Below, one piece after another: positions 1-35,506 of a stretch of 35,506 bases of DNA. The first letter of the stretch is position 1, and each line of letters starts with the position of its first letter. This DNA comes from Acidobacteriota bacterium (GTDB lineage: Bacteria > Acidobacteriota > Thermoanaerobaculia > Multivoradales > J023), in NCBI GenBank assembly GCA_029263395.1, contig JAJCXO010000103.1, positions 1-35,506 on the forward strand, given 5' to 3'. Under the pieces are notes generated by a model, which saw only the letters and a list, made by a program, of their open reading frames with translations, made no database searches and was not told the origin of the DNA. A program made the position numbers and the translations under genes.

Positions 1-768
1 CAGGACAACCCCAGCAACTTCCAGCGCGGGCAAGTCGGGATGAGACCGTGGCAAGCTCAGATGCCCGGCATAAAGGTGCGCCTGGTCTGCATCCCCGGCC
101 GGAACCTCGAGGTGAAGCTCCTTCAATCCCCGCGCGGTGACTACCTCGGGCAACGGCGTTGCCGAGCCTCCTAGCCCAGCGAAGAGCTCTCTGAGACGTG
201 TTTCGACCGCCAGTTCATCAATCTCTCCAGTGACCACCATCGTCCCCCCCCAGGCCAGAGCTCGACGATGAAACGCTGCACAGTCCTCAGGCGTCAGTCG
301 CGCCAGGCTCATAGCGTCACCCTGCAGCGGACGAGCGAATGGATGAGGCAGATACAACTGCTCAAGGAATCTCCTGCCAGCACGTGCTTCGGGCTGGTCG
401 AGGAGACTCTCGAGCTCTGCGGCCGCCTGGCGCTTGATCCAATCCAACCGATCCTCGGGGAACGTCGGCTCGAGCACCAATTCGGCGAGCCAAGAGAGGG
501 CTCGTTCCCAATCTCCAGCCAGCGCTTCGATCGAAACACACAACATCTCCACCGTACCGAAAGACTGCACCAGGATCCCACGATCCTCAGCTTCGACCGC
601 AATCCGGTCCCAGCTTCGATGCTGAGTACCTTCGGCCAGGAGGCGACCCGTGACATATGACTGCCCCGGGATCTCTTCCAACCGCATCCCACCGCGCAGC
701 CACACACGGGCAGCAATGATCGGCACACCGGAAACTCGGCGGGTCCTAACCGTCAATCGTTCAGCCAT
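1..768 (-). CDS. M16 family peptidase-like protein, inactive-type partner (partial, runs off left edge)
   Basis: The frame is open from an ATG at 768 to the window edge (256 codons, no stop), so the C-terminal part is missing. The start follows the stop of the catalytic M16 gene by 15 bases and has a GGTGAGGGG ribosome-binding site. The protein reads as an M16 N-terminal half: a strand region near the start, then TGRLLAEGTQ at the place where the partner gene has HFLEHMMFKG. The zinc-binding HxxEH is therefore absent and the subunit is probably non-catalytic. M16B enzymes often work as a heterodimer of one zinc-bearing and one substrate-binding subunit, encoded side by side, and the layout here fits that. 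It is probably periplasmic or cytoplasmic; no signal peptide is seen at this start. The family call is firm; the inactive-partner role is inferred. Confidence 0.85.
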   Translation of the reverse strand, partial: MAERLTVRTRRVSGVPIIAARVWLRGGMRLEEIPGQSYVTGRLLAEGTQHRSWDRIAVEAEDRGILVQSFGTVEMLCVSIEALAGDWERALSWLAELVLEPTFPEDRLDWIKRQAAAELESLLDQPEARAGRRFLEQLYLPHPFARPLQGDAMSLARLTPEDCAAFHRRALAWGGTMVVTGEIDELAVETRLRELFAGLGGSATPLPEVVTARGLKELHLEVPAGDADQAHLYAGHLSLPRSHPDLPALEVAGVVL

Positions 769-783
769 CGTCCCCTCACCAAT

Positions 784-2151
784 CTATTCAGCAGCGAGCG
801 ACCAGCCGAGCACACCGCCCGCGGTCGGACGCAGGTGACGTTCAGCTGCGTCCGCCAGCTGGGTGGCATTGGCTGACAACAAGTGCTCGAAATAACGCCA
901 TGGATGCTCGAGATCGAAAAGCGCCAGCGCGCTACCCGCCAAAAATGCCTGCTGGAAGACCTTCTCGTGTCCGAAGACCCAATCTGCTGTAAACATGCGC
1001 TGAGCTCGGGCCACTTCGTCAGTAGTTGGCCCTTTGCAGCGCAAAAGATCAATCTGCCGCAAGACTTCAGCTTCGACACGAGCCGGCTCGACGCCAGGGA
1101 CCACTTCCAAGGCAACAGTCAACGATCCGGGATCGATCGACTCCTGGAGATCAGCCGAAACCCACACACAAAGCTGTCCTTCGTCGACCAGTGCTCGATG
1201 GAGACGACTCGACCGACCGGTACCGAGGACGCCACTCAACAGCATCAGCTTGGGATGATCCACATCAGACGCAGCTGGCGCGGGAAACGTCAAGAGCATC
1301 CGCGCCACTTCTCCTTGGCGCCGTTCAAAACGTCTCAGGCCCAGAGCCTCGCTGCGGGGCGCAACCGAGGAACGTTCCAGCGATGCGCCTTCGAGTCCGG
1401 CAAACGCCTCCTCGACCACATCATCCACCGCGGGTTCGACATCACCGGCAATCACCAACACTGCATTGGAGGGCCGATAGAAGCGTTGGTGGAACTCGCG
1501 CAACACCTTGTCATCAATCGCCGCGAGGTCTTCGCGAGTGCCGAGCACCGGGCGACCATAGGGATGGGGTGCGTACAATTGCGCCGCCACTTCGCGATCG
1601 AGCGCATCCCAGGGCTCCCCTTCATACATCGAAATCTCTTCGAGGATCACTTGGCGTTCGCTCTTGACCTCCGTCGGATCGAGCAACAGCCCCGCCATAC
1701 GATCGCGTTCGATATCGAGCGCACGACGCCAGCGATCAGCCGCAAACGTGAAGTAATACACAGTCGAGTCATGACTGGTGAAGGCGTTGTTCGAACCCCC
1801 CAAGGCTCGGGTCAGATGATCAATCTCCCCTGGCCCATAGTTGGCTGAGCCCTTGAACATCATGTGCTCGAGGAAATGCGCAACGCCGCCCAATCCGGGA
1901 ACCTCGTCGCGGGTACCCGCACCATAAATCACCGCCGTGGCGACAACCGGCACACGTCGGTTCTCCACGACGCACACCGTTAGACCATTGGCATGACGAC
2001 GCACCCGTGGACGCGGCAGTATATTCCTCAGCTCTTCGAGCTCAGCCTGCCAGCCGAGTCGCGGCGGTGAGACAGTTGTCATATTCATCATGTTGTAGGT
2101 CCGAGGAACACTTGTGAGATGGCAAACGGGTGGCCCGTTCGCGACACTCAC
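784..2151 (-). CDS. M16 family zinc metallopeptidase (insulinase/processing-peptidase type)
   Basis: A 455-residue zinc peptidase. The inverted zinc motif HFLEH is at residues 92-96, and the downstream EE near 171-172 supplies the third ligand; the region NNAFTSHDSTVYYF (about 121-134) is typical of the family. An N-terminal M16 domain and a C-terminal M16C half follow in order. The ATG at 2151 overlaps the stop of the upstream phosphoesterase as ATGA, which suggests translational coupling. Met codons at residues 21, 22 and 24 are alternative starts, and the first 25 residues align poorly with the family in my reading. It forms an operon with the non-catalytic M16-like gene just downstream, so the pair probably makes a heterodimer that degrades or processes peptides. 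The substrate cannot be told from the sequence. Confidence 0.93.
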   Translation of the reverse strand: MSVANGPPVCHLTSVPRTYNMMNMTTVSPPRLGWQAELEELRNILPRPRVRRHANGLTVCVVENRRVPVVATAVIYGAGTRDEVPGLGGVAHFLEHMMFKGSANYGPGEIDHLTRALGGSNNAFTSHDSTVYYFTFAADRWRRALDIERDRMAGLLLDPTEVKSERQVILEEISMYEGEPWDALDREVAAQLYAPHPYGRPVLGTREDLAAIDDKVLREFHQRFYRPSNAVLVIAGDVEPAVDDVVEEAFAGLEGASLERSSVAPRSEALGLRRFERRQGEVARMLLTFPAPAASDVDHPKLMLLSGVLGTGRSSRLHRALVDEGQLCVWVSADLQESIDPGSLTVALEVVPGVEPARVEAEVLRQIDLLRCKGPTTDEVARAQRMFTADWVFGHEKVFQQAFLAGSALALFDLEHPWRYFEHLLSANATQLADAAERHLRPTAGGVLGWSLAAE

Positions 2152-3014
2152 GAAGCCTTCAGGGTGTAGGTCTCCTGATCACGACGAGGGTAGAGATGCC
2201 GGCTCTGTTCGAAAAATCGTTGGTCAGACGCATCCCAGGCGAGATTCGAGATCTCGATCTCGCTATCTCGCAAGCGGATCCAATTGCAGGTGTTGCGACG
2301 ACGCTCGCAGCCTCGACCCCGGCTGGAGGTTGTTGTTCCCGAATGCACCAGGAGAACAGGTCGACTACCCGACGGATAATACGCCTCGGTGCTGCCGATC
2401 CAACTCTGATGCAAATGCCCCGACAACACCATCTCGGCCCCACCGCGATTCAAAACCTTGACGACCTCGGAGGCATTCTTCAGCACCTTCTGGCTGTCGA
2501 ACCGCGGCGCCGGGATGAGCTGGTGGTGAGCCACCACAATTTTGGTTAGATCTGCCGGTACAGCGGCCAGTCGTCGCTCTAGACTGCGCTGCCCAGAACG
2601 TGTCACCCGGCCGTCTCTGATCGTCCAATTGAACGCCGTATTGATCCCGATCACTGCCATTTGCGAGTCTTGGAAGGTCGGTTCCATATCCTTGGCAAAA
2701 TATCGGCGATAGGCCCAGAACGGTGCTCCGACGCGTTCCCAAACCCGATACATCGGTACATCGTGATTACCAGGGACACTCAGGGACGGCACGTCGATCC
2801 GATCGACGAAGGCCCGCGCTTCTTTGAATTGGCCCGGTTTGGCTCGCTGGGTAAGGTCGCCGGAAATCACCACGAGATCCGGGGGATGCTGGGCGATCAA
2901 TGCCAGCACACCCTCCGAAACCTCTTTGAGGTGAGGCTTCCCGAAGTGAACATCCGAAACGTGGAGTATTTGGCGCAAAGGGGTTGATGCCGACTCGACC
3001 GCCCGCGGGGTCAT
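2148..3014 (-). CDS. calcineurin-like metallophosphoesterase
   Basis: A 288-residue protein with the full set of metallophosphoesterase motifs: DVH at 21-23, GDLTQ at 52-56, GNHD at 82-85, the HH pair at 163-164 and GHLH at 199-202. These residues normally hold two metal ions and cleave phosphoester bonds. The closest general type is the cyclic-nucleotide phosphodiesterase/Icc-like group, but the substrate is not decidable here. Its ATG overlaps the stop of the upstream small membrane protein and its stop overlaps the start of the M16 gene (both ATGA), so the genes are co-translated in one operon. No signal peptide is present, so the enzyme is cytosolic. Confidence 0.92.
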   Translation of the reverse strand: MTPRAVESASTPLRQILHVSDVHFGKPHLKEVSEGVLALIAQHPPDLVVISGDLTQRAKPGQFKEARAFVDRIDVPSLSVPGNHDVPMYRVWERVGAPFWAYRRYFAKDMEPTFQDSQMAVIGINTAFNWTIRDGRVTRSGQRSLERRLAAVPADLTKIVVAHHQLIPAPRFDSQKVLKNASEVVKVLNRGGAEMVLSGHLHQSWIGSTEAYYPSGSRPVLLVHSGTTTSSRGRGCERRRNTCNWIRLRDSEIEISNLAWDASDQRFFEQSRHLYPRRDQETYTLKAS

Positions 3015-3325
3015 CCATCAGGCCTCTCGCTGCGATCTGCTCCAAGGATGCTGGAGATATTGCGATCCACCTCCGTCGCAGCAAAATTCGACAGGGCTTC
3101 CAGGATCGCCGAACCATGCCGACGACCGAGTACAAACCCTCCCAACCCGGACAGCACCAATGCCGTCAACGGATAGGCCACCACTTTGTCGCGCCAATCC
3201 AAACCTTCTGGCATCAGCTCATCGAGGACATCGTCCGCCAGCGACTTTCTCGGCTCACCATCCATCACTCGATCTCCGTGCTCTGATGCTCGAACCTCAT
3301 TGAGAGTTTCTTCCGGGCTCGCCAT
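3011..3325 (-). CDS. small membrane-associated protein, unknown function
   Basis: About 104 residues from the ATG at 3325, chosen because GGGAG lies 9 bases upstream; a longer frame from 3370 adds 15 residues without a convincing site. The N-terminal half is charged. A glycine-rich hydrophobic stretch (about residues 50-70, including LSGLGGFVLGRR) resembles the membrane anchor of YqjD/ElaB-type proteins, and a short amphipathic tail follows. The stop overlaps the start of the phosphoesterase. It may dock on the inner membrane. I do not recognise a named family, and its resemblance to the DUF883-like gene next door is limited to the glycine-rich anchor. Confidence 0.7.
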   Translation of the reverse strand: MASPEETLNEVRASEHGDRVMDGEPRKSLADDVLDELMPEGLDWRDKVVAYPLTALVLSGLGGFVLGRRHGSAILEALSNFAATEVDRNISSILGADRSERPDG

Positions 3326-3422
3326 AACGTTAGCTCCCGCTCCGAGTCTGCCGTTGACGCGACTGTCCAACTAACCGGGGAAACCGTCCCCAGCTGCTCA
3401 CAAATCGCTGGTGGCAGGAAGA

Positions 3423-3450
3423 CAAGGCCGCGCGAAATCGCGCAGCCTTG
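3423..3450 (-). terminator. terminator-like hairpin behind the DUF883-like gene
   Basis: Two 13-base arms (3423-3435 and 3438-3450) form a hairpin 22 bases past the stop of the gene at 3473. On the minus-strand RNA the single non-Watson-Crick position is a U-G wobble, while on the plus strand it would be a C-A mismatch, so the structure is better paired in the direction of that gene. The following bases (TCTTCCTG) are only moderately U-rich. It probably separates this gene from the downstream phosphoesterase/peptidase operon. Confidence 0.6.
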
Positions 3451-3472
3451 AATATCCCGCAAGCCTCGCCCA

Positions 3473-3895
3473 TTAATCGCGACGGGGACGAAACAACAGA
3501 CCGAGTAAGAAGCCGGCAAGACCAGCAATCAAGACCGCAGTACCCGGCTTCTCACGCACGAAGTCGTTGACATCATCGACCATGTAGTCGACATCTTTGC
3601 GCACGCGCGTGTAGCCATCCTGCAATTGCTCCGAAGTCTCTTGGTACCGGGCACGCGCTGCCTCCCGGGCCTTCTGAGACTTCTCCTGAGCAGTAGCAGA
3701 GGCCTGTTGGAAGCGGTCTCCGACGTCGGCAGCAACGTGCTGGAAGCGCTCACGGGCCTCGCCGACTGCGGCCTGGACCTTCTCCTTGGCTTGATTGATC
3801 GCTCGGACGTTACCTTTGGCCGTCGCTTCGGGGCCAGCGTCATCCAATACGTCTTGTTCTTCCGTTATCTGACTATCAGCTGTTTGCTCACTCAT
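3473..3895 (-). CDS. DUF883/YqjD-ElaB-like membrane-anchored stress protein
   Basis: About 140 residues from the ATG at 3895, which has an AGGAGG site 8 bases upstream; the longer frame from 3919 has none. The protein has an acidic N-terminus, then a long Ala/Glu/Arg/Gln-rich coiled-coil (about residues 30-105). It ends in REKPGTAVLIAGLAGFLLG and a short arginine-rich tail, the signature of the DUF883 (YqjD/ElaB) family. Known members are C-tail-anchored inner-membrane proteins that associate with ribosomes in stationary phase. The family call rests on the C-terminal anchor and on overall size and composition. A hairpin terminator follows, so it is probably monocistronic. A role in stress or stationary phase is inferred from the family. 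Confidence 0.82.
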   Translation of the reverse strand: MSEQTADSQITEEQDVLDDAGPEATAKGNVRAINQAKEKVQAAVGEARERFQHVAADVGDRFQQASATAQEKSQKAREAARARYQETSEQLQDGYTRVRKDVDYMVDDVNDFVREKPGTAVLIAGLAGFLLGLLFRPRRD

Positions 3896-4134
3896 GATGA
3901 AGCCTCCTGCGTATGTCAAACACCTCAGTTGAGAGATGCCAAGTAACTTATTCTACACTGTCGATAGCTCGTTCGCGGCTCAGAATCGAGCCTCGGAGTC
4001 ATTTTTGTGACGTATCCTCGCCAATCCTCTTCAAGATACAGCGCAGGCTACGTTATCGGACCGGTGGTAAACTGACGAAAAGGCGACCTCTGAGGCGCTG
4101 AACGCCGCTGTTTCAACCGTCGGGCATTCTCACC

Positions 4135-5469
4135 GTGCACGCCAACGATACTCTACTGGGCCGCATCCGTCAGCGTTTCGAGGCCCGGTACGCCTCCAAA
4201 CCGTGGATTGCTTTGCCAAGCAAGGTCTTCCGCTTCCTGGCATTGTCCGTATCCAAGGCTCGTGCCGACAACCTGACACAGCAAGCGTCCGCGTTGGCCT
4301 TCATTACTATCGTTTCGTTGGTACCACTGCTCGCCGCGTTGTCTTTTCTCGGCGCTCGCTGGTTCGACGACCGACAAGAAGGTATGGTCGAGCTCCTCAG
4401 CCAAGTCCTCCCCTACTCTGAAGAAACCGTCGTCGCGACCCTTCAGGGTTTCCTGCGGCAAGCCGAGGCGATTCGCGGTATCGGCTTCGCTGTCTTCATC
4501 TTGTCGTCGATGGCGGCATTCACCAATATCGAAGCCACCATCAATCGGATCTGGAACGTCCCCCGTCGGCGGCCGTTGCGTAGCCGTCTGTTGTCGTTCA
4601 CCCTGGTGTTGTTCTGGGGCCCCTTGGTGATCGGCGCCACTTATTCCGTGCTCTTCTACCTCAGACAACAACCGGCCCTCGAAAGCATCGCCGGCTCGCT
4701 ACCGGTACAGCTGATCCCGTTCACTGTGACGCTGCTCGGCTTGACCATGTTGTACTGGCTAGTGCCGTACACAACGGTCCGTTTTAGAAGCGCCTTGGCT
4801 GGTGGCTTGACCGCCGCCCTGTTGCTCGAAGGACTGCGCCAGGGATTTGGCGTCTACGTGGATCAAGTGCGCAACGTGTCGCTGATTTATGGTGGCTTCG
4901 GCTTGTTGCTGCTGTTCATGATTTCGATCCAGATCGCCTGGTGGATCGTCTTGTTGGGCAGCGAAGTTGCCTACAGTCTGCAAAATGCCGACTACATGTC
5001 GAGTCGGCGCCAGCCCGCCGCTCCCCTCGAAGGTAGCTGGGTTGCCTTGACCGCTCTCTTGTTTGTTACCGAACGGTTTCGTGACGGCCAGCCGATCACC
5101 CCTCATGAGTTGCTGGCCGAGCGTCTACAACTCGCTGCCGGCGAGGTCAGCGACATCCTGGCGCCCTTGTTGAAGGCAGGTCTGCTGTCCGAATCGAGTG
5201 GCGACACCGACGGTTACCTGCTGTCTTGCGATCCCTACCAGCTTCAGATCTCAGAGATCTTCGATCTCTATGAGGGCGGCCATTGGGATCTGATGATGCC
5301 CTTGGCAGACCACCTCGGGGGTGCCCTCGAGGAGTTACGGGGCCAACTTGTGGCCGATCGTACTCGTTATAGCCAGGACATCAAGCTGGTCGATCTGATG
5401 GGTGCCGCGCCCCCACCCGACGACGACGCTGCGGGGGTCGTCGAACATGCTGTCGAGCAGCCGGCTTGA
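4135..5469 (+). CDS. YihY/virulence factor BrkB family membrane protein
   Basis: A 444-residue inner-membrane protein starting at GTG 4135, with no clear ribosome-binding site, so the start is uncertain. After an amphipathic N-terminus come SALAFITIVSLVPLLAALS and further hydrophobic segments up to about residue 285, including the family-typical NPR/IWNVPRRRP loop and the YGGFGLLLLFMISIQIAWWIVLLGSEVAY helix pair. About 150 residues of soluble C-terminal region follow, which looks like a winged-helix segment (about 300-390) and an acidic tail. Family members were once annotated as ribonuclease BN (RbnBN), but that activity belongs to a different protein; their real role (transport or envelope integrity) is unclear. 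The C-terminal extension is seen in many family members. The tRNA gene lies 49 bases downstream. Confidence 0.92.
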   Translation: MHANDTLLGRIRQRFEARYASKPWIALPSKVFRFLALSVSKARADNLTQQASALAFITIVSLVPLLAALSFLGARWFDDRQEGMVELLSQVLPYSEETVVATLQGFLRQAEAIRGIGFAVFILSSMAAFTNIEATINRIWNVPRRRPLRSRLLSFTLVLFWGPLVIGATYSVLFYLRQQPALESIAGSLPVQLIPFTVTLLGLTMLYWLVPYTTVRFRSALAGGLTAALLLEGLRQGFGVYVDQVRNVSLIYGGFGLLLLFMISIQIAWWIVLLGSEVAYSLQNADYMSSRRQPAAPLEGSWVALTALLFVTERFRDGQPITPHELLAERLQLAAGEVSDILAPLLKAGLLSESSGDTDGYLLSCDPYQLQISEIFDLYEGGHWDLMMPLADHLGGALEELRGQLVADRTRYSQDIKLVDLMGAAPPPDDDAAGVVEHAVEQPA

Positions 5470-5518
5470 TGGAGGTTGCCACAACGCGGCCCTCCGGCTA
5501 CAATGAGCCCCCTTTGAC

Positions 5519-5594
5519 GGGGCAGTAGCTCAGCTGGGAGAGCACCACGTTCGCATCGTGGGGGTCGAGGGTTCGAGTCCCTTCTGCTCCACCA
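5519..5594 (+). tRNA. tRNA-Ala (anticodon CGC), CCA encoded
   Basis: A complete 76-base cloverleaf. The acceptor arm GGGGCAG pairs with CTGCTCC and contains the G3-U70 wobble that marks alanine tRNAs. The D arm is GCTC/GAGC, the anticodon stem is CCACG/CGTGG around loop TTCGCAT (anticodon CGC, reading GCG), and the T arm is GAGGG-TTCGAGT-CCCTT. The 3' CCA is encoded in the DNA (5592-5594). All parts were read directly from the sequence. Confidence 0.96.
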
Positions 5595-5871
5595 TTTGCT
5601 CCTTGCAGTCGCTCTGGCGGAACCGAAGCGCCTCGGTAGACTCGCAGCTCGCTTCGCTCGCGCTCGGGGTTACGAGTCCCTTTCCAGGCACAACCTCTCA
5701 GATTTGCTCTTGCGGACCCGAAGCGACTCGGTGGCCTCGCAGCTCGCTACGCTCACGCTCGGGGTGACGAGCCCCTCCCCAGGACAGACTCTCAAATTCG
5801 CTCCTTGCAGTCGCTCTGGCGGAACCGAAGCGCCTCGGCAGGCTCGCATCTCGCTACGCTCTTGCTCCTGG
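5595..5871 (+). repeat. three degenerate direct repeats immediately after tRNA-Ala
   Basis: Three imperfect copies of a unit of roughly 75-105 bases start at about 5595, 5702 and 5796. Copies 1 and 3 share 39 identical consecutive bases (5598-5636 and 5800-5838). All copies share the pattern of a CTCGCAGCTCGCT-like stretch, and copies 1 and 2 continue into CTCGGGGT-ACGAG-CCC, which echoes a tRNA T-arm. Parts of the first half (TGGCGGAAC, GGTAGACTCGC) resemble the D-arm region of a leucine tRNA, but no copy folds into an intact tRNA. The frame is open on the plus strand through much of it, but no ribosome-binding site or coding character was seen. The stretch 5595-6016 otherwise holds no gene. 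Confidence 0.75.
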
Positions 5872-6016
5872 GCTATACCTTTGTTCTATCCAGTAGGCAC
5901 TCAAGAATCACTGAGAGCCACAGAGGAACCTCACCCAGGCCATTACTTGGTCCGCGTTGGATATCGTACTAACATTGTTGCAACCGCGGATCGGGAATCG
6001 CTTGCGAGGTAAGAAC

Positions 6017-6244
6017 ATGATCAAAACTCTCCAAAAGCATGGAAACAGCCAAGCTCTGGTCATCGATAAGACCTTGATGGAGGTCTTGGGAATCCAGGAC
6101 GACAGTCCGCTTCAGATCTCGGTGAGCGGCAACTCCTTGATTGTGACCCCAGTCCACGTCGGTGTAGGGCGCAAACAGGTAGCGGACAGCATCAAGAAGC
6201 TTCGTCCCCGCTACGGCGACATGCTCAAACGGCTAGCGGAGTAG
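6017..6244 (+). CDS. AbrB/MazE/SpoVT-type antitoxin
   Basis: 75 residues from the ATG at 6017, chosen because GAGG lies 8 bases upstream and because the AbrB fold begins at once (MIKTLQKHGNSQALVIDKTLM, written in two parts here: MIKTLQKHGN then SQALVIDKTLM). The swapped-hairpin DNA-binding domain spans about residues 1-48 (GNSQALVID, LQISVSGNSLIV), and a charged C-terminal tail (KQVADSIKKLRPRYGDMLKR) would bind the toxin. The toxin gene starts 3 bases after the stop. Such antitoxins usually repress their own promoter as dimers and neutralise the toxin through the tail. Some longer upstream in-frame extension exists but lacks support. Confidence 0.9.
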   Translation: MIKTLQKHGNSQALVIDKTLMEVLGIQDDSPLQISVSGNSLIVTPVHVGVGRKQVADSIKKLRPRYGDMLKRLAE

Positions 6245-6247
6245 TTC

Positions 6248-6637
6248 TTGGCCTCGATCCGGTTCCTGAGCGTCGATGACGTTCTTGCCATCCACGAAGA
6301 CACGATTGCCCATGAGGGCGGCATACAGGGTCTTCGCGATCCTGGGCTCCTGGAGTCAGCGGCCCTCATGCCGCAACAACAGTTTGGCGGCCAGTTTCTC
6401 CATCAGGGACTAGCAGAGATGGCGGCGGCTTATCTCTTTCATATTGTTCAGAACCACGCATTCTTTGATGGCAACAAACGGACCGCGGCTTTGGCAGCAC
6501 TAGTTTTCCTAGACGTCAACGGAGTAGCGCCACTTCCCGAGCCAGACGCTCTGGAGACGATCACGATGCGGGTCGCTGCCAGCCTCAGCGACAAACAAGC
6601 ACTTACGGAGTGGATGCGACAACAGATCGAGCAATGA
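6248..6637 (+). CDS. Doc-type (death-on-curing, Fic-fold) toxin
   Basis: 129 residues starting at TTG 6248, with GGAG 6 bases upstream and a 3-base gap from the antitoxin stop. The Fic/Doc catalytic motif reads HAFFDGNKRTA at residues 70-80, close to the Doc consensus HxFxDANKR. Doc phosphorylates elongation factor Tu and halts translation, while true Fic proteins transfer AMP; the short length and motif favour Doc. Classical Doc is paired with Phd; here the antitoxin is AbrB-type, a combination known in other genomes. All motif residues are present, so the toxin looks intact. The rare TTG start may keep toxin synthesis below antitoxin synthesis. Confidence 0.92.
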   Translation: MASIRFLSVDDVLAIHEDTIAHEGGIQGLRDPGLLESAALMPQQQFGGQFLHQGLAEMAAAYLFHIVQNHAFFDGNKRTAALAALVFLDVNGVAPLPEPDALETITMRVAASLSDKQALTEWMRQQIEQ

Positions 6638-6951
6638 CTCGACTGATCGAACTGGCGAGTTTGGCCCTCGATCTAGTTTTCGTGCGACCCGGGGAGGAAG
6701 TGCAATGCGCCGAACTTCTCTGAATTGGAGACTCGCCAAGTCGCCTATTTGTTGTACTTATGCCACTTGGACGAGCTCGTCGATCACATCTGAAGCTCTG
6801 CTCGCCTCTATACTTCACTAGGTGACGTTTAGCCGGGGAAGAGAAAAAGAGACTCTTGCCTTGAAAATCCGTCACAAGGTGAAGGATTTTCAAGGTAAAG
6901 CCGCTCGAGATAGAGCTTCTTGCTCTCTCCGGCTGATTGCAGCCCTCTCCA
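6638..6951. other. intergenic region between the toxin and the lipoprotein gene
   Basis: No convincing gene. A 38-codon frame at 6705-6821 on the plus strand has a good GGGGAGG site but no recognisable protein character, so I do not call it. The right part holds a 12-base inverted repeat (6859-6870 / 6884-6895) and a small AGAGC/GCTCT hairpin near 6911-6925, both placed where the minus-strand lipoprotein transcript would end. Confidence 0.6.
6859..6895 (-). terminator. 12-bp perfect inverted repeat, possible terminator of the lipoprotein gene
   Basis: CCTTGAAAATCC (6859-6870) and GGATTTTCAAGG (6884-6895) are exact complements with a 13-base loop. On the minus strand the hairpin lies about 57 bases past the stop of the lipoprotein gene and is followed, after a short gap, by a TCTCTTTTTCTC run. 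The U-run is not directly adjacent, so the call is tentative; it could also be an operator or the remnant of a small mobile element. Confidence 0.45.
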
Positions 6952-7593
6952 TCATCGGTAATCGCCCCACTCCGCCGTCACCTCCGGGGTCTGACCCTGG
7001 GTCATCGAATTGGTGAAGGTCCAGTCATAGTCGGCGACGGTCCTCGGTTCGATCTCTAACGTCAGAGTGGTTGATCTAGCCGGCTTGCCGTCGACGTGCA
7101 GGGTCAGTTCGAGATAACCCACGGCAACTTCGGAACCGGCGTTGTGAATCTGGCCTTCGACGATGACGTTGGTGCCGTTGGCGATCGCTAGTGGTTGCCG
7201 CGGAAACACCGAGGATGCCACTCGAGGCTTGCGCTGGGGCGGGGTACGCATGGCCCCGGGGCGCCCCTCGTTGAGCCTGGCAACGGCTCGCTCCAGGCCT
7301 TCTTTGTATCGCCGCGCCTCGTCTCGAGCACGCTCCAGCTCGGCCGAATCACCGCCGATGTTGATGAGTTCGACGTGCTCCACCTCGAGTTTGAGTTCGG
7401 CGTTCTCGGTGGCGAGCTGGTCGAGTTCGTTCTGCAGACTCTCCAAGGTTCTGTTCTTGCTCGCGATCTCTAGGGTCGCGGCTTCGAGCTTGGCGAGGCA
7501 GGCCTCGGTGTTGGCTCGATCCGCGTTCGTATTCGCGGCCGGTGGGCGGCAGGCGATCACCATCAGCAAACAAAACAGGACGGCTACTCTCAT
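6952..7593 (-). CDS. secreted lipoprotein with coiled-coil and Ig-like C-terminal domain
   Basis: About 213 residues from the ATG at 7593; an ATG two codons upstream (7599) is equally possible, as both have G-rich sites. A lipoprotein signal peptide ends in the lipobox VIAC, followed by RPPAAN, so the protein should be lipid-anchored in the envelope. Residues from about 30 to 110 form a Leu/Glu/Ala-rich coiled-coil. After a proline/arginine linker comes a beta-rich domain (IVEGQIHNAGSEVAVGYLEL, then TLEIEPRTVADYDWTF) of the kind seen in FxLYD/DUF3426-like Ig modules. The function is unknown; a scaffold in the envelope is possible. It is divergent from the DUF6544-like gene. Confidence 0.8.
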   Translation of the reverse strand: MRVAVLFCLLMVIACRPPAANTNADRANTEACLAKLEAATLEIASKNRTLESLQNELDQLATENAELKLEVEHVELINIGGDSAELERARDEARRYKEGLERAVARLNEGRPGAMRTPPQRKPRVASSVFPRQPLAIANGTNVIVEGQIHNAGSEVAVGYLELTLHVDGKPARSTTLTLEIEPRTVADYDWTFTNSMTQGQTPEVTAEWGDYR

Positions 7594-7819
7594 GTGCATC
7601 CCCTTCCCTCAGGCTCAGTAGCCGAGAGACTTGAAACGAAATGGCTTCCGCGATGACCTTCGACAAGAATAACTCAGGTCGTTCGTCGAACGCACTTTCG
7701 CACGGAAACCTCGAACCGCCCGGATGGGTGGCCTCGAACGCTTCTGGCTTGGCTACGATGTTTGGACGGCGAGACGCTGGACATCCCAATGGCACAGCGT
7801 GGTTCGGGAAGGAGGTCTG

Positions 7820-8641
7820 TTGAAACGCTGGATCGGCTGGGCAGCTGGTTTGTCAGTGCTTGTCCTGACAGGAGCACAGATACGAGCTTCTCGGACGTTT
7901 CTGCGCCATGTCGACAACTTGATCGATAGTCTCGACGGTAGATCGACACCGCCGCGCCAAGACTCTGTCCCTCAGATCGTACGAGAATTTGTTGCCCGGG
8001 CTGGACCGGCAGAACCGGTACCGACGCGAGTGAAGCTGCGTCAGCGCTGCCAGATGCGATTCGCTCCCGACGGAGATTGGCACGCCGTTGACGCCGAACA
8101 GACCATCCGAGTGGGTGCTCCGGGGTTTGTGTGGTTGGCGGAAACGCAAATGGTACCATTCGTCCGGGTGCGGGTGGTAGACGCCTTGGTCGACGATCGT
8201 GGTCTGCTCGACGTTCGGCTCTTTGGCTCGCTGCCGATCGCACGCAGTACCGGCCCCGATACCGACCGGGGCGAGCTGATGCGTTACCTCGCTGAGCTAC
8301 CGTGGGCACCCCACGCCATACTCCACAACCCTGGTCTGTCCTTTCGACTGATTGAGCCGAAAGTGGTCGAGGTCTCCGCTGGCGAGCCGACCAAGCCAGC
8401 GACAGTCCGGTGGATCTTCGAGCATGGCGATATCGTGCGGGTCGAAGCGGATGGCCGGCCGCACGACGAAGGCAACGGGGTTATCGTGGATCGCCCATGG
8501 GAGGGTAGCTTCCACGACTACCAGATCCTCGGCGGAATCCGCGTGCCGCGACGCGCTGAAGTCGGCTGGCGACTCGACTCCGGCTTGTTCAACTACTGGC
8601 GTGGTGAAATTCTCGAGCTGACATTGCTCGGCCCATCCTGA
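7820..8641 (+). CDS. DUF6544/DUF6920-like protein
   Basis: About 274 residues from TTG 7820, which has GGAGG 4 bases upstream; a longer frame opens at ATG 7724 without a good site, so the start is uncertain. An N-terminal hydrophobic segment (KRWIGWAAGLSVLVLTGAQI) looks like a signal anchor. The rest is beta-rich, with motifs I associate with the DUF6544 family: VKLRQRCQMRFAPDGDWHAV, FVWLAETQM, ELPWAPHAIL, and a closing WRLDSGLFNYWRGEI. No enzyme activity is established for the family. It stands 51 bases upstream of the kinase gene on the same strand and may be co-transcribed with it. Confidence 0.72.
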   Translation: MKRWIGWAAGLSVLVLTGAQIRASRTFLRHVDNLIDSLDGRSTPPRQDSVPQIVREFVARAGPAEPVPTRVKLRQRCQMRFAPDGDWHAVDAEQTIRVGAPGFVWLAETQMVPFVRVRVVDALVDDRGLLDVRLFGSLPIARSTGPDTDRGELMRYLAELPWAPHAILHNPGLSFRLIEPKVVEVSAGEPTKPATVRWIFEHGDIVRVEADGRPHDEGNGVIVDRPWEGSFHDYQILGGIRVPRRAEVGWRLDSGLFNYWRGEILELTLLGPS

Positions 8642-8671
8642 GCCACAGAAGCAGGCTGGTTTGATACCGTC

Positions 8672-8692
8672 TCCCCCGCGGGGGACGGCAAG
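8672..8692 (+). promoter_or_regulatory. palindrome containing the kinase ribosome-binding site
   Basis: The 14-base perfect palindrome TCCCCCGCGGGGGA (8672-8685) contains the only Shine-Dalgarno-like G-run of the kinase gene, 7 bases before its ATG. Folded as a hairpin (TCCCC/GGGGA with a CGCG loop) it would bury the site. Regulation by this structure is inference. Confidence 0.5.
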
Positions 8693-11536
8693 ATGACCGA
8701 ACGTACCGAACGAGACCCACAGCGCGAACTCCGAATTCTTGCGCTGGTGGGCGAAGCGCTGGAACTCGAGGGTGAAGCGCGGCACAAGTTCATCGACGAC
8801 GCTTGTCGAGAGGATCCGAGCTACCGGGAGGACCTCGCCGAATTGCTCGACGAGGAGGTCGAAGCCAAGGAGATCGACTTCCTCGAACGGCCCCCGCTGC
8901 CTGGACTCGCCCACACGGTGACGTCGATCCTCGATGAGTTGACACCTTACGAGCCGATGCCCGCACCGACCCAGCTCGGCCCCTATCGCGTCGTCCAGAA
9001 GCTCGGCCAGGGTGGCATGGGCTCGGTTTACCTCGGAGAGCAACTAGAGCCAATCCGGCGCCAGGTGGCGCTGAAGATCATCGACTCGATCGATCATCCC
9101 GCCCGGCGTAGACGTTTCGCCGCCGAGTGCCAAGCGCTGGCGCGCCTTGGCCACCCCAACGTCGCCGGGCTTTACGAGGTCGGCACAACCCACGACGGTC
9201 ACCCATTCGTGGCGTTGGAATGGATCGACGGCATCGATATCAACATCTGGTGCGATGAACACAAGGCCTCGATCGAACAGCGGATCGACTTGTTTTTCGA
9301 TATCTGCTCCGGCATTCGTCATGCCCACGAAAAGGGTATTCTGCACCGCGACCTCAAGCCGTCGAATGTGCTGGTGACCGAGGTCGATGGCCGGCCGGTG
9401 GCGAAGGTAATCGACTTCGGCATCGCCCGCGGGTTCGACAAACCACTGCTCGACGACACGCCGCGGCTGACGATGGAGAATCAACTCATCGGCTCGCCGG
9501 CCTACATGAGTCCCGAAGCCGCCTTCGGCAAACGGGACGTGGACACCCGCAGTGACATCTACTCTCTCGGGCTGCTGCTCTACGAGTTGTTGGTCGGTAC
9601 GCTGCCGCTCGATATCGAGAAGGAAACGCTCACCACCCTGCTGCGGCGAATGGCCTCGGAGATACGGCCAGCACCGTCGGATCGTTTCCTCGAGCTGACG
9701 CCGGAGAAACAGGCACGGATCGCCGCCGACCGCGGCCTCAGTGTGAACGGACTACTGAGCCACATCCGAGGTGATCTCGACGCCATTGTGCTCAAAGCGA
9801 TAGCCCGTGAGCGCGACCAGCGTTATTCCACACCCTCCGAACTAGCGGGCGACCTGAAGAAACACCTGTCGCATCAGCCGGTGACCGCACGCACGCTGTC
9901 CGTGGCTTATGTCGCGGGCCGCTACCTGCGACGACAATTCCGCACTGTGGGGTTTGTCACCTTGCTAGTGATTGCCCTGACCGCTGGCTTGGTGGCTCGC
10001 ACCTTCGAGGCACGACGCGCCAATCTCGAAGCCCAACGCGCTAACCAGGAAGCGCAACGGGCCCACGAATCGCTGGTGGAGGCGCAGGAAGTATCGAACT
10101 TCTTGGTTGAGCTGTTTGAGCTCGCCGATCCGGAACGCGAGCGCAACGGACCAACCGATATTCGTGAGCTGCTCGACCTCGGTGCTGAACGCCTACAAAC
10201 CGAACTCTTGGACCAACCCTTGGCTCGCGCTCGTCTGCTGCAGACAATTGGCAACATCTACACCAACATGGCGATGCTCGAGTCCGCCGAGGGGCTGGTC
10301 AAACAAGCACTCGAGATCCGCATGGCCGAACTGGCGCCTAATCACCCACTGGTCTTGGGATCCACCAATCAACTCGGCATCATCTACCGCCAGCAGAACA
10401 AACTCGACGACGCGGAGCCGCTGCTGCGGCAAGTCTTGGCGGCCCGCGAAAACAGTCCAACCCTCGATCCGCTGGCGATCGCCGACGCTCTCAACAATCT
10501 CGGCAATCTGCTTTGGAGCCAAAGCAAAACCAACGAAGCGGAAGTGGTGCAACGGCGCGCTCTCGACCTCCGTCAACGGCACCTCGAACCGGGCCACGTC
10601 GACATTGCTGAGTCGCTCAACAACCTCGGAGTCCTGCTGCGCGAGCAGAGACGCTGGCAAGAGTGTCGCCCCCTGTTCCTGAGCTCCGCACAAATTGTCG
10701 CCGAGGCTCTCGGTGAGGACCATCCACGCTACGGCGCGATGTTATTCAATCTATCGACGGTTGATGCCGAGTTCGGGCTCTGGCCCGAGGCCGAGGCTCA
10801 CGCACGGCAGACTGTCGAATTGTGGCAGGCAGCCTACGGCCCGAACCACCCGCGACCTCTCATGGCACGCAGCCGCTTGGGATACATCTTCCGCCGACTG
10901 GGGAAGTTTGCTGACAACGAGCGTATTAACGCCGAAACCCTGCGGCTCTTGCAGGCAAACTCGGTGCCGCCGGACGACCCCAGGACTCTCAGAGTCCAAC
11001 GCGACTTGGCGATTGCCCAAGGAGAACAACAACAATTCGAATCCGCGGAGGCCGGGTTGAGGCAGGTTCTGGCCTTGCGGCGGGCGACTCTGGGGTCTGA
11101 TCACCCCCGGGTACACTCGGACATGGAGAATCTCGGTTGGCTACTCAGGCGGCGCGGACGCTACGTCGAAGCCGAGGCGATCCACCGCCAAGTCTTGTCG
11201 ATCCGCGAGAGAGAGACCGACGAAGCGTCCCTTTCGATTGCTGCCACCCTCCACAACCTGGGGGCCGCGATCGCCGATCAAGGACGACTCGACGAAGCCG
11301 AGCCGTTGCTGCGCCGGGCGCTCGCCATCCGCGAGGCCCAACTCGAAGAGAACCACCGTTTTCTCGGTGACACACTCCATGTTCTGGCCAAGGTTTTGAT
11401 CCGCCGCAACGAGATCAACGGAGCTCGCACACTGCTCGAACGCGCCCTCGACATTCGCCACCAGGGTTATGGACCTCAGCACCCTGCGAAGCAGGAAACG
11501 CTGGACCTACTGCTAACAATCGATCCCAGCGCATAA
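8693..11536 (+). CDS. transmembrane serine/threonine protein kinase with C-terminal TPR repeats
   Basis: 947 residues. Residues 1-95 form an acidic helical N-terminus. The Hanks kinase domain (about 97-385) has the glycine loop LGQGGMG at 104-110, VALK with Lys128, HRDLKPSN at 218-225, DFG at 241-243 and SPAYMSPEA at about 268-276; all catalytic residues are present. A single transmembrane helix lies at about 417-435, followed by a short Ala/Arg/Gln coiled-coil (repeated RRANLEAQRANQEAQRA pattern). From about residue 490 to the end come ten or so TPR units of the 42-residue, kinesin-light-chain-like kind (recurring LNNLG, AEPLLRQ, HP). The TPRs would lie outside the membrane and could sense a partner. 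The ECF sigma gene of the Sig-70_X6 type is convergent with it; such pairs are common in Acidobacteria and Planctomycetes. Confidence 0.96.
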   Translation: MTERTERDPQRELRILALVGEALELEGEARHKFIDDACREDPSYREDLAELLDEEVEAKEIDFLERPPLPGLAHTVTSILDELTPYEPMPAPTQLGPYRVVQKLGQGGMGSVYLGEQLEPIRRQVALKIIDSIDHPARRRRFAAECQALARLGHPNVAGLYEVGTTHDGHPFVALEWIDGIDINIWCDEHKASIEQRIDLFFDICSGIRHAHEKGILHRDLKPSNVLVTEVDGRPVAKVIDFGIARGFDKPLLDDTPRLTMENQLIGSPAYMSPEAAFGKRDVDTRSDIYSLGLLLYELLVGTLPLDIEKETLTTLLRRMASEIRPAPSDRFLELTPEKQARIAADRGLSVNGLLSHIRGDLDAIVLKAIARERDQRYSTPSELAGDLKKHLSHQPVTARTLSVAYVAGRYLRRQFRTVGFVTLLVIALTAGLVARTFEARRANLEAQRANQEAQRAHESLVEAQEVSNFLVELFELADPERERNGPTDIRELLDLGAERLQTELLDQPLARARLLQTIGNIYTNMAMLESAEGLVKQALEIRMAELAPNHPLVLGSTNQLGIIYRQQNKLDDAEPLLRQVLAARENSPTLDPLAIADALNNLGNLLWSQSKTNEAEVVQRRALDLRQRHLEPGHVDIAESLNNLGVLLREQRRWQECRPLFLSSAQIVAEALGEDHPRYGAMLFNLSTVDAEFGLWPEAEAHARQTVELWQAAYGPNHPRPLMARSRLGYIFRRLGKFADNERINAETLRLLQANSVPPDDPRTLRVQRDLAIAQGEQQQFESAEAGLRQVLALRRATLGSDHPRVHSDMENLGWLLRRRGRYVEAEAIHRQVLSIRERETDEASLSIAATLHNLGAAIADQGRLDEAEPLLRRALAIREAQLEENHRFLGDTLHVLAKVLIRRNEINGARTLLERALDIRHQGYGPQHPAKQETLDLLLTIDPSA

Positions 11537-11552
11537 AGGGCTAGCGATTCAC

Positions 11553-12143
11553 TCAATCCAACGCGACTTGCCCGCCGAGGGAACGCCGCAGCCAAGCTTT
11601 GGCGCGCAACCAATCGCGGTAAACGGTCCGCACCGAGCTGTTCATGGCCAGCGCGGTTTCTTCGTGGGTCAAGCCGGCGAAAAAACGACACTCGACGAGC
11701 TGGCATAATCGTGGATCGATTGCCCGCAACTCTTCGAGCGCCTCATTGACTGCCAACACGTCGGCGGCGTGAGCGTCAGCCAGAGACACCTCGTCGTCGA
11801 GTGTCGCATCATCTAGGCCGCTGCCTCGTTTCTGGCTCAGGCGTCGGCGCGCCGCGTCGATCAGAATCTGGCGCATAGCGGTCGCAGAGACTGCGAAGAA
11901 ATGTCCGGAATCCCGCCAGGCACCTCCAGGCTGCGCCGCCAGCTTGAGGTAGGCCTCGTGCACCAGGCCGGTGGTATCGAGGGTTTCATGACGCGGTCGC
12001 TTGTGGCGCTGTATGCGCGCCAGCTTTCGCAAATGATCGTAAACTTCCGGCAGCCATTGATCGAGAGGGTTGGTCTCGTCAGGGCTGGTCTCGTCAGCAT
12101 AGAACTCGTCAAATCTGGCAGCTGCGGTGGCGGATCGACTCAT
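11553..12143 (-). CDS. ECF-type RNA polymerase sigma factor (Sig-70_X6 / TIGR02999-like)
   Basis: About 196 residues from the ATG at 12143, which has GGAG 8 bases upstream; the longer frame from 12200 has no better site. The sigma region 2 part contains LPEVYDHLRKLARIQ and HETLDTTGLVHEAYLKL (roughly residues 30-75), the hallmark of this group, followed by FFAVSATAMRQILIDAARRR. Region 4 ends in GLTHEETALAMNSSVRTVYRDWLRAKAWL, the helix-turn-helix that reads the -35 element. No anti-sigma gene adjoins it. Members of this group lie next to Hanks kinases and are thought to be controlled by phosphorylation; the kinase convergent at 8693-11536 is the obvious candidate. That link is inferred from position only. 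Confidence 0.93.
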   Translation of the reverse strand: MSRSATAAARFDEFYADETSPDETNPLDQWLPEVYDHLRKLARIQRHKRPRHETLDTTGLVHEAYLKLAAQPGGAWRDSGHFFAVSATAMRQILIDAARRRLSQKRGSGLDDATLDDEVSLADAHAADVLAVNEALEELRAIDPRLCQLVECRFFAGLTHEETALAMNSSVRTVYRDWLRAKAWLRRSLGGQVALD

Positions 12144-12184
12144 TGCTGAAGCTCCATCGTGTTGATCCTGTGTCGCCTCCTGAC

Positions 12185-12236
12185 TGGCGCCTTGCGCCAT
12201 CGCCCCCGGCGAGACACCATTATCCTAGACACCATT
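12185..12236. promoter_or_regulatory. operator-like repeats between the sigma gene and ssnA-like gene
   Basis: The divergent gap holds TGGCGC-CTT-GCGCCA (12185-12199), a perfect 6+3+6 inverted repeat, and two exact copies of the 10-mer AGACACCATT (12212-12221 and 12227-12236), spaced 15 bases start to start. An AT-rich stretch (CTCTAAATAAG) follows at about 12238. Such closely set direct repeats are typical of regulator-binding sites, but no known consensus was matched. Confidence 0.45.
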
Positions 12237-12300
12237 GCTCTAAATAAGCTCGCGAGCGTTTCCCCTCACCCGCCGGAGACTTCGAACGGAGATTTCGAAC

Positions 12301-13668
12301 ATGAGTCAGACAACCATTCTAGGCAACGGCGTGCTGGTAACCGATACGCAGCAGCCCGAGGTGATTCGAAACGGCGCGGTGGCGTGGCAAGGCAAACGAC
12401 TCGTCGCGGTGGGCAACGAGGCCGCCGTGAGATCGCAGTTCCCCGAGGCGGCGTGGCTCGATGCCTGTGGCGGCGTCATCCACCCTGGCTTGGTCAACCT
12501 CCACCACCACTTCTACTCCGCCCTCGCCCGTGGGCTCGACCCCGGCGCCAACATGGCCAACTTCGGCGAAGTGCTCGACCGTTTGTGGTGGCGGCTCGAC
12601 CGTGCGCTCGACCTCGACACGGTTCGTATCTCGGCCGAGCTGTGTGCCGCGGATTGTGTCCGCTGGGGCAACACAACAGTCTTTGACCACCACGCCTCAC
12701 CGTCAGCCATCGCGGGCAGCTTGGACGTCATAGCCGACGCCATGCGAGGTGCCGGGTTGTCGGCAGTACTGTGTTACGAAGTGACCGATCGCAATGGACC
12801 ACAGCAGGCTGCTGCCGGCATCGACGAAAACCTCCGCTTCCTGGAGACCACGCGACACGATCCGCGAATCCGTGGAGTGTTTGGTCTCCACGCCAGCTTC
12901 ACCTTACGCGACGAAACGTTGCGGGCTGTTGCCGAGCAACGTACTGCCAGCGACGGCTGCCATATTCATGTCGCCGAAGACCCGGTCGACGTCGCTGCAA
13001 CCCGCGAAACTTTTGGGGTTGGGCCGGTCGAGCGCTTGGCTCGGTTCGGCTTGTTGGACGACCGTGCCTTGCTCGCCCATGGCATTCATCTGGACGCGGC
13101 CGACTTCGAGACAATCGCCCATCACGGCGCAACGGTGATCCACAACCCGGAGTCCAACAACAACAATGGCGTCGGCCGTCTCGACACCGTTGTCACCAGT
13201 AACTTTGGCTGTCGAGTGGGTCTCGGCACTGACGGCATGTCGTCCGCCGTGCAGCGTGCCTTACGTTCGGCCTTCCTGACCCACCGCGGTGCCACCCGAG
13301 ATCCGATGAGCGGTTTCGACACGTTGCCCGAGCTGCTCGGCAACAACGTCGAGATCGCCCGTCGCTTCTTCGACGAGCCACAACTTGGAACCCTCACCGC
13401 CGGCGCCCCTGCCGACGTGATTGTGATCGACGCGCCGCCACCCACCCCGATCGGACCCGAAAACACCTTCGGCCATCTGGTTTACGGCCTGAGCGAAGCA
13501 CCGGTGCGCCATACCGTTGCGCGAGGTGCCGTGGTGCTCGAGAACTTTCGACACACCACCCTCGATCCGGCGGCACTGGCAGTACGTGCCAACGAATTAG
13601 CACCCTCTCTGTGGGACCGATTTCACCAGCTGCCTTGGGGGACGCCCTTCCTTGGTTCAGCCTCATAG
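12301..13668 (+). CDS. ssnA: SsnA-like amidohydrolase / aminohydrolase (purine-cluster type)
   Basis: 455 residues; the ATG has GGAG 9 bases upstream. It belongs to the metal-dependent amidohydrolase superfamily, in the SsnA/TRZ-ATZ branch. The metal motif HxH is at 68-70 (LHHH), further ligands are His223 (with HIHVAEDP at 221-228, Glu226), His263 or His260, and Asp311 (LGTDGMSS). All ligands are present. SsnA proteins occur in gene sets linked to purine and urate breakdown and to selenium-dependent molybdenum hydroxylases. They may deaminate or hydrolyse a nitrogen heterocycle; the exact substrate is not settled. The next genes on the strand are a PLP enzyme and a YgeY-type hydrolase, which supports the SsnA call over a generic guanine or chlorohydrolase deaminase. 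Confidence 0.85.
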   Translation: MSQTTILGNGVLVTDTQQPEVIRNGAVAWQGKRLVAVGNEAAVRSQFPEAAWLDACGGVIHPGLVNLHHHFYSALARGLDPGANMANFGEVLDRLWWRLDRALDLDTVRISAELCAADCVRWGNTTVFDHHASPSAIAGSLDVIADAMRGAGLSAVLCYEVTDRNGPQQAAAGIDENLRFLETTRHDPRIRGVFGLHASFTLRDETLRAVAEQRTASDGCHIHVAEDPVDVAATRETFGVGPVERLARFGLLDDRALLAHGIHLDAADFETIAHHGATVIHNPESNNNNGVGRLDTVVTSNFGCRVGLGTDGMSSAVQRALRSAFLTHRGATRDPMSGFDTLPELLGNNVEIARRFFDEPQLGTLTAGAPADVIVIDAPPPTPIGPENTFGHLVYGLSEAPVRHTVARGAVVLENFRHTTLDPAALAVRANELAPSLWDRFHQLPWGTPFLGSAS

Positions 13669-13755
13669 TGGGGCGCGGGTAACCGTGCTAGCCCGCGGCA
13701 GCAATCTCTGGTAGAAACCAAGCGCAACTCTGCGCGTTCTACCGGAGGTCACCAT

Positions 13756-15345
13756 ATGAGCCACGCCACACGCGACGAGATTCGAACACGCGCCCTCGAT
13801 CGATGTCGTGAACGAGGGGTCCTGATTCCCACCTTCGCCCAGATGCGCAAGCCGTGGGCAATTGATCCCGCAGTTACAGAAGCGTTGGTCGACGTCGATA
13901 TGCAAGCGGCGGATCCGTTGAATCTGTTCCGCATCACTTGGCACAACAACCCCGAAAGTGGCGGCTTCGGCGATGTCAACGTGCTCGAGTTTCCGCCAGA
14001 GCTGACCGGTGTCGAGGCCCGGATCATCGGCCTGGTGGGTAAACATTTCCCGACCGGAGCCCACAAAGTCGGGGCGGCCTTCGGCTGTCTTGCACCCCGG
14101 CTGGTCAATGGTGAGTTCGATCCCACCACCCAGAGTGCGGTGTGGCCTTCGACTGGCAATTACTGCCGTGGCGGTGTCTTCGACAGCACGCTGCTGGGGT
14201 GTCGATCGGTCGCGATTCTGCCCGAAGGTATGAGCCGTGAACGCTTCCGTTGGCTGAAGAAGATGAAAGCCGAAGTGGTGGCCACCCCGGGTACCGAATC
14301 CAACGTCAAAGAGATCTTCGACGCTTGTTGGGAAATCCGCAAACATCGACCGGATGCCGTGATCTTCAATCAATTCGAAGAAGCCGGCAACTATCTGTGG
14401 CATTACGGCGTCACTGGCCCGGCGGCGGAGGCTGCCTTTCGAGCCCTACCGGGAACTGAGAAGCGTCTGGACGACGCCTTGATGCGTCCGCGCTTTGCCG
14501 GCCCACCCCACGCCCGACTGTGGCCGGCAGCTCCTCAGCCGCCGGAGACTGGCCCCGGTGCGTTGCGCGTCGCCGCCTGGGTTGGTGCCACCGGCTCTAG
14601 CGGTACGCTGGCCGCTGGTGACTATCTCAAGACTCGCTTCCCGGGCTGCAAGATTGTCGCCGCGGAGGCCTTGGAGTGCCCAACACTCCTGCGCTGTGGC
14701 TTTGGCGGCCATCGCATCGAAGGCATCGGCGACAAACACGTCCCATGGATTCACAACGTGCGCAACACCGACCTGGTTACCGCCATCGACGACGAGGCGA
14801 CAATCCGTCTCTTGCGCCTCTTTGACGAACCGGCAGGGCGTTCCGTGCTGGCGTCCTATGGGGTGTCGGACGAGGTCATCGCACAATTACCCTTGGTCGG
14901 CATCTCGGGCATCTGCAACCTGCTGGCGGCAATCAAAACCGCCCGCTATTACGAGCTCGAATCCAACGATGTGGTGTTGATGCCACTGACGGATTCGATG
15001 GATATGTATGGCACTCGGCTGACCGAGTTACGCAAGGAGCGGGGCGCCGCCACCAAGATGGGGCTGGTGGTCAACTTCGAACGCTACCTGCTAGCGACCA
15101 GCAGCGATCATCTCAAGGAGCTCCGCTTCACCGATCGCAAAGCGATCCACAATCTCAAATACTTCACCTGGGTCGAACAGCAGGGCAAAACCGCGGAAGA
15201 GCTCGACGCTTTGTGGAGCCCGTCGTATTGGCGGGATCTGCAGGATCGACTGCCGGAGTGGGACCAGCAGATCGAGGCGTTCAACGCCGAGACCGGAGTT
15301 CTCGAGCAAGTGCGAACCCGGCAAGCCCTGCGTCAACCCGCCTGA
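13756..15345 (+). CDS. fold-type II pyridoxal-phosphate enzyme (cysteine synthase/lyase-like)
   Basis: 529 residues, with GGAGG 7 bases before the ATG. The probable PLP lysine is Lys104 in FPTGAHKVGAAF, and the phosphate-binding loop is STGNYCRGG (132-140). A typical tryptophan-synthase-beta fold follows, with GATGSSGTLAAGDYLK (about 275-290) and AEALECPTLLRCGFGGHRIEGIGDK later on. It is longer than O-acetylserine sulfhydrylase (about 320 residues) because of an N-terminal extension, an insertion around 235-270 and a C-terminal tail of about 90 residues. It is not YgeX (diaminopropionate ammonia-lyase) by sequence. Position between SsnA- and YgeY-like genes suggests that it handles an amino-acid product of the same pathway. 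The reaction is unknown. Confidence 0.85.
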   Translation: MSHATRDEIRTRALDRCRERGVLIPTFAQMRKPWAIDPAVTEALVDVDMQAADPLNLFRITWHNNPESGGFGDVNVLEFPPELTGVEARIIGLVGKHFPTGAHKVGAAFGCLAPRLVNGEFDPTTQSAVWPSTGNYCRGGVFDSTLLGCRSVAILPEGMSRERFRWLKKMKAEVVATPGTESNVKEIFDACWEIRKHRPDAVIFNQFEEAGNYLWHYGVTGPAAEAAFRALPGTEKRLDDALMRPRFAGPPHARLWPAAPQPPETGPGALRVAAWVGATGSSGTLAAGDYLKTRFPGCKIVAAEALECPTLLRCGFGGHRIEGIGDKHVPWIHNVRNTDLVTAIDDEATIRLLRLFDEPAGRSVLASYGVSDEVIAQLPLVGISGICNLLAAIKTARYYELESNDVVLMPLTDSMDMYGTRLTELRKERGAATKMGLVVNFERYLLATSSDHLKELRFTDRKAIHNLKYFTWVEQQGKTAEELDALWSPSYWRDLQDRLPEWDQQIEAFNAETGVLEQVRTRQALRQPA

Positions 15346-15388
15346 AGACCTTCCCACTTGAAGACCTTCCCACTTGAAGACCTCCCCA
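15341..15388 (+). repeat. three tandem 16-bp repeats across the stop codon and leader of the YgeY-like gene
   Basis: The unit CTTGAAGACCTTCCCA occurs three times in a row (15341-15356, 15357-15372, 15373-15388), with one mismatch in the first copy and one in the third. The first copy contains the stop codon of the PLP enzyme. The AGGAGG site of the YgeY-like gene follows at about 15428. Confidence 0.85.
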
Positions 15389-15443
15389 AAGAATCAACCC
15401 AAGAAAACAACCCAACGTAGCCACGTTAGGAGGACCCCGCCGT

Positions 15444-16661
15444 ATGGACGTAGCCAAAGCAGCGCTCGACGCCGCTGAGAGTCATCGCGACGATATCGTC
15501 AAATTCCTGCGCGAGATGATCGCGATCCCCTCTGAGAGCCTCCATGAAGGCGAACGTGCCGAACGCATTCGCCAGGAGTACGAGAAACTCGGCTTCGACG
15601 AGGTCTTCTTCGATCGCCTCGGTAACGTCATCGCCCGCATCGGCACAGGACCGTTCAAAATCCTGCTCGATGGTCATTTCGATTGTGTCGGCGTGGGCGA
15701 TCCAGCCTCGTGGGATTTTGACCCCTTCGTTGGCAAACACGAAGATGGCAAGGTGTGGGGGCGAGGCGCGGTCGACGAACTACCGGCAGTCGCTTGTATG
15801 GCCTATGGCGCCAAGATTCTCGCCGAACGCGGCCTGCCGGAAGGGGTTTCGCTCTACCTCTCTTCCACCGTCATGGAAGAGGACTGCGACGGCTACTGTC
15901 TGCTGCACATGATCGAGAAAGAAGGCATCAAACCGCACGTCGTCATCATTGGCGAACCCACTGACCTCGGGGTTTACCGTGGCCAGCGCGGACGAGTCGA
16001 GGCGACGATCACGACCCATGGCAAATCGGTGCATGCCGCACAGTGTGATCTAGGGGTCAACGCGCTCTACAAAATGGCGCCGATCATCTCCGACATCGAG
16101 GCCCTCAACAAAACTCTGCCCAACGACGAGTTCCTCGGCAAGGGGACCGTGACCGTGTCCTGCATCGAATGCACGACGCCCTCACTCAACGCGGTACCGG
16201 ACAGTGCCAAGATCTACATTGATCGCCGGGTGACAACCGGCGAAACCGTCGAAACCACCCTGGCGGAGCTGCGGTCCTTACCCAACCTCGGAGACGCCAC
16301 CGTCGAGCTGCTCGAATACGACGTCACAAGCTGGCGCGGCGAACGAGCCCATCAGGAGAAGTTCTTCCCGACCTGGGTGCTGGCCGAGGATCATCCCGCG
16401 GTGCAGAGTGTAGCCGGCGCCGTCGAGTCGGTGATCGGCGCGCCGCCGCGTATTTCGCGCTGGTCGTTCTCCACCAACGGCGTCGCCAGCATGGGTCGCC
16501 ACGGCATTCCGTCGGTCGGTTTCGCCCCGGGGCTCGAAGAGCTCGCTCACACCACGGAAGAATGGGTTGCCGTCAACGATCTGGTCAAGGCGACCGCAGT
16601 CTACAGCCTGATTCCTGATCGGTTGGCGGCGATCAAAGATCAGCTGATGGAAGACGAGTAG
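15444..16661 (+). CDS. ygeY: YgeY-type M20 family metallohydrolase
   Basis: 405 residues; AGGAGG lies 10 bases before the ATG. It has the two-metal M20 site: His78 and Asp80 (LDGHFD), Asp111 (GRGAVDEL), the Glu145-Glu146 pair (VMEEDCDG), Glu171 (GEPTD) and the C-terminal His369 (LAHTTEEW). The motifs GDPASWDFDPF and GEPTDLGVYRGQRGR match the YgeY selenium-metabolism-linked hydrolase subgroup. Related M20 enzymes cleave peptide, acyl or carbamoyl amides (ArgE, DapE, PepT). In purine-cluster genomes YgeY is co-inherited with SsnA and YgeW and is thought to act on a ureido/carbamoyl intermediate. It closes the plus-strand run begun by ssnA; a hairpin region follows. Confidence 0.9.
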   Translation: MDVAKAALDAAESHRDDIVKFLREMIAIPSESLHEGERAERIRQEYEKLGFDEVFFDRLGNVIARIGTGPFKILLDGHFDCVGVGDPASWDFDPFVGKHEDGKVWGRGAVDELPAVACMAYGAKILAERGLPEGVSLYLSSTVMEEDCDGYCLLHMIEKEGIKPHVVIIGEPTDLGVYRGQRGRVEATITTHGKSVHAAQCDLGVNALYKMAPIISDIEALNKTLPNDEFLGKGTVTVSCIECTTPSLNAVPDSAKIYIDRRVTTGETVETTLAELRSLPNLGDATVELLEYDVTSWRGERAHQEKFFPTWVLAEDHPAVQSVAGAVESVIGAPPRISRWSFSTNGVASMGRHGIPSVGFAPGLEELAHTTEEWVAVNDLVKATAVYSLIPDRLAAIKDQLMEDE

Positions 16662-16710
16662 CTGCCCGGTGGCGAATCACTCTTAACATCCGGCGTTTTT
16701 TTGGGGCATT

Positions 16711-16794
16711 CCTCAACGGTGAGGACGGGGGGTTCAGATCCTGAAAGTGGCCCAAGATCTGAGAGCAGGGGCCCTCAATGGTGAGGACCCCTGC
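16711..16794. terminator. paired hairpins between convergent genes
   Basis: The 16-mer CCTCAAYGGTGAGGAC occurs twice (16711-16726 and 16773-16788), each folding into a 4-bp CCTC/GAGG hairpin with a six-base loop. The second copy lies inside a longer stem of two 12-base arms (16765-16776 and 16783-16794, one mismatch). A run of seven T lies at 16696-16702, upstream of both. The position between the convergent YgeY-like and MscS-like genes suggests a bidirectional terminator, though no T-run follows the strong stem. Confidence 0.5.
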
Positions 16795-16839
16795 CGGAGT
16801 TTATGCGATCACTGTCCTCAGTCTTGCTGGTGCTGCGAC

Positions 16840-17673
16840 CTATTCGTGCTCGTCGTTGATTTTCATGACATTGGACTCGACCAGTCGATGGTTGGGGAAA
16901 ACCAAGTCACCCTCCGCAGTACGCACCACCGACGTCAACGTGCCTATGCCTTGAAGCTCGCCAACATTCGCGTCAAGCTTGACCCGGTCACCGGCCCGGA
17001 ATCGCTCGCGTGCGTAGTAGCCAGAGAGCATGTTGCGCGCCACCTCTCTGCTTCCAAGGACGAAGGCGAGGGCCAATGCTGCGGCCAGGATCGTCAGTAA
17101 GTTGCCGAGCGTCGCAGAGAGGAAGCCGACATCAAAGCCGAGATGATCGAACACAGCCAGGAAAGTGACCAGGAGGATCAGCCCTTGGACGACCCCGGCC
17201 AGGGCTCGATGTTGGGAGAATTCGAGACGCGAAAGCGCAGCGCCGAAAGCCTTGCTGAGAAAGCCTGCCACAACCGCACCAAGGAAGAGAAAGAGCACTG
17301 CACCAACAACACGGGGCAGGTACGCAATAAAGGAGCGGAGCGGAATCGCTGTGAGGCCAAAACCAAGATTTTCGACCGCCAGTACCACGAAGACAAGCTG
17401 GACGATCCAAAAGACCATCCGGCCGACGATCTCTGACGGTGCGAGCTTGATTCTGGCGCGTTCCAGCGTTTCACGCCAACCGGTTCGGTCCAAGCCATCG
17501 TCAAGGTTGAGTCGACGAACGAGCCTTTTTGCAGCACCGCCAAGCAGGCGGCTGACCAACCAGCCGACGGCGAGCAGCAAGAGAGCCGCCAGCAGGTTGG
17601 GAAGGTAGGTCACGACTTGATCGAAGAGAGCTTCGAATGCTCTACGTGCTGGATCGAGTTGCTGGCCCATCAT
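16840..17673 (-). CDS. MscS-superfamily mechanosensitive channel (small type)
   Basis: 277 residues with several transmembrane helices. After a cytosolic or periplasmic N-terminus come LPNLLAALLLLAVGWLVSRLL, VGRMVFWIVQLVFVVLAV, LPRVVGAVLFLFLGAVVAGFL, VVQGLILLVTFLAVF and a pore-like Ala/Gly-rich helix (LGNLLTILAAALALAFVLG). A short MscS beta domain then follows (RFRAGDRVKL, GIGTLTSVVRTAEGDLVFPNHRLVES), and the protein ends there. The C-terminal vestibule domain of classical MscS is missing, which some pfam05552-type members also lack. The ATG overlaps the stop of the anti-sigma gene as ATGA, the last of two such overlaps in a sigma/anti-sigma/channel operon. Confidence 0.9.
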   Translation of the reverse strand: MMGQQLDPARRAFEALFDQVVTYLPNLLAALLLLAVGWLVSRLLGGAAKRLVRRLNLDDGLDRTGWRETLERARIKLAPSEIVGRMVFWIVQLVFVVLAVENLGFGLTAIPLRSFIAYLPRVVGAVLFLFLGAVVAGFLSKAFGAALSRLEFSQHRALAGVVQGLILLVTFLAVFDHLGFDVGFLSATLGNLLTILAAALALAFVLGSREVARNMLSGYYARERFRAGDRVKLDANVGELQGIGTLTSVVRTAEGDLVFPNHRLVESNVMKINDEHE

Positions 17674-18038
17674 TTGTTCCTTGGAGGTTGGACAGAAAAT
17701 ACCGAGAAGACGTGGATGACCGGCCGAAGTAGGCCCAGCAGTACAATGACGAAGCCGTTGCTGCCCAGATCGAGGAACTTTTCGGCCAGATTCGCCTGGT
17801 GAAGTCGAGCAACGAGGCGCTTCTCGAGTGCCTCCGCGGTGACGCCATCCATCTCGGTCGGTACCGGGTCGCGGCGCGGTAGAGCTTCAGCCCAGATCAA
17901 CTCGCTCAACTGCTGGCATCGCTCACAACCCTCGGCGTGCGAGAGCACCGAAGAAGATCGATCGGGATCCAGCTCACCGGAGAGCAGCTTGACCAAGTCT
18001 TCGGTAGGCGGATGGTGGTCGGTGTTCTTCATGGTCAT
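17670..18038 (-). CDS. zinc-finger anti-sigma factor with C-terminal hydrophobic segment
   Basis: 122 residues. The zinc-associated anti-sigma pattern is present: His8/His9, then about 25 residues, then His34-x3-Cys38-x2-Cys41 (SHAEGCERC). It binds ECF sigma factors in known cases. Residues about 94-115 (NGFVIVLLGLLRPVIHVFSV) are hydrophobic and could anchor it in the membrane, although the segment contains Arg and His. The ATG overlaps the stop of the sigma gene (ATGA, 18035-18038) and its own stop overlaps the MscS start. It is therefore co-translated with both its likely sigma target and a mechanosensitive channel. The role of the C-terminal segment is inferred. Confidence 0.88.
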   Translation of the reverse strand: MTMKNTDHHPPTEDLVKLLSGELDPDRSSSVLSHAEGCERCQQLSELIWAEALPRRDPVPTEMDGVTAEALEKRLVARLHQANLAEKFLDLGSNGFVIVLLGLLRPVIHVFSVFSVQPPRNK

Positions 18039-18622
18039 TTGGCCTCCGGCTTCACAGATCGCAAAACAACCGCCAGAGCGGCTCGGGCTCGCAGAACCCG
18101 CATTTTGACAGCACTCAGCGAAATGTTCAGCTGGGCAGCGATCTCTCGGTAGGGCAGCTCTTCCAGATCAGCGAGTTGCAAGATTTCCTTCTCCGTTGCG
18201 GCAAGCTCACCCATCGCGGTGAGCAGACGCTCGCGACGTTTCGACGCCTCCGTGTTGGCAACGGCAACAGAGTCGAAGACTGCCATCTCCGACGTGACTT
18301 CGTTCTGCACCATCGGCAAGCGTCGAGCGCGGCGGCGGAGCTCGTTCTTGCAGGTATTGCCGGCAACTCGAGCGATCCAAGCTTGAAAAAGTGCCGACTG
18401 TCCTCCTTCATAGCCACCGAGCCCCCGAAGTGCGCGTAAGAACGTCTCTTGTACCATGTCAGCCAGATCCTCCCGATTGCGGAAGTAGCGTCGGCAGACC
18501 GACCAGACGAGTTGCCTGTGGCGGCGAAAAAGCTCCGACCACAAGCGCTCGTCGGACGCCCCGCTAGCCAGGCAGCGAGCGACCAGCTGGTCGTCGCTGA
18601 GATGTTCGAAGTCTGTCGACAT
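18035..18622 (-). CDS. ECF RNA polymerase sigma factor
   Basis: About 195 residues from the ATG at 18622. I chose this start because the sigma fold begins there (MSTDFEHLSDDQLVARCLASG); the frame stays open to 18859 without protein-like content, and no strong ribosome-binding site is seen at either. Region 2 contains LWSELFRRHRQLVWSVCRRYF and REDLADMVQETFLRALRGL; region 4 contains LEELPYREIAAQLNISLSAVKMRVLRARAAL, a standard helix-turn-helix. It resembles RpoE-like ECF factors with zinc anti-sigma partners. The adjoining overlapping anti-sigma gene is the likely regulator, and the operon probably responds to an envelope or osmotic signal. Confidence 0.92.
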   Translation of the reverse strand: MSTDFEHLSDDQLVARCLASGASDERLWSELFRRHRQLVWSVCRRYFRNREDLADMVQETFLRALRGLGGYEGGQSALFQAWIARVAGNTCKNELRRRARRLPMVQNEVTSEMAVFDSVAVANTEASKRRERLLTAMGELAATEKEILQLADLEELPYREIAAQLNISLSAVKMRVLRARAALAVVLRSVKPEAK

Positions 18623-18795
18623 GATGAGATTCAAATGCCGAAGAGTTCCGTCGATAGCTGAGTTTCGATCCTGACAGCTTATCTCAGGCACGCTTCCGAC
18701 TTGGTTGCCAAGCCGTTGATTCCTCCTGTGCCGCCTGAAGACTGGCTCAAGCCGAGACCGAGTCCGGTCAGGAATCAGGCCAAGTACCGTACTAA

Positions 18796-18821
18796 AGCTC
18801 TGAGCGGCGCCGCTCAGAGCT
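18796..18821. repeat. perfect 26-bp palindrome
   Basis: AGCTCTGAGCGGC (18796-18808) is followed directly by its exact complement GCCGCTCAGAGCT (18809-18821). It lies 174 bases upstream of the sigma start and 355 bases upstream of the RimK-like start. It could be an operator for a dimeric regulator, or a hairpin with a tiny loop. Confidence 0.85.
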
Positions 18822-18956
18822 GCTGGTGTGGCGATAGCCGCCCTGCCCGAGCCAAGCATGAATCTGCTTCTTCCCGTGGTGTTTGTGGTGAGTCACTTGA
18901 TGTGGAAAGCGTCGCTTGCTCACTTGCTGCTAAGTAAGACACCAAGATCAACTCAC

Positions 18957-19007
18957 CGGTCACATCGAACTTGAATTGGACCTCTCTTGCGGCATCCGAT
19001 GTGACCG
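18957..19007. repeat. 11-bp inverted repeat with 29-base spacer
   Basis: CGGTCACATCG (18957-18967) and CGATGTGACCG (18997-19007) are exact complements. The spacing would suit a stem with a large loop or two half-sites about three helical turns apart. Function unknown. Confidence 0.7.
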
Positions 19008-19175
19008 ATCGACGACGGATGGTGTTCTTCTTGTTAATGCGACCACTGAATTCTGCGCGTCGTCGAGACCTGCCGACCTTGGCCCCGACAGCTCAAACCT
19101 CAGACGCAAGCCAACAACCTGACTGAGCCCGAGGCGACAAGGCTGGGTCCCAACCAAAGAAAGAAGAATCCTTTT

Positions 19176-20372
19176 ATGAAGATAGCGATCTTGTCCCGCT
19201 CAGCCGCGGCCTACAGCACGAAACGTCTAGTGGAGGCAGCCAAGGCACGCGGCCACGAAGTCGACCTGGTGGACGTCCTGAAGCTCTCGATCTCGCTCGA
19301 AGAGAGTTATCCGGACATCCACTGGCGCGGTAAGCCGCTAGATCATTTCGACGCGGCAATTCCACGGATTGGCGCCTCGGTGACCTTCTTTGGAACCGCC
19401 GCAGTCCGGCAGCTCGAACAGATGGACGTGTTCTGCGCCAACTCAGCTCAGGGCATCACCAACTCACGGGACAAGCTGCGCTGTCTCCAAATCCTGTCGC
19501 GCCATGACATCGGAATTCCCGCCACCGAGTTCGTCGGCCAGCGCAAGGATGTGATGCCGGCGATCGAACGCGTGGGCGGTGCGCCAGTGATTATCAAGTT
19601 GCTCGAAGGTACCCAGGGCGTCGGCGTGATTCTGGCTGAGTCTACGGCGGTGGCGGCAGCGATTGTCGAGACGTTGCAGAGTACCAAGCAACATGTGTTG
19701 ATCCAGAAGTTTGTCGCCGAGTCCAAGGGCAAAGACGTACGGGCCCTGGTTGTCGGTGACCGGGTGGTCGCAGCAATGCGTCGCAGTGCTCAGGGCCAAG
19801 AGTTTCGTTCCAACGTCCACCGGGGCGGTCGCACGGAGGCCCTAAAGCTCGATCCCGTTTATGCAGAGACAGCGGTTCGGGCGGCACAAATCGTTGGTCT
19901 TAGGATCGCCGGAGTCGACATGCTCGAGGGTAAAGACGGTCCCCAGGTGATGGAAATCAACTCGTCGCCGGGCCTCGAGGGAATTGAGGGTGCTACCGGC
20001 ATGGATATCGCGGGCGCGATCGTCGACTACGTCCAGGAGCAAGTGCGCTTCCCTGACCTCGACCTGCGTCAACGTCTCACCGTCAGCCTCGGTTCAGGTG
20101 TTGCGGAGATTCCGGTAGGCGAAGGCTCAGAGCTGATCGGTCGCACCATCTCTGCCAGCGGCCTACGCGAAAAGGACATCGTGATCATGACGCTGAATCG
20201 TGACGGCAAGGTCATCACCAACCCACGGGTAGATCGGCAGTTGCAGGCCGGCGACCGCCTCCTATGCTTCGGCAAGCTCACATCAATGAGGGAGTTCGTG
20301 CCCGAACGCAAGCCACCGCGAGTCCGCAAGCTGCGATCTGGTAACACCACGCTCGTTGCAGAGAATCTGTAA
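19176..20372 (+). CDS. RimK-type ATP-grasp glutamate ligase fused to an RCK_C (TrkA-C) domain
   Basis: 398 residues. Residues 1-295 are close to full-length E. coli RimK (MKIAILSR, HFDAAIPRIGASVTFFGTAA, VIIKLLEGTQGVGV, FRSNVHRGG at 210-218, VMEINSSPGLEGIE at 258-271), the enzyme that adds glutamate residues to ribosomal protein S6. Standard RimK ends here at about 300 residues. The extra 100 residues contain an RCK_C/TrkA-C domain at about 308-375 (AEIPVGEGSELIGRTI, NRDGKVITNPRVD, QLQAGDRLLCFG), a module that binds ligands such as c-di-AMP in ion-transport proteins. All ATP-grasp residues appear intact. It starts a plus-strand run with envelope and transport genes. S6 may still be the substrate, but the fusion suggests ligand control. 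Confidence 0.9.
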   Translation: MKIAILSRSAAAYSTKRLVEAAKARGHEVDLVDVLKLSISLEESYPDIHWRGKPLDHFDAAIPRIGASVTFFGTAAVRQLEQMDVFCANSAQGITNSRDKLRCLQILSRHDIGIPATEFVGQRKDVMPAIERVGGAPVIIKLLEGTQGVGVILAESTAVAAAIVETLQSTKQHVLIQKFVAESKGKDVRALVVGDRVVAAMRRSAQGQEFRSNVHRGGRTEALKLDPVYAETAVRAAQIVGLRIAGVDMLEGKDGPQVMEINSSPGLEGIEGATGMDIAGAIVDYVQEQVRFPDLDLRQRLTVSLGSGVAEIPVGEGSELIGRTISASGLREKDIVIMTLNRDGKVITNPRVDRQLQAGDRLLCFGKLTSMREFVPERKPPRVRKLRSGNTTLVAENL

Positions 20373-20425
20373 GCCAGGTCGAACAGGCTAGGAGTTCACT
20401 ATTCAAATCTGAGGAGAGCGAAGTT

Positions 20426-21094
20426 ATGAAGACTTCCCTGATCACTTTACTGATATCGGCCCTGGCTGTCATGACACTCGGCACGCCAGCAGGAGCGGGA
20501 TTGTTTCAACAGTCCGTTGAGTTGGACGACCTAGCCCAACTCTCACCAGAAGGGCTCGAAGCCTTGAAAGAGGAGGAGTACGATGCGTTGTTGGCACGAA
20601 TCCAACTCGCAGACGCCCGCGCCAAAGAGTCCGAGGCCAGCGGTGCACTGCGGACTGCCCGACGCGGGCTCGAAGTAGAGCAGTTGGATCTGAAGGCGGC
20701 GAGGGCCGAAGTGAAGGCGGCCAGGGCCAACATCGATAGCGAACGCATCCAGGCCGCAGCGGCGACCGAGTTGGCGGCACAACGGGATATCCAAAGGAGC
20801 GAGGCCCTCGCCGGCTGGAAAAAGGAAGCTCACAAGGCCGCGGAGTTGGCTGCGGAGTCCGCTGAGGCACGGGTCGACTTCGCCGAGGCGAAACGCGACT
20901 TCTCTCGCGTTCGCCGCCTCATCAAAGAGGGGGTCCCGGCGGCCGGAGATTACGAGCTGAAGGAGTTCAGCAAACGGCAGCTCCAACGCCAAAGAGACCA
21001 TGACAGGCTCGAAGATCGGGCAGCTCGTGCTGCTCGGGAGGCGTCGATCAAACAGGCACATTGGCAGCGCCTCAGCGCGATCGACGACGAGTAA
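20426..21094 (+). CDS. secreted coiled-coil protein, unknown function
   Basis: 222 residues with GAGGAGAG upstream. A signal peptide (MKTSLITLLISALAVMTLG, cleavage probably after AGA near residue 24) sends it to the periplasm. Nearly all of the mature protein is Ala/Glu/Arg-rich and predicted helical, with heptad character from about 50 to 215; the pattern KAARAEVKAARANIDSER is typical. No family was recognised. It lies 53 bases after the RimK-like gene and 116 bases before another coiled-coil protein, so the three may be one transcript. Confidence 0.75.
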   Translation: MKTSLITLLISALAVMTLGTPAGAGLFQQSVELDDLAQLSPEGLEALKEEEYDALLARIQLADARAKESEASGALRTARRGLEVEQLDLKAARAEVKAARANIDSERIQAAAATELAAQRDIQRSEALAGWKKEAHKAAELAAESAEARVDFAEAKRDFSRVRRLIKEGVPAAGDYELKEFSKRQLQRQRDHDRLEDRAARAAREASIKQAHWQRLSAIDDE

Positions 21095-21210
21095 CACTTT
21101 GAAATCCGGCACGTCGGATAGAGCCTGCGCCGGGTTGCGGTCAGAGATCCAAGCAAGCCGCGCCGCGCAAGAAATAGATAACCACACTATGGCCAAAGGA
21201 GGCCCAACCC

Positions 21211-21561
21211 ATGCCAGAATCGCAAAAATCGAAGCCTGCAAAGACAATTGCCGAACCGACCGTTCGCCAACGTATCGACGCACGCCTGAAAGAGATTGAC
21301 AAGGGTATTGATGCCCTGGAAGCACGCGCCAAGGAGATCCGCGAGGACACCGCTGAGACTGTTCGAGAGAGCCTCGCCAGCTTGCGCAAGAAGCGCAAAG
21401 CGCTGGTCAGCCGCCTCGGTGAGTTAGGCGGTTCGAGTTCCGAGGCTTTGGGTGACATCAAGGATGGAGCAGGCAACGCCTGGGACGAACTACGCCAGAG
21501 CGCGCGCGATCTTTCGACGGGCGTTGGCAAGGCGCTCGATAGGTTCCGCAAAGGGGATTGA
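21211..21561 (+). CDS. small coiled-coil protein (Sll1863-like stress protein possible)
   Basis: 116 residues with AAAGGAGG upstream of the ATG. It is highly charged and helical: RQRIDARLKEIDKGIDALEARAKEI, then a second helix and a glycine/serine-rich break (LGGSSSEALGD), then GAGNAWDELRQSARDL. This arrangement resembles the coiled-coil stress proteins annotated as the Sll1863 family and apolipophorin-like proteins, but the match is by composition, so I give no symbol. No signal peptide or transmembrane segment. It is probably cytosolic. Confidence 0.72.
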   Translation: MPESQKSKPAKTIAEPTVRQRIDARLKEIDKGIDALEARAKEIREDTAETVRESLASLRKKRKALVSRLGELGGSSSEALGDIKDGAGNAWDELRQSARDLSTGVGKALDRFRKGD

Positions 21562-21726
21562 AGGTCACCTGACAGCGGGCGGAGGCTACGGTAGCCAAGA
21601 AGATCAGCTTGTTGCCGAAGCCCCGCCTCCTAAGAAACAAGTTTCGTTTTTCTGATTAAAGCTCTAGACGAAGCCTGGTACGCCCGCTCCAAAGAAACTG
21701 CCGCCTACTCTTGGAGGTGTCTTCGC

Positions 21727-22782
21727 ATGACGTTGATCCTGTTTCTGATCGGCCTCGCCCTGCTGTTGGCAGGAGCAGAGTTCTTGGTCCGGGGTGCCTC
21801 CCGCCTCGCCGCGAGATTCTCGATTCCGCCACTCGTCATCGGACTGACAGTGGTGGCCTTCGGGACCAGCGCTCCAGAGCTGGCGGTGACTGTTGAAGCG
21901 GCGCTCAGCAACAACGCCGACATCGCGCTCGGCAACGTTGTGGGCAGCAACATCTTCAACGTACTAGTTGTCCTAGGCTTATCGGCCCTGGTTGCTCCCC
22001 TCGTAGTGTCTTATCGGTTGGTACGCCTCGAAGTGCCAATCTTGATCGGTACTTCGTTGCTCGTCGTGCTGTTGGGCTGGAACGGAGCCATCAGTCGATC
22101 CGAGGGCTCTCTGCTGGTAATCCTTGGGCTCGCCTACACCATCTTTCAGGTTCACCAAGGCCGCAGCGAAGCCACCGAGACAGCGCCGCTCGAAGGCATC
22201 GAACTGGCCCCGGATAGCGGGTGGCGCTCGGGGGCCTCGATTATCTTCGGCCTGGGCATGTTGATCGTGGGCTCGCGCTGGCTAGTGGCGGGTGCCGTCG
22301 CCTTGGCACAGGCGCTGGGCGTCAGTGAGTTGATCGTCGGCTTGACCGTGATCGCAGCCGGCACGTCGCTCCCTGAAGTCGCAACTTCGTTGATGGCCAG
22401 CTTGCGTGGTGAGCGTGACATCGCCGTGGGTAATGTGCTGGGCAGCTGCATCTTCAATATCTTGTGGGTTCTGGGGCTGGCGAGCGCGATCTCCAGAGGT
22501 GGCGTCAGTGTCCCTCCAGAGGCGTGGAGCTTTGATATCCCGGTGATGGTGGCAGCGTCTGTGGTTTGCCTGCCGATCTTCTTCACCGGTTACGTGATCG
22601 AACGCTGGGAAGGGGGCCTCTTCGTCGTCTACTATCTCTGCTACTTGCTGTTGCTGATCGCAGCCGCCGTCAACGCACCTAACCTCCTGGCGTTGCGGCT
22701 GGCGACACTGGTAGTGGTCGTGGCGACCGGCCTCATGCTCGTGGTCTCTGCCGCCCGGGCAATGAGGCGGCAGAGATCGTAG
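21727..22782 (+). CDS. calcium/sodium antiporter (CaCA family, YrbG-like)
   Basis: 351 residues with GGAGG 9 bases upstream. It has about ten transmembrane helices in two inverted halves, each with an alpha-repeat motif: VIGLTVVAFGTSAPELAV (about residues 38-55) and LIVGLTVIAAGTSLPEVATS (about 200-220), each followed by GNVVGSNIFN or GNVLGSCIFN. These acidic repeats bind cations in CaCA exchangers. The likely job is to expel Ca2+ (or take up K+-independent Na+ exchange) across the inner membrane. It sits amid mechanosensitive channels, which suggests a shared ionic or osmotic response. Confidence 0.94.
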   Translation: MTLILFLIGLALLLAGAEFLVRGASRLAARFSIPPLVIGLTVVAFGTSAPELAVTVEAALSNNADIALGNVVGSNIFNVLVVLGLSALVAPLVVSYRLVRLEVPILIGTSLLVVLLGWNGAISRSEGSLLVILGLAYTIFQVHQGRSEATETAPLEGIELAPDSGWRSGASIIFGLGMLIVGSRWLVAGAVALAQALGVSELIVGLTVIAAGTSLPEVATSLMASLRGERDIAVGNVLGSCIFNILWVLGLASAISRGGVSVPPEAWSFDIPVMVAASVVCLPIFFTGYVIERWEGGLFVVYYLCYLLLLIAAAVNAPNLLALRLATLVVVVATGLMLVVSAARAMRRQRS

Positions 22783-22906
22783 GAGGAGAGTTCGTGAGCA
22801 AGGTTGGAGCATGATTCCGGACAACCCGGCTGGTGAACAAGTAGTTACCTGTCTAGTGGATTCGAGTCGGCAGCTACTTTAGAGATGAAGAGGTCTCACA
22901 ACGAAA

Positions 22907-24154
22907 ATGGCTGATCAAACAGGAACCCCAAGCAGCGGAAGTCTTCAACAATTCGCTGAGCAGATCAAACATTTTGACTTGCGAACCGCACTGGATATTG
23001 CTGGGCTGGTCGCTTCCTCCTCAGTTGTAATCGCTCTCAGTTACTGGCTCCTTTTTCGACTCTTGCCGCGGTTCTTCCCTAACATTCGTTCGTTTTCGAA
23101 GAAGCTGGGAGGGCTCAGGATTCAGCGCCTGACTCTGGTGTCGCCCAAACAGGTGGGAATGTTGTTTATCTCGCTCCTTCATGTTGTTCAGATGCTGGTA
23201 TGTCTTGTGATCGCTTTCATCGTCATTCCGTTGATCTGGTCCGTTTTCCCCGAGACGGAAGGTTTCGCATGGGCTCTTCTGAAAACAATCGCACAGCCGC
23301 TCGCGGTTCTCGGATCTGGGATCCTGGAAAATCTCGACAATTTCCTGTTTATCGTTGTTGTTGCCGTCGTCACGCGCTACTTGATAGTTCTGCTCAGGAA
23401 GATCTTCACCGCGATAGGCCACGAGCAAATCGTTTTCAAGAGCTTCGATGCCGAGTGGGCTACGGTGACATACCAACTGGTTCGGCTCATCGTTGTTGCC
23501 CTGGCTGTGGTTGTTGTCATCCCGTACATTCCGGGTTCTGATAGTGCAGTATTTCGAGGCGTAAGCTTGCTGCTTGGCGTTCTGATGACCCTCGGCTCAT
23601 CCTCGGCTATGGGCAACCTCGTAGCTGGAGCCTTATTGGTGTACATGCGTCCGTTTTCCGTTGGTGACCGAGTCAAGATCGCTGACACTGTCGGCGACGT
23701 GATTGCCCGCGACTTGCTCGTCACGCGAGTTCAAACCATCAAGAATATCGAAGTGACGATACCCAACGCGACTATTCTCGGACACCACATCGTCAACTAC
23801 AGCGCTTCCAGCAACGATCCGGGAATCATTCTGCATACTTCAGTAACGATCGGCTACGAGATCCCTTGGCGCCGGGTTCATGCCGCCCTTGTAGCAGCCG
23901 CCGCAGCTACGCCTGACATTCTTGCTGATCCAGAGCCTTTTGTTCTCCAGACCGATCTCGGCGATTTCTCAGTTCGTTATGAGCTCAACGGCTTCACGCA
24001 ATCAGCCGGGATCATGGCTCGTACCCTCTCCGGGTTACACCAGAACATCCAAGATCACCTATTCTCTGCTGGCATTGAAATCCTTTCACCGCATTACACC
24101 GCATTGCGAGATGGGCGAGGGTCGACGATCCCAAAGGACGGCCCTGACCGCTAG
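22907..24154 (+). CDS. MscS-family mechanosensitive channel
   Basis: 415 residues. Several N-terminal transmembrane helices (about residues 30-190) precede the MscS core: a pore helix region (GVSLLLGVLMTLGSSSAMGNLVAGALLVYMRPFSVGDRVKI, given here as two parts: GVSLLLGVLMTLGSSS and AMGNLVAGALLVYMRPF) at about 225-265. Next come the beta domain (ADTVGDVIARDLLVTRVQTIKNIEVTIPN is shortened here to VTRVQTIKNIEVTIPN) and the alpha/beta vestibule (VTIGYEIPWRRVHAAL). Unlike the channel at 16840-17673 it has the complete MscS C-terminal domain. The ribosome-binding site is weak (GAGG 13 bases upstream). It lies 124 bases after the antiporter on the same strand. Confidence 0.92.
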   Translation: MADQTGTPSSGSLQQFAEQIKHFDLRTALDIAGLVASSSVVIALSYWLLFRLLPRFFPNIRSFSKKLGGLRIQRLTLVSPKQVGMLFISLLHVVQMLVCLVIAFIVIPLIWSVFPETEGFAWALLKTIAQPLAVLGSGILENLDNFLFIVVVAVVTRYLIVLLRKIFTAIGHEQIVFKSFDAEWATVTYQLVRLIVVALAVVVVIPYIPGSDSAVFRGVSLLLGVLMTLGSSSAMGNLVAGALLVYMRPFSVGDRVKIADTVGDVIARDLLVTRVQTIKNIEVTIPNATILGHHIVNYSASSNDPGIILHTSVTIGYEIPWRRVHAALVAAAAATPDILADPEPFVLQTDLGDFSVRYELNGFTQSAGIMARTLSGLHQNIQDHLFSAGIEILSPHYTALRDGRGSTIPKDGPDR

Positions 24155-24275
24155 TAGGGCGATGACCATTTTTTATCTAGCGGCGTGGTTGAATGGTACG
24201 ACGCCTACTCTTTAGACCGTTTACCCGGAGGTTGTTTTCTTCCGTCAGACACACTCCGATCACTGAGGAAATTTC

Positions 24276-24974
24276 GTGAGCCATACCCAACCACCGGTCG
24301 CCGTAGATCCTGAAGCACCTGTTCCAGGTGCTTCTCCAACGTTATGGCGGCATTTCAAAAGGAAACTGCTCGCCGGCCTGATTGTCCTGATACCTGCGAC
24401 CATTTCAGGCTTCATCCTCTACCAGCTCTTTCAATTCCTTGACGGCCTCTTCGCGCCGCTGATCAGGCGGGTGGTGGGCACTCAGATTCCAGGCACCGGC
24501 CTGCTGCTCACTTTGTTGGTGGTACTGACGCTGGGTTGGCTGTCGACCAACGTACTCGGTCGTCGACTCATCCAGTTGGCGGAACGGCTGGTAGCGCGCG
24601 TGCCGATCGGTCGATCGGTCTATTCAGCCAGCAAGAGCGTGCTCGAGATTCTCGCCGAACGTCAAGCCGATGCCTTCAAGCGCGTGGTATTGCTCGAGTA
24701 TCCCCGCAAGGGTATTTTTTCGCTTGCTTTCGTCACCGCCCAAGTACATTGGTCAGGGATCCACCCTGCGCTGGCCGACGCACGAACCGTGTTCCTGCCA
24801 ACCACTCCCAACCCTACCGGCGGCTACCTGATGGTTGTGCCACTGTCAGAGATGATCGACCTACCCATCACGGTCGAGGAAGGCGTGAGACTGGTGATCT
24901 CGGGCGGTATCCTGCTGCCAAAGTCGGTCGACCTCGGCAATAGGCCAGGAGCCGTGGTTCAGCCTAAGGAATAA
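24276..24974 (+). CDS. DUF502 family membrane protein
   Basis: 232 residues starting at GTG 24276, with GAGG 7 bases upstream. Two transmembrane helices (LAGLIVLIPATISGFILYQLF and GLLLTLLVVLTLGWLST) are followed by a soluble region with family-typical VPIGRSVYSASKSVLEIL, FKRVVLLEYPRKGIFSLAFVT, and VFLPTTPNPTGGYLMVVP. The DUF502 family has no established reaction in bacteria; plant homologues are LCV-like proteins. Its stop is 10 bases from the stop of the convergent CNNM-like gene, so both share a very short end region. Confidence 0.9.
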   Translation: MSHTQPPVAVDPEAPVPGASPTLWRHFKRKLLAGLIVLIPATISGFILYQLFQFLDGLFAPLIRRVVGTQIPGTGLLLTLLVVLTLGWLSTNVLGRRLIQLAERLVARVPIGRSVYSASKSVLEILAERQADAFKRVVLLEYPRKGIFSLAFVTAQVHWSGIHPALADARTVFLPTTPNPTGGYLMVVPLSEMIDLPITVEEGVRLVISGGILLPKSVDLGNRPGAVVQPKE

Positions 24975-24984
24975 CACGCCAACG

Positions 24985-26337
24985 TCATGTGCTCTTGCTG
25001 CTGCTGGCATCCAGAGGGACTCGCAAGAGCTCGAAGCTCACCCTGGAGACGCGCCGTTTCGACATCGCAAGAATGCGGACTCGGTACGGGGGAATCTCTA
25101 GCTGATCCCCAACGTCCGGAATGCGGCCGAAGCGGGAGACCACGAAGCCTGCGACGGTGTCTTCCTCGGTTCCCAGTTCTAGATCGAGGTGCTGGGCAGC
25201 CTCCGGTAGTGGGAGACTGCCTTCCATTTCGATCTTCTGGTCGCTCTCGTCATGAACCCGAGGTTCTACTTCGTCGAATTCATCGGGAAGGGGGCCAACA
25301 ATCTCTTCGAGGGCGTCCTCGAGAAACACCATGCCAACGGTCGTCCCGTGTTCGTCAACCACCATCGCGCAATGGGTGCGTTCCCCTTGCAGGTTCCGTA
25401 TCAAAGCCGAAATCAGGAGCGTATCGGGTACAACAGGAATGGGTCTGGCCAGCTCTGCGAGGCTTCGCTGCCCGTTGTCTTCCAACATCGAGACGAGGAT
25501 ATCCTTGGAGTGCACGATACCGACCGAGTTGTCCAGATCTGGATCCGCCACTGGGAAGCGCGAATGGCCGCTCTGGCGAATGATCGCCAGGTTCTCTTCA
25601 GCGCTCTGCCGAGTCGATACGTAGACGACGTCGACTCTCGGCAACATGATGTGCCTCACTCGCAAGTTCACCAGCCCAAGGATGTTCTCGCCGAAGGCCT
25701 GCTGGCGAACAGAGATCCGACCAGCGCGGGACGAAGCGCGCAAGATGGCCCTCAGCTCATCGACGTCGTGAACGCCATCGTGCTCCCCTTCGTCCTTCAA
25801 ACCGACAGCACGCAGCATGAGATTCGAGAGGGAGTTGATGAAAGCGATAAACGGCCTGAGTACGATGGTGAAGAGCCACAGCGGATAGCCGAGAGCCAAA
25901 ACCGTCGTCTCCGGGTTACGGATCGCCCATATTTTCGGCACCTGTTCGCCGACGATCACATGCAAGATAGTGATCACAGTCAGCGCCACAGCCAAGGCGA
26001 AGATGTGGAACCCGGTGCTATCTTGAACTGCGAATCCCAGCATCTCCGCACCCGAGAACAGCAGCGACGCAACGGCCGGTTCAGCCAGCCAGCCGAGGAT
26101 CAAGCTGGCCAAAGTGATGCCCAGCTGGCAGGACGACAGGTATAAATTGAGGCTTCCGAGAATGTCTTGAGCACGGGCTGCTCGGTGGTTTCCCTTGACC
26201 GCAAGAGCCTCGATGCGCGAAGCACGGGTTTTGACCAAAGCGAACTCGGCGGCGACGAAAAAACCGTTCAGTCCAACGAAGAGGGCAGTGGCCGCAAGCT
26301 TTACAAGTATCGCAGTCGACGTTGTTGGATCACTCAT
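24985..26337 (-). CDS. hemolysin-family / CNNM-like transporter-regulator (DUF21-CBS-CorC_HlyC)
   Basis: 450 residues. The N-terminal DUF21/CNNM transmembrane domain (about 1-190) contains LFVGLNGFFVAAEFALVKTRASRIE (shortened: GFFVAAEFALVKTRASR), the strongest family mark. A CBS pair follows (about 205-330: MLPRVDVVYVSTRQSAEENL, GHSRFPVADPD, VGIVHSKDIL, VVDEHGTTVGMVFLED), then a CorC_HlyC domain (about 345-430: TVAGFVVSRFGRIPDVGD). Members are linked to Mg2+ or Co2+ efflux and to membrane integrity; the hemolysin name is historical. The start has only a weak upstream site (AGG 11 bases away). It runs opposite to the plus-strand genes and in the same direction as the next two channel genes. 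Confidence 0.95.
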   Translation of the reverse strand: MSDPTTSTAILVKLAATALFVGLNGFFVAAEFALVKTRASRIEALAVKGNHRAARAQDILGSLNLYLSSCQLGITLASLILGWLAEPAVASLLFSGAEMLGFAVQDSTGFHIFALAVALTVITILHVIVGEQVPKIWAIRNPETTVLALGYPLWLFTIVLRPFIAFINSLSNLMLRAVGLKDEGEHDGVHDVDELRAILRASSRAGRISVRQQAFGENILGLVNLRVRHIMLPRVDVVYVSTRQSAEENLAIIRQSGHSRFPVADPDLDNSVGIVHSKDILVSMLEDNGQRSLAELARPIPVVPDTLLISALIRNLQGERTHCAMVVDEHGTTVGMVFLEDALEEIVGPLPDEFDEVEPRVHDESDQKIEMEGSLPLPEAAQHLDLELGTEEDTVAGFVVSRFGRIPDVGDQLEIPPYRVRILAMSKRRVSRVSFELLRVPLDASSSKST

Positions 26338-26401
26338 GAATGCGTCAACCTAGCACGTCTGAGGCAATATAGAGGATGTTTACCAAGAGGACTTCCTATC
26401 A

Positions 26402-27319
26402 TCATGACTCTTGTCCTGGGTTTTGAATCTGAACCACGATCGGTCCGAGTCCATCCAAATGCACGTCGCATTGTGGGAAGGCGACGGTGATGTCAGCAGC
26501 GCGAAAGGATTCGTCTACCTGAAACCGGACTTCGCTTTGTGCTCTGAGTTGGTCGAGCGGAGCCCGGACCTGGGTCCAGAAGAGAGACCTGAAGACTAGG
26601 GCATTGTCGCCAAAGTCCAGGAACAAGACCTCCGGAGCGGGTTCCTTCATCACACTCGTGCATTGTTTCAGCGCTTCTTCGAGCCGCCGCTTGACTTCGG
26701 CGACATCGGATCCGTAGGCGACGCCGATGTCCATGTGGGTGCGCATGACATTGTCGGACAACGTCCAGTTGAGAACCTTGTTCTCGAGAAGATTGCTGTT
26801 GGGCAGGATGATGTGGGTATTGTCACCGGAAACCACACGGGTACTGCGGGCGCCAATTTTCTCCACTCGACCATACAGTCCGTCAATGTCGATCAAGTCA
26901 CCGACCTTGACCGGCCGTTCCGCGATCAAGATGAGGCCACTAATAAAGTTATTGACAATGTTCTGGCTGCCGAAACCGACACCGATTGCCACGGCGCCAC
27001 CGAGAAAGGTGAACGCGGTCAGAGGAATATTGACCAACCGCAGCGCCCACAGACAAAAAGCGAGGATTAGGAAATAGAAGATCAAGGTCTGTATTGCGGC
27101 GACAGCTCCCTCAGCCAGGCGGAAACGCCTCAGTAGGCGGCGTCCAATGAGCCGACTGATCCAGCGTGAGGCCCACAGGCCGAGGATAACCAGGAGGATC
27201 GCGCCCCCGACCTTGCCGACGGTAATGGAGCTGCCTTCGACCGCCACGAGCTCATAGGTGAAGAAGGCAGCTACTCGTTGCCATCCTTCTACCAGCTGTT
27301 CTTGCAGATTTGCACCCAT
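26402..27319 (-). CDS. MscS-family mechanosensitive channel
   Basis: 305 residues with the canonical MscS layout: two to three transmembrane helices (GGAILLVILGLWASRWISRL, LIFYFLILAFCLWALRLV), then the pore helix AFTFLGGAVAIGVGFGSQNIVNNFISGLIL at about residues 123-150 (key part GGAVAIGVGFGSQNI). The beta domain (RPVKVGDLIDIDGLYGRV, VVSGDNTHIILPNSNLLENK) and the alpha/beta vestibule (IGVAYGSDVAEVKRRL) follow. It is complete, close to the E. coli MscS length of 286. Ribosome-binding site weak. It is one of four related channels in about 12 kb, and its gene is 72 bases downstream of the large channel gene in the same direction. Confidence 0.95.
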   Translation of the reverse strand: MGANLQEQLVEGWQRVAAFFTYELVAVEGSSITVGKVGGAILLVILGLWASRWISRLIGRRLLRRFRLAEGAVAAIQTLIFYFLILAFCLWALRLVNIPLTAFTFLGGAVAIGVGFGSQNIVNNFISGLILIAERPVKVGDLIDIDGLYGRVEKIGARSTRVVSGDNTHIILPNSNLLENKVLNWTLSDNVMRTHMDIGVAYGSDVAEVKRRLEEALKQCTSVMKEPAPEVLFLDFGDNALVFRSLFWTQVRAPLDQLRAQSEVRFQVDESFRAADITVAFPQCDVHLDGLGPIVVQIQNPGQES

Positions 27320-27391
27320 GCTTCTTGTCTTCCCTGGCTATCTTTCGTGTTTTGCAAGCACTCCCGACTTCATGCCAGGCTCTCCATGGCC

Positions 27392-29185
27392 TCAGGTTTT
27401 GGGTAGCGAAACCTGGTCGATCAGCTCCTCTGCTTTCCGGCGACCACCCATACCGAAGGAAAGGCCGAGGGCTAGCGCTGCGCCGAACAGAGCAGCGGCG
27501 ACCGCAATCATCACTATCTGCTCGCCAACGCCGAGTTGGGCAAGGCCCATGCTGACGCCAAGGAAGATGATGGCAACTCGAACTACGGGAACCGCAATGC
27601 GTGCTTGTGGCGCCTCGCCCAGGGCGTCGCCGACCAGCCGCGAGGCCAGTCCTGAAAGCGCCAACGCAACGAGGATCATGGCCACGCCTGCGATGAGGCT
27701 GGGCAAATAGCCGATGAGCGCACCCACCATGGTCGAGAGCTGGTCGAGCTGAAGGGTCGCCAATGCCTGCTCCGCTGTCAGGAGCAAAATGATCGCCATG
27801 ACGACCGTACCACCGGTTGCGGACAGCGCCGGCCGTCCCTCTTTGGGCGCTAGAAATGAGAGGCCGAACTGTTCAGGGTAGCGATCAAAACCGATACCTT
27901 TGAGAAACGCTTCGACGACTTCTCGCACAGCGCGAGCGACAGCGTAGCCGATAAACATGACGACGACTGCGACGAACATTAAGGGAACCGCCGTGAGCAA
28001 CCGCTCCAGCGTCGACTTGACAGGATCAGCGATGGCGCTGATGCTGAGACTGTCGACGGCTGCGACCAGCACCGAGACCAAGATAAAGAAGTAGACAACG
28101 GAACCTACGATCTCGGATAGGCGGCGTGAACCGAGATTCTGCGTCAGTTTTTTGGCGCGGCTATCGATGCCGGAGGCCGCTAAGAAATTGCTGACGACTT
28201 CGCGCACGATGGTCGCGATCATCTTGCCAATCAAGAACAGAATCAGGGCCGCGACGATGTTGGGGACAAAAGCGAGAGTCTTCCCAAGCATCGCAGTGAG
28301 AGGCCGGACCAGCGCAGTCTGTCCGAGTGCTTCCAGAAACGGCGGTAGGCCAAACAGCAAAACGAGGTAGAAGGCTAGCCTTCCGATGGTGACAGTCGGG
28401 CTGGTCGCCTCTTGGTCGTCCACGTCCTTCACCAGGTATTTGCCAGAGCGTTGATCGAACTTCGCGATCGTGAGCAGTTTTGTCAGACCGATCTTGACCA
28501 AGCTCGCAACGACCCAATAGGCGATCAAGATGACCAGTGCTTCGAGCAGGCTCGGGATGATCCCCGTAATCGAGCCGGCTACGTTCTGGAGAGGCTCGGC
28601 GACCATGTTGAGATCAAGGGCTTGGAAAAACGCGACCAAGCCAAAAAGCAGGATCGTCCATTTGACGAGCCGGCCAGCAACCTCGGCAATCGAGAGCGGT
28701 TCAGCCCCTTCACCTTGGTTCAGCAGGCCTGCCAAACCCCAGTCTTTGGCCGCTTTGTCGTCGATCTTGGTCAATTGCAGAAGTCTGCGAACAACGCGAC
28801 CGAGAATCATTGCCACCAGCCAGAAGATCAGAAGCACCAGCAAAGCTTTGGCCAAGCTGGGAATGGCCTGCGCCATCCGCTGCCACATCGGCAGCAGAGC
28901 CTGATGCCAGAGTTGCTCGCTCTGCTCAGCAACTCCCGTTGCGCCGCGTGTCATTGCATCGGCTGACTCGACAGTAGCGTCTTGCATGGCCGCAACCGTC
29001 TGACGAGCAGTTCCCGCTGGAGAGGGTACGGCGGGAACCGGGTCATCGGGCTCCACTATTTCTTCAGATCCTGTAGCTGGCGGTGGGGAAGAAGGATCCT
29101 GATCAGCGCCCTGAGCAAGGCTCATGGGAACGACTGACAGGGCTAAGAAGATTGCTACGAGACCGAGGGAAAGCTTGGCTCTCAT
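27392..29185 (-). CDS. large mechanosensitive-channel-like membrane protein with repeated conserved TM helix
   Basis: 597 residues with GGAG 6 bases before the ATG. A signal peptide (MRAKLSLGLVAIFLALSVVP, cleavage after LAQ near 25) and a proline/glutamate-rich linker (about 26-60) precede many transmembrane helices. A recurring unit of the pfam05552 type appears several times: IPSLAKALLVLLIFWLVAMILGRVVRRLL, IIPSLLEALVILIAYWVVASLV, VPNIVAALILFLIGKMIATIVREVV, VPLMFVAVVVMFIGYAVARAVREVV and LPSLIAGVAMILVALALSGLAS (each quoted only in part elsewhere). The MscS beta domain itself is not seen, so it may be a channel accessory or an unusual channel. It resembles the N-terminal half of the channel at 16840-17673. 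Confidence 0.87.
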   Translation of the reverse strand: MRAKLSLGLVAIFLALSVVPMSLAQGADQDPSSPPPATGSEEIVEPDDPVPAVPSPAGTARQTVAAMQDATVESADAMTRGATGVAEQSEQLWHQALLPMWQRMAQAIPSLAKALLVLLIFWLVAMILGRVVRRLLQLTKIDDKAAKDWGLAGLLNQGEGAEPLSIAEVAGRLVKWTILLFGLVAFFQALDLNMVAEPLQNVAGSITGIIPSLLEALVILIAYWVVASLVKIGLTKLLTIAKFDQRSGKYLVKDVDDQEATSPTVTIGRLAFYLVLLFGLPPFLEALGQTALVRPLTAMLGKTLAFVPNIVAALILFLIGKMIATIVREVVSNFLAASGIDSRAKKLTQNLGSRRLSEIVGSVVYFFILVSVLVAAVDSLSISAIADPVKSTLERLLTAVPLMFVAVVVMFIGYAVARAVREVVEAFLKGIGFDRYPEQFGLSFLAPKEGRPALSATGGTVVMAIILLLTAEQALATLQLDQLSTMVGALIGYLPSLIAGVAMILVALALSGLASRLVGDALGEAPQARIAVPVVRVAIIFLGVSMGLAQLGVGEQIVMIAVAAALFGAALALGLSFGMGGRRKAEELIDQVSLPKT

Positions 29186-29502
29186 TCTGTTCTCCAGTTC
29201 CGAGTTGGCTGATTGCCCGAGGGCGTTCTCGGATCGTCACCGAGAGACCACTGTCCTGTGCTTGTGCCCATAAAGACACCACCGGGTCGTCGTCGGTCAC
29301 ATCTATTGCCGGGCTGGCCCCGTCCTGGAAAGTAAAGATGTCGATTTCTTTTGCGAAAAAGTGACCAGAGCAGGGCATCCGGTGTTCTAGGTGAATGAGA
29401 GCGGCTAGTACGCAGTACCAGCCGCCATCTAAATGGAGCGGTCGCTGTGAAGTGTCCGGACACCTTGCATCCACCGTCTACCGCCTGATTCGGAGGAATT
29501 TC
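29186..29502. other. 317-bp divergent intergenic region with two inverted repeats
   Basis: No gene is supported. It lies between the large channel gene (minus) and the secreted barrel-like protein (plus). It contains a near-perfect inverted repeat of two 11-base arms (29401-29411 / 29415-29425, one mismatch, three-base spacer) and the perfect 12-bp palindrome GTGTCCGGACAC (29452-29463), 40 bases before the start of the plus-strand gene. Both suit operator sites. Confidence 0.55.
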
Positions 29503-31113
29503 ATGACTCTTAGATCAACGAACAGACTGTTCGCATATTCCATGGCCTGGCTACTCTTGGTTGGACCCATGAGTGCACTCGCCGAGACTTCTAAAGACGA
29601 GACCACTAAAGACCTATATCGCTGGATCGCTCCTACTGCTAAACAACAACTCGAAGCCGATCCATCGGAGATCCCAGCTGGGCAGGGAGCAATCTTCGCC
29701 CCGGCGATGACCCAGGGCGCGGATGAACCCGAGGTGATGGTTTTCCAGGGTGAGCAGCGCCTGGCATCGGGTCCAACAGGCAAGCGCATCATGGTCGCGC
29801 CGGGAACCTACCGCGTCCATGTCGGCAGTGGCGCGACCCATCAGATGGTCGCCAGTGACGTAACGGTCCGTAAGGGCGAAACCACCACCGTACCCGCAAA
29901 CTGGGGTGGTTTACGCATCGAGGTGGTTGATGAGGGAAACATTCCCAATCGCAACACCTATGAGTTGATCAGGATGCAAGACCGTGAGGTTCTCGGCACG
30001 GGTTATGGGGCGGACACGCTTCAATCCGAGACCCTGCAGACTTGGTTGCTGGAACCGGGCCTGTACCGCATCGTGCGCACCGGTGAGACCTACCGCGCAC
30101 GGAGTAACTTCGCAACCGTTGACATATCTGCCGGGGGTTTGGTTCATTTCAAGTTGGTCATCGACTCCAAGACCAGTGACTTTCGTGGTGCCGGTGTTGT
30201 TGATGCCGACGAATTCGTCGTGACGGCGGCAACCGGTGGCGAGAAGCGTTGGACCTCGCGGGCTCTTTTGGGTGGCGCGGTTTCGATCAACACAACCGAC
30301 AACGTCGTCGGTCAGCCGAACCAGGACGTGCTGTCCGGCACGGTTTTTTTCGACACTTACGTGAATTATCAGAACGGTCCTCATTTCGGCACCGGTATCT
30401 TCGAGATCGAGGAAGGTGTCGTTCGCGTCGACCCCGCACAAGGCAAGAGCTTGCCAACGCAGAAGGCGCAGGATCGGCTGCGCGCCGACGTCGTCTACAG
30501 TTTCTTTAAGAACGAACGTATCGGCCCGTACGCTCGATTCGGACTGATCACCAATATCTTCCCCAGCGACGTCTTGGTGACCGAGGACACCACGATCGCC
30601 TTCAATCGGCTCAATGGCGCTCGTGACGAGGTTTTTGTACCGGCCAACGGCGAATATCGGACTGCCGATTCCCTAGGATCGTTGCGTATTCGCGAAGGCG
30701 CAGGTCTCAACGTTCGCTTGGTTCGCAACCGTCGTGCAACCGCCAACTGGCGCTTCGGCGTTGGTTTGCGACAGAACTTGCTCGATGATTCGTTTGTCGA
30801 GATCGACGACCCGACGACTCCCGAACTTGATCTGTTCGAGCTCGATGGCTTCAGTGAAGAAGGTATCGAGACGACCCTGACCGCTAGCGTGCGCCTTGGG
30901 CGAAGCCTCTTATACATCACTGATCTCGAGGTCTTTGGTGATTTCAGCGAAGTCGACGAGCCAACAATCGACTGGCGCAACACCCTGAGCTACCGGCTCA
31001 CACGTTTCGCATCGCTGGACTACACCCTCGATCTACTACGTTTCCCGCAGGTGCTCGACGAGAATCAGATCACTCAGAACATCCTTCTGCGTTTCTCATT
31101 CAACATCCTCTAG
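29503..31113 (+). CDS. secreted protein with probable C-terminal outer-membrane barrel
   Basis: 536 residues from the ATG at 29503, chosen because GGAGG lies just upstream and a signal peptide begins there (NRLFAYSMAWLLLVGPMSALA, cleavage near residue 27); a longer frame from 29395 has neither. Residues about 75-230 look like two small beta domains (VAPGTYRVHVGSGA, LLEPGLYRIVRTGETY), similar to PEGA-like surface modules. The second half (about 245-536) alternates polar and hydrophobic residues as barrel strands do (VSINTTDNVVGQ, DRLRADVVYSFFKNERIGPYARFG, NWRFGVGLRQNLLDD, SLDYTLDLLRFP) and ends in LLRFSFNIL, close to an outer-membrane C-terminal signature though not ending in Phe. No named family recognised. 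Confidence 0.8.
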   Translation: MTLRSTNRLFAYSMAWLLLVGPMSALAETSKDETTKDLYRWIAPTAKQQLEADPSEIPAGQGAIFAPAMTQGADEPEVMVFQGEQRLASGPTGKRIMVAPGTYRVHVGSGATHQMVASDVTVRKGETTTVPANWGGLRIEVVDEGNIPNRNTYELIRMQDREVLGTGYGADTLQSETLQTWLLEPGLYRIVRTGETYRARSNFATVDISAGGLVHFKLVIDSKTSDFRGAGVVDADEFVVTAATGGEKRWTSRALLGGAVSINTTDNVVGQPNQDVLSGTVFFDTYVNYQNGPHFGTGIFEIEEGVVRVDPAQGKSLPTQKAQDRLRADVVYSFFKNERIGPYARFGLITNIFPSDVLVTEDTTIAFNRLNGARDEVFVPANGEYRTADSLGSLRIREGAGLNVRLVRNRRATANWRFGVGLRQNLLDDSFVEIDDPTTPELDLFELDGFSEEGIETTLTASVRLGRSLLYITDLEVFGDFSEVDEPTIDWRNTLSYRLTRFASLDYTLDLLRFPQVLDENQITQNILLRFSFNIL

Positions 31114-31208
31114 AGGTCTCGAATCGCTCAAGGCCGAACTCTTTTCAGCCCGTCCAAGAACGCCGGTTGTCGGGTCGCCCCCTGTGGGCTGCACGCGCAG
31201 CTGCGTAA

Positions 31209-31274
31209 CTCGCCTCGGCGCAGGCGAGAAACGGGTTTCTGCCAACACACCGCCACCGACCGAGGGTGGCGGTG
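31209..31274. terminator. two hairpins between convergent genes
   Basis: CTCGCCT/AGGCGAG (31209-31215 / 31222-31228) and CACCGCCACC/GGTGGCGGTG (31248-31257 / 31265-31274) are perfect stems in the 183-base gap between the stop at 31113 (plus) and the stop at 31297 (minus). Neither has a strong T-run, but position and stem strength suit a two-way transcript end. Confidence 0.5.
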
Positions 31275-31296
31275 CCTCCATCAAAGAACATCCGAT

Positions 31297-33084
31297 CTAC
31301 CCAAAAGCCGGCCTCCGCAGGTGGAAATCTGTCGCCTGCTGGTAGGCGTGGGCCAAGGCCAACACGGCGCTCTCACCGTTTAGCTGCCCCATGAAGGTGA
31401 TGCTGGTAGGGGTTCCATCACCGGCTCGGAAGCCGTTCGGCAATACAACGCAGGGGTGGCCGGTGAGATTGGTGAGCAGCAAGTTGTTGCCGCCGTACGA
31501 CGGGCTGACGTAGGCGTCGAGGCCACGCAAGGTGTGGTCCATCTCGCGCATCAGCAACGAACGGATGCGGTTGGCCCGCAGGTATTCGACCGCCGGGATG
31601 TGCTGCCCCTGACGGAAGACGTTGGGCCATGCATTGGTGATCTGACGCACCAACTGGTCGTCGCGACCACTGCGGGTCAAATCGTCGAAGGCACAAGCGG
31701 CCTCGGCGGTCAGGATCAAACCCAACGAGTCGATCGGATGCTGGTCGGGTAAGGCGATCGGAATCAACTCGACACCGAGGGCACGTAAGACGTCCAAGGT
31801 ACCGCGATCAAACGCTTGCCATTCGCGAATCCGAGCCTTGGCGGCGTCATCGGCGCCCTCAAAATCTTCGGTCCGATCCTGTTCGAACAGGTCCGCGAGG
31901 TAGCCGACCCGTAAGGTGCGCGGGTCGCTGGCGTGCGGCCATTGGAATGGACCGTCCTGAGCGGTCGGGTCGAGGCCGTCCGCACCCTCGATAGCGTGAA
32001 ACACCAACGCACAATCCTCTACCGAACGAGCGATCGGACCGATCTTGTCCATCGACCATGACAACGCCATCGCCCCGTGGCGACTGACCCGCCCAAAGGT
32101 TGGCCGCAGCCCGGTCACCCCGCACCGCGTGCAGGGTGAAACAATCGAGCCCAAGGTCTCGGTGCCGATGCCAAACCCAACCAATCCAGCAGCGGTTGCC
32201 GACGCCGAGCCGGCCGACGATCCACTCGAGCCCTGCTCGAGGTTCCAGGGGTTCTTGGTCTTGCCGCCGTACCAGACGTCTCCCCAGGCCAAGGCACCCA
32301 AGGTCAGTTTGGCCACCAACACTGCCCCCGCCTCCTCAAGTCGCCGCACTACCGTAGCAGTCTCCTCGATCTGCTGATCCTGGTAAGGCTTGGCGCCCCA
32401 AGTGGTGCGATATCCCGGCACCGCCAGTAGATCCTTGGCACCCCACGGCACCCCGTGGAGCGGCCCTCGGTAGTGGCCCGCCGCAATCTCGCGATCGGCC
32501 TTCTCCGCCTGTTCCAGCGCCAGATCACGGGTGAGGCTGATCACACATTCGAGCTGCGGGTTATACCGTTCGAGACGCTCGAGGTAGAGGCGTGTCAGCT
32601 CGACCGAAGACACCTCACGGGACCGTAGCAGTCGCGCCAACTGCGACACCGGTGCAAAGGCCAGGTCGGCGTCTGATGTCGGACGCTGAGCGGCGGCAGT
32701 CTCGGTGAGCGAAATCCCTCGACGCGGATGGGGTCCCGACGGCGTCACCGCCTGAAACATCACCGCCGGTGCCACTTCGTTACCGAGGTTGACTTGGCGG
32801 TTCGCCTCAAATCCAGCCACCAACTCGTTGATGCCATCGAGCATCAGCTCGCGCTCCTCCGGTGTGAGCTCGACACCGGCAATCCACTCCGCCTGGCCCA
32901 ACATTTCGGCCGTGACCTTTGGCGCCTCGGCCGCCAGGGCTGCCACTGCCCGACCGAAAACTGCGTTGCCGATGCCGATCCCGGCCATCAACTTCAAAAC
33001 CCCGCGCCGCGCGAGACCGCGCGAACTCATGTTGGACCACGAACCCATGTTGGATCGCGAACCGATGGTGGACGTCGTGCTCAT
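31297..33084 (-). CDS. Tat-exported amidase-signature family hydrolase
   Basis: 595 residues from the ATG at 33084, which has GAGGAG 6-8 bases upstream; the frame stays open to 33672 only because it runs antisense through the ygeW-like gene. A twin-arginine signal (ARRGVLKLMAG around 25-35) suggests export as a folded protein. The amidase signature domain (about 140-595) has the Lys-Ser-Ser set: Lys217 (VPWGAKDLL), the Ser pair in GSSGSSAGS (about 286-293) and the likely nucleophile Ser313 in GTETLGSIVSP. The usual Arg of the GSIR motif is Val here. Amidases of this family cut C-N amide bonds in amides, ureides or peptides. Being divergent from ygeW suggests work on a carbamoyl or amide compound from outside the cell. 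The N-terminus contains a short repeated motif, listed separately. Confidence 0.9.
   Translation of the reverse strand: MSTTSTIGSRSNMGSWSNMSSRGLARRGVLKLMAGIGIGNAVFGRAVAALAAEAPKVTAEMLGQAEWIAGVELTPEERELMLDGINELVAGFEANRQVNLGNEVAPAVMFQAVTPSGPHPRRGISLTETAAAQRPTSDADLAFAPVSQLARLLRSREVSSVELTRLYLERLERYNPQLECVISLTRDLALEQAEKADREIAAGHYRGPLHGVPWGAKDLLAVPGYRTTWGAKPYQDQQIEETATVVRRLEEAGAVLVAKLTLGALAWGDVWYGGKTKNPWNLEQGSSGSSAGSASATAAGLVGFGIGTETLGSIVSPCTRCGVTGLRPTFGRVSRHGAMALSWSMDKIGPIARSVEDCALVFHAIEGADGLDPTAQDGPFQWPHASDPRTLRVGYLADLFEQDRTEDFEGADDAAKARIREWQAFDRGTLDVLRALGVELIPIALPDQHPIDSLGLILTAEAACAFDDLTRSGRDDQLVRQITNAWPNVFRQGQHIPAVEYLRANRIRSLLMREMDHTLRGLDAYVSPSYGGNNLLLTNLTGHPCVVLPNGFRAGDGTPTSITFMGQLNGESAVLALAHAYQQATDFHLRRPAFG
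33011..33060 (-). repeat. 18-bp tandem duplication inside the amidase signal-peptide n-region
   Basis: On the minus strand the coding bases for GSRSNM and GSWSNM (residues 8-13 and 14-19) are near-identical 18-base units, and a third partial copy (SSRG) follows. The duplication lengthens the n-region ahead of the twin arginines without breaking the frame. Coordinates are approximate. Confidence 0.7.
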
Positions 33085-33137
33085 CCTCGTCTCCTCATGG
33101 CTGATCATTCCCGAGTTGGCTACAAATATATCCGTCG

Positions 33138-33165
33138 TCGACAGCCCGCAGGATGGCTTTATGCT
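33138..33165 (+). promoter_or_regulatory. candidate promoter of the ygeW-like gene
   Basis: TCGACA (33138-33143) and TATGCT (33160-33165), with a 16-base spacer, resemble -35 and -10 boxes for the housekeeping sigma factor (5 of 6 and 4 of 6 matches). Transcription would begin near 33172, so the leader would contain the three tandem repeats before the start codon. Weak matches; tentative. Confidence 0.3.
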
Positions 33166-33187
33166 CGGATATGATCGCTCGCATCGT

Positions 33188-33228
33188 ATCGTCCAAACTG
33201 AATCGTCCAAACCGAATCGTCCAACTGA
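33188..33228 (+). repeat. three tandem 14-bp repeats just upstream of the ygeW-like start
   Basis: ATCGTCCAAACTGA (33188-33201), ATCGTCCAAACCGA (33202-33215) and the 13-base ATCGTCCAACTGA (33216-33228) lie end to end, and the last one abuts the GAGG site 9 bases before the ATG. They would be in the 5' leader if the candidate promoter is right. Confidence 0.88.
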
Positions 33229-33237
33229 GGAAGCACC

Positions 33238-34434
33238 ATGAGCGAGGCTATTTATTCTTTGATCGACCAACTGGGCGAGTTGGACACCAACCTCCATACC
33301 CAAGACTTCTTGTTGACCTGGGAGCAGTCCGAGGCCAACCTTAAAGCAACGTTGCTGGTCGCCGAACTCCTGGAAGAGCTTTACCTGGCCAACATCGACA
33401 CCCGAGTCTTCACCAGCGGTCTGGCGGTATCGATTTTTCGCGACAACTCGACGCGGACTCGGTTTTCCTTCGCTAGTGCCGCCAGTGCGTTGGGGCTTTC
33501 GGTGATGGATCTGGACGAAACCAAAAGCCAAATCGCGCACGGTGAAACGGTGCGTGAGACGGCCAATATGATCTCGTTCCTCACCCAGGTCATCGGCATC
33601 CGGGACGACATGTTCCTCGGCGAAGGGCACGAGTACATGGCCGAGGTGTCGAAGTCGGTACGCCAAGGTCACGCCGAGGGTGTGTTGCCGCAGCGGCCGG
33701 CAATCATCAATCTACAATGCGACCGTGACCATCCCACCCAGACGATGGCCGACCTGATGCATCTGCAGAAGACGTTCGGCTCGCTGGAGGCCTTGCGCGG
33801 CAAAAAGATTGCCATGACGTGGGCGTTTTCGCCGTCTTACGGTAAACCGCTGTCGGTGCCCCAAGGCATCGTCGGGCTGATGACTCGACTGGGGATGGAC
33901 GTCTCTCTCGCCTATCCGGAGGGTTATGGCATCATGCCCGAGATCGAAGACATCGCACGCCGTCAAGCGTCGGCATCCGGTGGTTCATTCGAGGTCACTG
34001 GCAGTATGGCGGAAGCGTTTGATGGCGCCGACATCGTCTATCCCAAAAGCTGGGCACCCTACGACGTCATGCAACGTCGGACGGAGTACCTACGCGGCGG
34101 CCAGAACGATCAGCTGGCAACGTTGGAGACAGAATGCCTCGCCCGCAATGATCAGTACCGCAATTGGGAATGCACCGAAGAGCTGATGGCCCAAACCCGC
34201 GATGGCAAAGCCCTCTACATGCACTGCTTACCCGCCGACATCACAGGGGTCAGCTGTGAACAAGGTGAAGTTGCCGCCAGTGTCTTCGATCGCTACCGCA
34301 CCGCTACTTACCACGAAGCCAAACACAAACCCTATGTGATCGCCGCCATGACGCTGCTGAACCGATTCGAACAGGCCGACCGGGTCCTGCGCCAAGTCGT
34401 CGAGCGTGGCACGCCGCGTCAACTCGTGGGTTGA
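33238..34434 (+). CDS. ygeW: YgeW-type knotted carbamoyltransferase
   Basis: 398 residues; GAGG lies just before the ATG. The carbamoyl-phosphate loop STRTR is at residues 71-75 (FRDNSTRTRFSF) and the second carbamoyltransferase signature HCLP is at 329-332 (YMHCLPADI). The order and length fit the YgeW (unknown transcarbamylase) group, rather than aspartate, ornithine, acetylornithine or putrescine transcarbamylases: MDLDETKSQIAHGETVRETANM, EGVLPQRPAIINLQCDRDHPTQTMADLMHL and AFSPSYGKPLSVPQGI are all group marks (quoted in part). In urate/purine-cluster genomes YgeW is thought to recover carbamoyl phosphate from a ureido intermediate, with energy gained from it by carbamate kinase. All catalytic motifs are intact. 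The PLP enzyme starts 7 bases after its stop. Confidence 0.94.
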   Translation: MSEAIYSLIDQLGELDTNLHTQDFLLTWEQSEANLKATLLVAELLEELYLANIDTRVFTSGLAVSIFRDNSTRTRFSFASAASALGLSVMDLDETKSQIAHGETVRETANMISFLTQVIGIRDDMFLGEGHEYMAEVSKSVRQGHAEGVLPQRPAIINLQCDRDHPTQTMADLMHLQKTFGSLEALRGKKIAMTWAFSPSYGKPLSVPQGIVGLMTRLGMDVSLAYPEGYGIMPEIEDIARRQASASGGSFEVTGSMAEAFDGADIVYPKSWAPYDVMQRRTEYLRGGQNDQLATLETECLARNDQYRNWECTEELMAQTRDGKALYMHCLPADITGVSCEQGEVAASVFDRYRTATYHEAKHKPYVIAAMTLLNRFEQADRVLRQVVERGTPRQLVG

Positions 34435-34441
34435 AAACAGG

Positions 34442-35506
34442 ATGCCTGGCTTTCAGCTCCGCTGTCATGAATGCGGCACAACCTACCCGGAGGACGCTGC
34501 TCGGCTCACCTGTCCGCCCTGCTCCGCCCAGCAACAACCGGGCAAGCCGACCCGAGGCGTCCTCGAAGTGGTGCTCGACACCCTGCCGGATTGCTGGCCA
34601 AACGCAGCCTCTTCCAGCGCTGAATTCCTGACCGCCTTCCTGCCCGTTGCAGCGGAGCATCTGGCACCGCTTGCAGTCGGCGGGACGCCGCTACTGACCG
34701 TACCTGAGCTACGGCGGGCCCTCGCCATGCCAAACCTGTGGATCAAGGACGACACCCGCAATCCCTCGGGATCAACCAAAGACCGGGCCTCATTGTTGGT
34801 GGTTGCCAAAGCCCGACAATACGGCTTCGATACCATCGCCACGGCCTCCACCGGCAATGCCGCCACCGCCCTCGCCGCGGTTGCGGCGGCAAGTGGTGAT
34901 CGGGCGGTGGTTTTTGTGCCAGAGACTGCGCCGGAAGCCAAGTTGGTGCAAATGCTCACCTATGGCGCTCGACTGTTTCCGGTCAGCGGCAGCTACGACG
35001 ACGCCTTTGAGCTCTGTCTCGCCGCCTGCGACAAGCTCGGCTGGTACAACCGCAATACGGCCTTGAATCCCTTCACCATCGAAGGTAAAAAAACCGCCGC
35101 CCTCGAAATCGCCGCCAGCTTGGCGCCGGAGTGTCCCGACGTCGTACTGGTGCCGACCGGTGATGGGGTCATCATCTCGGGTGTCGCCAAAGGGTTCGCC
35201 GATCTCGAGCACGCCGGTCTGATCACCAAACGCCCACGATTGATCGCAGTCCAGCCCGCTGGCACAGCCGCAATCGTCGATGCTCTGCAACGCGACCAAG
35301 TAGACATCACGCCGGTCGAAGGCGCCGCCAGCGTCGCCGACAGCTTGGTGGTCGAGGCGCCGCGCAATGCCCTGCTCTGCTTACGACAGATTCGTGCCTC
35401 AGGGGGAGACGGTGTGATCGTCAGCGATGACGCCATCGTCGAAGCCATCGCCCGGCTCGCCCGTCACACTGGGGTCTTCGCAGAACCCGCCGCCGCCGCC
35501 GCCCTC
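34442..35506 (+). CDS. threonine synthase-like PLP enzyme (partial, runs off right edge)
   Basis: 355 codons are visible without a stop. The ATG is 7 bases past the ygeW-like stop with only a weak AGG site, so the pair is probably one transcript. The N-terminus has a small zinc-ribbon-like pattern (RCHECG, then LTCPPC at about 24-29), as in many threonine synthases of the longer kind. Then comes TPLLTVPELRR and the PLP lysine in NPSGSTKDRAS (about residue 121), followed by ATASTGNAATALAAVAA (phosphate loop region) and VVLVPTGDGVIISG. It reads as fold-type II. Biosynthetic threonine synthase is possible, but its place right after ygeW suggests a catabolic amino-acid lyase role in the same pathway. 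This cannot be settled by motif. Confidence 0.88.
   Translation, partial: MPGFQLRCHECGTTYPEDAARLTCPPCSAQQQPGKPTRGVLEVVLDTLPDCWPNAASSSAEFLTAFLPVAAEHLAPLAVGGTPLLTVPELRRALAMPNLWIKDDTRNPSGSTKDRASLLVVAKARQYGFDTIATASTGNAATALAAVAAASGDRAVVFVPETAPEAKLVQMLTYGARLFPVSGSYDDAFELCLAACDKLGWYNRNTALNPFTIEGKKTAALEIAASLAPECPDVVLVPTGDGVIISGVAKGFADLEHAGLITKRPRLIAVQPAGTAAIVDALQRDQVDITPVEGAASVADSLVVEAPRNALLCLRQIRASGGDGVIVSDDAIVEAIARLARHTGVFAEPAAAAAL

Follow-up and report, generated by a model that had tools for sequence, protein, structure and literature searches.

A conserved ECF sigma, zinc anti-sigma and MscS-like channel operon in Acidobacteriota with a predicted envelope regulon

Genes and products at the locus

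The stretch of DNA analysed here (35,506 nucleotides, hereafter the window) comes from a bacterium of the Acidobacteriota and carries on its minus strand the genes of an ECF sigma factor, a zinc anti-sigma factor and an MscS-like channel (Table 1). The initial annotation read the three as one double-overlapping operon, and this is borne out: all three genes are present on the same strand, and the sigma/anti-sigma and anti-sigma/channel joints are both ATGA overlaps. Such overlaps are a common feature of bacterial operons, as are pairs of ECF sigma and anti-sigma factors. Translational coupling across the joints is likely, though generic, because ATGA overlaps are common. The joints are nevertheless more than chance, since sigma and middle gene are kept overlapping in 18 of 27 loci where the sigma gene lies upstream of the channel gene (ATGA in 13, GTGA in 5).

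The start of the sigma gene is taken as the ATG at 18622; an alternative in-frame ATG at 18859 would give a protein of 274 aa. Both sigma domains are recognized clearly (Sigma70_r2, 2e-18; r4_2, 8e-14). The best NCBIfam equivalog is SigX (NF007222), whose cut-off of 194 bits is not reached by the 90.4 bits of the window sigma. Among ten other trio sigmas scanned, SigX is the top equivalog only for those of loci L018 and L058; the latter scores 143 bits, again below the cut-off, with the next model at 98.

The anti-sigma was said to bear an Hx25HxxxCxxC zinc pattern. The pattern is present, while its spacing is H9-x24-H34-xxx-C38-xx-C41, the x25 being obtained by counting from H8. These four residues are invariant across seven aligned anti-sigmas, that of the window included. 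An eighth, from L024, keeps HxxxCxxC with the first His missing, and HxxxCxxC is present in all eight intact zinc-type anti-sigmas compared. Against zf-HC2 the window protein gives E 0.0015 and 19.0 bits, short of the gathering cut-off of 22.2; among four zinc-type relatives, L020 (24.6) and L024 (24.9) pass, L021 (18.7) lies below and L018 gives no match. As for the C-terminal hydrophobic segment also described, such a stretch is there, with a score of 2.27 in the window (Kyte-Doolittle, 19 residues); the score is 1.59–1.78 in four of six zinc-type relatives, and a true membrane span, judged by such scores, is not certain. A structural model from the seven sequences (pLDDT 76, pTM 0.43) places helices at residues 12–19, 25–37 and 39–52 and a long one at 65–115. 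Its top Foldseek matches include the anti-sigma factors ChrR, RsiW, DdvA and MucA, at a non-significant E of 0.54 or worse. In published anti-sigma structures, helix 1 engages sigma region 4 and helix 4 region 2 (PMC7406223). Judging from its family, the window anti-sigma would bind the sigma factor.

The channel matches PF05552 (1e-20) and PF00924 (2.5e-4; 21.5 bits, passing the cut-off of 20.2), and has five hydrophobic peaks. Its model consists of five long helices and a beta domain (pLDDT 73, pTM 0.40) and is matched by Foldseek to MscS with E 6e-7 at a TM-score of about 0.3; a profile search of the PDB also leads to MscS, with E 7e-17. Like the channels of this class (E. coli MscS, YnaI and MscK, and the 171-aa MscS of PDB 9sdb), it combines a pore helix with a beta domain. 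Unlike them, it has the PF05552 helix part in front and gives no match to the C-terminal alpha/beta domain PF21082.

Table 1. Features of the trio and its predicted regulon in the window.
Feature	Position	Strand	Basis
Small MscS-like channel, 277 aa; pore helix among five TM helices, beta domain	16840..17673	-	PF05552, PF00924
Zinc anti-sigma, 122 aa; HxxxCxxC head, C-terminal helix, hydrophobic segment	17670..18038	-	zf-HC2 (below cut-off), invariant H/C
ECF sigma factor, 195 aa	18035..18622	-	Sigma70_r2 and r4_2 domains
Predicted ECF promoter of sigma operon, GTGACC-N14-GGTGTCT	18937..18963	-	exact match; 314 nt before ATG 18622
Predicted ECF promoter toward rimK	19001..19027	+	GGTGTTC form, two mismatches
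RimK-type ligase carrying a TrkA_C domain; possible accessory member of the regulon in own genome	19176..20372	+	family match; promoter site
Full MscS channel, 305 aa	26402..27319	-	PF00924 and PF21082; 72 nt after TM-helix gene, same strand
Membrane protein, 597 aa, four PF05552 TM-helix repeats; predicted member of the regulon	27392..29185	-	E 2e-49; promoter
Predicted ECF promoter of long TM-helix channel gene	29274..29300	-	exact match
Predicted ECF promoter of outer-membrane protein gene	29361..29387	+	GGTGTTC form, two mismatches; relatives have the same divergent layout
Outer-membrane beta-barrel protein, 536 aa; predicted regulon member	29503..31113	+	apparent signal peptide (by eye)

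Conservation and arrangement of the trio

A scan of the genome collection gave seven matches, all in Acidobacteriota and four of them in named Thermoanaerobaculia. Among 59 genomes (the window's own and relatives), the anti-sigma was matched in 8 and the channel in 13. The full trio stands at seven of the eight anti-sigma loci, the match in G029 being to the zinc head only; G038 has a trio whose anti-sigma was missed by the anti-sigma search. The intact zinc-type trio is found in 8 of the 59 genomes, the window's own included.

In a wider draw of 396 genomes from the phylum, 76 have a match to the channel profile. The best 30 channel loci were taken from these; G254 and G374, two lower-ranking matches extending into the beta domain, fall outside that set. 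A same-strand sigma gene adjoins the channel in 19 of the 30. The other 11 comprise seven channels without the beta domain (L061–L064, L066, L068 and L069, with no sigma in the stretch examined), three with it (L054, L065, L067), and L059, where the contig ends after a fragment of sigma region 4. The seven are left out of the table of sigma and channel genes, which holds 38 loci, and duplicates of one place (L026, L040, L041 and others) are counted once.

An unrooted tree of the 38 channels with a beta domain separates the arrangements. Nine zinc-type channels form a clade (support 97/94); at eight of these loci the zinc anti-sigma is intact, the ninth, L023, being decayed. Channels of trios whose middle protein lacks the zinc motif form a clade of 20 (100/100), and six channels with no sigma nearby (L032, L054, L065, L067, L070, L087) form another (100/99). 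Two SigX-like loci, L058 and L060, are placed weakly beside the zinc group, and the channel of L059 sits on a long branch. A sigma gene is present at 29 of the 38 loci. Within the two trio clades it adjoins the channel at 27 of 29 loci, so that the conservation across genera named as support by the initial annotation is seen; the exceptions are L027, cut by the contig end, and L023, where sigma, zinc head and barrel gene are all lost and the sister's sigma as query gave no match. A channel that varies beside a constant sigma/anti-sigma pair, the pattern named in that annotation as contrary to its proposal, was not seen among the loci examined, which were reached by searches with the channel or the anti-sigma, not with the sigma. 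An apparent anti-sigma and channel pair without sigma in G023 was rejected: what remains of the anti-sigma there is its C-terminal tail alone, before an internally deleted channel.

The six sigma-less relatives have the same architecture of TM helices and beta domain as the window channel. No same-strand sigma lies within 2.5 kb in the stretches examined (for L087, 625 bases upstream only); in the wider stretch of L067 an ECF-like sigma occurs about 5 kb away. By eye, the neighbours of these channels look MgtE/CBS-like, and one neighbour family is common to four of them.

The middle proteins of the zinc-less clade are of 74–88 residues (16 sequences), and none of the 16 has HxxxCxxC. Six were scanned against Pfam and NCBIfam, with no match better than E 0.04. 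In hhalign they align as a group to zinc anti-sigma residues 63–122 (E 8.5e-5, probability 60%), and the zinc-less form would retain helix four together with the hydrophobic tail. In both forms the middle protein is short, without room for a periplasmic sensor domain. At the SigX-like locus L060, the middle protein scores weakly against the zinc-less profile (9.7 bits, a score reached by 0 of 2000 shuffles; hhalign P 7e-4, probability 26%), whereas 219 of 2000 shuffles score as high as it does against the zinc-type profile. The small genes before the channel in the three arrangements are likely to be related, the third with thin support. In all three, the gene immediately before the channel is the middle gene, while the sigma is first in the zinc and zinc-less arrangements and last in the SigX-like one. 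This constancy beside a shifting sigma points to the middle protein and the channel as partners.

Promoter word and candidate regulon

Upstream of the zinc-type loci, the best spaced pair of words is GTGACC-N13/14-GGTGTCT, found in 9 of 21 regions (40 shuffling trials reach no more than 5). When the window is excluded it is still the best pair, in 8 of 17 regions (3–4 in 60 trials), and the window then shows it exactly at two expected places, before the sigma operon and before the long TM-helix gene. These are two of only four exact sites at this spacing in the whole 10.7-Mb genome. The eight loci together comprise 134,031 bases and contain 21 sites with no more than one mismatch. Twenty of these stand upstream of one of three units, the sigma operon, the barrel gene or the long TM-helix gene; the remaining one is at window position 25136. 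This tally is a description and not an independent test, as it uses the loci where the word was found. In the same loci, sixty letter-permuted motifs give a mean of 0.5 sites and a maximum of 10. Before the TM-helix channel gene and the barrel gene, the word occurs mostly as a back-to-back pair.

Further controls cover nine loci. With a spacing of 13–16 there are 12 exact, 9 one-mismatch and 18 two-mismatch sites; a wrong spacing of 25–28 still gives 1, 3 and 14, and the words read backward give 0, 1 and 9. On the scale of genomes, the eight with a trio hold 19 exact sites, of which 12 lie at trio loci and 1 before a rimK, with 6 unassigned. Some of the exact sites are chance, because the 51 genomes without an intact trio hold 15; the backward control gives 3 across all 59. 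Upstream of zinc-less and SigX-like sigmas, a scan for GTGAC...GTGTCT covered 21 of 22 loci, L054 having no sigma. The word is found with at most one mismatch at four (L046, L051, L056, L057) and with two at seven, some being GTGAC with GGTCT (for example L029, L045, L047); it is absent from the other 10, including both SigX-like loci. A promoter word of this kind before the zinc-less sigmas is suggestive only. That the trio sigma uses GTGACC-N13/14-GGTGTCT is a prediction from the families.

At all eight zinc-type loci the trio is accompanied by the long TM-helix gene, which in the window lies at a distance of about 9 kb and in the others is near or adjoining; at L077 it stands directly before the sigma. 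The full MscS gene that follows it in the window is possibly on the same transcript. At L039 a homologue of this MscS (57% identity over residues 71–298) is directly before the sigma.

The barrel gene accompanies the trio at seven of the eight zinc-type loci, and its product is 58–67% identical in six relatives. DUF481 is matched in four of five members of the family (best E 1.3e-7), not in the window's own protein. No match to an OmpA-type family was obtained for the family, and a profile search of the PDB with the barrel protein gave nothing below E 0.6. Among the 59 genomes, barrel gene and zinc trio occur together in 7, the trio only in 1 (G015), the barrel gene only in 1 (G006) and neither in 50, the decayed G023 included (Fisher p 1.8e-7, uncorrected for shared ancestry). 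The G006 gene is broken into two frames; 16.6 kb there contain no trio gene, and a scan of 4.4 kb for the promoter word gave none. Only G000 and G038 have the barrel gene among 297 genomes drawn from the phylum.

G038 also has an exact site before a rimK. Nevertheless, rimK was rejected as a core member of the regulon, since only 2 of 17 rimK loci show the promoter when up to two mismatches are allowed. As far as can be told from sequence, the trio sigma most likely drives its own operon, the outer-membrane barrel and further channels, which would constitute a small, local, self-activating envelope regulon.

Relation to known systems and possible working

The initial annotation knew of no described system of this form. 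One has, however, been reviewed as a case of mechanosensing by an ECF sigma, namely SigX-CfrX-CmpX-OprF of Pseudomonas aeruginosa (PMC8999054, PMC7641640). In this ECF102 system, with the MscS-like channel CmpX, the sigma is described as 'regulated by a mechanosensing complex', the one studied case (PMC8999054). SigX is reported to drive cfrX-cmpX, largely oprF, and its own gene, and sigX mRNA to rise upon membrane stiffening (PMC7641640, PMC3832394). CfrX is a putative anti-sigma of 84 aa, its function given as not demonstrated as of 2020 (PMC7641640). The window operon resembles this system in joining an ECF sigma with a small putative anti-sigma gene just before an MscS-like channel (PMC8999054, PMC7641640, PMC3832394).

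Further likenesses are an outer-membrane protein gene under the sigma and autoregulation, both predicted in the window. The channel within the operon has PF05552 with PF00924, and is in this respect like Pseudomonas CmpX, which carries PF05552. The differences are several. The window sigma is first in its operon, unlike the SigX order of small protein, channel and sigma, an order that is itself seen in Acidobacteriota at L058 and L060. The window anti-sigma has a zinc head, unlike CfrX, which is not known to carry the zinc motif. The window barrel is of a family that matches DUF481 and no OmpA-type family or solved structure, unlike OprF, and the window set adds the large TM-helix channel gene. 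By sigma score, zinc head and gene order the window system falls outside the SigX group, and as far as sequence tells it resembles SigX in its working. The anti-sigma is also like the class I zinc anti-sigmas (ChrR, RsrA, RsiW) in its HxxxCxxC head and possibly in its fold, modelled as three short helices and a fourth. Unlike them it lacks a further C-terminal domain, and the fourth helix runs into the hydrophobic end, a feature common to the zinc-less middle proteins. The kind of system is known from one studied case, and the zinc-headed operon appears to be a new form of it, with a promoter word and target set that also appear new. Literature searches found no sigma/zinc anti-sigma/MscS operon outside Pseudomonas, though a listed ECF group may have a channel neighbour, and no description of the promoter word and target set, the literature having been searched by operon type.

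We give about an even chance to the trio being a self-activating envelope-stress module, in which the state of the channel gates the release of sigma by the anti-sigma. At rest, the zinc anti-sigma would hold the ECF sigma, and its C-terminal helix would anchor the pair at the membrane beside the co-translated mini-MscS channel. Membrane tension or packing would alter the state of the channel, whereupon the anti-sigma would release the sigma. Free sigma would then transcribe from GTGACC-N13/14-GGTGTCT at its own operon, the long TM-helix channel gene (in the window genome with the full MscS gene after it) and the barrel gene, and the outcome would be more channels and an altered outer membrane. 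Sequence shows the operon and its conservation, the common promoter word with its placement and the co-occurrence of the barrel gene; sigma binding by the anti-sigma and promoter use by the sigma are predicted from the protein families. We infer here that the anti-sigma docks on the channel, that the channel is the sensor and that tension is the signal. Control of the trio sigma by membrane tension may fairly be supposed, and in Pseudomonas too it is a proposal; a response of the trio to osmotic shock would be a guess.

The channel as input is favoured because the middle gene stays before the channel while the position of the sigma varies, because the short middle proteins leave no space for their own sensor domain, and because the related SigX-CfrX-CmpX-OprF is believed to work in this way (PMC8999054, PMC7641640). 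The reduced sigX transcription of a cmpX deletion mutant, reported in PMC10965496 from earlier work, argues in the same direction, whereas the unchanged expression of sigX and cfrX upon cmpX overexpression (PMC10965496) counts against it. Other channel genes likewise have the promoter word in front of them and would simply be outputs, and this too counts against the channel as input. It suits a rival that we consider unlikely though deserving of weight, in which the channel is output only, part of a protective response, and the zinc anti-sigma senses a cytoplasmic signal such as oxidation or zinc loss, after the manner of RsrA and ChrR. Soluble ZAS proteins are often redox sensors (PMC7406223, PMC8999054), and the complete retention of HxxxCxxC in the zinc-type anti-sigmas fits such a role. 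However, none of 16 middle proteins from the other trio clade has the zinc head, and that clade retains the sigma, the C-terminal module and the channel; zinc is thus no part of the core that the two clades have in common. Nor is there a redox gene among the ten window neighbours scanned for families, a small sample.

Those same neighbours include a Na/Ca exchanger, CorC and MscS, which would suit a signal by ion flux, where opening of the channel shifts cytoplasmic potassium, calcium or pH and frees the sigma without contact. Valinomycin raised Pseudomonas sigX mRNA, though its authors read this as membrane stiffening (PMC7641640). The conserved adjacency and the common hydrophobic C-terminal module favour contact instead, while being compatible with flux too, and we regard a flux signal as improbable. 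The generic nature of ATGA overlaps and ECF pairs might even suggest an ordinary ECF pair that happens to stand in front of a channel gene. Such an origin is contradicted by the survey, with the arrangement kept at 27 of 29 loci of two clades in many genera together with a common promoter word, and is hardly credible.

Returning to the channel as input, a stricter form of the self-activating module may be put forward tentatively, at well under an even chance: a one-operon mechanical switch, in which the tension-gated mini-MscS itself binds the zinc anti-sigma/sigma pair and lets it go, after which the sigma, acting at the common promoter, rebuilds both membranes. Channel and sigma would be coupled by the CfrX-like C-terminal helix, the zinc head being confined to one clade. 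If this is true, mechanosensing ECF sigmas would be a wide class in Acidobacteriota and not an oddity of Pseudomonas. A compact operon with a recognisable anti-sigma, a predicted promoter and named targets would make mechanical signalling from channel to sigma testable by reporter. The zinc, zinc-less and SigX-like forms would also provide a comparative set for mutating the common helix.

Ion and envelope genes and the rimK copies

One part of the window forms an ion and envelope island: four of its genes encode MscS or TM-helix channels, and it also encodes a Na/Ca exchanger, CorC, DUF502 and a barrel protein. Three copies of rimK are present in the source genome (G000), and the window copy shares 88% identity with that on contig C10. 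An MscS gene lies less than 5 kb from each of the two copies outside the window, on C10 and C107.

Coordinates of the features in the window and the source genome
Feature	Location	Remark
Ion and envelope island	window 16840-31113	
Palindrome CTCTGAGCGGCGCCGCTCAGAG	window 18798-18819	perfect, 22 bases; between predicted sigma promoter and sigma start
rimK	window 19176-20372	
rimK	C10:92649-93818	
rimK	C107:4949-5917	

Related loci in other genomes

In genome G023, a zinc-type locus (L023 / L038) has decayed. A fragment of a TM-helix gene there abuts what is left of the anti-sigma, its C-terminal tail, and the channel that follows has an internal deletion. The sigma and barrel genes are both lost from this locus.

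Acidobacteriota loci L058, L060 and L074 (genomes G177 and G215) share the gene order of Pseudomonas, in which the small protein comes first, the channel second and sigma last. Against the SigX model, the sigma of L058 reaches 143 bits. A channel subfamily (L032, L054 and L070) has no sigma close by, and its neighbours, judged by eye, look CBS/MgtE-like. A member of this subfamily is also carried by a Pseudoalteromonas megaplasmid.

The palindrome before sigma and candidate promoter sites at zinc-less trios

The palindrome ahead of the sigma gene, which may form a hairpin in the leader, is single-copy in the source genome with up to 3 mismatches allowed. Candidate GTGAC-type sites are found ahead of sigma in some trios whose middle protein lacks the zinc head (L046, L056, L057 and L080 5387), and their -10 word is either GTGTCT or GGTCT. 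These variable -10 words tentatively suggest that promoter specificity may have shifted in some zinc-less trios.
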